This document shows, piece by piece, positions 1-64,000 of a stretch of DNA of 64,000 bases (position 1 is the stretch's first letter; each line of letters opens with the position of its first letter). The notes under the pieces were generated by a model. That model worked only from the letters and a program-made list of their open reading frames with translations. It searched no databases and was not told the DNA's origin. Made by a program: the position numbers and the translations under genes. Location: contig SNVD02009547.1 in the NCBI GenBank assembly GCA_013180625.2, forward strand, positions 330,367-394,366, in the 5' to 3' direction. This stretch comes from Boswellia sacra. Its lineage: Eukaryota; Streptophyta; Magnoliopsida; Sapindales; Burseraceae.

Positions 1-577
1 ACATACTATATGATCAGTTTATTGTTTTAAATTTCTCAACATTTATTCTACGCTAACATAATTCTTGAATAAAAAAACTTAATTTGGACTAAGTATCATG
101 TCATATTATTTTATTCAATAGAAATCGTCTTATATTTATTGTTGTGGATCACTTGTCATTGAGGCTTTTAAATAAGCACAATATGGGATCTTATATGATT
201 TTATTCACATGACACATCAAATGTTCATATCGACTCGCTCTTTGGACATGAAACTGTATTGGTTTAACAAATAAAAATATCACGAAAGTTTAAAAAAAAA
301 ACATAAAATGGGCAAAGTAGGGTTAGTAGACAAGGATTTCCATCTTCTCTCTTATTCTTAGAAGTAAAAAGATGAGGGGCAGATAAATGATATTGCTTTT
401 GTACACACACACACACACACACACACATACACACACACACACAACTTTTCTTAAATTATCTAAAAATTTTACTTCAAGTGATATGTCAAATAAGTGTCGT
501 GCTGAAGTACTGTGAGTGTATTAATGCACCCGCAAAACAGTGGGGATTTTTAACCAAAAAGCGGGCAAGTCCACGTA
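1..577. other. AT-rich intergenic DNA
   Basis: No coding frame or RNA gene could be recognised here. The only structured feature is an (AC)n run at about 403-443. The stretch ends in the left target duplication (TCCACGTA, 570-577) of the adjacent MITE. Confidence 0.6.
403..443. repeat. (AC)n microsatellite
   Basis: About 20 AC units with one interruption (ATAC near 427), read directly from the sequence. Confidence 0.9.
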
Positions 578-1104
578 TAGGGATGGCAAAAAAAACCGGC
601 ATTCGGATTTTACCTAGTATATGCAGGTGAAATTTTCACCGGAATTGTGGGGATTGTGTGCGGGTGTGGGTGTGTATGTGAAGTTTGGAATCTGGGTGCT
701 GTCTGGGTACGGTATCTGCCTTCTCCGTCACGCACTGGACAAAATTTTTATATAATTCAATTTCTATATTTGGTTGCTTTGACATGGAAATTTAAACGAT
801 TATGAGACAAAGATGAATGAATTTGATATGCAGCAAGTAGAATGGCACTAGGCAGCAAGCATGATGCATGAATTGAAGCAAGAAAAAGTTGCAAAAACAG
901 ACATGAAGAATTGAAATCCGGGGATTTTCGGGTATTTTATCCGGGTAAATTGCAAGGGCGAGGAGAGAAATTATGCATCCGCGGAAAACCGCACCCTTAC
1001 TGCACAAGAAAAATCCTGGGAAATTGCGGTGTCTGGGGAAAGGAGCACATCATCTGGTCCGGGTGCTAAAATGCAAAACCCGCACCCGGATTTTGCTATC
1101 CCTA
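578..1104. mobile_element. hAT-like MITE, TAGGGATGGCAA type
   Basis: A 527-bp element starts TAGGGATGGCAAAA and ends TTTTGCTATCCCTA, an inverted pair. It is flanked by a perfect 8-bp duplication, TCCACGTA, at 570-577 and 1105-1112. Short inverted ends with an 8-bp target duplication are the mark of hAT-superfamily non-autonomous elements. No transposase is present, and the open frames inside are incidental. Three more elements with related ends, and a likely one-ended remnant, lie elsewhere in the window. Confidence 0.85.
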
Positions 1105-1112
1105 TCCACGTA

Positions 1113-2669
1113 GAAGTGGAGACTTTCCCCTCCACCCAAAACAAATCAAGATTTTTCTCCTAATCTAAACTTCATCTTAACAAAATATAAATATATAATT
1201 GATGGTTAATACAATATACACGAGAGAGGAGAAAAAATATAATGGACCTCAATCAGTAATAGTTATTAAAATTCACATGACACATAATTTATAAAACTAA
1301 GATGAAGCCAGATCAGAAGAGAATCGTAATTCGTCCGAAACACCCTAGCCAACATCGTCAAATAAGGTCATGTTAATATCTCATTTTAAATGATATTTTG
1401 CGAATAATATCTCATCATCCATATACTAAACGTTACACTAGTTAGGCATCGCTCGAAAAGAATTTTAGAATAATTATTTTAAGAAGTGGTACTATTGAAA
1501 TTTCATTGATAGTACTTAATATGGTTTTAACCTACTTTAATCATTGGTTTAATTAACATAGTATGTTCCCCATAAACATACAGAGATCATGAAAGCTTTT
1601 GCCCTTAAACTAATTAATTAACCAAACTAAAGAAAAAATTTGCATCAAGACTAGTCAGATAGAGCAATAATGGAATATTAAAACAATTAAGAATGTTTCA
1701 CAAAACAGACGGTGGGAAAGGTCCAGTGGATGAACATAGTAAAGTTAATGGGATGGTTCAGATTTATTACAAATTTAGTAATTAATTAACTGTATAACCT
1801 TTATTTATATTATTATATATGTATGTAGAATTGATAATATAGGTCCGATAAATTCCAAGTGCTAATCCTACTAAGTTTGATTTAGTCCATGATAATTATA
1901 CTAAAGTCATCAAATAATTAATGTTCCACGTAAGCAATCTTTAATTGTAATCAATAATTACAGCCTAATCACGAAGATTACACCACTAGTTACATTCTCA
2001 CTTTCCAAGATTGGCTCCTACTTCATTAATTAATTATTGAAATTTTAGGGCATGAAATGGATTTGTCAAAGTAATAAGCATGCACATATCAATCAGATTC
2101 TAAAAATGTATTTGATGTTAAAGTATGATGTTTGTGGTTAATTAATTGTTTTCGTTTTGTAAATAATCAAGTTCATATGTTGGGCTTAAAATGCAGTAGA
2201 AATGCTGAAAAAAAAATTGACCTTTTGTAATCTTAAAAAAAAAAAACAGAGAGATCTTTTTTTTGGTTTAACAATTAACATATCATCCGTATACCCATTT
2301 AATAAAATTCAATCACAAATGAATTTATTTAAAACAAAGAGTACTAGTTAATTGTGCTTTTGATTGAAGACAGAAAAATTGTCAAAATGATAAGATCGTA
2401 TTGAGCAAACATAATCGATAATGTTATACATTGATCCCTTATTAATGCCGTTTTTCTCAAATGGAAATTATATATATGCTCTCTACTATTGAGCCAATAT
2501 AATTTTTTTGTTCTGCATCTAGTTTATGTATTTGTATTAGAAAATGTTATAAAATAAATAAAGAAATTATGTTTTAATACCTAATTAATAATGCTTTGAA
2601 TAACATCAAAATATAGTATATATTGAAGTGTTAGTTGGATAATGTTATCAAATTAGTTCAACGATATTT
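1113..2669. other. AT-rich intergenic DNA
   Basis: About 1.5 kb of low-complexity AT-rich sequence with short A or T runs. I see no gene, RNA gene or bounded mobile element here. Confidence 0.5.
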
Positions 2670-3598
2670 AGAGTGTGTTTTAGGCTGTTGTGTTTTTGGA
2701 TTCAACTACTAGATACAACTATTTTTGTATTTGGTAAACACTTTAAAAATTAATTGTTCAAGAAGCTGATATTTGGAGAATTTATTTTTATACTAAATTG
2801 TAAAAGCAAGTAAGATACAACTTTTAAAAATCTGATTTTGAAAAACTAAAATTTGGATCAATCAAAATACCAAAATTATCCCTATAAAATAATATAAATC
2901 CAAAAATGCCCTTATATATGTATTAAAATTTTAAATTATATATTTAGTAGAATAAAAATTTATTTAAAATTTTTTATTTAAAATAAATTTTCTAAAAAAT
3001 AAAAAAAAATTACCGAATTAGTTGCTACAATTGCCGGTCGTTAACCACTGCCGGCCCTTGTTGAAGGGGTATGACAACAATATCGTCACCACCTCCAGAC
3101 TCATCGTCATCCTCTCTTTCTAAATTCGTTGGTGTCTCCTTCGTTCTGACCTCCAATCAACGGAGATCTAATGATGAAAGTTTCGTTCGAAACTTTGACC
3201 GTTAGATCTCTATCGATTAGTCGTCGAACCGGAGGAGACACCGACGAATTCAGAAAGAGCTGACAATGATGACAAGTCTGGCCATAGTGGTGTCATCGAT
3301 GCACGAATTCGATGGTGGCTGGCGGCCGGTATCGGTTGACGTATGGTAGTATATTTTTATTTATTTATTAAATAATAAATTAATAAACATATATTTATTT
3401 TAAAATTATTTTGATAATAATTTGTTATTTATTTTTAGTAATATAAATTTAGATTTAATTTTTGATAATATTTAAAAAAACTTTATATTTTTTGTATTTT
3501 TACTTAAAATTAGCTTTTGAAAACTAAATTTATCAAACATATGTCCATAACGTTTGAACAACAAAATTTTGAAAAGATATTTTATCAAACATACCCCG
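2670..3598. mobile_element. Foldback MITE-like element with a GC-rich hairpin core
   Basis: The left end GAGTGTGTTTTAGG and the right end, whose complement reads GGGGTATGTTTGATAAA, form loose inverted termini typical of plant MITEs. The outer parts are extremely AT-rich. The core at about 3030-3345 is GC-rich and self-complementary: CTTTCTAAATTCGTTGGTGT near 3117 pairs with ACACCGACGAATTCAGAAAG near 3238, and the arms meet near GAAAGTTTCGTTCGAAACTTT at about 3176-3198. No clear target duplication was found, so the limits are approximate. Confidence 0.5.
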
Positions 3599-6152
3599 CT
3601 TGTTCCCACAGCACAACTAATAGTAGATTTTCTTACGGTACTTTTTTATAGTAATTTTTTATATTACAGTAATTTTAAATAGATCCTAAATTTAAGATTC
3701 ACAATTTTTAAAAACAGGTTAATAAAAATTAACTGTCATGTGAAAAAAAAAACTCTAAATTTGACCAACAATCATACTGAAAACATTGTGGACCTTTTTT
3801 TCCTTCAATCACGCATACGCATAGACAAAATATAAAAGAAAAAGGGTGAACAGAAAAGACAAAAAGAGAGAATAACCACGATTCAAACATTAAATAGACG
3901 TGAAAATTACTTTTCTTGCGTGATATATCAAAATTTGGTGGATTTAAATTATTTAAAGAAGAAGAAGAAGAAGAAATGATGTAATTAATTGCTTTCTAGA
4001 AATTTGTTTGGTTTTTCTTATGAAGCAAATCGATGAAATTGCAACACGTATGCAAGCAAAACGAGACCGAAAGCTAAACCCCTTTAAAAAATGCTTGGTA
4101 GTGATAATAATTTAAGAAATCAAACAGTAATCAAATCAAGAATAATAATAATTAATAAAACAAAAAAAAACAACATAAAAATCCTTGTACGAAATAAACA
4201 CTTTGTCCCCACCATATCATGGCTGCCACCAAACAAGATTTTCCAAGACACCCAACACTCGTAAAAATATTTATAATATATAGTTTTGTTGGAAGCCATA
4301 ACCCAAAACCGCTTTTTCTCCACCGGTTTTAAGCATGGTAAAGCTTCAAATCAACAAAAATATTTCTTCTACTTTCCCCCAAGAAACCTTTACAGAGTAT
4401 CTGTCACTTATCACCCTTTACTTGTACATTGATGTAAAGATACATATCTATTAGACTCCTGAGACTTTGTTTAATGCCAATAATCTAATATCTCATTCAT
4501 TAACAATATGAAATATGGCAAACTTAGAGATTGTTCTTTTTTTTTTAATCTAGTATTTTTATTTTTAATTAAATTTAAGAATATATAATTGATTTTAAAT
4601 TATTTTAAATTTTAAAAAGAATATATAGTTGAGATTGAATATAAATTACATTAGAAAATATGCTGCACAGAAAACAGGATTTTTAAACAAAAAAGAACAG
4701 AGTCTTATCTTTTCTATTAATAAAATCTGTCACTTATTAGGCATTCGTAGATGAGAGAAGGATAGATTTCTCCCAACTTCTTAGATTTGGGTTAATATCA
4801 ATAATGCCCCGTCTAACTTTAAATTATATATCTATTTTTTATTCAACTGAGAGATTCAAGACTTTTAAACGAATTTAAGACTCTAATATTCCATAATAAT
4901 ATGATCTGTAATAAGGTTTTCTTTCAAAAGAATATTTTTAATTTTTAAAACGTAGTGGTTGTATTTTTTATTAATATAAATATAATAAATATTATTTCTA
5001 AATTTTTAATAGTTAAAACGAGAAAAAGATTGAAATTCATGAACACATCCAATCAAGAATGTGTCACTAATATTTTTAATAATTGATGAGAAAAGTGTTG
5101 GTATGAGTCCAAAGTGAGCTTACACAAAGCACTTAGATAATATATTTATTTTTTTCGTAGTTTAATGAGCTCCATAATGACATAATGTGAGAATGTGTCC
5201 TCAGTGAAAGCACAAAGGGGGCAGTCAACATGCCTTCTCAGTATCATAATGGGTTAACATACTATTTCAGTTCTAAAATTGTAATATACTACTTGAAGTG
5301 CTTGTACGATTTATACTAAACAATGATGAACAGGATTTTGTGAATTAATTTCATGAGATCCTAGTCCTATCAGACTCTCAAGTTCAGATACTTCAAAGTT
5401 GATGTTACATTTTTGTTATCATGCTTAAAAAAACACTTTCTCTGAGGCTCATAATTCATCAAGCCCACCTCATATTTTTATTTAGATGCCACATATCAAC
5501 AACTGAAAGATAAAGATCAATCTCAAAAGGAAAATCACACGTATAAATTCTGCAGAAGCTTATTCTAAAAGGGTTATTTTTTTTTTTTTATGCCACTAAA
5601 AAGGTGTAATTGACTTATTGTACTGTACCTCAGATGGGTGGATGGAAAGGAACAGAATGATATTTTTAATGTTTATGCCAGAAAAGCTATATAGATTAAT
5701 ATTTATTGGTGCAGCTGTAACTGGCATGCACAGAGCTGTTGCAGCCGGCATTATTTTTGGTCAATTTGTTTCTTCTAGTACGTAAATTTTTTGATGCAAA
5801 GTGGCAGAAGATAAGCTTTTTATGTGGGTAAAACCAGTCTTCTATGCTTCAAGTTCGGTTCTGCAATATCTAACCAGATATAACTGACCTAAAAATAATT
5901 ATGGATGCACTCATCAATTCTTTCATACTAAAAACAAATATTTTTAAAAAATCGCTCAAATAGGATTGGAAAAATATCATGTAACATTCAATCATTAACA
6001 ATGGAATATTCAATTTATCAATTACAGTTGAAGGAGCAGCAGGATTAAACAATAGCCAGCAGCAACCTAGAACTGTCATCGATGTTGCTATAAATCCACA
6101 GCTTTTTGTCTCAAAATTTGCCATTCCACCCAATATGAAACACGAACAGCCT
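3599..6152. other. AT-rich intergenic DNA downstream of TH2
   Basis: Mostly low-complexity AT-rich sequence with no bounded element. A hydrophobic minus-strand open stretch at 5870-6152 follows a plausible splice acceptor (TTTTATAG then GCTG). It could be a 3' untranslated exon of TH2 or the remnant of another gene. Its longest frame contains GCCWLLFNPAAPS, which I do not recognise. Confidence 0.4.
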
Positions 6153-6369
6153 ATAAAAGTAGAAATACATCACTTAATCTGACATATGGACAAACTCATA
6201 TAGCTCCCTCCTCTTACTATAAATTGCTGCTTAAAACCTCTAGATTCCTGGGAAACAATTGAAGAAAATGCATCTTAATGTCAGTACGATAATGAGTAGG
6301 GTGGAGAACAATGAGAAATATTAGAGATAGTTACCGTGTTTACAGCAGTATCTGGACAATAGATCGACA

Positions 6370-6471
6370 TTACACTTCAGAATGGAAGATCCTGTATAAA
6401 AGAACAGAGGAGACAGCAGATGTGGCCCCTAATAAAATCAGCCACCAACTTGTATCTTTGTGCTCCATCAT
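6370..6471 (-). CDS. Possible 33-codon ORF with one membrane segment, in the TH2 3' region
   Basis: An ATG-started frame (MMEHKDTSWW...) encodes a short hydrophilic start, one hydrophobic stretch (residues about 9-27) and a short tail, then TAA. It lies 72 nt after the TH2 stop codon and in the same frame. A good splice donor (ACACG then GTAACT, near 6335) follows it, and a possible acceptor lies near 6153, so this may simply be TH2 3' untranslated region with an intron. I do not recognise the peptide. Its coding status is unproven. Confidence 0.2.
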   Translation of the reverse strand: MMEHKDTSWWLILLGATSAVSSVLLYRIFHSEV

Positions 6472-6543
6472 ATAAACGGTTCCTTCATTTGTCCTAACGT
6501 GAAGATGAGCAGAGTGCGGAAAGTAAAGAAGAAAAAAATGATT

Positions 6544-9500
6544 CTACCACCCCAAAATGAAGGCATGTACTTCAGCCCAACTTGAGACTGTGTAAAGAAT
6601 GCCAGATTTCCCCTTCCAATTAGAAGAGCTTCCTTCACCATATTCCTTCTGTTTCTTAACCAAACCAGGGTACAATGGCACAAAGGAGACACCAAATTGA
6701 CTTCCCACTCTCCTTAAGCTGGAACTAGATCCAAATACAATGCCTATATCTGCCTCAAGCAGACAAAGTAAGTCACCCACTGAATCTCCAATATACACAG
6801 TAAAGTTCTTTCTGTCAGTGCCACAGCTATTTAAAATATTTGTGAAAGCTTGAATCTTGTCAATGGGGGACTCCACCTTCTTAACAATTTCACCCGTGGA
6901 AATGGATTCTTCAAAAATGAATTCATTTGCATGCACATTCAGAACATTTAGATCTGCTGCTTGATAATAAATAAATAAATAAAAATAGTTAGGATAATGA
7001 AAAAAGATAAACTACTAAAAAACTTCTAGCAACAAAAGCCAGTGAACATTTTATCAAATTACAGAAGAAACGAAAAGCCTTTACACACACCTAATTTGAA
7101 AATGGAAGATAAAAGAGGAGAAGGCAAAGATTAAGATTAACATAACCCACAAGCCAGAGAACATTTGAGAATTAAACTAAAATATAACTAAATGAGAAAT
7201 TAACTGACAAGCCAAAATAGTATAGCGAACACATTCAGACTGATCATAGTGGTGCCATCGACCCGGATTTATAGAGGAAAGAAAGAATTTTGCTGATCAT
7301 TTGACCCAAAACTAACAAAGTAGAGCATGGACATAGTGGAAAATGCAGTTGAAGCCTTTGAAAGAATTGCAACCAGGAAATTTTACTTTTGGCGATCAAA
7401 ATTTCATAAAGCAGCTTTTGATGATACTGATGGGTAAGTAATTTCTTAACAAAGAAAAGAAAAAAAAAAGAAGAAGCAGTAATTATGTTTTTGTTTGCGT
7501 TTGCAATTTTAGTGTGAATATCTATGTAATGAGCATGAATGCAAGTATAAGTACTAAAATCACCAAAATACTCATTAAATAGACATGTCCATATTATGCC
7601 TCAAAATGTTATGCACGCCAAATATCCAATTGAGACCAGAAGTATCCCTATTCAAATGTCGTTAACTATTTTTACCACAAATATATTAGTTATGCCAAGG
7701 GAGCAAAATTAACAGAGACTATGCATGGAATACTAAAGGAGTAAAATACTGCAATAAAAACAAGAGATCAATTTTTACTGCAATAAAAACAAGAGATCAA
7801 ATTTTTTTTTTTTTTTTTTGGCCAAGTCACTAAAACTGTGTTTAAGTACTAAAGATCAAGTCTTGATTCATTCTCTAAGAAGTATAAAATTGTCATAAAT
7901 CAAAATAACCATGTTAGTTCCGAAAAGAAAAACAAGTTAAAGAATTGTAATCCTCATATGGTAAATTAATATGTTATCGAATATGTCAAACTTCTGCATT
8001 CACGAATTCTTTATGGAGGGACCATACCTGCTGAAAAAGATGCTCTGATGAGATCATCACACCAACAATAAGAAAGTACATGGACATTTGCATTTAAATT
8101 CTCATTCTTCACAATTTTCTGAAAGAAGGTAGTACAACCATCATGAAGAATCAGGCGTTCACCAGCTCGTTTAATGTCTTCAAGATTTATACCCTTCAGT
8201 ACCTCAGACTCAATCACTCTAGAATTTGCTCGCTTCTCAAAATCTGACAGTTTCTCAAGTGCTTTTCGTAAAGCTTCGTAGTTGAATTCCTCCACTGGAA
8301 AATCCCAAAAAAACCAGTAACATCATCCAAATGTTTCCATAAACAGTTTCCAATGTTTAAACACAAGAATTGGATTTTCAAGGACAGGCAAAATACCTTT
8401 ATCAGAGGGCATGATGCTTTCAATGCACTGTTCATACTCTTCAGTGTATTCTCCGGAAAGCCGCCCCCATGTGTTCCTTAGCTCAGCTGATGACATCCGA
8501 CCAAGTTGAGTTTCAGGTTGATTCTGATCAGATTTTGGGGCTGTCACTATTGCAATCTCTGCCAAAATGGCAGATGAATCAACAATAGTGCAGGTCAAAT
8601 CAAAATCAGAAAATATGATAAGTCGATCTCCTGCAGGACTATGCTCTTTAATCAGAGGAACTACAGTGGGTTGAGCAAGTGGCTGAGCACAGAAAAACTC
8701 AATTTCAAGTTTCATGGCTTGGTGATAAAGCTTTTCTATAATGTCTAGTTCTTCGCCTGTCAAAGAGACACTGAGTTTATCCAGCAAGTCTTCTGTTTGC
8801 AGAGCTGCTGCCTAAAATAAAAGAAATATAAGAGTTCAGATGAAGTGAAAAGGCCATTTAGATAATGTAGTTTCCTCCAAGACTATAACCAGAAAAGCAT
8901 GATCAGATTCACAAATAAAGCAAAATGAGATTACTATTCAAATGAAGACATACCTGAAAACTATCAGAGGAATAATTGTCAATCCATTTCCTGTAAGGGT
9001 GGTCACCTTTACCTTGATTTATAAGTGCCTGGAACTCCTTACCAAGGAAAGCATAAAGCCGCATACAAGGTGACATAGCCCCCAATGTGTAAGCTGCAAC
9101 TTTTGTTCTTTCAAATGGCGTTGCAAGTTTTCCAGGACCTTTAACACCGTCAACTTTCCCAGAGGCTGTTGCCAACAAGAACTCCGTATACTTTACCGTT
9201 GCAGAGTTAATTCTAGCCTCTTTAGCAAGGTCCATACACCACTCCTGCATGTCCCAAACATTCAGACCATGGTAATACTCCACGAAATGGCAAGAAAGAA
9301 GTTTATTTACATATCAATCATTACAAACCATAAGTATATGAAGCCACTTTGTGATTTACATAGCATTTGGGGGCAAAAATTACATTTTCAGATAGAAAAT
9401 ATAAAGCAATTCTGTTTAAACAAAACAAAGTAAAATAAAGGGCTCCCATTGGGTCAGGAAAAGTGCCACTTATATCAGAACTATCCACTTCTTTCGAAGC

Positions 9501-12500
9501 AAACTGTCAATGTTAAAAAACATCCGAAAGATTCTATCTTGGCAATATCTGAAAAAGAAAGGGAAAATAAAAGAAAAAAAGATTAGCTCTCCAGTAAATC
9601 CAACATTCTTTTCATGATTTAAGAATTTGCAATCAACATGCAAATGGCATCCCTTTCTATAGAGATAGAGACTTTTTTTTTTTTAATACTTAGGGTCCGT
9701 TTGTTTTGTCCACTTAAATCTGAATCTATTTAGATTTAAGTGGCTAAAATAATTTATGATTGTTTGTTTTGTCAATTTAACACTTATTTTTAGACAATTT
9801 TGTCTGCATAGAAAAAGTAAAAAATTTTTACTTTTTTTCTTTTAGAACATCTGAATTATTGAAATACCTATACTACCCTTTTATGACATATCCCCTCAAC
9901 GCCTTCCTTTCTCTATCTGGCCGCCACCCTCTCAACATCAATTAACCCATCATGTCATCTTCTCAACATCACTTCACCTAGACATCTGACTATAATTTAT
10001 TATAATTATATTTAAAAAATTTCAAATGTTTAAAACAATTATAATACAAATATATTTATATGTTTTATTATAAGGATAATAATAAATATATAAAATATAA
10101 TTTAAATTAAGAACATAATATTATTTATATTTATTTGTATTTGAATTCTAAATTTTAATTATTTTATATTTAATTAAATTTAGTATTTTTTAAATAATGT
10201 TTATTATATATTAAAATAAATTATTGTAAATAAATAAAATAATTAGGATAATATAATTATTTAATAATTAGAATTTTGATTTCATTTTATTAAATATTTA
10301 TTGTTTAAATAATTGTAATAAATATAATATTAATTATTTAAATGACAATATAATTTAGACATTTTATATTTCAACAAGGATAAAAAAGTCACATTAAAAT
10401 TAAAATATTCTCTTACCACTTTTTTTAAGTGATATATAAAAGAGTAAACAAATATCCTATTAAGTGGTATAAATTAAGTCCTAAAAAGTATTTAGATCTA
10501 AAAAGTGTTAAGTGTTTAAAATAAACACTACCTTAGAGACAATAAAGTGAATATTATAACTAGTGAAATACTGCAACTATCAAAGCCAACTGAATCTATA
10601 ATATTATCTTGTCGAAACTGAAACTCTTATATAATAATCATTTAACCGGTTAAACATTCCATTTATTTACAACCCAAATCCATGGAAAAGTTATTCTTCA
10701 CTATTCAATTGAATATGATTAGATCTCCAACATTCAAGCTTAATCTTCAGCTTAAAAAAGAATTATTGAAAATTACTAAAAAGTATTTAGATCTAAAAAG
10801 TGTAAAGTGTTTAAAATAAACACTACCTTAGAGACAATAAAGTGAATATTATAACTAGTGAAATACTGCAACTATCAAAGCCAACTGAATCTATAATATA
10901 ATCTTGTCGAAACTGAAACTCTTATATAATAATCATTTAACCGGTTAAACATTCCATTTATTTACAACCCAAATCCATGGAAAAGTTATTCTTCACTATT
11001 CAATTGAATATGATTAGATCTCCAACATTCAAGCTTAATCTTCAGCTTAAAAAAGAATTATTGAAAATTACCTGTACAAACGAATTATGCATTTTTAACT
11101 CCTCCAGTACAGCCTTCCTCAACTCAGAGATAGATAGCTTCGCATCATCATCATCAGCACACTCTTCTGCCAATTCATACCTAAATATTCAAACAAAAAT
11201 TATGCAAAGTCCAGGATAGGAAGTCTAAGCCCTTAATTCTAGACAAAACTAATTGAGAGAACTTAACATATTTTTATTTTGTAAATTAACATTATCTGTT
11301 GATTCACATTATCAGAAACTCAACAGAAGTAGTGCAAGTATTTATTTATTTATTTATTTTTTGTCAATACCAATCTAAATCTACAATTGGTTCCTGCAAA
11401 AGCTGAGTAGAAGAAGAAAGGGAAAAATAAACAGATTTTTTTTTTTTCCCTCAATCCTGTTATCCTTCAATAAGATAGAAACCCTATTTAAAATCTTGAG
11501 TTCCGATTTTTTTTTTTAACGATTTTTTCCTCCAAAACCAAACAAATAGTAATTCATAGAGTGAACTTGAACGAATTCTGAATAACGGTGGTTTTATTTA
11601 AGTACGGAAATGATTAAATTTTCAAAAGTACATTTACATTAAAACCAGTCTCTATTTCATCTCTTTTTGATAACCTAGAATTTCCTCAAATTTATAAACC
11701 AGTCAATCTTGACACCGTAATTCTATCAGTAAATTCTTTATTAGAATCACACACAGTCATAGATAAGAGTAGAAAACAACATTATTTAGTAAATGATTGT
11801 ATGATATTACAATTTTTTTTCCCAAACTACCTCCAAAACTAAATGATTGTATGATTGTATGATACTCATTAAATATAAAATAAATAAATAGTCATAACAA
11901 AAACAGATCAAAATGGCATGCTAAGCCTCCTTAAACAATCAAAGCCTCATATATGATTAAATGTGATCATTCCCTGATAATAATCACACAAAAATCTTAA
12001 TCTTTCTTTCCTTTTCAGCAATTAAACAGACAGTTTCAAAATTAGATTCTCAAATTTTTCTTATTTTACCACATTTTCCCGGCTATTAAACATCCCAGAT
12101 ACCAGAAACGAATATTTAATATCCACAGTCTCAATCTCAGATTCTCAAATTTTCTCCATTTTCCTGCATTTTCCGAGCAATCAAACAAACCCATACTAAA
12201 ACAAAACCAAAGAATTCCAGAAACCCACTTACGCTTGAGCAAAAGCTTTGAGAAAATGAGCATCTTGGGCAATATAATGCCTGAAAGTGTCAATCTTTAG
12301 ATTCCCAGCAGCCAAACAGAGCGCAAATGGAGTGTACATGGCGAAGACAGATTCTCTCTTGAACTTGATCCAGAACCTTCTCGCGAGTCCCTCCTCATCG
12401 GTGCATGGCGATTTTGGAGGAATCGCCGCCATGGAAAGGGGGGATCTTAGGGAGAGGGACTGGAGTCGGAGGGAAGGGAGTGAGTTTAGAGAAGGGCGGA

Positions 12501-12567
12501 GTCGGAGGAAGGAGGAAAGATTGAAGAGTAAAGGGGTCTTGATTGGTTTTGTGGAGAGCAGACGCAT
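6544..12567 (-). CDS. TH2: Bifunctional TH2 protein: TenA-like domain plus HAD thiamin-monophosphate phosphatase
   Basis: Six exons join in frame with GT-AG borders: 12567-12233, 11180-11072, 9244-8954, 8811-8397, 8294-8028 and 6956-6544, giving 609 residues, close to Arabidopsis TH2. Residues 1 to about 45 are rich in Arg, Ser and Leu and lack acidic residues, as in a mitochondrial transit peptide. Residues about 55-245 are the TenA/THI-4 helical domain (LAAGNLKIDTFRHYIAQDAH, then YTEFLLATASGKV). From about 305 a HAD phosphatase follows, with DFDLT (314-318, nucleophile Asp), SYCWCDDL and GDSVGD (529-534). In plants TH2 removes phosphate from thiamin monophosphate to give thiamin, and the TenA part salvages thiamin breakdown products. 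A second ATG at 12432 (residue 46) could give a form lacking the presequence. The last acceptor reads AAGCAGCAG, so exon 6 may start at 6959, 6956 or 6953. Introns hold a MITE and duplications. Confidence 0.93.
7748..7806. repeat. Short tandem duplication in the last TH2 intron
   Basis: The roughly 30-bp unit containing TGCAATAAAAACAAGAGATC occurs twice in a row, followed by a run of about 19 T. It lies within the intron between exons 5 and 6 and has no visible coding effect. Confidence 0.75.
9693..10532. mobile_element. PIF/Harbinger-like MITE in a TH2 intron
   Basis: An 840-bp AT-rich element begins GGGTCCGTTTGTTTTGTCCA and ends AAATAAACACTACC. The ends are imperfect inverted repeats, including TTAAATCTGAATC on the left against GATCTAAAAAGTG on the right. 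The flanks carry TTA on both sides (9690-9692 and 10533-10535), the usual Harbinger target duplication. A related element sits at 35449-36807. It lies in the intron between exons 2 and 3 of TH2, and its right end is included in the adjacent 295-bp duplication. Confidence 0.7.
10481..11070. repeat. 295-bp tandem duplication next to TH2 exon 2
   Basis: Two head-to-tail copies, 10481-10775 and 10776-11070, differ at about two positions that I can see (for example GTGTTAAGTG against GTGTAAAGTG). Each starts in the MITE right end and ends in TTGAAAATTA. The last base of copy 2 is part of the splice donor of TH2 exon 2 (the GT of the minus strand is 11071-11070). The near-identity indicates a recent event, after MITE insertion. 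Confidence 0.92.
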
Positions 12568-12970
12568 CAAAGAAAAAGAAAGAGAAAGTGAGAGATGGGA
12601 TTGGGATGTGAAGGGAAAGGGGAGTGAAGGGAAGCGTATGTAATTGTAATGTGTACGTTTGAGTTGGAAGTATTTTTCTTTTTGTGTTTTTGCTTTTGTT
12701 TCGTTGTTGTGGTTGGCTGACAAAAGGGAGGGAAGTTTTCATCAACTGGGCTTTTCTTATTGTTCTTGGGTTACCTTTGAGTGATAAATATCAATGCCGT
12801 TGGGCTTTCATGATTTGGGCTAATGACATCTAAGAGTGGGCTCAAACTAGAGCAGTCTATATTCTAATGGGCTGGTAAAAAATATATTGTTGTTATTTGA
12901 GTCCCACAGCATAATATCTTTTCGAGTCTCGCTTTTAATTTTTTATAATTAAATATCCATCAAAATATAT
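12568..12970. promoter_or_regulatory. TH2 upstream region and spacer
   Basis: Upstream of the TH2 ATG on the minus strand there is a strongly pyrimidine-rich leader (CTTTCTCTTTCTTTTTCTTT, near 12570-12590), common in plant 5' untranslated regions. An open frame continues upstream to 12723 without a stop, but family comparison favours the ATG at 12567. No clear TATA box was identified. Confidence 0.4.
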
Positions 12971-12972
12971 TG

Positions 12973-13141
12973 AGATGTTTGTTTGTGTTTTCAAAATTCT
13001 GTTTTTTTTAAAAAACATATTTTTTAATGTATTTAAATCAATATCAATTACATATTATTTTTAAAATTCAAAAAAAACTTAAAATACATTTCCTTTCCAA
13101 ATTTTGAAATAAAAACTCAAAATATATAAACAAACACCACC
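12973..13141. mobile_element. Small MITE-like element
   Basis: A roughly 170-bp AT-rich segment has inverted ends: GATGTTTGTTTGTGTTTTC on the left, and on the right a sequence whose complement reads GGTGTTTGTTTATATATTTT. No certain target duplication was found. Confidence 0.5.
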
Positions 13142-13306
13142 TAAACCTAAATCAAGATCATCCCTTTTACTTGTTATGTTTTCTCTCTCCATATCCACTT
13201 GTTGACTTGAATAAAAATTGATTTTACTTCCTTGGTTTCTTCACGAGCTAAAAATTGATACTACTTTCGGGCTGTTTGCTGGTTGAATTTGCTGCTTTAC
13301 ATCAAC

Positions 13307-14122
13307 TAGGGGTGGCAATTTTTGACACGACACGCGAACACGACTTGACACGACACGGGTTTAAGCGGGTTTGGGTTTTGGTATATTCGTGTTCGTGTCG
13401 AAGATGTCAACCCGTTTAATAATCGTGTCGTGTTCGGGTTGAGAGTCTTCAACACGCGAACACGATTATGACACGACACGATTATGACACGAACACGATT
13501 ATGACACGAGTAACACGAATAACACGAGTACATATTATACACGATTGACACGATAATACGATTAATACGAATATTGACACGAACACGATTATGACACGAG
13601 TAACACGAATAACACGAATACATATTATACACGATTGACACGATAACACGATTAACACGAATATTGACACGATTACATATTAAATTTAAAAATACTAAAC
13701 ATTTTAGACATTTTAGTCCCTACATGTATCCAAATTTTAAAATAAAAATAGAATTTTAGAAACCTAATAAATTTTAAAACTTAGGGTATTTTTGTCATTT
13801 AATAAAAGTTAGAAATTTAATTCTGTAACGTGTCATAATCGTGTTAACGGGTCATAATCGTGTCAATCGTGGTCGTGTCAATAATGTAAACGTGTCTTAA
13901 TCGTGTTAGACGGGTCGTGTTCGTGTCTAACACGATCATGACCCGTTTATTATTCGTGTTAGCGTGTCGTGTCGTATTACCCGTTTAATAATCGTGTCGT
14001 GTTCGTGTCGTGTCATAGTGACACGAATAATAAACGGGTCGTGTTCGTGTCGTGTCAATCTTTATCGTGTCACAGCTCGACACGACACGAACACGACCCG
14101 CGAACACGAATTGCCACCCCTA
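13307..14122. mobile_element. hAT-like MITE with 90-bp internal tandem repeat
   Basis: An 816-bp element starts TAGGGGTGGCAATT and ends AATTGCCACCCCTA, with a perfect 8-bp duplication, ACATCAAC, at 13299-13306 and 14123-14130. The interior is built from variants of ACACGA and GTGTCGTG. It includes a 90-bp unit present twice (from 13491 and from 13581). The left half is rich in CACGA and the right half in TCGTG, so the whole element can fold back. Several open frames inside it are repeat artefacts. Confidence 0.9.
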
Positions 14123-14130
14123 ACATCAAC

Positions 14131-14727
14131 CAAGAGTCAAAACACATTAAAGCAAGGAAAGAAGGCAAGGCAAGTTGCCCAAGTAAAGGCTAAGCTTAGG
14201 GCGAAGTGAGAGAGTGGCTCATCCATCTTTTCATCTTTTAGACATTCCCAACTTCAAAATACAATATTTGAACTTCACTTCAAACTACACTCATTTAACT
14301 TAATTTTTTAATTTAGGCTTCGCAGTTTAAAGTTTACTTGTGAAAGGATATTGCTTCGTGACAACACATCTATAATCTTTATTTTATATGATATGTTTTA
14401 TTTTCCATCCTAATGTTAGAACAGTTATACTAGACTTATAACTTACATACAATTCAAACTTTACAACCTAATATGAGAGTATATGGCAAAATCTTATTGG
14501 AGATTTTACTTCATTTTTTTTTTGTTTTTTCCTCCTCCACTGAATTTTTACAATGTAAATTACTATATCAGGTTATAGAGTTTGGGTTGTAAATAGGTTT
14601 TAAGTCTAACACTATTGATGTCAAAAAAAAGCAAAACTTTTTAGCAAAATCTTCACAATCCCAAACCTTATATTTTCTAATAGTTGGACTTAATTCTGTA
14701 TATATTTTGAATGCTTTTTTTAATTAA
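14131..14727. other. AT-rich spacer between MITEs
   Basis: Low-complexity AT-rich sequence with no recognised gene. It ends in the TTTAATTAA target duplication of the next element (14719-14727). Confidence 0.5.
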
Positions 14728-15828
14728 GGGTCATTCCACAAACCTTCCCTGAGGTTTTGCCGAAATCCCACATAACTATCTCAGGTTTTGAAAATCCCAC
14801 TTACTTTCTCTCCCCATTAAGATCAGTTAAAAATTCCATTAGAAAAATATAAAATTTTCAAATTGCCCCTAGTTGACTATTAAAAAAAAATCAAAATTTT
14901 AAAATAAAACCTACAACTTGCTGATAGTCTTCAATCAACTAGTTTCTCAAGAATCTTAAAAAAAAATTACTACCATATTAAATGATACATAAACTTAAAA
15001 AAATGTATTAAAAATTATATTAAAATCATTTATTAAAATCTAGAAATAATAAAAAATTTGTTTCATTTGCATGTAAAAATTATCTTATAAAATTTAAGTC
15101 TTTCAAGGTAATTTTTTTTTCTAATTTTTATTTTTATTTTAAAATATTGAATATTTTGAATAGTTAACAATGGATAAGGGTGGCAAATTTTGTCATGACA
15201 TGCTAACATAACACAAACATGACACAAAATTAGTGGGTTAATGTTAACCCGATTATTAATTAGGTCTTATTAGTGCTAGGATACTCTCAAGATTAATACA
15301 TATGTTGAATCCGTGTTTAAGATGTTCAACATTTAAGCATATCATATCAAGTACAAATAATTAAGAAACAAATTAACCTATTTAATAGCAAATTGAAATC
15401 ATTTTAATTATTTTTTATGTTAATAATTGTTCATATTAGTGGATAATTTTAATTAATATACATAGAATATAGTTGGTTAAGCATATATGTGTTAAATAAT
15501 TAAGTAGGTTATGTGAGTTAATGTAGTTACAATATATTTAATAACCGGGTGACACGTTTATTAAACAGGTTATCCATGTTATAAGCCCTAACATGAATAA
15601 TTAAATGGGATGTATATGTGTTAACAAAAAATTTACTAGTTTATATCCTAAACACAAACACACAAACATAAATTGCCACTCTTAATAGACAATTTGGGAT
15701 ATTTTAATTTTTTAAATTGAAATTTTAATGGTTTGTAATGGAGAGAGGAGGTATACGAGATTTTTTAGAGCTAGAGGTGGTCATATATGACTTCAATAAA
15801 CCTCTAAGGAGGTTTGTAGAATTGACCC
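14728..15828. mobile_element. Mutator-like MITE with nested MITE
   Basis: Inverted ends GGGTCATTCCACAAACCT and GGTTTGTAGAATTGACCC bound an 1101-bp element, flanked on both sides by the 9-bp sequence TTTAATTAA (14719-14727 and 15829-15837). A 9-bp duplication points to the Mutator superfamily. No transposase frame is visible. A second element (15175-15684) is inserted inside. Confidence 0.78.
15175..15684. mobile_element. hAT-like MITE nested in the Mutator-like MITE
   Basis: The element starts TAAGGGTGGCAAATTTTGT and ends ATAAATTGCCACTCTTA, related to the TAGGGGTGGCAA family seen elsewhere in the window. The 8-bp flanks (ACAATGGA and ATAGACAA) do not match clearly, so the copy is old or its limits are slightly off. 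Confidence 0.6.
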
Positions 15829-15837
15829 TTTAATTAA

Positions 15838-16450
15838 TGGCAATTTTCTTAGAATTTAGGGAAATATAGCAAGAGAGGAGAGAGAGAGAACAAGGACCAA
15901 TAGAGAATATATGCCCATGATGCACACTTTTTAACAACAAAGTTTTTTTCTTATCATGTTATTGAGAACTCCTATTAGAATTCTTTACTAGAAAGAATTA
16001 TTAAAATTAAATACAAAAAGATAAAAGGGTATTTTTGGAAAAAACTAAGTTAAATTAGTAAAATAAAATTTTTAAGAAAAAATTTTAATAGCATTTTGAG
16101 TTTTAGTAGAGCTTGAATAACAACACTCCAACTATAAAAGGTTGAGTACATAACGAAGTAAAAGAGGTGTTTAAAGATATACAAATCCTTTTTTGAGTTA
16201 TTAGTAAGTTAAGTTATTAGTAAACCCCATAACAAGGCTATAATAGTAATAATGAAAAATTATTCATTTCTTTCATCTTCTTCCTTTAGTTGTCAATTTA
16301 AATTACAACTCACTATTTCAGCTATTAATTAGTGACAAATAAACTCATTCCTTAAAAAGAAAAACCCTTTTCTAGTTTCATGGTGTTCAAGTTTTCATTT
16401 TTCTTCATATTTGTGTTGAGATTGGAGACGCGAAGATGTGAGAATTGGTC
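15838..16450. other. AT-rich spacer
   Basis: No gene, RNA gene or bounded repeat recognised. There is a short GAGA-rich stretch near 15875-15890. Confidence 0.45.
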
Positions 16451-17967
16451 TGATGAACACTTACATGTATATGTTTAATAAAATTTTAATCCATTATGTT
16501 ACACTAATAGTGTCACTAAATTCCTCAACTTAAGCATATTTGTAGTTTCTGCATAAAATAATCAAACTGATCTTAATTCCATCTTCTGATGCATGCGTAG
16601 CATTTGGGTATAACTTTCTATTTATAGATCATAACAATGCAAATCTTGATTCTGTGGAAAGCTGATTCAATTTCTACAAAATGCTATTTCGCAAGAATCA
16701 TGAAATTTGGACATTACATGGGCCAAAACTGGGTCAGAAGTAGACTCGTTTATAGTTCTAGTCAAACTTGATCATGCCTCTATATTTTAACCGTATATCT
16801 TGATATACATATCCAAATTATTTTTTTTCAAAGTGTTCTAGAAAGCTGAATATCTACAACCTTTGTGAAGACACTTGTACGAACTTATGGATATTTTGGT
16901 GCCTAATTCAATGGTTAAAATCAGTGCATGTTATGAGATCCAAAGTCAACAAGATATTTTACATTTGCCTCCTATATAATTTGACAATTTTGCCTTTAAA
17001 GTATACCTATATAGAGATGAGTGTTGTGACTCAAGAGGCATCTTGGCTGTTGACTAAGGTCCATTAGCATTGTTGTTTCTCTCTTGTAATAAATTTTTTT
17101 TTTGGCAATATCATTAGTAGTTCTTTCTTCTTTCATATATTCTTCTTTCTTGCATTATGTTTCACTAATTTCTCTTTTGCCAAGGTGATAGGGTAATACC
17201 CTTGATATGAGAATAAGGATTCTCTAACCTCATAACATGTGCTTAAAGAACATATTCATGGGTTGTTTATTTATATGTTTTATATTTGTTTTCTTCATTA
17301 ATCTTCACACTTTCTTATAAAATAGAGGTCTTGATCCATTGTAGACAATCTTTGGTACATCAAATGCTTGGATCCTTTCTAGACGCACCTTACTAACACA
17401 TGTCTAGTAATAAACCTTGATTTATTGTAGACATATGGTGATTGACACATTGGATGCTTGAAACCTATTTACAAGAGTGGTATAAATATTTGTAATGAAG
17501 TAGATATAATTTATATAGTTAAAATGGGCTTAAATGATATACTTTTCGATTGAAACTCTCTTGATGTGTGGATTCCAATTAAGTTATAATTTATTTGATA
17601 TATCAAGAATAGATTCCCTAACCTTAACTTGCATTTTTACATTTGAGATCTTTTCCCTTGTGTATTTCATTTATTCTCATTTGTTGCTTATTTATAATTA
17701 TCCTTTTATTTGACTGGTTGGTTCTACCACCTATTTCTATGGAAGGCTGAGCCTCATATGCCTTTTGTCTTACATTTAAATGATCGGATGTACCCCCTTT
17801 CATTTTTGTTAATATTTTATCTCATCTTGTCATTATATTAATTTCTTGCAATTTATTTGTAGTTTGTATAGCTAAATCCCTTTCCTTATGGATTGACCCT
17901 AGTCTTGTCAAGTTTATTACTTCGATACTTCTACACTTGGGAAAAAATCCAATTTTTGATTACGTCA
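16451..17967 (+). repeat. Putative 5' LTR of an Athila/Tat-type gypsy element
   Basis: The right limit is firm: the sequence ends TTACGTCA at 17967, six bases before a primer-binding site. The interior has the look of Tat/Athila LTRs, for example the stretch on observing cell-like text GGTATAACTTTCTATTTAT near 16607. The left limit is a guess, placed at TGATGAACAC because LTRs begin with TG. No left target duplication was identified. Confidence 0.5.
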
Positions 17968-17973
17968 ATTTTT

Positions 17974-17991
17974 TAGTGCCGTTGTCGGGGA
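17974..17991 (+). other. Retrotransposon primer-binding site (tRNA-Asp type)
   Basis: TAGTGCCGTTGTCGGGGA differs at three positions from the TGGCGCCGTTGCCGGGGA form typical of Athila and Tat elements, which prime from tRNA-Asp. It directly follows the LTR end and precedes gag. Confidence 0.75.
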
Positions 17992-18139
17992 AGGTAAAAT
18001 TTGGTGTACAAATTTGTAAGTATTTCCTTTTCTCATTTTAGATTTTCTTTTCCCATTTTAGATTTTCTTTTTTCTTGCGTGTTCATCTTTTCTTTCCTTT
18101 TTTCTTTTAAAATTGCATGAAAATTTGGTCACACACGTC

Positions 18140-19205
18140 TAGCGGTAGACTTGTTAAGAAATCATCATCTTCCTTTCAAAACAATGGTCGACAATCAAGT
18201 TGAGAGACTAAGAAATTAACGGGACAATTATTCCCAACAAAATGACCAAAACTAACCAAGAACACTTAGAGACTACATGAATCACGTAAGAACAAGTGCA
18301 CCATCTTGCTTGGTCTTTCCCTATGGTACAACCCATTTCAACTTCAAATTGGGTATGATTCAATTCTTACCCAACTTTAATGGTCTAGACACTGAGAATC
18401 TATATTTGTACCTAAGAGAATTTGAAGAGGTTTGTAACACTTACAATGATCTAAATTGTAGCATGAATACCATCAGATTAAAGTTTTTCCTTTTTCTTTA
18501 AAAGATAAGCTAAAACATGGCAAAAAAATCTTTGGCCAAGATCCATTTGTCATGGGATGAAATGTAATAACAATTTTTGAAAAAAAATTTTCCTCCCAAT
18601 GGAACAAATTCTCTCAAAGGGCAAATCACCACTTTCACTCAAAAGCAAGGAGAGTCCCTATACCAAAGTTGGGATAGGTATAAGGAATTACTCAATAATT
18701 GTCTCCACCACGGTTTTGAAACATGAAGGCTGGTTTCAAATTTCTATAAAGGTTTAACATCGTAAGATAGACAAATACTAGAACTAATGTGTAATGAACA
18801 ATTTGGAGATAAAGACCAAAATGAAGCAACAGACTACCTAGACTTACTAGTAGAAAATGCCCAAAATTAGGACACTACTGGCACCTATGAGGTACTAAGC
18901 AAAAATTGACCCTCAACATCTTGTTGGGGCATTTCCAACCTTAGGGAAGACTATGATCTCCAAGCCAAATTTGCATTCTCAGCTAAAAAAGTCAAGGCTT
19001 TAGAAATGAAAAAGAGTGGTCAAATGAAGTCCGTTCAAAAAGTTGTTTGTCACATTTGTAAAACTAGTAATCATTCTCCCAATGATTGTCCAACTTTGCT
19101 TGCTTTTAGGGAATGTCTCCACGAACAAGCCAATTCTTTACCTCTAACTTGGGCACTTCCCTATACTTGCTAGGATGCAAATTTAGACAATTATTGGTAG
19201 GATGA
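18140..19205 (+). pseudogene. gag: Gypsy (Athila/Tat) gag remnant, plus-strand arm
   Basis: Frames with stops and shifts encode recognisable Athila/Tat gag pieces. The 18277-18501 frame has RTSAPSCLVFPYG and NLYLYLREFEEVCNTYNDL. Later pieces include LDLLVENAQN and near 19045 a zinc-knuckle-like VCHICKTSNHSPNDCPTL. Gag would package the element RNA. Many stop codons make this copy non-functional. It lies downstream of the primer-binding site and forms one arm of an inverted repeat with 19246-20240. Confidence 0.8.
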
Positions 19206-19245
19206 TCATTAGTGTTTCAAATGTGATAGAGAATTTCTTGAATGG

Positions 19246-20165
19246 ACTTCATTTGACCACATTTTTCATTTTTGAAGCCTCGACTTTTTTAGCTAGGGAT
19301 GTAAATTTGGCTTGGAGATCATCGTCTTCCCTAACGTTGCAAATGCCTCTATTAGATATTGAGGGTGGGGTTTTGCTTGATACACCATAGGTGCCAGCAG
19401 TGTCCAAATTTTGGGTATTTTCTACTAGTAAGTCTAGGTAGTCCATTGCTTTATCCGGATATTTATCTCCGAATTATCCATTATACATTACTCCTATTAT
19501 TTGCCTATCTTGAGGAGTTAAACCTTCATAGAAATTTGAAACTAGTCTCCATGTTTCAAAACCATGGTAGGGACAAGAATTAAGTAATTCTCATACCTAT
19601 CCCCATATTGGGAAATGGTCTTTCCCTTTTTTTTAAGTGAAAGTGATGATTTGCCTTTTGAGAGAATTTATTCTATAGGAGGAAGCAACATTTTTTTTTC
19701 AAAAATTGTTGTTACATTTCATCCCATGAACAAATGGATCTTGGTCTGAGATTTTGTAGCCATGTATTAGCTTTATCTTTTAAAGAAAAACAAAAAAAAA
19801 CTTTAATCTAATGGTGTTCATTCTATAATTTAGGTCATTGTAAGTGTTGCAAACCTCTTCAAATTCTCTTAGGTGCAAATATAGGTTCTCAATGGCTAGG
19901 CCATAAAAGTTGGGTAAGAGTTAAATGATATCCGATTTGAAGTTGAAATGGGTTGCATTATGAGGAAAGACTAAGCAAGATGGTGCACTAGTTCTTATGG
20001 GATTCATGTAGTCTCTATGTGTTCTTAGTTGGTTTTGGCCATTTTAATGGGAACGATTGTCCCCTTGATTTGTGAATCTCTCAACTTGATTTTTGGCCAT
20101 GTTTTCTAAGGAAGATGATGATTTCCTAACAAGTTTACCACTAGATGTGCGTGACTAAATTTTCA
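19246..20165 (-). pseudogene. gag: Gypsy (Athila/Tat) gag remnant, minus-strand arm
   Basis: Read on the minus strand, this encodes the same gag region as the plus-strand arm, including MDYLDLLVENTQNLDTAGTY and NVREDDDLQAKFTSLAKKVE (19249-19446). Upstream pieces match the plus arm back to the start of gag. Stops and frameshifts are frequent. The copy ends at about 20250, where a copia LTR (20255 onward) interrupts sequence that continues in the other arm. Confidence 0.75.
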
Positions 20166-20793
20166 TGCAATTTTAAAAGAAAAAAGGAAAGAAAAGATGA
20201 AAACACAAAAAAAAAATGAAAATCTAAAACGAGAAAAGAAAATATTTACAAATTTGTTAGACAAAATATATATGTAAATAGAAATTGGAATAGGAAAATA
20301 CAAGCAATATAACAAAATCACAATAGATTAATTATAAATCTGAGGCTCGTGTATCGCACGACCTCCTTAAAACAGATTTGCCCCTAATTGTAGTTGTTCG
20401 AGGATCAAATGGTGTCTGTCTCCCACGATACAAGGATCACTAAAAGTAATGATTAATCTTTTTCGTTACGGGCATCATTGTTTTCATCATAGGAATGTAT
20501 AAGAGTTTACACGCCATAATGATCTATCTAAGTCTTTAAAATCAGGTTGCCCATTTGAACTTAGATTTGGGATCTTTAGTCAACTAGGTTGGGTTTCCAT
20601 TATATTGACTTATTCTTTCATAAGCTTTAATCACATTCCCTTTGATGACTTTTTAACTAGCTCTCTGTTTAACCCTTTGGTTAGTAGATCTGCAATATTA
20701 TCTTTTGATTTCACACAATCAACTAGTGATAATTCCAAGTAAGAGTACTTGTCTAATGGTATATGTTTATGAAGTGTATATCTCGACTTACCA

Positions 20794-21069
20794 TTATACA
20801 TGTTGCTTTGTGCCTATTATTAATTTCTTGGCACCAACATTTTTAGACTTGTATTTCTTGTCTGATGATTCTCGCAGCTCCTTAGTTGTTTTCATTATAC
20901 TAGAGATATTGTGCAGTAAATCAGTTAGCCTATTCATTACATAATCTATGTATAGAAAATTAGAATGATGCCAAGCATCAACTATAGTTTGGACTTTAAC
21001 AACTTGTTCATCATTATTGAGCTTAGAAGCTTTTTTAGCTAAGAATCTCACAAGAGTCACGGTGGTCAA
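20794..21069 (-). pseudogene. gag: Copia gag N-terminal fragment
   Basis: The 91-codon frame (SKLNNDEQVVKVQTIVDAWH, then NFLYIDYVMNRLTDLL, then TKELRESSDKKYKSK) matches copia gag of the UBN2 type, and the neighbouring full element has a parallel frame at 45311-45493. The rest of gag and pol is deleted. It cannot make a functional capsid protein. Confidence 0.7.
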
Positions 21070-21362
21070 GTAAAATAATATTTTCTATTGCCACCCTTTG
21101 AAATTCAACCTATTGAATCTCTCAAGTTTTTCATCATCGTTCACAAGAACTGAAACCTGAATCACATCTTTAAATTCAACACGTTTGAATTTCTCAAGTT
21201 TCACCATGCTTCATAGGAACCGAAACCTAAATAGCCTAGGTAGGATCCTTGCCATAAGAATAGGTACTTAGGTTCCAATGTCCTCAGACATATTGTTGTC
21301 GTATCTGAACCTGAGGATTGTTATTCTAGGAATCTGTCTATACTCAAAATCTTTTTTAAGAT

Positions 21363-21368
21363 TGTTAG

Positions 21369-21409
<41 letters not shown>

Positions 21410-21972
21410 ATAGAAACTGGAATAGAAAAATAAAAGTAATATAACCAAATCACAATAGATTAACTATAAATCCGAGGCTTGTGTATCACGTGATATTCTT
21501 CTTCATCGTAGGTAGTTGAGAATCAAACAGCGTATATCTCCTAGGATACAACGGATATTAGATAGGTAATCTAACACCAAGAAGCTAACTCCGACGAACC
21601 AAAAGTGCAAGAACTCTATCAACTTTTTCTTTTCTATATCTTTGAAAGAGAAGAAAGCTTTCTTTTCTCTATAGCTTCTAAAAGAGCGAAAAACCTCTAT
21701 TTATAGAGAATCAAAATTTTGTAACTGCTCATAATTTAATTTGTAACTGTTGTAACGACTCGTAATTTAATTTATAACTATAACGACTCAAAATTTAATT
21801 TGTAACTATGGATTATAACTTATTAATCTATATGTTAGAAAATTAAATTTCTAAATTATAAATGTTACAAAATTAAATTTTTTATGTTACAAAACGTTAC
21901 AAAATTATATTATATACGTTACGACATTAAATTTGTTTTATCAACTTTTCATTCAATCGTCATTTTCCAACA
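21363..21972 (-). repeat. LTR of the deleted copia element
   Basis: Starts TGTTAGAC and ends TTTTCCAACA, 610 bp. It contains GAGGCTTGTGTATCACGTGA, which has counterparts in the left LTR of this element and in both LTRs of the element at 40603-46686. A (TA)n run at 21372-21405 lies inside. Confidence 0.8.
21372..21405. repeat. (AT)n microsatellite
   Basis: About 17 AT units inside the copia LTR. Confidence 0.9.
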
Positions 21973-22404
21973 CTCCTAGGCAAGTGATTGCATGCATGTC
22001 TAACCATTTGACTCTTAGAACTTTAATGGACTTGTCCTTCGAGGTCATCACACTTAAATCAATTTCAACACCTAATACAAGGTATGGGTGATTCTTGAAG
22101 TTATAGGCAGCCAAATAAATGGGACTTTAATTGCTTTTCGTTGGAAAATGGATTGACAATGGTGAGGAGGGTATGTGCAATCTATAATTTATGGATAATT
22201 ATTTTAAATCTTTATAGCTTTTCTTTAATTATATTATATATATGTTGTTTGCATATCCTCTAATGTATTTTAAATAAAAGCTAATCATATATTTTAAAAT
22301 TATTTTTACAAAATTTATAAATGAACAGAACTAATAAATATTCTCCATCCATTTGAAACTAGTTAGTGAACCAGTAAGGAAGTTGATACCCCCAGCTTGA
22401 CAAA

Positions 22405-22465
<61 letters not shown>

Positions 22466-22839
22466 TTTTGTGTTTGTCAAATTATGTGGTTTTTTTTCAT
22501 TACTTTAGAAAGGAAATGGGTAAAAAAATAAACATAAAAGTTTATGCCTGAAAAGTATTGGAAAGTGGAAACTTGAAGAACCAACTTGGAGGACTCCTAT
22601 TTGATTAAGATGATTGATTGAAGATTCATGACTAGTCTTGCTTAAGAAATGATTGTAGTATAATTAAATAATTTTATATTCTAGCAATACCTTAAACCTT
22701 CGGCTTTCCCTATTGTTAACGTTTCCTACACTTCTAATGTATTCTTTCAACCTTCCATCACCATATAATGTTTATTAATAATTTAAATAAATTGACATGA
22801 TAAAAGTACATTGATGCATATGGTCTTGATTAATAATAT
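21973..22839. other. Spacer with (TC)n tract
   Basis: No gene recognised. It contains a (CT)n microsatellite at 22408-22463. Confidence 0.5.
22408..22463. repeat. (CT)n microsatellite
   Basis: Twenty-eight uninterrupted CT units, a type common in plant spacer DNA. Confidence 0.95.
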
Positions 22840-24851
22840 TGTTAAAGATATTATAATCGAGTATATAGGAAGTCATTTGTCCTTAGCGACCTAAGATGAG
22901 TATCTATTCATAATAGAGAAACTTGTGGAAGAAACAAAGACTTGTATTTAAATGAATGGTACATTTACAAGATACCATGACAAGCCAATTTATAGGCTGA
23001 TATAAGTACTAGTATAGAAGTAAATCATATATAAGAAAATAATCTCAATAATGATGATTGATCAACTAATTGTTTGCCTAAACTAAAAGGAAATCATATC
23101 AATCATATATGATAGAATCATACATATACGGTAACATCCCTTCTCAAACTCAAGTTGGTGATGTAGAAGCTAACTTGAATATGGGAATCAACTTGTGAAA
23201 ATGCCTTGGAGGATGACTCTTAGTAAAGATATGAACTGGTTAATCAACAGAGGATATTGAAATGCATTGGATAGTACCATGAACAATATGTTGTTGTATG
23301 AAATGACAATCAGTCTCCGTATGCTTTGTATGCTCATGAAAAACATCATTTTAAACAATTTGAATGGCAATATGATTGTCATAATGAAGTGAAGTACCAT
23401 GAGTATTGAGTGATTGTTGAAGAATGGACTCAAGATCACCAATAGAGAAGGTTTGGGAAGGAGGACTATCTTTAGCAACAACTGCAGAGAATTGAGACTT
23501 ACTTTTGAAGGTACCTTTCTGTTTTGATTGATGACTTTGTTTATGACGAGCTTTAGGACAATCTTTAGCAAAATGTCTAGATCAAATCTTGCGACAATGG
23601 CGACAAAGGCAGGTGGGCTAATTGTGAATAAAGTGTCCAGTTCCATGACAATATTTGCACTCCTAGGGATTCGAGAATTGAGTAACCATGATAGTGTTTG
23701 TATGTTGAGATTGAAGAGTAGCCAAATAAGTTTCCTCAGAGACAAGTTTATAACAGCACTATCAAAAGAAGAGAGAGGTTGGTAATGGAGCAGAGGCGCA
23801 CGAACAGCTAGTTCAAAAGTATCACTAAGTGCTATGAGAAACTGTATCCAATGTAGATGATCTTTATAAGTCAAAAATTTTGTTGCATCATTAGAAATGA
23901 CCATGAAGGTTTGGATAGTGTCAATTGATCCCAAAGATATTGCATTTAAGTAAGAAATTCATGGATTAATTTGCTCAGAGATTGATGTAATTAATGAAGA
24001 TTGTGTAGAAGTTGATACTAATGAGCAGGTCAATTGTGGTAGTATAAAAACGGCCAAACTAAAGAATAATAGATGGCACAAATGTATTTTGAAACCAAGT
24101 AATAATCTGATGATTTTTGTTGTCTCAATCTTTTTGTCTTTCAAGGAACTTCTTATCATATTCCTCTTTTTGTTAAATTGGTGCAAGGTAAGTACTTGTG
24201 ACATACCGGCCCCTAGCGTATAATTATGGCCATCTAAAATAACTTGAATAGGTTGAGAAACATCAATCTTCTCCTTTGAGAAAAAAAAAATAAATAAAGA
24301 ACTAGAAGTGGAGAAGATACACGCTAACAAACAAAGTTCGCAAGAAGATGTAATTGAGAAAAGATAAAATAATGAGTGATTTGATTAAAGTATAATGTGC
24401 CCAGAATGTGAAAAGATTACCACATACTGCAGCAACTAAAAAATTGGAAAAGCAACTCAATATTTTGGATAAATAAAGCTCTAAGTTTTTGGTGGCAGGG
24501 TAAAGCTCTAAGTGTTTGGTGGTAGAATCTAAGACAATGTCTAGATGTAAGAGGGATAAAGATTGATTAAGCAAATAGATTGACACAGAATCGATGTGTG
24601 AATTTCACTCAAGGATCGACATAATTGATGTGCAAATTTCACACAAAGATGAAGGATATGAATGGTATATTTACAAAATACCATGACAAGCCAATTTATA
24701 GGCTAATACAAATACAAGTATAGAAGTAAATCATATATACAAGGAAATAAAATAATCTCAATAATAATGATTGATTGACTAATTGTATACCTAAACTAAA
24801 GAGGAATCACAACAATGATATATATGATAGAATCATACATATGCGGTAACA
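22840..24851 (-). mobile_element. Internally deleted copia element with gag joined to RNase H end
   Basis: The left LTR runs from about 22840 (TGTTAAAG) to 23136 (GGTAACA). The right LTR ends at 24851 (GCGGTAACA) and matches the left over about 24655-24851. A polypurine tract on the minus strand (GAGTTTGAGAAGGGA) abuts the left LTR, so the element points leftwards. Inside, gag sequence runs straight into the last part of RNase H. The outer part of the right LTR does not match the left, so the limits there are approximate and no target duplication is visible. Confidence 0.65.
23150..24330 (-). pseudogene. Copia gag fragment fused to RNase H C-terminus
   Basis: The minus-strand frame 23188-23934 holds gag-like KDHLHWIQFLIALSDTFELA. 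In shifted frames a zinc-knuckle region follows near 23600. From about 23400 to 23160 the sequence reads as the end of copia pol in another frame (TDCHFIQQHIVHGTI, VDQPVHIFTKSHPP). Protease, integrase and most of reverse transcriptase are missing, so gag is followed almost directly by the RNase H tail. Several shifts and stops are present. Confidence 0.65.
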
Positions 24852-25249
24852 AAACTGATATGGAGATAGGATTCGCACATGAATATATTAAGATTTTTAT
24901 GTTAAATATATGTATAACCAGTTCTGATAGAAAATTAATCCTAGTTTCTACAAAAACATATAACCAAACTAATCTTTCGTAAACAATTAAATTTGTATTT
25001 TAAGAAAAATTAAACCAAACACAGATAATTTGTGTTCTTGTAATCGTTAGATTTTTACTTTAGTAGTCATTTATGTTAGGTTAGGTATTGGGTTTGTATA
25101 TCATATAAAAAAATCCCCAAAAAAATAGGAATTCTACTCAAGTTTGGTAAATAAACCTAAAAAATAATTGTTAAAAAGATTCCATATATAAAAGGATAAG
25201 TTAAATCCTTAAAAAACAAGTTATTGAAGTCCTCGTAAGATAATGTCAT

Positions 25250-27393
25250 TGAAATGGCCCATGCAATTTTTTTAAATTTAATAAGGCTTGGCCCAACTAA
25301 TATTATAGAATAGCTCATCATTTTATCCCAGTTCACAAGCTTTTTTTTTCCATGCATTTATATTAGGAATTAATTAGGAAACAATTAGAAGGGAGGTAGA
25401 GAAGGGGAGACGTCAGAAAGGGGAAGAAAGGCAAAAAAAGGATTGTTGATTTACTAAGGAATTTGGAGAGCCTTTAAGGTAATTTCTTCAACTTTAAACT
25501 AAAATATTATGACTTCTACCCATAAATACACATTAGAGAGAAGTTATGGATATTTGAGAAATTTTTTTTAGAGAGAGAAATTAGGGAGAGAAAGGAGATT
25601 TCTATGCTTATTTAGGCTTCAATATTTTTTTGTATTTGATGAAAATTAGATACTTTCTTATTCAATTAGAAGAATTAGTATGTTATCGGTGTAATTTAGA
25701 ATAAACTGATTTACCCAAAATTTTCCTAATTTATATTTTTACAAATATTCCTTAAATTTGCATTGATATGGAAAATTAGTGAAGCTCCTAGCTACTTTTA
25801 ACTCTTGGAAGGACCAAATGATGGATTTTCAATTTTTGTGTTAATTTACCAAGTTTCCTACAAGTGGGAAGTTGGGGGTTTTTGTCTAATTAGGTGGTTT
25901 TGTGCTATTAAAGAGTTTTACCTCGCTTTTCCCTTAGGTGAGACTGCGGTTTCAAGTCCGGATCTGAATCCGATCGAGGAAGGGGTTGCCACACAAGTTG
26001 ATGCGCGAGATTATGAGTGGGAAAAATACATTTTTACCAATAATTGAACTATAAATTATCAATTCCTATTTCTATACATTTTAGTAAAGCTTTATTGCGT
26101 TTAGTAAATCTATATATATTCCTTTATTCTTGTATGAAGTATATTTTATAGTTTACCAAATTTTTCTATTTGGTTTATTAGAAAGAACTGTTTTGATATT
26201 TTAGGGATTTAAAAGTAAGGTGGATTTCCTAAATTATCTTTAAAATAACGATATAACTCTAAGTAAGAATTATTTTTTTTTTATGTTTTACTAAGCTAGT
26301 ACCCAATTCATTCAGATAGTAGAATTGTAGAGGTCTTTGGGACCTGTTCAGGTACATATAGAGGCTTTGGGCCCTGTGATCCGGATGTTTAGCCCTTTGG
26401 GGGTAGCTCTGCGCATGCGTAAGATCAATATAGTGATATCTTGGCCTGAGCGATCCTAACCCTGCCAGGTCATGATTAGTCAGATTAGTTTGAGTACTTG
26501 ATTAGTGAAACTATAGTGATTTAGAAATTTAAAATGTGAAATGAGTTTTATGAGATTTAGAATCTTAGTACATTTATCATATTGAATGTTGAATGCAAGT
26601 ATAAATGCCTTAGAATATTTTTATATTAAAATTTTGATTAGGTGAAAGGCATATAAATTATTTAAAGATTTGCTTCCTCGTTTTTGTATCTTTTCTAAGT
26701 AGTTTTCTAATCAATGTTAGTAAAGCAGAATTTTAATTAATTAATTGTTATGATATATTATTTTATCTTATACAAATTTTTATCTATTTTAATGACTCTA
26801 TCCCACTCACTGAGGTTATACTCACCCTATTTTTTTTTTAAAACCCATTTTTTTTCCTCAGGAGATTGTAGTGTTCAGTTAGAACGCCAGTAGCTACTTG
26901 AGGTTGGCTACTTGATGATACTCTGAAAGCCTTCTTTTTGATATCTTGTTTCACTTTTGTATATGACTTTTTTTTGCATATGTGTGTTTTTTTGATACTA
27001 TATATACATCAAGGATTTTGTTTTAGTTTCCTTTAAAAACGTTTGCCTACTCATTATGCATGAGTTTTTGAGAAAACTTATATTAAAATCCTAGTTGTAA
27101 GCTTTTTGAATTGTAAATTAATTATATTTGAGGCCGGAGGCCAAATTTTATCTTAATGACTGTTTTGGGGATACCTTTATTTTAATAGAGGACTCAAGGT
27201 CCCAAAAATGAAGTTAGTAGTTATGAAAATATTTTGGAAGTGTTGAGTTTTGTGTACTTGGCAGGGGGATTAGTCTAAAATGCAGGGGAAACTCTGCCAA
27301 ATATTCTTAAAGTAGCATATTTTAAAAAGTTAAAGTTTCTTAGCACAGTTTTAGGCACGATTTGCTCGTGTTAGCTAGGGGCGGGTCGTATTA
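25250..27393. repeat. Solo LTR, family A copy 1
   Basis: A 2144-bp block runs from TGAAATGGCCC to GGGGCGGGTCGTATTA and is flanked by a perfect 5-bp duplication, GTCAT (25245-25249 and 27394-27398). No internal retrotransposon region or second LTR is present. The same sequence type recurs at 48419-50520. The GGGGCGGGTCGT ending is like those of Tekay/Del chromovirus LTRs, so that lineage is inferred. Confidence 0.8.
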
Positions 27394-27477
27394 GTCATTG
27401 CTTACCATGACTTGTATATAAACATGAACTATGAAAGGGATTGAGTTTTAGAGGCATGAAAGAAAGAGAAACTTGAA

Positions 27478-29500
27478 ATGGCAAAGCAGTCATGGTCCAA
27501 TCTTCCCAAAGATATCATAAGTTTGATCATTAGCCACCTTCCTTATAAAGAGTATGCATGTTTTCAAGCCACAATTCATCCTCATGTTTCCTATACAACC
27601 CTTCTCACAAAAGACAGTACCCTATTTTGGGTAATGATAAAAGTATAGAAGAAACTTTTGCTGAGGCGCTGATCCTCGATTCAAAGAATGAATGGGCCCT
27701 TTTCTTTTAATGGACTACATCGTCAATGTTCTTCCAGAATCCTTTTACTGATAACTTCATTCAACTCCCGAAATTAGACGTAACCTTCCTCTGCTACAGC
27801 ATATTAGAGCTAACAGGGCTAGGGATGGCAAAATGACCCGCCACGTTCCGGGCCCCGTTATGACCCGTGCATACTTGCCTCCCCTCATTTAAGGTTGGGG
27901 GAAGGTCTAGGTCTAAGTATATACTGCCCTGCCTGGGCCGGGTTCAGCTCCTACCCCCTTTGCCCCGTCCTGTGTCGCACCTAAAATATATAAGGTTTTT
28001 AAGAACAGTCTGTATTTCAAAAATTTTTGGGTTTGTTTCTAACTTTACAATTTTTATATGTTAAAGTAGACTTCTCAAAGGCTATCCAAAATTTTGTTTC
28101 ACTTGAAAATTTGTAGTATTTGATTTTTTGGTGAATTTTTGAAGTTTCTTGTCCAAACCTGGAAATTCTATAGTTTTTTATACATGTTTGGATTTATACA
28201 ACAATTGTTATAGCCGATTAAGTTTCTTACAAAAGTGATTCTTCTATCTTGTTATAAACTTAAAAATCTTTAAAAGAAAGTTGTTTTGCTCAAATTGAAG
28301 GTCTGTACGATTTATAATTAATTTTCAAATTTTGAGTAGCAAACTTGAAATTCCTTGTTTTTTTGATAGAGAATGGAAATCGAACTGATTGAACTTTCCT
28401 TCACAAAAAATTCTCATTTTATTCGTTTTTAATATTTTTATGCGTCTCCTTTGAATCTGTAAAATTTCATGATTTTCGGAGCTTTGTAGAAATTGTTATG
28501 ATTTTTTGAAACTTACTATTCAAAATGCAAGTCTTCAGATAGAGTTTGAGAGTTGGCAAAACTAAGTTGTTTCATAGGTTTCATGACCTCATTTTGATAT
28601 GATATTTTTAGTGTGGTATCCTATATGTGTCTAAATGAAATTTGCAAATTTTTTGTAGAATTTAGAACAAGCATCAATTTTCTAAAAATAATCCAACTAA
28701 ATGTGTTTGTTATGGTTGTAGCTATGTACTTCTTGATTTTTTTTTGTTGGTATTATTTTGTTGTATTGGAATAGTATGTATGATTTTTAGTTCGAATAGA
28801 TTGTTAAAAAGTAATTATAGCTATATGTGATATGTTTATATATGCTTTAATTTTTTATTAAACATGAGATTGAAAAAAAAATTGTAGATGATAGGGCAGG
28901 GTAGGGCAGGGCGGGACGGTGCAGGTCTAGATCCACTGAAATATATTTTGCGCCGCCCTACCTTGTTCATTTGCAATGAGATAAGATGGGGTAAACAATA
29001 ATTCAGCTGGGCAGGGCTCGATACCGGTTATCCCAGAACTACCACGCCCTACCCCATTGGCATCCCTAAATAGGGCAGAGAGTTCGATTGACTAATAGAC
29101 TCAGGTTTGTAGGCATCATGCAACCTTCACTATAAGTCTCGTTTCCTCGGATTGTGTGATATTTTTAATTAGGGGAAAAAGAGACGAAGTTTTCAATAGG
29201 TTTCAGTATTTGCTTATGTAAACCTTGAGATACAATTTGGACAAGATTTTTTGGAGGATGATTTTGGAGATTTTGTTAAGTATGTGGAATATATGGATGA
29301 AGTTTTTATGTAGTTTTGGTGAGCATAGGATAGGTGCCTTCAATGTTGCATTAAATGAGTGGAAACAACATCCACTTGCATATCTATGTCCTCTAACTAA
29401 AGGAGGAGAAAGATTCTACATCGTTTGGGATAGCCTAATAGAGCACAATGGATATCTTCTACTATCCCATCATATTTCTGCACTTTCTAAGCCTTAGTAT
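27478..29500 (+). pseudogene. F-box/DUF295 gene remnant split by a MITE
   Basis: An ATG at 27478 opens MAKQSWSNLPKDIISLIISH, the usual start of plant F-box proteins with a DUF295 (KIB1-like) domain, which act as substrate adaptors in SCF ubiquitin ligases. The reading then breaks. In other frames come NPFTDNFIQLPKL (near 27745) and, beyond the MITE at 27820-29068, SDCVIFL and LEIQFGQDFLEDDFGDF (near 29145-29270), all in the order expected for DUF295. The 90-codon ATG frame at 29225 is a shadow of this decayed region. Stops, shifts and the insertion make it non-functional. Confidence 0.65.
27820..29068. mobile_element. hAT-like MITE, TAGGGATGGCAA type
   Basis: Starts TAGGGATGGCAAAATG and ends CCATTGGCATCCCTA, with the 8-bp near-duplication AACAGGGC (27812-27819) and AATAGGGC (29069-29076). 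The ends are GC-rich (GGGCAGGGC runs), while the central 800 bp is AT-rich without a recognisable gene. It sits inside the F-box pseudogene. Confidence 0.8.
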
Positions 29501-29919
29501 TCTTATTGGTGGAATTTTCTCAAATTGGATAAGTCACAAATGAAATGGTTTCAAGTTGCAAATTAGGATAACAAATCCTTGTTCTTAGGCATTACATCTA
29601 TAGCCATTCCAGTGCAATAAGAACAGAAGGAGGAATTAGCGAACACAATGTATTTAATGACTAATTCACAATTTAAACAGCAAATATACGAGTCAAGTGC
29701 CTCATTTGGCCCTCAAGTTTCATGATTATCTGAATGGACTATCATGGGATTCACTAAGTTTTGCATTCAACCTCCCTCCTGCGAGTGGTGGAAAATTATT
29801 TGGCTAAAAATAAAAATTAGATATTGAATTTGTAATGATTTATTTACCTTATTAGAAATAAATTTATTGTCGTTTGATTTTACTAGGTTATCTAGTGGTC
29901 TTAGCGGGCAAACTTTTTT
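29501..29919. other. Spacer downstream of the F-box remnant
   Basis: No independent gene is recognised. The first part may be further decayed F-box/DUF295 sequence. Confidence 0.35.
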
Positions 29920-30860
29920 TGTTTGAAATTTCAACAAGTCTGAATTAAATTGAACTCTGAATATGTCTAAATATAAAATCTGAATAATATGTTTTTTTAT
30001 TTTAACATATGAATTAAAATATTTAAAAACTAATGATTATATATATATTTGCATACCAAAATTTGTTATGAATTTAATTTATTTAAATATGTATAATTGG
30101 GTAAAGAAGTTTTTTTTTTCTAAAATAATTTGATATATAAATAAGTAAATGACCATAAAATAATTTTAAAACTATATGTAGAATCGTAATAAAAGATTAG
30201 AAATAAATACTAATGTTCTAAAATTAAAATATTAGGTTATGTACAAATTGATCATAAATCAATTTTATAAGGGCATTTAGGAGAATAAGAGGAGTAATAA
30301 ATGATTCAGATATTTGCATTCAAATAAAGGATAGAATTTTTTGCTTTTTTCATTTTGATGCAAATGTCTTCGATTAAGGGGACTTTTTTTTTTTTTGAAA
30401 TCTGAATAGGTTTAAGTTAAATTAAAATCTGAATAAGTCTGAATATAAAAATTTGAATGATATATTTTTTTATTTTAATAATATATATTATATTTACATT
30501 TGTGATTTATTCCACATAATAAAAATATTTGTATAACAATATTTATTGTGAATTTTTAATTTATTTAAATGAGTATAATTGTTAAAGAATTTTTTTTAAA
30601 GAATTTGATATACAAATAAGCTAAATGACCATAAAATAATTCTATAGAGAATCATAACATAAAATTAGAAATAAAAAATAATGTTCCAAAATTAAAATAA
30701 TAGACTACGTACAAATTGATCAGAAATGAATTTTATAAATGTATTTAAGAGAATTAAAAAAATAATAAATGATTCATACATTTGCATTCACATATAAGCT
30801 AAAATTTTTAGCTTTTTTATTCAAATAAAAATATCTTAGATTAAGTCTTAAGTGTAAAAA
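29920..30860. repeat. Diverged tandem duplication of about 470 bp
   Basis: Two AT-rich units, about 29920-30390 and 30391-30860, share order and sequence. Examples are the blocks AATTTATTTAAAT, AATGACCATAAAATAATT and ACAAATTGATCA followed by ATGATTCA and TTTGCATTCA. Many substitutions and small indels separate them, so the duplication is old. Confidence 0.7.
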
Positions 30861-31567
30861 AAAATCATGAAAAGATCTGAAGTCCGAGAATAAGTTATAT
30901 TCAGACTTCAAACAAAAAAATCAGTATGTCTTAAGTAAAAAAAAATCATGACAAGATATAAATTAACCTATTAATTAATCGTATGCTAAAACTGTATGAT
31001 TTATGATTTAACCATAGGGTAGTGCTGATTTGTTATTTGTTTTATTTGTTTTGTTACATATTATTTGTTAGACTATTGATTTATGATTTTGCTAGTATTG
31101 TTATCTGTTATTTGTTTTATTGTTTTTTCACATGCTAGGGTAGGGTGTTGACTTTACTAGTATTGGTTTTACTAGGGTTCATATTAAGCTCTAAGAGTTG
31201 CATTTAAAAAATAAAATCATTAAAATGCTTGAAAATTATATATTCAATGCAAAACTCATTAAATTCAATGAACTAATTAAAATATTAATTTAATGATGAT
31301 TTTGATAAAAATACAAAATTTTCAATGTCTTAATACACTTATGACCTAAAACTACCCCTTTTCATAATAGGAACTAGTATTAGTTTTAGTTAATTAGTGT
31401 TAATTTAATAATAATTTGATAGTGTAGATAGAAAAAATATATGTAGATTTGTCAAGGGGATGATGAGATGATGCAATGAGTGATATTGCATGATGTGATA
31501 ATTTTAATTTTTTGTCATATCTTTGGGATGCAATAAGATTTGGGATGTGTGTCACGACCGAACTTTA
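30861..31567. other. AT-rich spacer
   Basis: No gene or bounded mobile element recognised. There are some repeated TTATTTGTTTTATT motifs around 31030-31130. Confidence 0.45.
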
Positions 31568-31768
31568 GAGTGTGTTTGTTTTCATTTTCAAAAATTTGTT
31601 ATCTAAAAACACACATTTACTGTATAAAATAAATATCACCGACATATAATTTTTAAAAGTAAAATAAATTTAAAACCACAACTAGATATTCTTTTTAAAT
31701 TTTAAAAGCAAAAACTCAAAATTCACAAAAAAAAACATTTTCACTAAAAAATTAAACATTATTTAGGC
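31568..31768. mobile_element. Small MITE-like element
   Basis: The left end GAGTGTGTTTGTTTTCATTTTC and the right end, whose complement reads CCTAAATAATGTTTAATTTT, are loosely inverted. The body is A/T-rich and resembles the element at 12973-13141. No certain target duplication was found. Confidence 0.4.
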
Positions 31769-31869
31769 TCAATCCAACCGTATATCCCAATGAAAGCCAA
31801 CCTGACCTTTCTGAATCAGGTTTATTCAGGTTGGGCTTCACAATCAAAGCCATGAACATCCCTACTTAT

Positions 31870-32000
31870 TAGGGTTGGCAATATGGTGGGGCGGGGCGGG
31901 ACGGGGCGAGTCCGGGGCGGCAGGAACCCAATCCTGCCCCGCTCAATATTTTTTGCCCCGCCCTGCCCCGCTCAATATCTGGCATGATACTTGTCGACCC
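31870..32000. mobile_element. Truncated GGGTTGGCAA MITE end
   Basis: TAGGGTTGGCAATATGG followed by GGGGCGGGGCGGGACGGGGC and inverted CCCCGCCCTGCCCCGC matches the GC-rich end of the 27820-29068 element. No right end is recognisable. Immediately to its left, CATCCCTA at 31857-31864 looks like the right end of another such element. Confidence 0.5.
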
Positions 32001-33660
32001 ATCCATTGATTGGCTATGCTGAGGCCTCTTTGTAAACCCATTTAATATGGTGCTTTCTCTAGTACCTTCCAATTAAACCAAATCCGTAATCAATGTATAT
32101 GATAGAAAATTGATGATGCTACTAATGACAATTGAGATGGATTTAACCAATTGCAATCCTTAATTGAGATGATTTTGCAATGTTTTATCACAGGTATTAT
32201 GTAAAAGTTCGTATTTTATTTACTAATTCATTGATAAAGAAAAGTTTGTCCATCAAGAGAGGTTCGCGTAATCAGTTTTAAACTCTGCTATCAATGTTTA
32301 ATTATTTCATTATATTTTTACCCTTATTTAAAAACAAAAAAAAAATCCATCGAATCCCTGTTCTTGAGGCTTTTTCTCTTAGTTTTGTTGATTTCTGCGC
32401 TGCTAACTTCTTTAGGAATCAGCCAATCAGGGGTAGGAGTATTAGATTTTCAATTCATACCTAACAAAGGGGAAAAATGAACAAAAAAAAAAAATGAATA
32501 AAATAACACATAATCAATCCAAATAATGTTAAAAAAATAAAATAAAACAAACCAAACCAAAAAATAAACTGCAAAATTACTTATTCAATAAAATGAAAAA
32601 TGATTAAGAACTCAGTTTTTTTTAATATATAAATACTATATTTATTAGTTACTTTCGTAAATTTTTGGAATTGAAAAGCTACTTGAAACGTGATTAGAGA
32701 AATGAAAATGGCAATTAATTTTGGGCATCAAAGACTAAATATACCTTTCCCAATCAAAGCATAATCTATTTGTGCGTCAATAATACCAAGAATCAAAATG
32801 AAAATGATATATAGTCTAATCAAGAAATAAGAATCAGAACAAATATCAAAACCTAGAAAAGGTTAAAAAGAAATTAAATATATTCTTAGATATTTCAAGC
32901 ATTCATGTTAATGAGAAAGTGTAAAAGAAGAAAATAGGCTTTTCAAAATCTGTTCTTACCAACCAAATCATTGTCAAAAGTTCCAAGCCCATAAAAAACT
33001 AGTAACAATTCAAATCATATTTTACGCTTATTATCCTTTATATTTCCGTTTCTATTAAATTTTAACATATACGATAATAAATGTTATTTCACACATATGT
33101 ATTGTACATATATGATAATAAATGTTATTTCACACCTATGTTATCAGAGCACATTTTATATATATGCTAGATTATGTACAGTGGCATGTCCAGTTTTACT
33201 TATATGTACTATTAGGGGTTGCTAATTTCTATTCCCATTAATTTTGACATTATATTTAACCCTCACAGGTTCATTTCATAGGCCAATATATGATTCGCTG
33301 CTAGACTACACCTAATTGACGAAAGATGATAATGATCAAGCGTTTTTTTTTTCTTACATTCAAGTACAAAGAACATAAAACGATTATACAAATAAGATTA
33401 TACAATGCGATTAGTAAATGCAATAAGTTCAAATCTCTAATATGATTATTTAATGGACGAGAGATAATATGAATCGAAATAGCAATCGAGTCCATGAATC
33501 CAAGAATGGGAAAACCGCAATGGCAATCAGCGGCCTCAGCAAAATGGCCTGTCTCCTATTCCTCCTATCCTATCTAGTTTAGCTTTCTTTTGCTGCTTGG
33601 ACAATTCATTTTTAATTTTGTTAGGTTGGTTTCTAGTAGATTAATGATTTTATCCACAAT
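32001..33660. other. AT-rich spacer
   Basis: About 1.6 kb with poly-A runs and small local repeats, for example TATATGATAATAAATGTTATTTCACAC twice near 33070-33140. No gene recognised. Confidence 0.45.
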
Positions 33661-33844
33661 GGGCTAGCCCAGTGGTAAGGGCGTAACCAAAGAATGAGTG
33701 ATAAGACCACTATAAGATCTTAGATAAAACTATCTCATGATTTAAGTGAGAAACCGTAATATTGGATTGTGGTTGCGTTAGTCTCTTCTAAGGATTAGTT
33801 AAGATGTACGTAAGCTAGTCCACACATCTCGGTTAAAAAAAAAA
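33661..33844 (+). mobile_element. Possible tRNA-derived SINE
   Basis: A 184-bp segment starts GGGCTAGCCCAGTGGTAAGG, where TAGCCCAGTGG resembles a polymerase III A box. It ends in a run of 10 A. A convincing B box (GGTTCGA type) is not visible. A possible TGATTT flank duplication is weak. Confidence 0.4.
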
Positions 33845-33849
33845 TTGTG

Positions 33850-34309
33850 ATTTCTAACTCTCTTGTCTAGCTCATCCCATCCACCAAAACTTGGGCGGTT
33901 TTTGTCACCCTTCTCATATGAAAACCACCCTCTATTGCCACCCAAGATTGATAACTTCCCTTGCCTTTCCCAGTCTCATTTTCTTGTTTACTTGATTTAC
34001 TACTCTTAGCAGCCCGAGCAAAAGGCTTTTTGTGCTCGGTCTAGATCTACAGTTATTGCTTGTCGTCCCCGGACTTTATTAAATGCAAGAGGAAGTAGCC
34101 TGTCCGAGAGGAACTACTAATGCCATGAAGAAAGCATTTGGGCCTGTTCCCAGGAGCAATGATATGGCAACGGCTGAAAACATGCAACCAAAAGCTCTTA
34201 AATTTAACCACCATAACAGGTTCAGTGACGTAACAATAATATAAAAGCGTGAGCAGCACAAACGAATCCAACAGTTCGAATACAACATAAACCTTATAGC
34301 CCAACCCAA
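33850..34309 (-). pseudogene. Remnant of an unidentified membrane-protein gene
   Basis: The minus strand encodes a hydrophobic block (LRAFGCMFSAVAISLLLGTG then PNAFFMALVVPLGQA) at about 34085-34210. Downstream, in other frames, come GKGKGSYQSWV (near 33960) and RPSFGGWDELDKR (near 33875). The order and composition suggest a transmembrane segment followed by a basic tail from one host gene, now interrupted by stops and shifts. I do not recognise the family. No intact frame spans the pieces. Confidence 0.35.
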
Positions 34310-35448
34310 TGTATCACACCCTAACGCCCAACCTAAAGATTACCTAGTGACACTCCAATTGAGTACAGGAGCAATAGCCTGAACCAGCCAATGTAGCCCA
34401 CAAACTGACTCAACCCACCCTAACGACAGCCCAACTGTTGTAGCATCCGCAATGACGGCCGAGCCTAATCAACCTGGCCTACACGCCTTTCCAACCTAAC
34501 AAATATAGCCCTATCCAAAGCCGAACGAAAATTAATATTAGATTGATTCCATGCACCCTCCTCCTTCGTTCCTCGTCCGAAGGAGGAAAAAATTGCATTT
34601 AAAAAATAATTTATGCATATGAAAAAAGTAATTCGATTATTTACACACTCAAAACTCTTTTATACAAGAATAATACTACATCGAGAATTCATCTACAATC
34701 ATTTTTATATAACATAAGTTGACAAGCTATCATTAGATGAGTAAAAAATGAAAATAAATAAAAGATGTTAAATTGAATGACATGATAATTACTCATTTAA
34801 TAATATCTTGTTAACTCAGATTATATAAAATCTTGGTTATAAATACTTTATAGTTCTAGCATTATTTTTTATATAATACACTTAAATCTTTTTAATGCAT
34901 CCTTTACTAAAAAAAAAATAATTAAGTATTTAATTTATACACCTTTTAAAACCCAAAAATAACCTTTTAGGAAATTAAAATTGACATGATTTATCTCTCA
35001 ATTCCTTATTAAAAATTAAATTCTATCTCAAGATTCGTTAGTTATTTATTTTTTATTAGGATATTCGATCCCAAACTAGTTTTTAATGTTATTTGTTTTC
35101 TTTTATTTTTTATCAATAAAAAATAGTAATATTTAATTCAATAGAGGTTTTTAAAGAGAATAAACGATCTTTCAAAGTAAATTCAGAAATTTGATCAGAG
35201 TAATAATGAATAAAGATTGATTATAAAAATTGGGAGTTAATTAGATTTTTAAAATACATAGGCAAATGAAATAAGTGCTTATAGAAAAATCAGAAGAGAA
35301 GGATGAAGATTAAGAATTTGAATGTTTATGACACAGGTCAAAAGAGGAGCAAGAAAAGTTTACAGAGAATCAAGGAACATTCTAGTATTATATACATTTT
35401 TTTTTTAAAAAGTGCATTGATCAATTTCAGATGTGCAAATAAGTCTAC
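34310..35448. other. Spacer
   Basis: 34310-34560 is comparatively GC-rich with repeated CCCAACC and AGCCCA words but no recognisable gene. The remainder is AT-rich low-complexity sequence. Confidence 0.4.
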
Positions 35449-36807
35449 GGGCTCGTTTGATTGGGCCACTGAAATCTGAATCCATTCAGATTTAAGAGAC
35501 TAAAATATTTTTGTATATTTGTTTTTATATCTAATCACTTATTTTCAAAAGAAATTGTCTGAAAATAAAAAGTGAAAATTTATCACTTTTTTTCTTCCAA
35601 ATGTCTGAAAATTTTGAAATGTCTAAACTTTCCTCTTGTGATAATTTTTATTCCATAAATATCCTTTTATATTCGATTAATAAAAGTTATATAATTAATT
35701 AAAAATATTTCATATTAAAAATAAAAATATATTAATATTAAATATTTTATTTTTTATTTAAATTCTGGAATCGGACAACCGTCGTCACTGTTGGCCGGCC
35801 ACCGCCAATCGTCGCTGAAACTGCGCGTCCGGTGATACTGCCGGTACCATCATCGCTGCCTCGGCTTGCCTTACATGGATGTCAGATTTCTTTTGCACGA
35901 AACATGACTGTTTATCTGTTAAAGGCTGGAATGTTTTCAGGCATTTTACAGCGAAACTCCAGTATATCAGCACGAATCATTTTAACAGCCTTGTAGATCG
36001 GTCAAATCCGATCATGATGGTGTAATCAGTGTACGAAACGCACTACATCATCGGCGACAGACGGCGGATGGTAGCTTCGGCGAACGAATTTTCAAATTTT
36101 TTTATTTTTTTGGTTTTAAATAAAATATTTAAATAATATAATATTATTTATTGCATTTGAAATTCAAATTTTAATTTAAAAATTAAATTATGTATGTATA
36201 TGATATAAAATATATAAAAAGAATAATTATAATAATATAATTTATTTAATAAATATGCATTTGAATTTATAAAATTTGACTTGTTTTAAATGCATTGGTT
36301 AATAAAATTAATATAAATAAAAATTTAATGTAATAAATTAATTAAAAAATAATTAAAGTATATAATTATTGATAATCTTGACTTATATCAAACAAAATAT
36401 AAATATATTGGTTTTTATAATAAATAAGCTTATTAATTTATTACTATATTAATATTTCAATTTAATTTTGTAAACTATTTATTTTACACATATTTAAAGC
36501 CATATATTTTAATTTTCATAACAAAAATAAATATTTCATTTTTAAAAGATTGTAATAAATATAACATTAGTTATTTGAATGAAAAGAGAATTTTGATTTA
36601 ATTTTAAGAACTTGCACAAATGTAATATAAATATTTTAAATTTTTATTATAAGGATAAAAATGTCATATTAAAAATGAGATGTACCCTAACCACTTTTTT
36701 TAAGTGTTACGTAAAAGAGTAAACAAACATCTTATTAAGTGGTGTCAATTAAGTCATAAAAAGTGTTTAGATCTAAAAAGTGTTAAGTGATTTAAACAAA
36801 CACCACC
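35449..36807. mobile_element. PIF/Harbinger-like MITE with GC-rich core
   Basis: A 1359-bp element starts GGGCTCGTTTGATTGGGCCA and ends TTTAAACAAACACCACC, flanked by TAC on both sides (35446-35448 and 36808-36810). Its ends resemble those of the element in the TH2 intron (CTGAATC on the left, GATCTAAAAAGTGTTAAGTG on the right). A GC-rich block at about 35770-36090 differs sharply from the AT-rich arms and could be captured host sequence. The 62-codon frame in it is not recognised. Confidence 0.65.
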
Positions 36808-36810
36808 TAC

Positions 36811-37328
36811 CTATATATATTCTAATCTGAATCATACAACCTGAATTTAAATTATACAACTTTGATTGACAAAATATCATTGAACTGAATGAATACAAAT
36901 AAAAATAATAAATAAAAATAAAATTTAAGATAATCATATTTTGAATTAGGTTATATCATCTGATGTTGTATGGATATCGTCGCAATCAGCAATGTTGATT
37001 ACACTACTATTTATATACTTTTGATCTTCCTAAATAACTTCAAAGAACTATTCTAGTCAGCCACCCGCCCTTGCTCCCTTTAGTAACCTTTTTATAATAA
37101 ACGAATTCAGTCCCTCACACTATTAGACCCTTTTCCTCTTCAATAATAATCCAACTATTTTACAAAATGGGGTGAAAAAAAATCCTTTTATGAATCAACC
37201 AAATCCTTTCGAAATTTCCATTCCTAAGAAGATGATACATGTTCAATTGATTGCAGTGAAAATGAAAATAATAATAATAATAATAATAATAATAATTTTG
37301 TAACGATACTATTAAAAATATCATTAAA
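36811..37328. other. AT-rich spacer with (AAT)n
   Basis: No gene recognised. It carries an (AAT)n microsatellite at about 37267-37296 and ends in the TTTAT target duplication of the next element. Confidence 0.5.
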
Positions 37329-37333
37329 TTTAT

Positions 37334-38179
37334 TGTTAGGATCATGCCACATAATTGCCATGTGTCAGCCTAGGTAGCATACTAAGTTGGCAATTTTTGA
37401 GAAAAACAAGAAAACGGAATCAGTTTATTGTTTTGCATGTTTACTGTTTTGAATATTTCCTATTTTGATTATTTCCTATTTTACTGTCTTCAGTTAAGAA
37501 AATCGTTACTGACCTTTGTTTCCAAAATTGGTTTCCAATTTAGGAAAGTTATTTATTTAACTTAACTTTAGGAATGGTTGATTATCCTATTCATGCATTG
37601 AATGTCCTAATGACAAATTGCTTTCTTAGAATTCATTCTATGCAGGTTTAGGAAGCAAATCAAGGAATCCTTATGGAATAAAAAGAAGCTGGACGTGCAA
37701 TAAATAAAGTCCAATATTATTGAAGTCCATTAGTTACTTTTTGGCAAGTTATTTTATGTGCTACTCTAGAAAGCTTTATTGTTTTATTAGCTTGCATCTA
37801 TGGTTTGTCTTCAAGAGTGTTTGTGGAATGCTCAAGTGAGTTTCAGTTATTCACCAAGGGAAGTTGTAATCTGTTAAAGGGTAGTGAAGTGTATCAAGGT
37901 TTAGGAAGTTGGTTCACTAGAGTTAGAGTTCCTGGAGGGAACGTTGGTTACAAAGAAAGGTAAGTGAGTAAGTGAGAGAGGGTTTCTCTACTACTGTAAT
38001 GTAGTTTGTAACCCTGAATAACTTAGTGAATTGCAGCTTGACTACCCGTGGATATAGGCTGGTTTATGGCTGAACCACGTAAAAGTTTCTGTGCACTGTT
38101 ACTTTTCTGTTGGTTATATTTTACTTAATTGCATACGTGTGTGTCTGGCATAACTACATCCATGGCTTCTAAACTTACA
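37334..38179 (+). repeat. 5' LTR of the Sirevirus-like element
   Basis: 846 bp, TGTTAGGATCATGCC to CTAAACTTACA. It matches the 3' LTR at 54385-55233 along its length, with visible substitutions and small indels, so the insertion is not recent. Confidence 0.92.
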
Positions 38180-38181
38180 AT

Positions 38182-38193
38182 TGGTATCAGAGC
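38182..38193 (+). other. Primer-binding site, initiator tRNA-Met type
   Basis: TGGTATCAGAGC lies two bases after the 5' LTR and is the standard copia priming site. Confidence 0.93.
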
Positions 38194-38252
38194 AGAACAC
38201 TAACTGAATTATGTAGATTCTATTTTCTTTTGAACTTTGGATTTTCTCAGGA

Positions 38253-39055
38253 ATGGCTGTTCGATTAATCATCCACCATTACTTGATGAAGACAACTATA
38301 GTTACTGGAAGGCTAAAATGAAGTTCTTCTTGAAGTCTAATATTGATGAAAAAGTTTGGAGATCAGTTGTTTATTTCTGAAGTCCACCTACTCATGTAAA
38401 TGGTGATGGAGAAACAAAAGAGAAACCCAAGGCAGAATGGAGCAAGCAAGATCTTAAAGAAGCCTAATTGAACTCCAAAGCCATCAATGCCCTCTTCGAT
38501 GTTGTTAACATACATTCATTCAGTCTTATATCTTCACGCACCACTACCAAAGAAGTTTGATAGAAACTTGAGAACAATAATGAAGGTACTACTTCTATTA
38601 AAAGAACTAAGATTATGATGCTTGTTACTCAATTTGAAAATATGACAATGCATGAGAATGAAACTGTTTTTGAATTTTATTCAAGATTATGTGATGTAAC
38701 AAGTGCCTCAACTCTTCTTGGGAAAAGGTATGAAGATTCTCAAATTGTTGGAAAGATCATTAGATATTTACCAAAAAAATTTCAGGTTAAGGCAACAATG
38801 ATTTCAGACACAAAGAATCTTGATGAGCTAAGGATTGATGAGTTGTTGGGATCTCTTCAAACAATTGGGCTAAGTATCATGCCAAAGAAGAATAATAAAT
38901 CAATTGCATTAAATGCCTCCTCTTCAAAGACAGAAATTGATGAAGCTGGGTTAGAAAGTCAAGATAAAGATCAACTAGCTTACATGGTGAAAAATTAAAC
39001 CAAGTTTCTGAAAAGGAATTTAAAAAAGAAGAATCAAGGTAAAAGACAGAAATAA
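38253..39055 (+). pseudogene. gag: Sirevirus-like gag (broken)
   Basis: The ATG at 38253 is out of frame with the gag-like LLDEDNYSYWKAKMKFFLKS that follows. Stops appear near 38380 and 38464. The longest open part (38615-38998) has MLVTQFENMTMHENETVFEF and LGKRYEDSQIVGKIIRYLPK, typical of the UBN2-type copia gag (capsid). Near 39140, FGHIKSECANL is the remnant of a CCHC zinc knuckle whose first Cys region is damaged. The protein would package RNA in cytoplasmic particles if intact. Confidence 0.8.
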
Positions 39056-39868
39056 GTAAAGTCTACTGTAGATTTCAAGAAATTCAATAAAGAACCAGAA
39101 AAGAAAAATCAAGTACAATGCTATGATGTTCTAGTTTTGGTCACATTAAATCAGAATGTGCAAACTTGAAGAAGAAAGACACGAGACTCAATGCAATCTA
39201 GAGTAATAGTGACTCTAACAACAGCTCTGAAGATCAAGAACAGTAGAATGGTTTTATTGCATTTGTAGCATCAGCATCTGATAAGGGAAAGTCAATTATG
39301 TATAAGCTACTGAAACAATTCAAACAAAAGTAAAGGCAGTTGAGGAGGATGACAATAAGACTATCTTTGATCTAAACTACTATAAAAAGTTGTAGAGAGC
39401 CTATAATGATCTTTACCTTGCATAAGAGATTGAAATGTCAAAGAATAAAGAGCTGGAAAAGAAAGTTTAAAAGTTTGAACAAGAAATTGAGATTGTGACT
39501 TATGAAAAAGTCTACTTGGAGGAGAGAGTTACTAAACTTGAATCTACCATTGAAAATCTGAATAAAGAACTGGTTAAGAAAATTAAATGCTTGTAAGAAC
39601 ATGAAGCAACCATTCAAAGTCTCAACAAGGGATCGAAGAAGCTTGATGATATTTTAACTCAAGAGAGGATTGGCTTAAGCAAACATGGATTGGGGTATGA
39701 AAATCACAATAAAGCCTCAACTTTAAAAACAGTCTTTGTTAGAGCATCAAATAACAAGTTATATTCAAGTTGAAAAGGTACTTATTCATCTCCAGAGACA
39801 GGTAAGAAAGGTAAAAGCATTTCACCCCAAAGCTTTAAAAGCTCTTACCGTAGCACTTCATCTCATTT

Positions 39869-40600
39869 ATGAAATCTAACTCAGGTCAAGCTAAGAAATT
39901 TGGTTCCATCTGCAATTTCTGTGGTGTTAGAGGTCATATTAGGCCTAAGTGTTACAAACTAAATAATTTGCCTTATCAGAATGAAAACAGTACAAGCAAT
40001 TACCTAAAACACGATAGAAATGGGTCAAGAAATAGGTTATTAGATATAATGTTGCATTAACTGTTGTTAATGCTTCTACTAATGAATCTTGGTACTTTGA
40101 TAGTGGTTGTTTAAGATATATGACAGGTAACAAAGAATTTCTAAAAAATTTCAGAATTTGCAACCATGGCTCAATCACTGTTGGAGATGGTGCAAAGAGT
40201 AAGATGGTAGGTAAAGGAAATTTGTGTGTTGATGGCTTGCCTGAATTTTATGATGTTTTATTTTATTGATGATCTGAAAGCTAATTTGTCAAGTATTAGT
40301 CAAATTTGTGATGACAAGTACATTGTTGAATTCACACAAAACAAATACATGGTGCGTGATTCTAAAAAGAATTGCATTCTAGAAGGAAGCATGTCTAATG
40401 ATAATTGTTATTTGCTGACCAAACTGAATGCATTGCATGCTAAAATGACTGACATTGAACCATGGCATCAAAAATCAAGACACATGAATTACAAAGACTT
40501 AGTTTAGTTAACTAAAACCGGAGCAGTAAGAGGTATGCCTAAATTTGAACAAAAACTTGATGTTGTTTGTGGTCCATGTCAAAGAGGTGAGTGAATAAAA
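39869..40600 (+). pseudogene. pol: Second zinc knuckle, protease and start of integrase
   Basis: The frame 39869-40060 carries CNFCGVRGHIRPKC, an intact C-x2-C-x4-H-x4-C knuckle. Near 40087, ESWYFDSGC is the aspartic-protease site (DSG). The following frame (40226-40507) has LKANLSSISQICDD and EPWHQKSRHMNYKDL, the start of integrase with its GAG-pre-integrase domain, and CGPCQRG near 40572 is part of the zinc-binding region. Stops break the chain. The nested copia element begins at 40603, and the coding order resumes at 46687. Confidence 0.75.
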
Positions 40601-40602
40601 AG

Positions 40603-41164
40603 TGTTAGAAAATGTATACAATATATAAGGATAACATATAAAAATAATTTAATTTAACTTTAAAATAAAATTACCAACTGAAAGCTCGTCCTAGCAATAG
40701 AAATTATCTGTCGAGGCTCGTGTATCACATGATTTCCTTAAAACAGATTCATCTTCTCCACTAGGTGCTTGAGAATTCTATTGACGTCTGTTTCCCAGGA
40801 TACAACGACAACTAATAGCAAGAGAAGCATTACTTTTTTACTGAAGTGAAGTGGAAACCCTTAAACTCTATCACAAACTTTAGAACTAGAAGCTAAAGTC
40901 ACAAGAAAGTAACAGATAAATAAGCTAGAGAGAAAGAGAGAGCTAACTTATGGTGTGTAGAACAAATGAGGTAGAACCTTTTTATATAGGCTAAAACACT
41001 TGTAACTTGTGGAACTTGAAACACTAACTTTATTAACTCAAAATCAATTTTTATTCAATACATGAAAATTCATGAATATATGAGTTATGAATTTGAAAAG
41101 ATTTATAACATCTAGGAATTTGTAAAGACTTCTAACATCAATTTCATTCACTAATTTTCCAACA
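40603..41164 (-). repeat. 3' LTR of the nested copia element
   Basis: 562 bp with TG and CA ends. It contains GAGGCTCGTGTATCACATGA and matches 46126-46686 throughout, with scattered differences. Confidence 0.92.
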
Positions 41165-41734
41165 ATCCTTTACATGAATGAATTGATTGAAAAAAACAAA
41201 TATTTGACCTAGTGATAGAGTTCAATGATCGAAACCTGCATAGGATAGGTATATGTTACCCTTTAAACCTTCCTTTGTAAAAGCATATTTACTTTACTAA
41301 CAAGTCAACAGACATGATGTCCTTGAACTATTCTGTCGTTTATGTAAACAATGATATACTCCACACAAAAATCTTTCCTAGAATTTTTAGTTCTCACTAT
41401 TATGTTCGTTTTGGCTATGAACATACCTTGGTAGCCCACTTCATTCTCACATAGCTGATTTCTTATCAAAAAGTAACTCGCATTACTCTGCTCGGATTTT
41501 TGACGCATAAGAATCATTAAAAGCAAAGCTTAACCTTATCTCACGGGCATCACTATTTTCATCATAGGAATCGGCAAGAGGTTACCCCCTTCAATGATCT
41601 ATCTAAGTCTTTACAATTAGGTTGTTCCTTTGAACCTAGATCTTAGGATCTCTAGTCAACTAGGTTGGGTTTCCTTTGTATTGACTTATTCTTTCATAGG
41701 CTTCCGCCCATTCCTTTAGATGACTTATCAACTA

Positions 41735-41849
41735 GCTCTCTATTTAACCTTTTGGTTAGCGAATCCGCAAGATTATCCTTAGACTTTATATAGTCTATAG
41801 TGATAACTCCAGTTAAGAGTAGTTACCTAATGGTATTATGTCTACGACA

Positions 41850-41885
<36 letters not shown>

Positions 41886-42110
41886 AGCTTGTGCAATAGC
41901 AGATTGACTATCGTAATGTATACATATAGGCGGCACAGGCTTAGGCCAATTTGGAATATTTTTTAAGAAATAGCGTAGCCATTCAGCCTCTTCACCACAT
42001 TCATCTAAAGCTATAAACTCATATTCCATTGTGGATCGGGTTATAACCATTTGTTTAGAAGATTTCCACGATATAGCAACTCCAGCTAGTGCGTGCACAT
42101 ACCCACGAGT
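41735..42110 (-). pseudogene. Copia RNase H (nested element)
   Basis: The frame 41823-42098 reads [20 protein letters not shown], then [20 protein letters not shown] and [12 protein letters not shown], the standard C-terminal RNase H of copia pol. The family word after TRSTME is normally S, and here it is Y (STMEYEF). The last segment to about 41735 continues in broken frames. It would degrade the RNA strand during reverse transcription if functional. Confidence 0.8.
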
Positions 42111-42479
42111 AGAGTTTGAGTCTTTTATATCAGATATCTAATTTGCATCGTTGTATCCCTCAAACAATGCAAGATATCTAGTATAATATAATCTATAGTT
42201 ACAAGATATCGTAACTACCTAAGTACTTTCACAATACATTTCCAATGCTCGACACTTGGATTACTTATGTATCTACTTAGTTTACTAATTGTGTAGGCTA
42301 TATCAGGACTTGTACAACTCATCAAGTACATTAGACTATCAATCACTCTAGAGTATTCTACTTATGAAATACTCTCACCTTTATTTTTCTCAAGTGTTGA
42401 CTCAAGTCTATCGGTGTCCTAGACACTCCAGAATCATCTTTGTTGAATTTTCCAGAATCTTATCTACGTAGTGTGACTG

Positions 42480-43205
42480 ACTAAGCATGAGTCCATCAGA
42501 AGTCCTTGTAATTTTAATTTCCAAAATTAAATCAGCCAGTCCCATATCTTTCATGTCAAATTTTGAATTCAACATGTTTTCTGGTAGATTTTATTATCTT
42601 CTCATTACTACCTACAATGAGCATATCATTAATATAAAGACACAAAATAACATAACCATTTTCAGTATTTTTGACATAGACACATTTGTCACACTTATTG
42701 ATTTTAAACCCATTTGCAAGCATCACACTATCAAACTTTTCATACCATTGTTTTGGTGCTTGCTTTAAGCCATACAGAGACTTCACCAATTTGCAAACTT
42801 TCTTTTCTTATCCAAGAGCAACAAACCCCTCAGGTTGTTCCATATAGATCTCTTCATCTAAATCACCATTAAGAAATGTCGTCTTTACATATATTTGATA
42901 TACTTAAAGATTCTGCAAAGCGGCAATCGCGAGTATTATCCTAATGGAATTTATTCTCGTCACTGGAGAATATATATCAAAGTAATCTAGACCTTCTTGT
43001 TGCTTATAACCTTCGATAACAAGTTTAGCCTTATACTTGTCAATTGATCTATTTGCTTTTATCTTCTTCTTGAAAATCCATTGGGAACCTAGTGGTTTGC
43101 ATCCCATAGGAAAATCCATAAGTTCCCATAAATGGTTTCGCTTTATGGAATCAATTTCACTCTTAATAGCTTCTTTCCACAAAGGTCCCTCTATAGAGCT
43201 CACAA
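42480..43205 (-). pseudogene. Copia reverse transcriptase (nested element)
   Basis: Frames 42904-43203 (LWKEAIKSEIDSIKRNHLWE, then GSQWIFKKKI) and 42556-42789 (KSLYGLKQAPKQWYEKFDSV, then ILCLYINDMLIVGSN) cover the fingers and palm. The catalytic box, normally YVDD, reads YIND, so the first catalytic Asp is replaced by Asn. A stop and frameshift separate the two frames. The enzyme would be inactive. Confidence 0.85.
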
Positions 43206-43244
43206 CTTCTTTAAAGCTCTAACATATAAACTAAAAAATATTGA

Positions 43245-44400
43245 CTAAAGGATTCTAAAGGATTTTTCTATTCTTGCTCTTTTACTACGTCTAGGCTCAT
43301 CTTCAATAACTTGTTCTTGGTCCTGACTACCCTCAGTGATAGCCTCATAAGTTTGTTCAGATGAACTTGGTTCTTCTTTGGATTTATACGAAAATTCATG
43401 TTCAAAGAATGATGCATTTCTCGATTCCATTGTTGGGTTTTTATGTATATCTTGGATTTGTAACTTATACACAAGAAACCGATAAGCACTACTATTATGA
43501 GCATATCTTATGAAAATGCAATCAATTGTTCTTAGACCTATTTTCATCTTCTTAGTTATAGGTACCACTACTTTAGCAGGACACCCCCACACTTGTAAAT
43601 ATTTGCAGGAAGGCTTTCTTCATTTCCATAATTCATAAGATGTCTTTTTATCTTTCTTGTGGGGTACCTTATCTAAAAGGTAATTAGCTAACAAAATAGT
43701 TTCCCTCCCACATGTTCTAAGGCGACCCGGAACGTAACAATATTGCATTCATCATTTCTTTCAAGTTACAATTTTTAAGCTAAGTAACTCTGTTTGATTG
43801 AGGCAAATAAGGTGGTTTGGCCTCATGTATTATTCCATGTTGTGCATAGAACTCACCAACAGGTGATTCATACTTTTCACCACTGTCAATTTTAATCACC
43901 TTAATATTCTTATTAAGTTAATTTTCAACCTCATTTTATAAAGAATAAGCTTCTCTATTGCTTCATCCTTGCTTTTCAATAAATAAACATAACAATATTT
44001 TATGCTACCATTAAAAAAAGTAATAAAATACTTATTGCCACCTCTTGTTTGAACAAATTTCAAATCAAAATATCACTGTGAACTAAATCAAAAGGTTCAA
44101 TATTTCTTTCTATAGTCTAAAAAGATGACATTGTCAATTTCGCCTCAACACAAGTTTCACACTTATGTTTTAAATTAATTTGACAAGCAAGAATATGATT
44201 TAAGTTAACTAATCTATGGAATGTATTATAATTAACATGTCATAGTCTACCATGCCATAAAAAAGAAGACTCAATCAAATAAATAGAAGAACTAGTTTTA
44301 TTGATTTTGGGCTTTACAGTTATTACATTGAGTTTAAATATACCCTCACTCTCATATCCCTTTCTAACACACATATCACCCTTGGTAAGTACAAATTTAT
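43245..44400 (-). pseudogene. Copia integrase (nested element)
   Basis: The frame 43245-43592 (MWGCPAKVVVPITKKMKIGL, then a tail ending EPRRSKRARIEKSF) is the end of integrase leading into the region before reverse transcriptase. Upstream, about 43600-44400, integrase core sequence is visible only in short broken frames (for example, complement text corresponding to HGIIHEAKPPYLPQS around 43810-43850). Heavy decay. Confidence 0.65.
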
Positions 44401-44404
44401 CTGA

Positions 44405-44716
44405 CTAAAAAACCATGCAAAATCCATGCTTATTCAATAATGAACTAGACACTAAGTTCTTATAGATTTCTGGCACATACATTACGTTATTTAGAGTCAA
44501 CTCTTTCCTAGAGGTCATCTTTAGAACCACTTTGCCTAGACCTTTTACCTCAGATGTGGATGAGTTACTCATGAAGAGCTTCTCCCCATTCTTAATAGCT
44601 TCAAAGGTTGTGAACAGACCTTTGTCAGAACAAACATACCTTGTAGCTCCAGTGTCAATCCACCATTCTTTTGGGTTACATCCAACTAGAGTGACTTCAG
44701 AAACGACAGTAGACAA
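44405..44716 (-). pseudogene. Copia aspartic protease (nested element)
   Basis: [20 protein letters not shown] carries the DTGA active-site triplet, and [20 protein letters not shown] is the usual region just downstream. The protease would release gag and pol proteins from the polyprotein. The frame is short but uninterrupted over the domain. Confidence 0.82.
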
Positions 44717-44939
44717 GTTAGCTCTGATACCTCTTGTGTGATGTTGTTCACCACATTCGCTTCATTTTTTTCTTCTTTGGAAATCGACAATCTGAAGCCT
44801 TGTGAACCATCTTGTCATAGTTAAAAGCACTTCCCTTGGAACTTCTATTTCTTAGAAATTCCACCCTTAGGCCCTAGCTTGAAGCATTTATTCGACTTGC
44901 TCTTGTTTGCCTTAGAGCCTTAACCATACTCTACTACAT

Positions 44940-45625
44940 TAGCCTTTACCACTTCAAAAGTTTAACTTCTCTTTTCTAAGCCTCTGTTGTCTTCTTCAAT
45001 ACGAAGTCTAACTACAAGCTCTTCCATGTTTATCTCATTTCTCTTGTGCTTCACATAATTCTTGAAATCCTTCCATGCAGGGGGTAGTTTCTCAATCACA
45101 GCTGCTAATTGAAAGATTTCACTAAGAACCATCCCTTCAGCATGTATCTCATGAAGGATCACTTGGATCTCTTGCACTTGACTTATCATAAATTTGGTGT
45201 CCACCACTTATAATCAAGAAAGTGTCCCACCACAAACTTTTTGGAGCAAGCATACTCAGTCTTATATTTCTTCTTTAAAAACTCCCATAATTCCTTAGTT
45301 GATTTTTTTCTCAATATAAACATTGTATAATATCTGTCAAGCCATTCATGACATAATTACGATATAAGAAATTAGAATGCTTCCAAGCGTCAATAGCACT
45401 AACGACTTGGACATCTTGCTCTCCTTCATTGAGTTTATGTGGATCTTTAGTTAAGAACTTGGCTAGACCTAGAATTGTCAAGTAAAATAGCATCTTTTGC
45501 TACCATCTCTTGAAATTCAATCCACCGAATTTCTCTAGTTTTTCACCGTGGTTTACAGGAATCGAAATATATATAACTGAGACAGTAGCCATATTAGGTT
45601 GTTGAGAACCAGTAACATCAGCCAT
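44940..45625 (-). pseudogene. gag: Copia gag (nested element)
   Basis: An ATG at 45625 opens MADVTGSQQP. Later frames give FYLTILGLAKFLTKDPHKLN (45311-45493) and VQEIQVILHEIHAEGMVLSE with LPPAWKDFKNYVKHKRNEIN (44962-45207), the standard UBN2 gag. A stop near 45311 and shifts split it. A decayed zinc knuckle lies at about 44760-44870. Confidence 0.8.
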
Positions 45626-46024
45626 CTCAACAACAATAACAACAACTAGAATTAAAAAATCAAACGATTTTTAATTTCTTCAACAAAGTATAGTTTGTGA
45701 GAACAATTGAATAACTTTGAATAGATTATTCCCAGGAAAGACCTGAGAGTTCACAAACAGGTCCCACTTAAAACTCAGCCTCCTTACATAGAATTTCTTT
45801 ATAAGAAATTTCCAGGAAAGACGTGGAGGGGTCACAGTTGCTTTTACTTCAAACGCAGTCTACTTAGAAAGAACTTCTCTATTTAGTTACTATCTAGTTG
45901 ACGCCAACAAACTATAAAAAGCCTTCCACAAAAATATCACACCAAATATATATATATATCAATAATTAAAGGCCAGAGCAATTTATATATTCAAACAAAT
46001 AAAATTATATATATACATACATAC

Positions 46025-46030
<6 letters not shown>

Positions 46031-46065
<35 letters not shown>
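46031..46065. repeat. (AT)n microsatellite
   Basis: About 17 AT units near the 5' LTR of the nested copia element. Confidence 0.9.
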
Positions 46066-46069
<4 letters not shown>

Positions 46070-46125
46070 GATTCTAACATGCCACTTTTAAAAAACTTAT
46101 ATAAAGTAATAATCTATTTTAAGTT

Positions 46126-46686
46126 TATTAGAAAATGTATGCAATATATGAAAATAACATAAAAAAATAATTTAATTTAACTTTAAAATAAAATTACCAA
46201 TTGGAAGCTTGTCCAAGCAATAGAAATTATCTGTCGAGGTTTGTGTATCACACGATTTCCTTAAAACAAATTTGTCTTCTTCACTAGGTGCTTGAGAATT
46301 CTATTAGCGTATGTCTCCCAGGATACAATGACAACTAGTAGCAAGAGAAGCACTACTCTTCTACTTAAGCGAATTGGAAACCCTTAAACTCTATCATGAA
46401 CTTTAGAACTATAAGCTAAGAACACAAGAAAGTAAGAGATAAGCAAGCTAGAAAGAAAGAGAGAGCTAACTTATTGTGTGTAGAACAAATGAGGTATAAC
46501 CTTTTTATGTAAGCTAAAGCACTCGTAACTTGTGGAATTTGAAATACCAACTTTATTAACTCAAAATCAAATTTTATTCAATACATGAAAATTCATGAAT
46601 ACAAGAGTTATGAATTTGAAAAGACTTATAACATCTAGGAATTTGTAAAGACTTCTAACATCAATTTCATTCACTAATTTTCCACA
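46126..46686 (-). repeat. 5' LTR of the nested copia element
   Basis: 561 bp. Its first bases read TATTAGAAAA where the partner has TGTTAGAAAA, and it ends TTTTCCACA where the partner ends TTTTCCAACA. A clear primer-binding site next to it is not preserved. Confidence 0.9.
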
Positions 46687-47640
46687 ATAAGTTCACATGG
46701 TTCTAATTCATTCATGCCTTAGTCCTTCAAAAATCCTTAGATTGTTGCACATGGATCTCATGAGTCCAATGCAAGTTCAAAGCATTTTGGGTAAAAGATA
46801 TTTGTTATGTGTGTTGATGACTATTCTAGATATACTTAGATTGATTTTGTTAAAGAGAAATCTAATTCATTTTAAGTATTTAGAAACCGTTGTTTCAGGT
46901 TGGAAACTGAGCAAAATAGAAACATTTGGAAGGATAGTTAGAATTAGAAATAACCATGGTAAGGAATTTAAGAATGAAAGCTCTACAGACTTTTATAAAC
47001 TTCATGGCATTGCTCATGAGTTTTATGCACCAAAGACTCCAGAGCAGAATGGAATGGTTAAGAGAAAGAATAGAACATTGCAGAAGATGGCAAGGGTGAT
47101 GCTGTATAGCAAAAAGCTCACAAAGAGGCTTCAAGCAGAAGCTTTCAATACTGCATGTTATATGATCAACAAGGTGTTCTAAGGCCTGGAACAAGTCAAA
47201 CCCTTATGAGCTACTTTGTGTTTGGTTACAGTTGCTATCTACTCAATAATAAAGGGTAGCTTGGAAAATTTGATGTAAAGAGTGATGATGGGATGTTTTT
47301 AGGCCATTCATTAAATAGAAAAGCTTATAAGGTGTACAATTTGAGAACTGAAACAATTATGGAGTCCCCTAATGTTGTTTTTGATGATCTCAATGATTTT
47401 GTAGAATTTTCATAGGAAGAGATGATAGAAAGTTTCTCAAAGTTAGTTGATGGAACAAATCTAGAAATTGTAGAAATGACAGTTCCAGTCACATTCGGAA
47501 AAACCAGTGAAGTCAGGATAGACAGAACTACCATGTCTGATAGCACATATTTAAGCAGAAAAGAATTGAGGGATGATTCCAACAACGAAGACCACCGTTC
47601 CACTACCCCCTACACATAAACACACACATACACACAAATT
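46687..47640 (+). pseudogene. pol: Sirevirus-like integrase, continued after the nested insertion
   Basis: ILRLLHMDLMSPMQVQSILG opens the core domain. The 46697-47182 frame continues with RIRNNHGKEFKNESSTDFYK (second catalytic Asp position reads N in NNHG) and TPEQNGMVKRKNRTLQKMAR, which carries the catalytic Glu region (normally NGVVERKNRT, here MVKRKN, so Glu is replaced by Lys). 47270-47400 holds the C-terminal part. Shifts and stops throughout. Confidence 0.8.
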
Positions 47641-47734
47641 GGATGCAAAAAGCACATCTCACTACCTTAGTCATTGGAAGCCTTGAAGGAGGTATAAAAA
47701 CAAGGAGTAAGTTGAAAATACGTTGAGTTTTACT

Positions 47735-48418
47735 TGTTATGTTTCTTTGATTGAACCCAAAAATGTCTATGAAGCTCTTAAAGATGATGCTTAAATTCAA
47801 GCAATGCAAGAAGAGCTTAGTCGATTTGAAAAGAATGATGTTTGGATTTTAGTGTCGAGTTTTGAAAACTCAAATGTGATAGGAATTAAATGGATTTTAG
47901 AAACAAGAGTGATGAAAATGGTCAAGTGGTTAGACATAAAACTGGCTAGTTGCTCAAGGCTATACTCAAATTAAGGGAATTGATTTTGATGAGACTTTTG
48001 CTTCAGTAGCTAGGCTAGAATCAATCAGACTATTACTTTCCATTGCTTGTTTACTCAACTTTAAGCTTTATCAAATGGATGTTAAGACAACCTTTTTGAA
48101 TGGCATCCTTAATAAAGAAGCTTTTGTTCAGCAACCAAAGGGTTTTGTGAATCCAAAACATCCAAGCTATGTATAAACTGACAAAGGCATTATATGGATT
48201 GAAATAAGCTCCAAGAGCTTGGTATAAGAGGTTAACAACCTTTCTTTCTACTAAAGGATATACTAGAGGGAGTAATGATAAAATTTGTTCATAAAACATG
48301 TTTCTAGCTATATTATTGTGGGTCAAATTTATGTGGATGACATTGTGTTTGGTTCTACTCAAGAAAACAAAACTAAGGGGTTTGTTGAGTTTATGTAGGG
48401 TGAATTTGAGATGAGTAT
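47735..48418 (+). pseudogene. pol: Sirevirus-like reverse transcriptase, first part
   Basis: Broken frames encode the N-terminal half of copia reverse transcriptase: IQAMQEELSRFEKNDVWI near 47790, then GIDFDETFASVARLESIRLL near 47977 and [20 protein letters not shown] near 48062, and IYVDDIVFGSTQ near 48325 (catalytic YVDD). The solo LTR at 48419 splits the gene after FEMS, and the reading resumes at 50521. Confidence 0.85.
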
Positions 48419-50520
48419 TGTAAAGCCCATAAGTTTCATCAACAAAAGGCTAGCCCAAACTAATGGGATAATTACCCCATCTCCTAACCCAGCCCATCAT
48501 TTCTTTCTTGATTTAATTGCGATTGACTCGAATTAGAAACAAATTAGAAGAGGTAGGCAGAGAGGGGGAGACGTGAGAAGGGGGAAGAAAGCAAGAGAAG
48601 TTTTTGATTTTCTAAGGATTTTGACATCCTATTGAGGTAATTCTTTCATCTCCTAGCTTATTTAGATTTTATATCTTAAATTCTACCATTAGATTAGTAT
48701 TAGAAATTTATTATTTGACATTTGGAGAATTTTTAGGGTGATAATCTAGAGAGAGAAACAGAATTCCATGAAATTTTTAGGCTTGACTTTCTTTTATTTT
48801 GATGCGAATTTGATATTTCCTTATTCAATTAGATGAATTAGTGAGTATTTGGTATTATACCCATTTAATCCATTTTACCCAATTTTCACCTAATTTCGAA
48901 TTTTTAAATTTTCTTTTTAGATATATATTTTTATGAAAATTAGTAATATTACTAGCCATTTTTAATTCTAGGAAGCAGCAATTGATAGATTTATAATAGT
49001 TTATTTCATTAAGATTCCCATAAGTAGAAATTTTAGAAATTTGGCTTAGCTATATATTTTGGTGCTATTTGAGAATTTTCATTCAATTTTCCATTAGTTG
49101 GTACTGTATTTCCAATTCCGGATCCAAATTTGTTAGAAGAAGTGGGAGCCACACGAATAACTTAACAAGCTAATGAGTGTAAAAAATATGATTTTACAAA
49201 GATTTTAAATATGATTCAAATTTCTCTTTTTATACACGTTAGAAGAGATTTATTATGTTTAGTAAATTTACTTTTAATTGTTTTACCAAGTATATTTGAT
49301 GAATTATCAAATGTTGTTATTAGATTTCTAGAAAGAATTGTTTAATAGTATGGAAATTTTAAAGTACAGTTAGTTTCCAAAATATCTTAAATAAAGATAT
49401 AATTCAAAAGAAAGAAGAAGATTTTATGTTTTACTAAGCTAGTATCCCATACAAATAGTTAATAGATTACTCAGACAGTGATACAAATAGATATCTTTGG
49501 GACTCATTCAGACACACATAAAGGCTTTGCTTAGTGTGATATGGACATTTTAGCCCTTTGGGGGCAGCTCTTCGCATGTGTATGACTAGTATAGAGAGTT
49601 GTTCTAGCTATGCGATCCTAGCCCCGCCAGGTTAGATCAACTAGATTAGATGGGTACTTGATTAGTTAAAATTATTATGTAAAAAAATTATATTATGAAT
49701 GGATTTCATGAGATTGAGAAACTTATTTTATTTATTGAAATTATGAATGTCAAATATAATTAGAAATGTTTTAGAACATTTTTATATTAACAGTTAGCTT
49801 ATGTAAAATGTATTATGAAAGAGTTAAAGATTTATTCTTCATTATGTATCAATTTTACTGGTTCTTTAAAGAGTTTTAGTAGAGATTACATTTTAAATGT
49901 TAAATGCTATTATGCAGTATCTTTATGAAATTCTAAAATTTATTTTAGAATGTCTCTATCCCCACCCACTAAGATTTTTACTCACCCTCCTTTTTCTTGT
50001 AAAATCCCTTTCTCCCAAGAGATTGCAATGTTCAGTCAATACACAGCTAGTGGCTTGAGGTTGGCAACTTGATGATGTTTAGATAGATTTTGTTGTATAT
50101 ATATTTAGATACTACATGTATATAATGTATATTATGTACTTTTTGTTTAGAACCTTTTACTTATAAGTCATGCATAAGTTTTAAGAAAACGTTGCTTTTA
50201 ACTCCTTTTTTTGTAAATTTTGAAACGTAAAGTAATTATGTTTGAGGCCAGAGACCATGATTTTGTTATGATGGTTGTTTGTAAAATAAATGTTTTATTA
50301 GAAAATTTTGGGTTATAAAAGAGAAATTGGTGGCATTTATAAATAATATTTTGAAGTGTTTTATTTTGTGTATTTGGTAAAGGGTTTAGTCTAAAAATAT
50401 AGGGGATATTTTGCCAAATTTTTTTTAAAATTTTCCTTTAGAAAGAATTAATGTATTCAAAGTTAGAAGTGTACAATTTTAGGCACAATTCGCATATGTA
50501 GCAAGGGGCGGGTCGTGTTG
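48419..50520. repeat. Solo LTR, family A copy 2
   Basis: A 2102-bp block from TGTAAAGCCCATAAG to GGGGCGGGTCGTGTTG is inserted into reverse transcriptase. The flanks AGTAT (48414-48418) and CGTAT (50521-50525) form a 5-bp duplication with one mismatch, and coding sequence resumes exactly in frame across it (FEMS then MVGELTFFLGLQV). It matches 25250-27393 over its length. No internal region is present. Confidence 0.85.
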
Positions 50521-51340
50521 CGTATGGTAGGTGAGCTTACTTTCTTTCTAGGTCTCCAAGTTAAGCAACTTGATGATGGAATCTTTATTTCACAAATTAA
50601 GTATGCTAAAAAATTGGTAAAGAAGTTTGAGTTGGACAAAGCTAAACTAATGAGAACACCTATTACTACTAATCTCAAATTGTCAAGAGATAATGTAGCT
50701 AATGTTGTGGATCGGAGTCTATACAAAAGCATAATTGGAAGTCTCTTGTACCTCATAGCCAATAGACCTAATATCAGCTTCAATATTGGTCCGTGTGCTC
50801 GGTCATGTTTGAAAGGACAACACCTTGCTGCAGTCAAAAGAATTATCAAGTACGTTCATGGGATAGCAGATTTTGGAATTTTGTTTTCAAAAGACACATA
50901 TTCATGTCCTGTAGGTTATAATGATGCTAATGGGATTGGGAATGTAGATGACTGAAAAAGCACTACAAGAGTTTGTTTTTACCTTGGGAATAATCTAGTT
51001 GCTTGGCATAGCAAGAAACAAAATTCAATTTCTTTGTCAATTGTAAAGGCTGAGTATACTGCAACTAATAAGTTGTTGCACACAATTTTTATGGATGAAA
51101 TAGATGTTAAATGACTTGCTATTAATCAAGAATTCATGACAATATTTTGTGATAACACTAGTGCAATCAACATCTCTAAAAATCTAGTGTAACACTTAAG
51201 AACTAAACATATAGACATAAGATATCATTTCATTAAAGCTGGTTGAATCTAAAATAATCCACATTGAGCATATTTCAATTGAGAATTAATTAGCTGACTT
51301 GTTTACCAAAGCAGAGACTCAACAAGGTTTGAAAAGCTGA
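50521..51340 (+). pseudogene. pol: Sirevirus-like reverse transcriptase end and RNase H
   Basis: The frame 50515-50955 contains GELTFFLGLQVKQLDDGIFI, YKSIIGSLLYLIANRPNISF and KRIIKYVHGIADFGILFS, the end of reverse transcriptase and the connection. After a TGA, RNase H pieces follow (RVCFYLGNNLVAWHSKKQNS near 50970, then NTSAINISKN near 51163). It ends near 51340 with the usual ADLFTKAET-like tail. Several stops are present. Confidence 0.85.
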
Positions 51341-52191
51341 GAAAAGCCATTGGCCTTTTTCAGTTATCTGAGTGATTTCTGTGTGCAATTATGATAGGGG
51401 TATCTGAAGCATCATAAGGTAAGTTTTAACGTATTATATTATGAGTTGTTTTTTAATGTTGTTTAATTGAATGAAATATAATATTCAATCACCTATATGT
51501 GATAAGTGAAAGCCATTCATTGAGTGCAATTTATTTGTATTTCAGAGATATGTCTAGATTGCCCTTTCAATTGAAAAAAGGCTACCACCATACATGTGTG
51601 AAGCTACTATATTTTTGCCTTAAACCATTGAGATTAATCTTTGTACATTTCAGAGATATGCTAAGGTTGATAACTTACTGTGTGTTGTGCAAAATAAAGA
51701 AAAATCAGACAGCATTTTAGTTGATTAATTAAGTGTTATTCAACTCTAAAAGTATAATTTGTTAAAAGAGTGATACGATGTCAAGATACTTATGTTCAGT
51801 TACATTTATATACTTGTGTGAATGTGTGTTAAATTTTTATTTAAGTCAACTTTTAAAATTCTTGTAATTTGTCCAAGTGTCATAGGAAGCCATGTCAGCC
51901 TTGTAGATTTGAAAGTTGAGATTTTGTACAAGTGGCAGAAGTACACAATTTTTAATCAAGCTCATTAATACATATTAATTTGAGTAATTGTGATAAGAAT
52001 TACAAATATTTGAAATTCAAAAATCAAATTTTAAGGGGGAGATTGCAATTTTATTATCCTAAATCTTGTTAGGTATTTTTGGTTAAAAACCTTTCATATT
52101 TCCTGTTTCATTCTCATTGCTAACAAGTGCAAAGTCAATCTCCAAAAGCTATGCTAGGGGTTCATTATATCTGAGATTTCAGCATTCAAGA
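51341..52191 (+). other. Region between pol and the env-like frame, with an internal purine tract
   Basis: No gene is recognised. AAGGGGGAGATTG at 52033-52045 resembles the purine tract before the 3' LTR (54373-54383), a feature known from Sirevirus elements. Confidence 0.55.
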
Positions 52192-54057
52192 ATGGCTTCC
52201 AAGCTCAAATCGTAGTTAAGATAGACTCAACCAACTGAAGAGGAATCTTCGTCACATGAGACAGCACCAGAGGTGTCTTATGCACATGAAACTCAAGAAA
52301 CTAATCTAGAAGACAATACTTCTCAAGATTCTCTAGAAAAATCCAGTTCACAATCTGATGAAGATAATGATCTAGTTGAAAGCAATGATGTTGATGTACC
52401 AGTGAACTAGTTACTTGATTTCTATCCACTTGATGAGACATTTGGTTCTGCTTTGATAATCATATATCCTTTTGTGAGATTCTCAAGGAGAGGTTTGTTA
52501 AGATTGAATGTTTTGCTCACTACAATCTTGAAGAGATTCTGCAAGAAAGAAGCTGGGTAAAATTGGTAACCAATTTCCAACTCCCCGTTTTTACTTTAAT
52601 TCAGGAATTTTATGCCAATATTGAGGACAATATCAATGATTCTAGCCATATTAGGTATCACACTGTGTATTATAGAGGAAAGAACATACATTTCTCACCA
52701 AATGTGATTAATGATTATCTAGAAATTCATAGGGGCAAGAAAAATGCAACTGACAGTGTGACAATGGCCATGAATGTGATTGCGAAGGAGTTAATTGGCA
52801 AAAAAGGAAAAGTGAAAAATCAGATTCTTCAAACCTTGTTAACACCTACGTATAGTGTGTTTAACAAGATAGCTAGGTATAATTAGACACCTTCAACTTA
52901 TCGGATAACTATTAGTGTTGATAGGGATGAATTTTTGTATTGTTTTGGTTTGGAGAAAGAGATTAACGTAGGCAAATGGATGTATGATTACATCATTTTT
53001 GTTGTAAAGAACCATTCTCTTAGGTTGCCTTATCCTTGTTTGATTATAAGAATTTTAATGAAGAATGGTGTTCAACTTGGCCCAAATGAAATAATTGAAT
53101 CTATAGAGTTACCTCTCACTGCTGGTTTTATGAAAAGAATAAAAGGGGAGTCAAGACAAGTTGTTGATAATGAAGATGTTGAGGATGATGAGGTTAATGA
53201 AGAAGAAGAAGAAGAGGAAGAGGAAGTTCAAATTCCTACAAAAAAGCCTAGAGTGACCAACAAGGCTTCAATGAAAGAATTGTAGAAATCTTTACTTACA
53301 GTGGCTATTGATATTTCTTCTATTTTGTAGCAACAATAGTTGATTCTTGCTAATCAACAAAATTTTATCACCAAGCAAGAAGTACAAGAAACCAAGATTC
53401 AAACTCTGTTTGATTTTTTTAGCACATAAGAACCTGCATTTGTGCCATCTTCTTCAACAGAGGAGGAACCAAAACCTGAACATAATCAAGCTGATCTTAA
53501 TCCTAAGGTTCCTCATTCTACTACAACAGGACAACACCTTGCACATTCTGACCAACTATCAACAGAAAATATTTCTTTAGCTGAACTAGAACCACAATCT
53601 CCACATGAGCATTCATCTTAGAAAGAATCTTCATCAGATTCTACAGTCAAGTCTACTGATTCTCCACCTACAGCACATCAATCTTCTCAGATTGAAATTG
53701 AAAAAGTCATCCCTGCTACAGCTACTGATGTTATTCCAGATGTTGATGTAACTCTGGCTAAAGCTGCTAGATCCCTGCTGGTTATGTCTAATAAATCTGA
53801 GACTAGTGCTGAAAAGATAGCAAGGCAAATTCAAGAAACCTTTGATGTTATTACATATTCTTCTTTTGAGAATTTCGAGCAGCAAACACCTTCCACAACT
53901 CTATGGTATAAAATTACTGTTGGTAGCAGAGGAAAACCTTGGCTCCAAAAAGGATTTTTACGGAGATCTAGCAGGAATCAAAAGTGATCAGCTTTGGAAC
54001 TTTGTGAAGAAAAAAGGAGTAGATAGAAGGTTAGTACCAAAATGGGAGTTTGATTAA
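52192..54057 (+). pseudogene. Env-like third region of the Sirevirus-like element
   Basis: From the ATG at 52192 a frame interrupted by several stops runs to TAA at 54057. Parts include a Glu/Ser-rich leader (SDEDNDLVESNDVDV), FYANIEDNINDSSHIRYHTV and YYRGKNIHFSPNVINDYLEI (52563-52886), a Glu-rich run (NEEEEEEEEEVQIPTKKPR, near 53198) and a C-terminal LQKGFLRRSSRN. This matches the extra frame of Sirevirus elements and the plant transposon domain family (Transposase_32 in Pfam, from memory). No convincing signal peptide or membrane anchor is visible, so the env label is by position only. Confidence 0.65.
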
Positions 54058-54372
54058 GGTACAATGGAGATTTTTTTTTGGTTGTTGATATATTTACTGC
54101 TGCTTGCATTAATGATAGAAAATACTTGAAGTTGTTATAGCTTGTTACTGCTTACTTTTGTTATTTGTTGAACTTTGTTTAAATTTCTGTTATCTATTTT
54201 CTATGTGTCTTGAACCTTTCATGAACTTGTAGCAACTACAAATGATATTTTCAGTGTTTTGGTGTTTTCAGTTTGCAAGTTATTGTTTCTGCACTTTATG
54301 CAGCCATTTCAACTTGTTTTCTGTAGGTCTATATTTTGTTTTGATAGTTGTGTGTTCTTCTTACAAAATGTT

Positions 54373-54383
54373 AAAGGGGGAGA
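54373..54383 (+). other. Polypurine tract of the Sirevirus-like element
   Basis: AAAGGGGGAGA directly precedes the 3' LTR and would prime plus-strand DNA synthesis. Confidence 0.88.
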
Positions 54384-54384
54384 T

Positions 54385-55233
54385 TATTAGGATCATGCCA
54401 TGTGTCAGCGTAAGCAACATACTGAGTTGGCAATTTTTGAGAAAAACAAGAAAACATAATCATTTTACTATTTTATATATTTACTGTTTTGAATATTTCC
54501 TATTTGATTATTTCCTATTTAACTGTCTTCAGTTAGGAATATTGTTACTAACCTTTGTTTCCAGAATTGGTTTTCAAATTAGGAAAGTTATTTATTTAAC
54601 TTAACTTTAGGAATAGTTGATTATCCTATTCATGCATTGAATGTCCTATTGATAGATTGCTTTCCTAGAATTCGTTCTATGCAAGTTTAGGAAGCAAATC
54701 AAGTAATCTTTCTAGAATAATGAGAAGCTGGACGTGCAGTGTATAAAGTCTAACATTATTGAAGTCCATTAGTTACTTTTTGGCAAGTTATTTTGCGTAC
54801 TACTTCATAAAGCTTTATTGTTTTATTAGCTTGCATTTATGGTTTGTCTTCAAGAGCATTTGTAGAATACTCAAGTGAGTTTGAGTTATTCACCAGGGGA
54901 AGTTGTAATGTGTTAAGGAGGGTCTTAATAGGGGTCATGAAGTGCCGCAAGGTTTAGAAAGTTGGTTCACTATAGTTAAAGTTCCTGGAGAGAATGTTGG
55001 TTACAAAGAAGAGAGGGTGAGTGAGACAGGGGTTCTTTACTATTGTAAATCCATATAGTTTGTAAGCCTAAATAACTTAATGAATTGGGGTTTAGCTGGT
55101 CGTGGATATAAGTTGGTGTAGAGCCAAAACACGTAAAATTTGCTATGCACTTTTACTTCCTTGTTGTTTACGTTTTACTTAACTGCATACGTATGTGTCT
55201 AATGTAACTATATCCATGGCTTCTAAACTTACA
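54385..55233 (+). repeat. 3' LTR of the Sirevirus-like element
   Basis: 849 bp, TATTAGGATCATGCC to CTAAACTTACA, partner of 37334-38179, followed by the TTTAT duplication. Confidence 0.92.
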
Positions 55234-55238
55234 TTTAT

Positions 55239-57146
55239 TTTGACATATTTTAGAAAATTATATACCTTTAGATTATATATCTCTTTCAATTCTATCAATA
55301 GCAGTGATCTCTTTATAGTTTTTTCATTAGTAATTATGTATTTTCGTTTTAATATTTGTGGAAATTTTTTTTGAGAAATTAGTTAAAAATTATAAAATAT
55401 ATATTCTCAATATTTAAACTATTAAATATTTATCATACATTAACTAAAAATGAGCAGCAAATAATCTATAAATTTTACCAATGTTGTCCATTCTTAAAAA
55501 TTGAATGGGACAATAATATTTTAAAATATTTCACTATAAGACACCGTCATTGCCGCGGGGCGTCCAGGCACAAAAAATGTAGGCATGGACACAATCCTAA
55601 ATTTTGCAATCATTGCTGCGAGGTCTCCAGTCGCTAGGCATGCAGGCACGGACACAACCCTAACTATCGCAGTCATTGACTCTACTGTGATTGCCACTAC
55701 TCCATAGAAGTTTCAGGCACAAGTAATAGAGATATGGTGGGCAACATTTGTCAGATACGAGGTCATTGGAGGAGTGAATTGTAATCGTTAACATCAAGAT
55801 CAAAGATTCGACGGCTACCATGGACGGCTAAGTCAAGAAACTTACCCTTGTGACTCAAGAACAGTTCAAAACACTCCTGGAGAATCAACAAGCCGTAATG
55901 CAATATCTCAACAAAGCATGAGAGCTTTAATTATCTATCCACAACTATTTGAACAACTCTTTAATGATGAGAAATGTTTATATTGGGCAACAACGCATGA
56001 AAGCTTTAATTATCTGTCCATAACTATTTGAACTGCTCATTAACATATGAGCGCAGGGTCTGACCTTGAAGGATAAAAAATAATAATAATAACAAGTAGC
56101 TTTTTTTAAAAAAAGGGAATCCTCTCAAATTTTATTGATGAAAAAGATTTAATCACAGGTATAAGGTTTAACTCTCTTACATAGGATAAAATAAAAAGTC
56201 CTAAATACTATAAAAAGTTAAAATATAAATTCCTAACACCTAATAATATAATAATACTAAAATAACCCAAAATAAAGTAGTCCAAATATAATATAAATGA
56301 AGCATGAAAATTACACAAAAATAAACAATCTAAAAAATTTAATGGCCATTATGCACTCCCAAGTCAAGAAACTTATGCATGTTATTCAAGAACATTTCAG
56401 GACTCTGTTGGAAAGTCAAAAAGGCATGAACTATCTTAACAACGTGGAGAAACCTTCAATTATCTGTCTACAACTGTTGAACAGCTCTTTAATGATGAGA
56501 GAGATTTATATTCGACATATTAATCTGGGATCTGGGTGTTGTCTGGTACAAAGTCCTGACAAGTGTTGCCCAATAGAAACCATGCAGACAATTTTTAGAT
56601 AATGTAGCATATAGCAGTTATATTTGTGAATAAGGTTCTATTCACTTTTACTTTGATTGCAACCATAGCGATCCAGCCTTGTGCGCTCTCTTTTATGGAA
56701 AGATATGTTTCCTAAGTATTATGCAACTTGTGTGAATACTTATGTAAAATTTGTTGATACTTTCTTTTATTATGTAAAATAGTTTGTGAAAATTAAAAAA
56801 TGTCCTAATTCAAAAAAAAAAAGCATTCCTGTTGGTTCTAGATGTGACATGTGCATTGCACATGAATAATTTGTCATCATGTGATAAAAACATTAAATAT
56901 AGATATTTTTCTAATCTCATTTATTTTATATAGATGTTTTGTATTAGGAGAATTTTAATTAAAATAGAATAAGTTTTGGTATGGTATCCTAGTTAAATAG
57001 GAATAAGTTTGGATTTTGTGTCCTAGTTGAAATAGGAAGTTTATATTTGTATTAATTATCTCTTATTAGATTAGGATATTATTTACGTATTCTAGTTTAC
57101 TTAGGAGAAGTATATTATTACTTCCTATAATGTTTGATTGTTATCC
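55239..57146. other. Spacer with two diverged copies of an unknown module
   Basis: 55855-56000 and 56385-56525 share an ordered sequence (for example CTCTTTAATGATGAGA and TTAATTATCT or TCAATTATCT), and a third partial copy lies at about 55995-56045. The plus strand can be read as SQVKKL followed by EQFKTLLENQQ or EHFRTLLESQK, like the coiled-coil leader of a gag-related frame. No family is recognised, and stops are frequent. The rest is AT-rich. Confidence 0.4.
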
Positions 57147-58570
57147 TGATGCGTTCGAAACTAGCAAGTATACTAGTCGCACAAGTAATAAAGTGATAAG
57201 TAAGATATCGTTCCCACGAGGATTGATTCTAATTGAATTTGTTATTTCCAGCAACAATAAACTAAACAGGGGGGATTTTTGTTGAATGCTTTACTAAATG
57301 AAATAAGAATGCAAGTAAAGAATAACAAAACAGAAAGTAAATTTGAATGAAAAATCAATGGGAGACACTTGGTTAAGGGTTCTTCTCTGCCACAAGATAT
57401 GAATTTGTGAATTAACATAGAATTGTAATCCAATTACAGCATTGAAGTTATCAACCGTAGATAACAACAAGCTCTGTTATCCCAATCTTTCCTTACTTTG
57501 TTGTTAAATAAAACAAGCTCTTTATTTAATCTCTATCCATTAAACAACCTAGAACAAGCTCTCTAAGTTTAATTCAATAGAAGCATTACGATGAGAAAGA
57601 TAGGTTGATCTAAGCAATAATCACACAAGTTCGGATTATTTAACCTAGGTTGTATTTTCCAATTGCAATCTCTGATCACAATTTTGCTACTAATGATTGG
57701 AAATTCATGACAATTACGGATCAAGATTTCTAATCTAGCAATAGACAACAACAGATTATATTCAGTTGGCCATTCCAAATACAATCAGTAAACAATCATA
57801 AGCATTAGATATGGGAAAATACAAGCAACTTCAATTAGAGAATTGGATAACAATTTCTTACACAATCAACTCACAAAATCCATATCAAGGGCTTTGAAAT
57901 CACCCTCAACCAATTCAGATTTAGTTACACATATTCAATCAGAATAACAAATACAATACAGAGAAATTCCAGAATTGAAAAGGAAAGAAAGAACTTAGCA
58001 AATTCTTTGAAAATCTTCTTTGTAGATGAATCTTCTTGGAATTGTAGTTCCTCCTCTTTCAAAATCTTCTTTCTCCTTCAAGAACTCCAAGGGATGAGAG
58101 AAATCCAGAAATGCAGCCTCCTCCCACGTTTTCCCCTCTTCAAGTTATGAAAATAAAACCCTAAAATGTGTTTAAATACTCTGCTACAGTGACTTGCTAC
58201 AGTGCCCCGTATTATACATGCTACAGTGACTTGTGGAATTATATTTCTATACATCTCACACTGTTTTGATTACAACTTTTGGTACACTGAATGGATTTAT
58301 AAACCGTAAATTTCTCCAGAAAATAGACTTCGAGAGCTTTCCAACGGTATATAACATGTCATCGGGTTCATTGTATATCAATACAATTAAATCCGAGAAG
58401 ATCACTGACTAGCAGAGGTGAAAATGAAGGGTTTTACTCCATTTTTGTGCAAGTTGCTCCAAAACTCCTACAAACATCAAAACCACACAAAAACATAAAA
58501 ATACCAAGGAATATAGCAAAGAAACATGGACGAATTGATATAAAAGTAATACATAAATAGACACCTATCA
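57147..58570 (-). repeat. 3' LTR of the gypsy element
   Basis: 1424 bp, TGATGCGTTCG to ACACCTATCA. It contains Tat-type LTR words such as GTTCCCACGAGGATTG near 57210. The purine tract abuts its right end. TATCC at 57142-57146 is the expected outer flank, but its partner is outside the window. Confidence 0.75.
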
Positions 58571-58585
58571 AATTCCCCCACACTT
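58571..58585 (-). other. Polypurine tract of the gypsy element
   Basis: On the minus strand AAGTGTGGGGGAATT directly precedes the LTR start TGATAGG. Similar AGTGTGGGGG words occur near 59181, 59305, 61500 and 61567. Confidence 0.8.
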
Positions 58586-60554
58586 AGACTTTGCTAGTCC
58601 TCGAGCAACTAAAATGATACGAAACAAAACTAAACCGAAACAGAATCAAAGAAAAATTAAAACACACAAATGCTTCAACTTGCAAATAGGCCTCAAAGAT
58701 TGTACTTAATTATAACCCAAGGAATACTTCAAAATAATGCACTTGATCAAGAATTTTATCTCAAAAATTAGTTTCGCTTCACTTCAATTCCTCAAGTGTG
58801 TGTGTGTGTAGAGCCATTCTCACCTAATCACTTGTAACCCGGATGAGTTTATGCATAAAAATGAATCATATTTAATATTGAAGATGTGTGTATAAATGAA
58901 CTCCATAGGCCTGCTTTTCAAGTCACTCTCCACTAATGTAGACATGCACAACACCAAGGATCAAGTAGGACTTTATTAAGCTTGTAACGTTTGGCTTGGG
59001 TGAAGGTATGATAAAGGATAATAATTTGGCTCAAATCACCCACAAACACATAAATCATTCAAGACTATGTAGAGCTCAACCCTATAACACAACTTCATTT
59101 CAATTCACCAGGTTACTCTCCCAAACTTATTTAGAACACTCAATCTTTTTTTTTTTTTGGCACAAAAGAAAAGAAAACTACACCCCCACACTTTGTTGTT
59201 TCATTCTTTTTAAGAACACTTAAGGGTATAGATCTCTTATTATTCTTCTTTTTTTTCTTTTTTTCTTTCTTTTTCTTTCTTTTTTTTATTTTATTACACT
59301 TCCCCTCCCCCACACTTAAACAACACATTGTCCTCAATGTGTAAGTACGTGGACGATAAGTACAGATTGGCTTTTTTTTTCTTTTTTTCTTTTTTTTTAC
59401 AAACATAATAGAACTCACTTGCATTGCTCATGACACATCCCAACCTCCTCTAACTTCCCAAAACCAGAACATAGCTCAAAATTTAATTGTGAATGATCTA
59501 CATGCTCATAGGTAAGGGATAAACTGTTTGGAACAAATTCATTTGAGGTTAGGAAATCTTTTAGTGAGTTAACAAAGAAAAAGGCTTACAGAGGCTCAAA
59601 GGGGTAACTAGGGATCAATTTCAGTCAAGGTTGGCTATTAAGGCTCAAACGGTCCAAAGATGGCCTAAATCATTTCCCCAATGTTGCACAGTCTAGGATT
59701 TCGCCTCGAGTGACCATCAAACAAGTTCTAGAATTCATTGAAATCTGAAGAAACATTTAAATTACATAAACTTTCTCTAAGTGAACAAATAACTCAGTGA
59801 TAATAGCTCAGTGCTCAATGTTGCGCAAGGAATCAAAAGCAAAGCGAAAACCAATAAACATTTCAAGCACACAGATCCATGCATCATTTATCATTTTCCA
59901 AGAGTTATTCTTAATTCAATCATTATCTTATCATCGACCCACAAAATGCAAGAAAAGAGGTACGTGGCGTTGTTACACCTGAGTCAAGATTGTATATTTC
60001 AACAATCCTTAGGACCAGTAGCCCGCAGACTTAAGGTTTCCAGCCTATATACCTTTATTATGAAAGAACAAAACAAGAAACAAGACACTTCAAACAACAT
60101 GAAATAAACAAACTACAGATTTATTGAGAGAGAATGCGTTTCAAGAGTTAAGAAAACCCCATATTCTGCCATTCTCAGGTTTTTCCACAATGTTTTTTTT
60201 TTGAATCGAAACTGATAAAGACAAAAACACACAACTCGAAATTACATAAAACTAAACTTACTCAGAAAATAATAAAGTCCAACAAATCAGCAAACACAAA
60301 CAAGTCAGTTAGAATGGGTCTAAAAAGTTTAGAAGTTAGCCTCCTTATTCAGCCATTATGGATTAAAGAAATCCAGAATGCGTTTCAAGAGAACTTGAAC
60401 TTTTTAAGCCACCACTCTAAAAACCGAGATTAGAAAATATTACCTGGGACGAAAGAAATAACCTGAAAAAGCTTAAAAGAAACGACATGAAAAATCTCAA
60501 ATAAACACACTAAAAAGAAAGCAAACAAAAACGAAGCAAACCAGCAAATAGAGA
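58586..60554 (-). other. Non-coding 3' internal region of the gypsy element
   Basis: No gene recognised. It has long pyrimidine-rich tracts on the plus strand (59246-59290 and 59371-59398), a second purine-tract-like word near 59305 (complement of CCTCCCCCACACTT), and a run of 10 T at about 60196-60206 that could be the poly(A) of an inserted cDNA read on the minus strand. Confidence 0.5.
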
Positions 60555-61204
60555 TTACAGATGGAGGGTTAAATCCAGTTGACGCCTTTTGTTGCCTTCT
60601 CCAAACCAATTTATCCGAGCCATTGTTGGATCAGGTGAATAGACGAATTCTTGTAGTTTGTCAATTAACTCTCCTGCATTTGAAGCTGTAACCAACATTT
60701 GCCTTGCTGACGGTGAGATGAAATTTTTTTCTACAGCTTGATCAAGAAAGGACAACAAACCATCAAAAAAATTATTACATTTAACAAACCAATGGGTTTC
60801 CGATGGATGTTTAGCTGTGCCCAAGAGGTGATTTGAAATATCTCCTCTAATGTACCATAACCACCCGGCAAAGCTATAAATGCATCGGACTTAACAACCA
60901 TATGTGCAATACGCTCATGCATACTAGAGACCTGTAACTCTTCCCCGATTGTGTTGCCTACGATATCTCGTACAGCTAATGGTTTAGGGATAATGCCGAG
61001 AACTTTGCTCCCTCCTAGGGATGCAGCTGTTGACACACACCCCATTAACCCAAGACTACCCCCTCCATAAATCAAATTAATATCCCTCGCAGCTAGTGTC
61101 CTACCAAGATCAAGAGCTGCTGTGGTAAACTCTCCATCTTTACCAAATTGCGATCCGCAAAATACGCATATATTGCGGAATCGCCGAATTGGTGTTTTCT
61201 CCAT
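60555..61204 (-). pseudogene. LOG: Intronless LONELY GUY copy inside the gypsy element, one frameshift
   Basis: From the ATG at 61204 the frame encodes RRFRNICVFCGSQFGKDGEF, YGGGSLGLMG (46-55), SSMHERIAHM (94-103) and the signature PGGYGTLEE (113-121), followed by SWAQLNIHRKPIGLLNV. LOG enzymes release ribose 5-phosphate from cytokinin nucleotides to give free active cytokinin. After residue 143 the frame shifts: GTAATAATT appears where one more A would continue into NNFFDGLLSFLDQAVEKNF, which is open to the stop at 60555. So one apparent base deletion truncates it to 157 residues. Plant LOG genes normally have several introns and this copy has none, so it derives from cDNA. The long C-terminal tail (KRRQLDLTLHL) suggests the LOG10-like branch. 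It may still make a truncated protein. Confidence 0.88.
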
Positions 61205-61401
61205 TTCTACAAGTGCTCTAATCTTGTGTAAGACACGTTAGATATTATGCTTTTCAATTGCAAGACAGGTTATGGAATGACATATGAAAATATGCAGAAT
61301 GTATATATACACCCATAAAACTCTCAAATTTTGACACATGGGGACATACTTTCGGTGGGGGTTGCTCGATGCAGATTTATCGCCCCAAGATTTGAAAAAA
61401 T
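61205..61401 (-). other. Spacer between LOG copy and tandem array
   Basis: No gene. The part from about 61345 (CTTTCGGTGGGGGTTG) is a degenerate start of the 67-bp array. Confidence 0.5.
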
Positions 61402-61589
61402 GAGATATGCTTTCGGCGAGGTTTGACAAAACCTACACACTTGTCTCCCACGTGAAGCATGGAAAATGGAGATACACTTTCGGCGGGGGTTGACAAAACC
61501 CCCACACTTGTCTCCCACGTGAAGCATAAAAAATAGAGATACACTTTCGGTGGAGGTTGACAAAACCTCCACACTTGTCTCCCACGTGT
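61402..61589. repeat. 67-bp tandem array with hairpins and G-boxes
   Basis: Units start at 61402, 61469 and 61536 (period 67; the third is partial). Each contains a short inverted repeat: AGGTTT-GACA-AAACCT, GGGGGTT-GACAA-AACCCCC and GGAGGTT-GACAA-AACCTCC. A stem pair is G-C in unit 2 and A-T in unit 3, a compensatory change. Each unit also has CCCACGTG, the plant G-box core, and CCCACACTT or a close variant, the complement of the element purine tract word. Confidence 0.9.
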
Positions 61590-61814
61590 ACTTATGCCAT
61601 AGGGTAGTCATATGGTTTGTCAAAAAGAAAACTTGAAATTAAAACAAACAAAATCAACAAACAACAACAACACAAAAACAACATTGATAATCAGATCAAA
61701 CGAAACAAGAAAAAAAAATTCGACAACAACAACACACATTCAAATATACAAGTAGTTGTGATTGTGGCTCACATCTTCCTCTGGTTTTACGTCCAGTAAC
61801 GGCTGAAACGCCTT

Positions 61815-62498
61815 CTATGAGTCGGGGATTTGCTTCCCATCCAGTTTTCTTATAAACTGGCAAACAGGGTCGTTTTTAGTCAGATTCCCTAGACTATAAC
61901 ACTGCAATTCATCACGAAATTGTGTCCATAGATTAAGCAATTCACGCTGAACAAGTCCACAAGAATGTGACTCGAGAGTTAACAAAACATTATCCAGCGA
62001 CTCATTACTCAAACCATTCTTAATAAATGAAAGTTTATCTTCTCTATTCCTGGACGCAAAACCTAATGAACGACAAGTCTGGTTACAATTCCATCTAGCA
62101 CATTTATAACATACTTGTAACCTTTTCGCTCTTCGCCTCTTGGCGTAGTAGCTCTTTCCTAGACCAGGCATGTATTTTGCGAGATTAATGTCCGGCTCAC
62201 CGGACAATCTCACCTTGGCTTCGATAAGCCATCGGATATCAGCAGGCACATTTAGGAGCATCAATGCCCAAAGTCTAGTCATCCGTACTTTATAAATTTT
62301 AAACACAGCATTTTGAGGAAGTGAAGGGAAATATTTACGAAGGTTCGATAGAAAGATATCAGCATCCATTGAAGAGAAGAAAAGAAGAGATATTACCGAT
62401 AATGCGATTGAGTTTTTTTCTTCTCCCAGATATGCACGTTTCAAACCTTCGAACAATGGCTTCAACTCCCGTTTGAATGTTTCCTCAAGCTGTTGCAC
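61815..62498 (-). CDS. Gypsy-borne protein with basic stretch and C-x2-C-x4-C-x3-C motif
   Basis: An uninterrupted 227-codon frame ends with TAG at 61815. It has no ATG at its start: the first codons are GTG CAA CAG, and upstream the frame is open only to 62522. A pyrimidine-rich tract ending TTCGAGTTCAG lies just before it, so it is probably a downstream exon reached by splicing. Otherwise translation begins at the Met at residue 44. Residues 1-110 are mostly helical in composition. KSYYAKRRRAKRL (115-127) is followed by Cys130, 133, 138 and 142. This arrangement, a basic stretch directly before a small Cys cluster, resembles the cysteine-rich nucleic-acid-binding proteins of carlaviruses, a likeness judged by eye. 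A role in RNA binding is inferred. It lies 0.3 kb downstream of pol in the same element. Confidence 0.7.
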   Translation of the reverse strand: MQQLEETFKRELKPLFEGLKRAYLGEEKNSIALSVISLLFFSSMDADIFLSNLRKYFPSLPQNAVFKIYKVRMTRLWALMLLNVPADIRWLIEAKVRLSGEPDINLAKYMPGLGKSYYAKRRRAKRLQVCYKCARWNCNQTCRSLGFASRNREDKLSFIKNGLSNESLDNVLLTLESHSCGLVQRELLNLWTQFRDELQCYSLGNLTKNDPVCQFIRKLDGKQIPDS

Positions 62499-62525
62499 AA
62501 CTGAACTCGAAGCACGGAATAATCA

Positions 62526-62552
62526 AATTAAACACAAGAAAAGAAAAGAAAA
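62526..62552. repeat. (AAAAG)n short repeat
   Basis: About five AAAAG units (minus strand CTTTT), forming the pyrimidine tract upstream of the putative splice acceptor before the Cys-motif frame. Confidence 0.85.
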
Positions 62553-62814
62553 GAAAAGAAAATAGAGACACATAAAAGAAATAAAAACACAAGAGCAAAT
62601 GAAAGTCAAAAACAAACAACAAAGCAAATAAGACAAATGGCAAAGAGAGATAAAACCTGATCAATTATAATAGCCCATGAGAGGAATCTCCTCGAAACAC
62701 AAAAATTGATCAATACTACCTTCTTTTCTTTGTCTCTTTTTATTTATATTTCAAAAACATTGGGTTGCCTCCCAATAAGCGCTTGGTTTAACGTCCTCAG
62801 CCTGACGTTATCTA
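62553..62814 (-). other. Linker between pol and the Cys-motif frame
   Basis: No coding frame. The minus strand has TTGATCAATTTTT and AATTGATCA as an inverted pair around GAGGAGATTCCTCTC (62655-62712), which can fold, and GGGAGGCAACCCAA near 62763, a word seen at the end of pol in Athila/Tat-type elements. Confidence 0.5.
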
Positions 62815-64000
62815 TCCTCACCCATCAAGATAAGTTGGCTCGTAGAGAGGTACCTCATCGATGTCCTGCATCACTGAATTCTCATAGTAAGGCTTCAACC
62901 TGTGCCCATTCACCTTGAATACTTTATCCGTTTTTAAGCTCTTGATTTCCACTGCACCATGGGGAAAAACATTAGTATAACAAAAGGTCCAACCCATCGA
63001 GATCGTAATTTACCTGGAAATAACTTGAGGCGAGAATGAAATAAAAGAACTTTCTGTCCCACTTCAAAATTCTTCCTGGAGATCAGTTTATCATGAAATG
63101 CCTTAGTTCTCTCCTTGTAAATTCTGGAATTCTCATAGGCATCATTTCTAAGTTCTTCCAATTCTTGCAGTTGAAGCTTCCTTTGTTCTCCAGCAGCATC
63201 CATCTCCATGTTACAAAGCTTTACTGCCCACCATGCTTTGTGTTCGAGCTCTACTGGAAGGTGACATGGCTTACCATAGACTAACCTATACGGAGACATA
63301 CCAATAGGTGTCTTGTAAGCAGTTCGATATGCCCAAAGTGCATCATTAAGTCGTAGGCTCCAATCTTTTCTGTTCGGATTCACTGTCTTCTCGAGAATGG
63401 ACTTGACTTCTCGATTTAAAACTTCAACTTGACCACTTGTTTGTGGATGATAGGCAGTAGACACCTTGTGAGTGATGTTGTATTTTTTGAGCAAGGCTTC
63501 AAATGATCTGTTGCAGAAGTGTGTCCCTCTATCGCTTATTATGGCTCTTGGTGTTCCAAATCTCGCAAAAATGTTAGATTTCACAAAATCTACAACAACT
63601 TTAGAATCATTAGTTCTCGTAGCTTTTGCTTCCACCCATTTAGAAACATAATCCACAGCAAGTATAATGTAAACATTACCAAAAGATGAAGGAAAAGGAC
63701 CCATGAAATCAATACCCCACACATCAAAAATCTCGACAATAAGTATAGGGGTTTGTGGCATTTGATTTTTGGCACTTAAATTACCTGTCCTTTGACAACG
63801 GTCACAAGCTTTGCAGAACAGATATGCATCTTTGAACAATGATGGCCAATAGAATCCACAATCAAGAACTTTAAGGGCGGTTCTTTTTGGTCCGAAGTGA
63901 CCTCCACATGCATAAGAATGACAGAAGGTTAAAATTGAATTAAATTCAGATTCAGAAATGCACCTTCTTATCACTTGGTCAGAATAATGCTTCCATAAGT
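62815..64000 (-). CDS. pol: Gypsy integrase (3' end of pol), partial, one frameshift near the end
   Basis: The frame is open from beyond the window edge ([13 protein letters not shown]...) to about 62934. Numbering from the codon at 63974, the zinc-binding part has H19, H26, C57 and C60. The catalytic core has D89 (DFMGPF), D148 (DRGTHF) and E184 ([10 protein letters not shown]), with exactly 35 residues between D148 and E184. [14 protein letters not shown] and the C-terminal [16 protein letters not shown] follow. Integrase joins element DNA to the host chromosome. Near residue 333 a shift moves the reading to a second frame ([12 protein letters not shown], then [11 protein letters not shown]) that ends at TGA near 62815. 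The core is intact, so this copy is comparatively young. Confidence 0.9.

What the first reader, a model, noticed from the sequence alone, without database searches (positions are those of the whole stretch)
60555..61204. A cytokinin-activating LOG gene appears captured as cDNA inside a gypsy retrotransposon
An intronless LONELY GUY copy lies on the same strand as pol, between the end of pol and the element's own polypurine tract and 3' LTR. Host LOG genes have several introns. All signature motifs (PGGYGTLEE, YGGGSLGLMG, SSMHERIAHM) remain, and only one base appears missing. If other genomic copies of this element carry the same insert, this is a transposon that multiplies a hormone-biosynthesis gene.
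Basis: partly seen in the sequence, partly recalled or inferred. Interest (0 to 1): 0.88.

Follow-up and report, generated by a model that had tools for sequence, protein, structure and literature searches.

The report
Retrotransposon carrying cytokinin and virus-type genes
A plant jumping gene, present in well over a hundred copies in this genome, carries two extra genes, one related to a plant hormone enzyme and one related to proteins of plant RNA viruses, and both show signs of being kept by natural selection as the element multiplies.

Summary
An intronless LONELY GUY (LOG) frame with one frameshift lies on the pol strand between integrase and the 3' LTR of a Ty3/gypsy element. It is not a chance passenger: the assembly holds at least 150 copies (90-100% identical); in 34 of 35 other copies read, a second gene stands upstream of LOG as here, and 2 of 3 elements tested have matching 5-bp target duplications. 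LOG domains in plant gypsy elements are already in print. Not found in print: (1) the partner gene, related to the zinc-finger nucleic-acid-binding protein (NABP/CRP) of plant flexiviruses; (2) element-type LOGs form a clade and end in a basic patch plus EAR-like LxLxL (72 of 120 hits; 0 of 120 host LOGs); (3) the lysine beside the catalytic arginine, invariant in 120 host LOGs, is aliphatic in 119 of 120; (4) changes shared between copies show omega 0.21 for NABP and the end of LOG, single-copy changes 0.78-0.87, so both genes were selected through transposition. Best reading: a two-gene accessory cassette acting on the host for the element's benefit, LOG having become a nuclear, pocket-altered protein. 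Function is untested.

The parts
62934..63998 (-). pol: integrase region (H2C2 zinc finger and rve core), open at the window edge; the frame changes near its end and continues in 62818-63009
   Evidence: Pfam PF00665 2.9e-18 and PF17921 1.4e-10; 70% identical over 108 aa to P0094 of Rhamnella, where an integrase end is fused to NABP
61815..62369 (-). NABP-like gene (184 codons, open in this copy): basic patch KRRRAKR followed by a Cys-rich zinc-finger-like motif
   Evidence: Pfam Viral_NABP 2.7e-10 and Carla_C4 5.3e-05; 249 relatives; dN/dS 0.18 against L002
61740..61889 (-). block conserved at nucleotide level across the NABP end, its stop and 75 nt beyond; purpose unknown
   Evidence: 134 of 150 columns equal to L002; no folding signal, z about -0.7
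61395..61588 (-). 67-bp tandem repeat, 2.9 units, each with CACGTG; two units carry the PPT-like AAGTGTGGRGG exactly, one with a mismatch; about 190 bp upstream of the LOG start
   Evidence: 1-4 CACGTG in 31 of 31 copies measured, of 36
60555..61204 (-). LOG-like gene, one frameshift near codon 145 in this copy
   Evidence: open copies of 216 codons exist elsewhere in the genome
60558..60593 (-). C-terminal tail of the LOG-like protein, NKRRQLDLTLHL: basic patch plus EAR-like LxLxL
   Evidence: 72 of 120 element-type hits, 0 of 120 host LOGs; 33 of 36 genomic copies
58571..58585 (-). polypurine tract (AAGTGTGGGGGAATT on the minus strand)
57147..58570 (-). 3' LTR, 1424 bp, TGAT...ATCA
   Evidence: 89-98% identical LTRs with sharp ends in six other copies

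Best explanation
The LOG copy is one half of a two-gene accessory cassette (NABP-like gene, then LOG-like gene, both in sense) between pol and the 3' LTR of an old, widespread, probably Athila-type gypsy family. Shown: position, multiplication by retrotransposition, an element-type clade of LOG distinct from the sampled host LOGs, signs of purifying selection on both genes. Inferred: the NABP-like zinc-finger protein does in the nucleus what its flexivirus relatives do (nucleic-acid binding, weakening of RNA silencing or transcriptional reprogramming); the LOG-like protein keeps the LOG fold and catalytic Arg/Glu but has a remodelled adenine/prenyl pocket and is sent to chromatin by its basic patch, where the EAR-like tail recruits TOPLESS-type co-repressors. 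Together they would change the state of the host cell (less silencing, altered cytokinin or proliferation status) in favour of transposition and entry into cells that give rise to the germ line.
For: Copies: 150 scored matches at 90-100%. NABP upstream of LOG in 29 of 30 loci, one of them (L003) the window's own copy, and in 6 of 6 further copies, 5 of 6 with LOG open to the tail; 3' flanks differ; duplications GTGAC and TAAAG. Selection: LOG codons 151-216, outside the query frame, shared 19 syn/13 nonsyn (omega 0.21) against single 9/26 (0.87), Fisher p 0.007; NABP 21/16 (0.21) against 50/139 (0.78), p 8e-4. NABP dN/dS 0.18 and integrase 0.11 against a distant element, dS near saturation. 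Tail 72 of 120 against 0 of 120, and 72 of the 80 rows whose model reaches the tail. Lys103 aliphatic in 119 of 120, Arg102 kept in 109, Glu125 in 115. Clade support 98/98, rough. Linkage elsewhere: Rhamnella P0094/P0095, Orobanche P0108, three shared contig lengths. Viral relatives of NABP are described as silencing suppressors and, one, as a transcription factor (PMC12172455, passages).
Against: No expression, protein or interaction data. LxLxL is short and may act otherwise; the tail is disordered in the model. The NABP model is poor (pLDDT 59) and its structure search finds nothing significant (best E 0.73), so the viral link rests on profile matches. 31 of 36 LOG copies and 26 of 35 NABP copies examined carry a stop or an alignment gap, although the LOG sample is biased by a frameshifted query. 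Over all pairs of copies NABP has pooled omega 0.58 (LOG 0.21) and differs more (7.0%) than the intergenic stretch (5.5%; LOG 3.8%), so constraint on NABP shows only in shared changes and in the distant comparison. A related element (L002) has NABP but no clear LOG in about 1 kb after it, so LOG may not be essential to every relative. Host sampling in the tree leaves out the LOG5/7/10-type groups, and the element-type hits of other species are protein models without read context.
Confidence: 0.5

Rival explanations
1. The LOG-like protein is still an ordinary cytokinin-activating enzyme. The element raises free cytokinin in the cell where it is expressed, drives division and so spreads the cell lineages that carry new insertions. 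The tail is incidental or only a localisation signal.
For: Catalytic Arg (109 of 120) and Glu (115 of 120) and the PGGxGTLEE motif are mostly kept; the model of P0122 superposes on Arabidopsis LOG3 with TM 0.94 by target length, rmsd 1.5; purifying selection.
Against: Lys103, invariant in 120 of 120 host LOGs, is I/M/L in 119 of 120 element-type LOGs; host E128 is Q in 96 of 120. The equivalents in CgLOG (Lys100, Glu125) are placed in the adenine and prenyl pocket; alanine substitution of AMP-site residues, which are not listed one by one in the text, nearly abolished activity, S19A excepted (PMC4979012, section 6). The Orobanche member P0108 also lacks the Arg but keeps the tail.
Confidence: 0.25
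2. The LOG-like protein no longer works as an enzyme: the fold is a dimeric scaffold that presents a nuclear localisation and EAR-like repression tail.
For: Tail kept where the active site has drifted (P0108: tail LDLSL, Arg and one Glu replaced); pocket lysine lost.
Against: Arg, Glu and glycine-loop residues are kept in about 91% or more of the 120 hits, more than a pure scaffold needs.
Confidence: 0.2
3. Neutral passenger: cDNA capture by template switching, amplified only by hitch-hiking.
For: Many copies are broken; L002 has no clear LOG; the frameshift near codon 145 occurs in 27 of 36 copies, in a sample drawn with a frameshifted query.
Against: Shared changes have low omega while single-copy changes are near neutral; 216-217 aa relatives in other plants (Reevesia, Diplodiscus, Populus).
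Confidence: 0.04
4. LINE-type processed pseudogene that landed in the element by chance.
For: Intronless frame.
Against: Same place in 34 of 35 other copies read (28 of 29 loci other than the window's own, 6 of 6); by eye no poly(A) after the stop on the minus strand; the only direct repeat pair that brackets LOG is a 13-mer at 92% (60490 and 61317), not at its ends.
Confidence: 0.01

Closest known systems
Plant Ty3/gypsy elements with a LOG (YgdH, LOGL4-like) extra ORF: Steinbauerova et al. 2011 (not held) and Citrus and Populus consensuses in PMC9289625 (section 12 read)
   Same: LOG-domain extra ORF inside plant Ty3/gypsy elements
   Different: The section I read does not mention an NABP partner, the C-terminal tail, the pocket change or selection across copies. 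Steinbauerova 2011 I know only by recall of its abstract (two Athila-like elements similar to LOGL4) and by citation.
Orchid Ty3/Gypsy elements with an AlkB RNA demethylase (PMC9289625)
   Same: Gypsy element with an accessory gene of a kind that flexiviruses also carry, kept over rounds of replication
   Different: Other gene, other plant group; there biochemical activity was shown (abstract)
Cysteine-rich NABP/CRP proteins of Betaflexiviridae and Alphaflexiviridae (Pfam PF05515, PF01623; PMC12172455, passages read)
   Same: Basic NLS-like patch followed by a zinc-finger-like motif; profile match over roughly 80-110 residues
   Different: Here in a retrotransposon, mostly 182 aa with conserved ends (C-terminal GNLTLKDPVCQFIRKLDGK) outside the profile match; homology beyond the finger region not shown
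Host plant LOG enzymes (LOG1/3/8-type rows)
   Same: Fold, catalytic Arg/Glu, PGGxGTLEE
   Different: Separate clade, Lys103 replaced, host C-terminus replaced by a basic patch plus LxLxL

Membership tests
LTR retrotransposon, Ty3/gypsy | Paired LTRs, TG..CA ends, target duplication, PBS and PPT | tested here: met
   5-bp duplications GTGAC and TAAAG in 2 of 3 copies tested; the third shows a PPT before the upstream LTR, a tandem arrangement; PPT; PBS read in one copy
LTR retrotransposon, Ty3/gypsy | RT-RH-INT order and RT phylogeny of gypsy | not tested
   Only integrase lies in the window; RT was not read
Athila clade | No second (archaeal-type) RNase H (Tat is set apart by it; PMC6317226, passages) | tested here: inconclusive
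   In L002 Pfam finds only H2C2 and rve in the frame that holds integrase; the genomic copies were not read in that part
Athila clade | PBS for tRNA-Asp | tested here: inconclusive
   PBS TGGCGCCGTTGCCGGGGA in one copy; that it fits tRNA-Asp and Athila is recalled
LOG phosphoribohydrolase | LOG fold and PGGxGTxxE | tested here: met
LOG phosphoribohydrolase | Catalytic Arg and Glu | tested here: met
   109 and 115 of 120; both present in the window copy
LOG phosphoribohydrolase | Adenine/prenyl pocket Met, His, Lys, Glu, Trp | tested here: not met
   Lys kept in 1 of 120, Glu128 mostly Gln (96 of 120); Met kept in 88, His in 87 of 120; Trp not counted apart (residues after PMC4979012)
LOG phosphoribohydrolase | Hydrolysis of cytokinin riboside monophosphate | not testable with these tools
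   -
Flexivirus NABP/CRP | Profile match to Viral_NABP/Carla_C4 | tested here: met
   Window E 2.7e-10 and 5.3e-05; each of the two families matched in 16 of 20 members of A4
Flexivirus NABP/CRP | Structural similarity to viral CRPs | tested here: inconclusive
   Model pLDDT 59; two viral silencing suppressors at ranks 1 and 3 of 18 but E 0.73 and 4.8
EAR repressor | LxLxL or DLNxxP motif (recalled definition) | tested here: met
EAR repressor | Binding of TOPLESS and repression | not testable with these tools

The most novel reading that the evidence does not exclude
A plant retrotransposon family carries a two-part host-manipulation kit: a zinc-finger protein of the RNA-virus silencing-suppressor family and a former cytokinin-activating enzyme rebuilt into a nuclear co-repressor recruiter, both maintained by selection on the element in rosids and asterids, so that a genomic parasite steers host silencing and hormone or meristem state as a virus would.
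Probability: 0.35. Interest if true: 0.92.

Novelty: new variant of a known kind. Interest (0 to 1): 0.74.

Why it matters
Extra ORFs of plant retrotransposons have long been known, mostly without functions. Here two of them have recognisable biochemical ancestry, signs of selection acting through transposition, open copies in one genome and point features (pocket lysine, basic plus LxLxL tail) that can be tested singly. If the tail works, a transposon protein would repress host genes by TOPLESS recruitment; if the enzyme works, transposons would be a source of cytokinin; if the NABP suppresses silencing, it would help to explain how such elements escape RNA-directed control. It also bears on whether flexiviruses and retrotransposons exchanged this gene and in which direction.

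Tried and rejected
LINE pseudogene and neutral passenger: rejected, see rivals. Single ancestral frameshift: the shift near codon 145 is in 27 of 36 copies but scattered on a poorly resolved tree (7 changes, shuffled mean 8.2; supported branches force at least 2), so recurrent change, recombination or assembly error stay open. RNA structure for the conserved block: no signal in two sequences; Rfam: no match in 57000-64000. NABP in IMG/VR: none; LOG in IMG/VR: one distant match, 26%, L001, not followed; an exact block pattern in IMG/VR: none. Viral-structure search: not significant. LOG remnant in L002: one 13-residue match, E 0.032, reached by 6 of 200 shuffles, so chance or a remnant. Literature on NABP or an EAR tail in LTR elements: the listings showed no such report in the held library; Steinbauerova 2011 and Lukhovitskaya 2013 are not held. 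Failed: host LOG exons and copy counts by pattern (machine unanswering). One search was a script whose motif pattern missed most rows; one search replaced it. One search counted no intact NABP because its reference ran past the stop; one search replaced that count.

Full report
What is there. Minus-strand ORFs at 61237-60731 and 60890-60555 are one LOG-like gene with a single frame break near codon 145. Upstream on the same strand lie integrase and an open 184-codon frame, 62369-61815, whose ORF matches Pfam Viral_NABP (2.7e-10) and Carla_C4 (5.3e-05). Downstream lie about 2 kb without a recognised gene, a polypurine tract and a 1424-bp LTR. The element runs off the right edge of the window. 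Between NABP and LOG stands a 67-bp tandem repeat whose units carry CACGTG and a PPT-like string; the 31 copies that could be measured, of 36, have one to four CACGTG there.

Copies in the same genome. The assembly has 638.6 Mb in 7431 contigs; 150 matches were scored (a cap; 12957 loose candidates), 90-100% identical to the first LOG frame. Of the 30 loci fetched with that search (one, L003, is the window's own copy), 29 have NABP-like sequence upstream of LOG; L007 has none. Six more copies, chosen among those listed with longer open frames, all show NABP, LOG and the 3' LTR in this order; in five LOG is open for 216 codons and ends NKRR(Q/K)LDLTLHL, in one it is broken; NABP is open over the part read in three of the six. 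Their LTRs are 89-98% identical to the window's and the seven 3' flanks differ, although the window and L035 share the first five bases. For three copies I also read the far side: two have matching 5-bp duplications, GTGAC and TAAAG, with LTR identities of 98.2% over 1414 columns and 93.6% over 1110 (the stretch ended there); the third has a PPT in front of its upstream LTR, a tandem arrangement. One element spans 9854 bp by these coordinates. With a recalled rate of 1.3e-8 per site and year the two insertions would be roughly 0.7 and 2.6 million years old.

Selection. Copies were sorted by whether a change from the majority codon is private or shared by two or more copies. LOG codons 151-216 were not part of the query's frame and so are least affected by the way copies were picked (six of the 36 were picked for long frames): single 9 synonymous, 26 nonsynonymous, 1 stop (omega 0.87); shared 19, 13, 0 (0.21); Fisher p 0.007. 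LOG codons 1-145, biased by the protein query: single 35/45/4 (0.40), shared 28/7/0 (0.08). NABP, not in the query: single 50/139/10 (0.78), shared 21/16/2 (0.21), p 8e-4 (36 and 35 copies). An independent element, L002, a 3.3-kb plant-type contig in a bacterial MAG, gives NABP dN/dS 0.18 (dS 1.45) and integrase 0.11 (dS 2.28), dS being near saturation; shifted frames of NABP give 0.71 and 1.27. Counter-evidence: 31 of 36 LOG copies and 26 of 35 NABP copies have an in-frame stop or a gap; over all pairs the pooled omega is 0.21 for LOG but 0.58 for NABP; mean pairwise difference is 3.8% for LOG, 5.5% for the stretch between the genes and 7.0% for NABP. Selection on LOG is thus the firmer of the two within this genome.

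Relatives elsewhere. The NABP search found 249 proteins, best 120 listed; the named rows come from Populus, Rhamnella, Xanthoceras and Orobanche. The LOG search found 2933, best 120 listed, of which 60 rows are named Reevesia pubescens on many chromosomes, others Populus, Diplodiscus and Parasponia. I call these 120 element-type because they share the tail and pocket features; their element context was not read, and some Populus rows are named as LOGL10 genes by their source. Linkage outside this genome: Rhamnella P0094 (integrase end fused to NABP) and P0095 (NABP fused to LOG), Orobanche P0108 (NABP fused to LOG), and three contig lengths shared by NABP and LOG rows (8723, 4511, 2128, a hand-picked set of 17 NABP and 12 LOG rows that included the pairs already noticed; equal length is only a hint). 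Rosids and asterids are both covered.

A relative without clear LOG. L002 has integrase and NABP, then about 1 kb in which the only LOG match is a 13-residue piece (E 0.032; 6 of 200 shuffles do as well); an 86-column match to window 59675-59593, downstream of LOG, follows it (73%, E 3.7e-5). So LOG is lost, moved or not yet gained there.

The element LOG as a protein. In a tree of 45 element-type LOGs, the window and 64 host LOGs, tail left out, the element-type rows with the window form one side of a branch at 98/98, the hosts at 99/88; the bootstrap had not settled and LOG5/7/10-type hosts were not sampled. The C-terminus carries a basic patch plus LxLxL: 72 of 120 element-type hits within the last 15 residues against 0 of 120 host LOGs, a few of the latter being odd gene models. 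Of the 48 without it, 40 are models that end early and 8 reach the tail region with changes, one of them only by a loose pattern. In this genome 33 of 36 copies keep it. The lysine of host MHxRK is I, M or L in 119 of 120; Arg102 is kept in 109, Glu124 in 117, Glu125 in 115; host Glu128 is Gln in 96. In CgLOG the equivalents are Lys100 and Glu125 of the proposed adenine and prenyl pocket and catalytic Arg99 and Glu122 (PMC4979012, section 6 read). The model of P0122 (pLDDT 86; tail under 50 in part) matches Arabidopsis LOG3. EAR as the name for LxLxL, and KKRK-type patches as nuclear signals, are recalled, not tested.

How it may work. NABP relatives in flexiviruses are reported as silencing suppressors and, for one, as a transcription factor that induces hyperplasia (PMC12172455, passages read). 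I infer that the element NABP acts in the nucleus in a similar manner and that the LOG-like protein acts there too through its tail. Whether it still makes cytokinin is open.

What is known. A survey of 121 angiosperm genomes lists the YgdH (LOG) domain in Citrus and Populus LTR elements, in line with Steinbauerova et al. 2011 (PMC9289625, section 12 read); the abstract of the latter, recalled, names two Athila-like elements with similarity to LOGL4. That section does not name NABP or Carla_C4; its supplements were not read. My searches for NABP or an EAR motif in LTR elements showed no report, in a library that lacks most subscription papers. The finding is therefore a known kind (LOG-carrying gypsy element) in a new and richer form.

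Noticed in passing
61740-61889 and L002:2271-2415: Nucleotide conservation (134 of 150) continues 75 nt past the NABP TAG stop in an open frame (KAFQPLLDVKPEEDVSHNHNY); P0058 and P0076 have Q or W instead of the stop and read on, P0076 ending NLSLSL. Stop readthrough, splice signal or another nucleic-acid element.
   Followed up: partly
L002:1-3330: Plant-type contig in a Nomurabacteria MAG: related element with integrase and NABP but no clear LOG; one 13-residue LOG match is at chance level or a remnant; its 3' part aligns with window 59675-59593.
   Followed up: partly
61395-61588: 67-bp repeats with CACGTG and PPT-like strings upstream of LOG, number of CACGTG varying between copies; possible internal promoter or extra priming sites.
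   Followed up: partly
58575, 59183, 59307, 61432, 61499, 61566, also 43584: AAGTGTGGRGG (PPT-like) recurs in the element, 7 matches in the window with one mismatch allowed against 0.98 expected; the one at 43584 lies outside this element and may mark another LTR.
   Followed up: no
L040 with L033: One copy has a PPT directly before its upstream LTR, i.e. a tandem or recombined arrangement instead of a simple 5' end.
   Followed up: no
46691-47182 and 50467-50955, + strand: Frames that look like Copia-type integrase and reverse transcriptase fragments, by eye only.
   Followed up: no
6544-12738, - strand: Frames that look like exons of a bifunctional thiamine phosphatase/TENA-type (TH2-like) gene, by eye and recall only.
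   Followed up: no
LOG near codon 145: The same frame break is found in 27 of 36 copies scattered over the copy tree; recurrent change, recombination or assembly error.
   Followed up: partly
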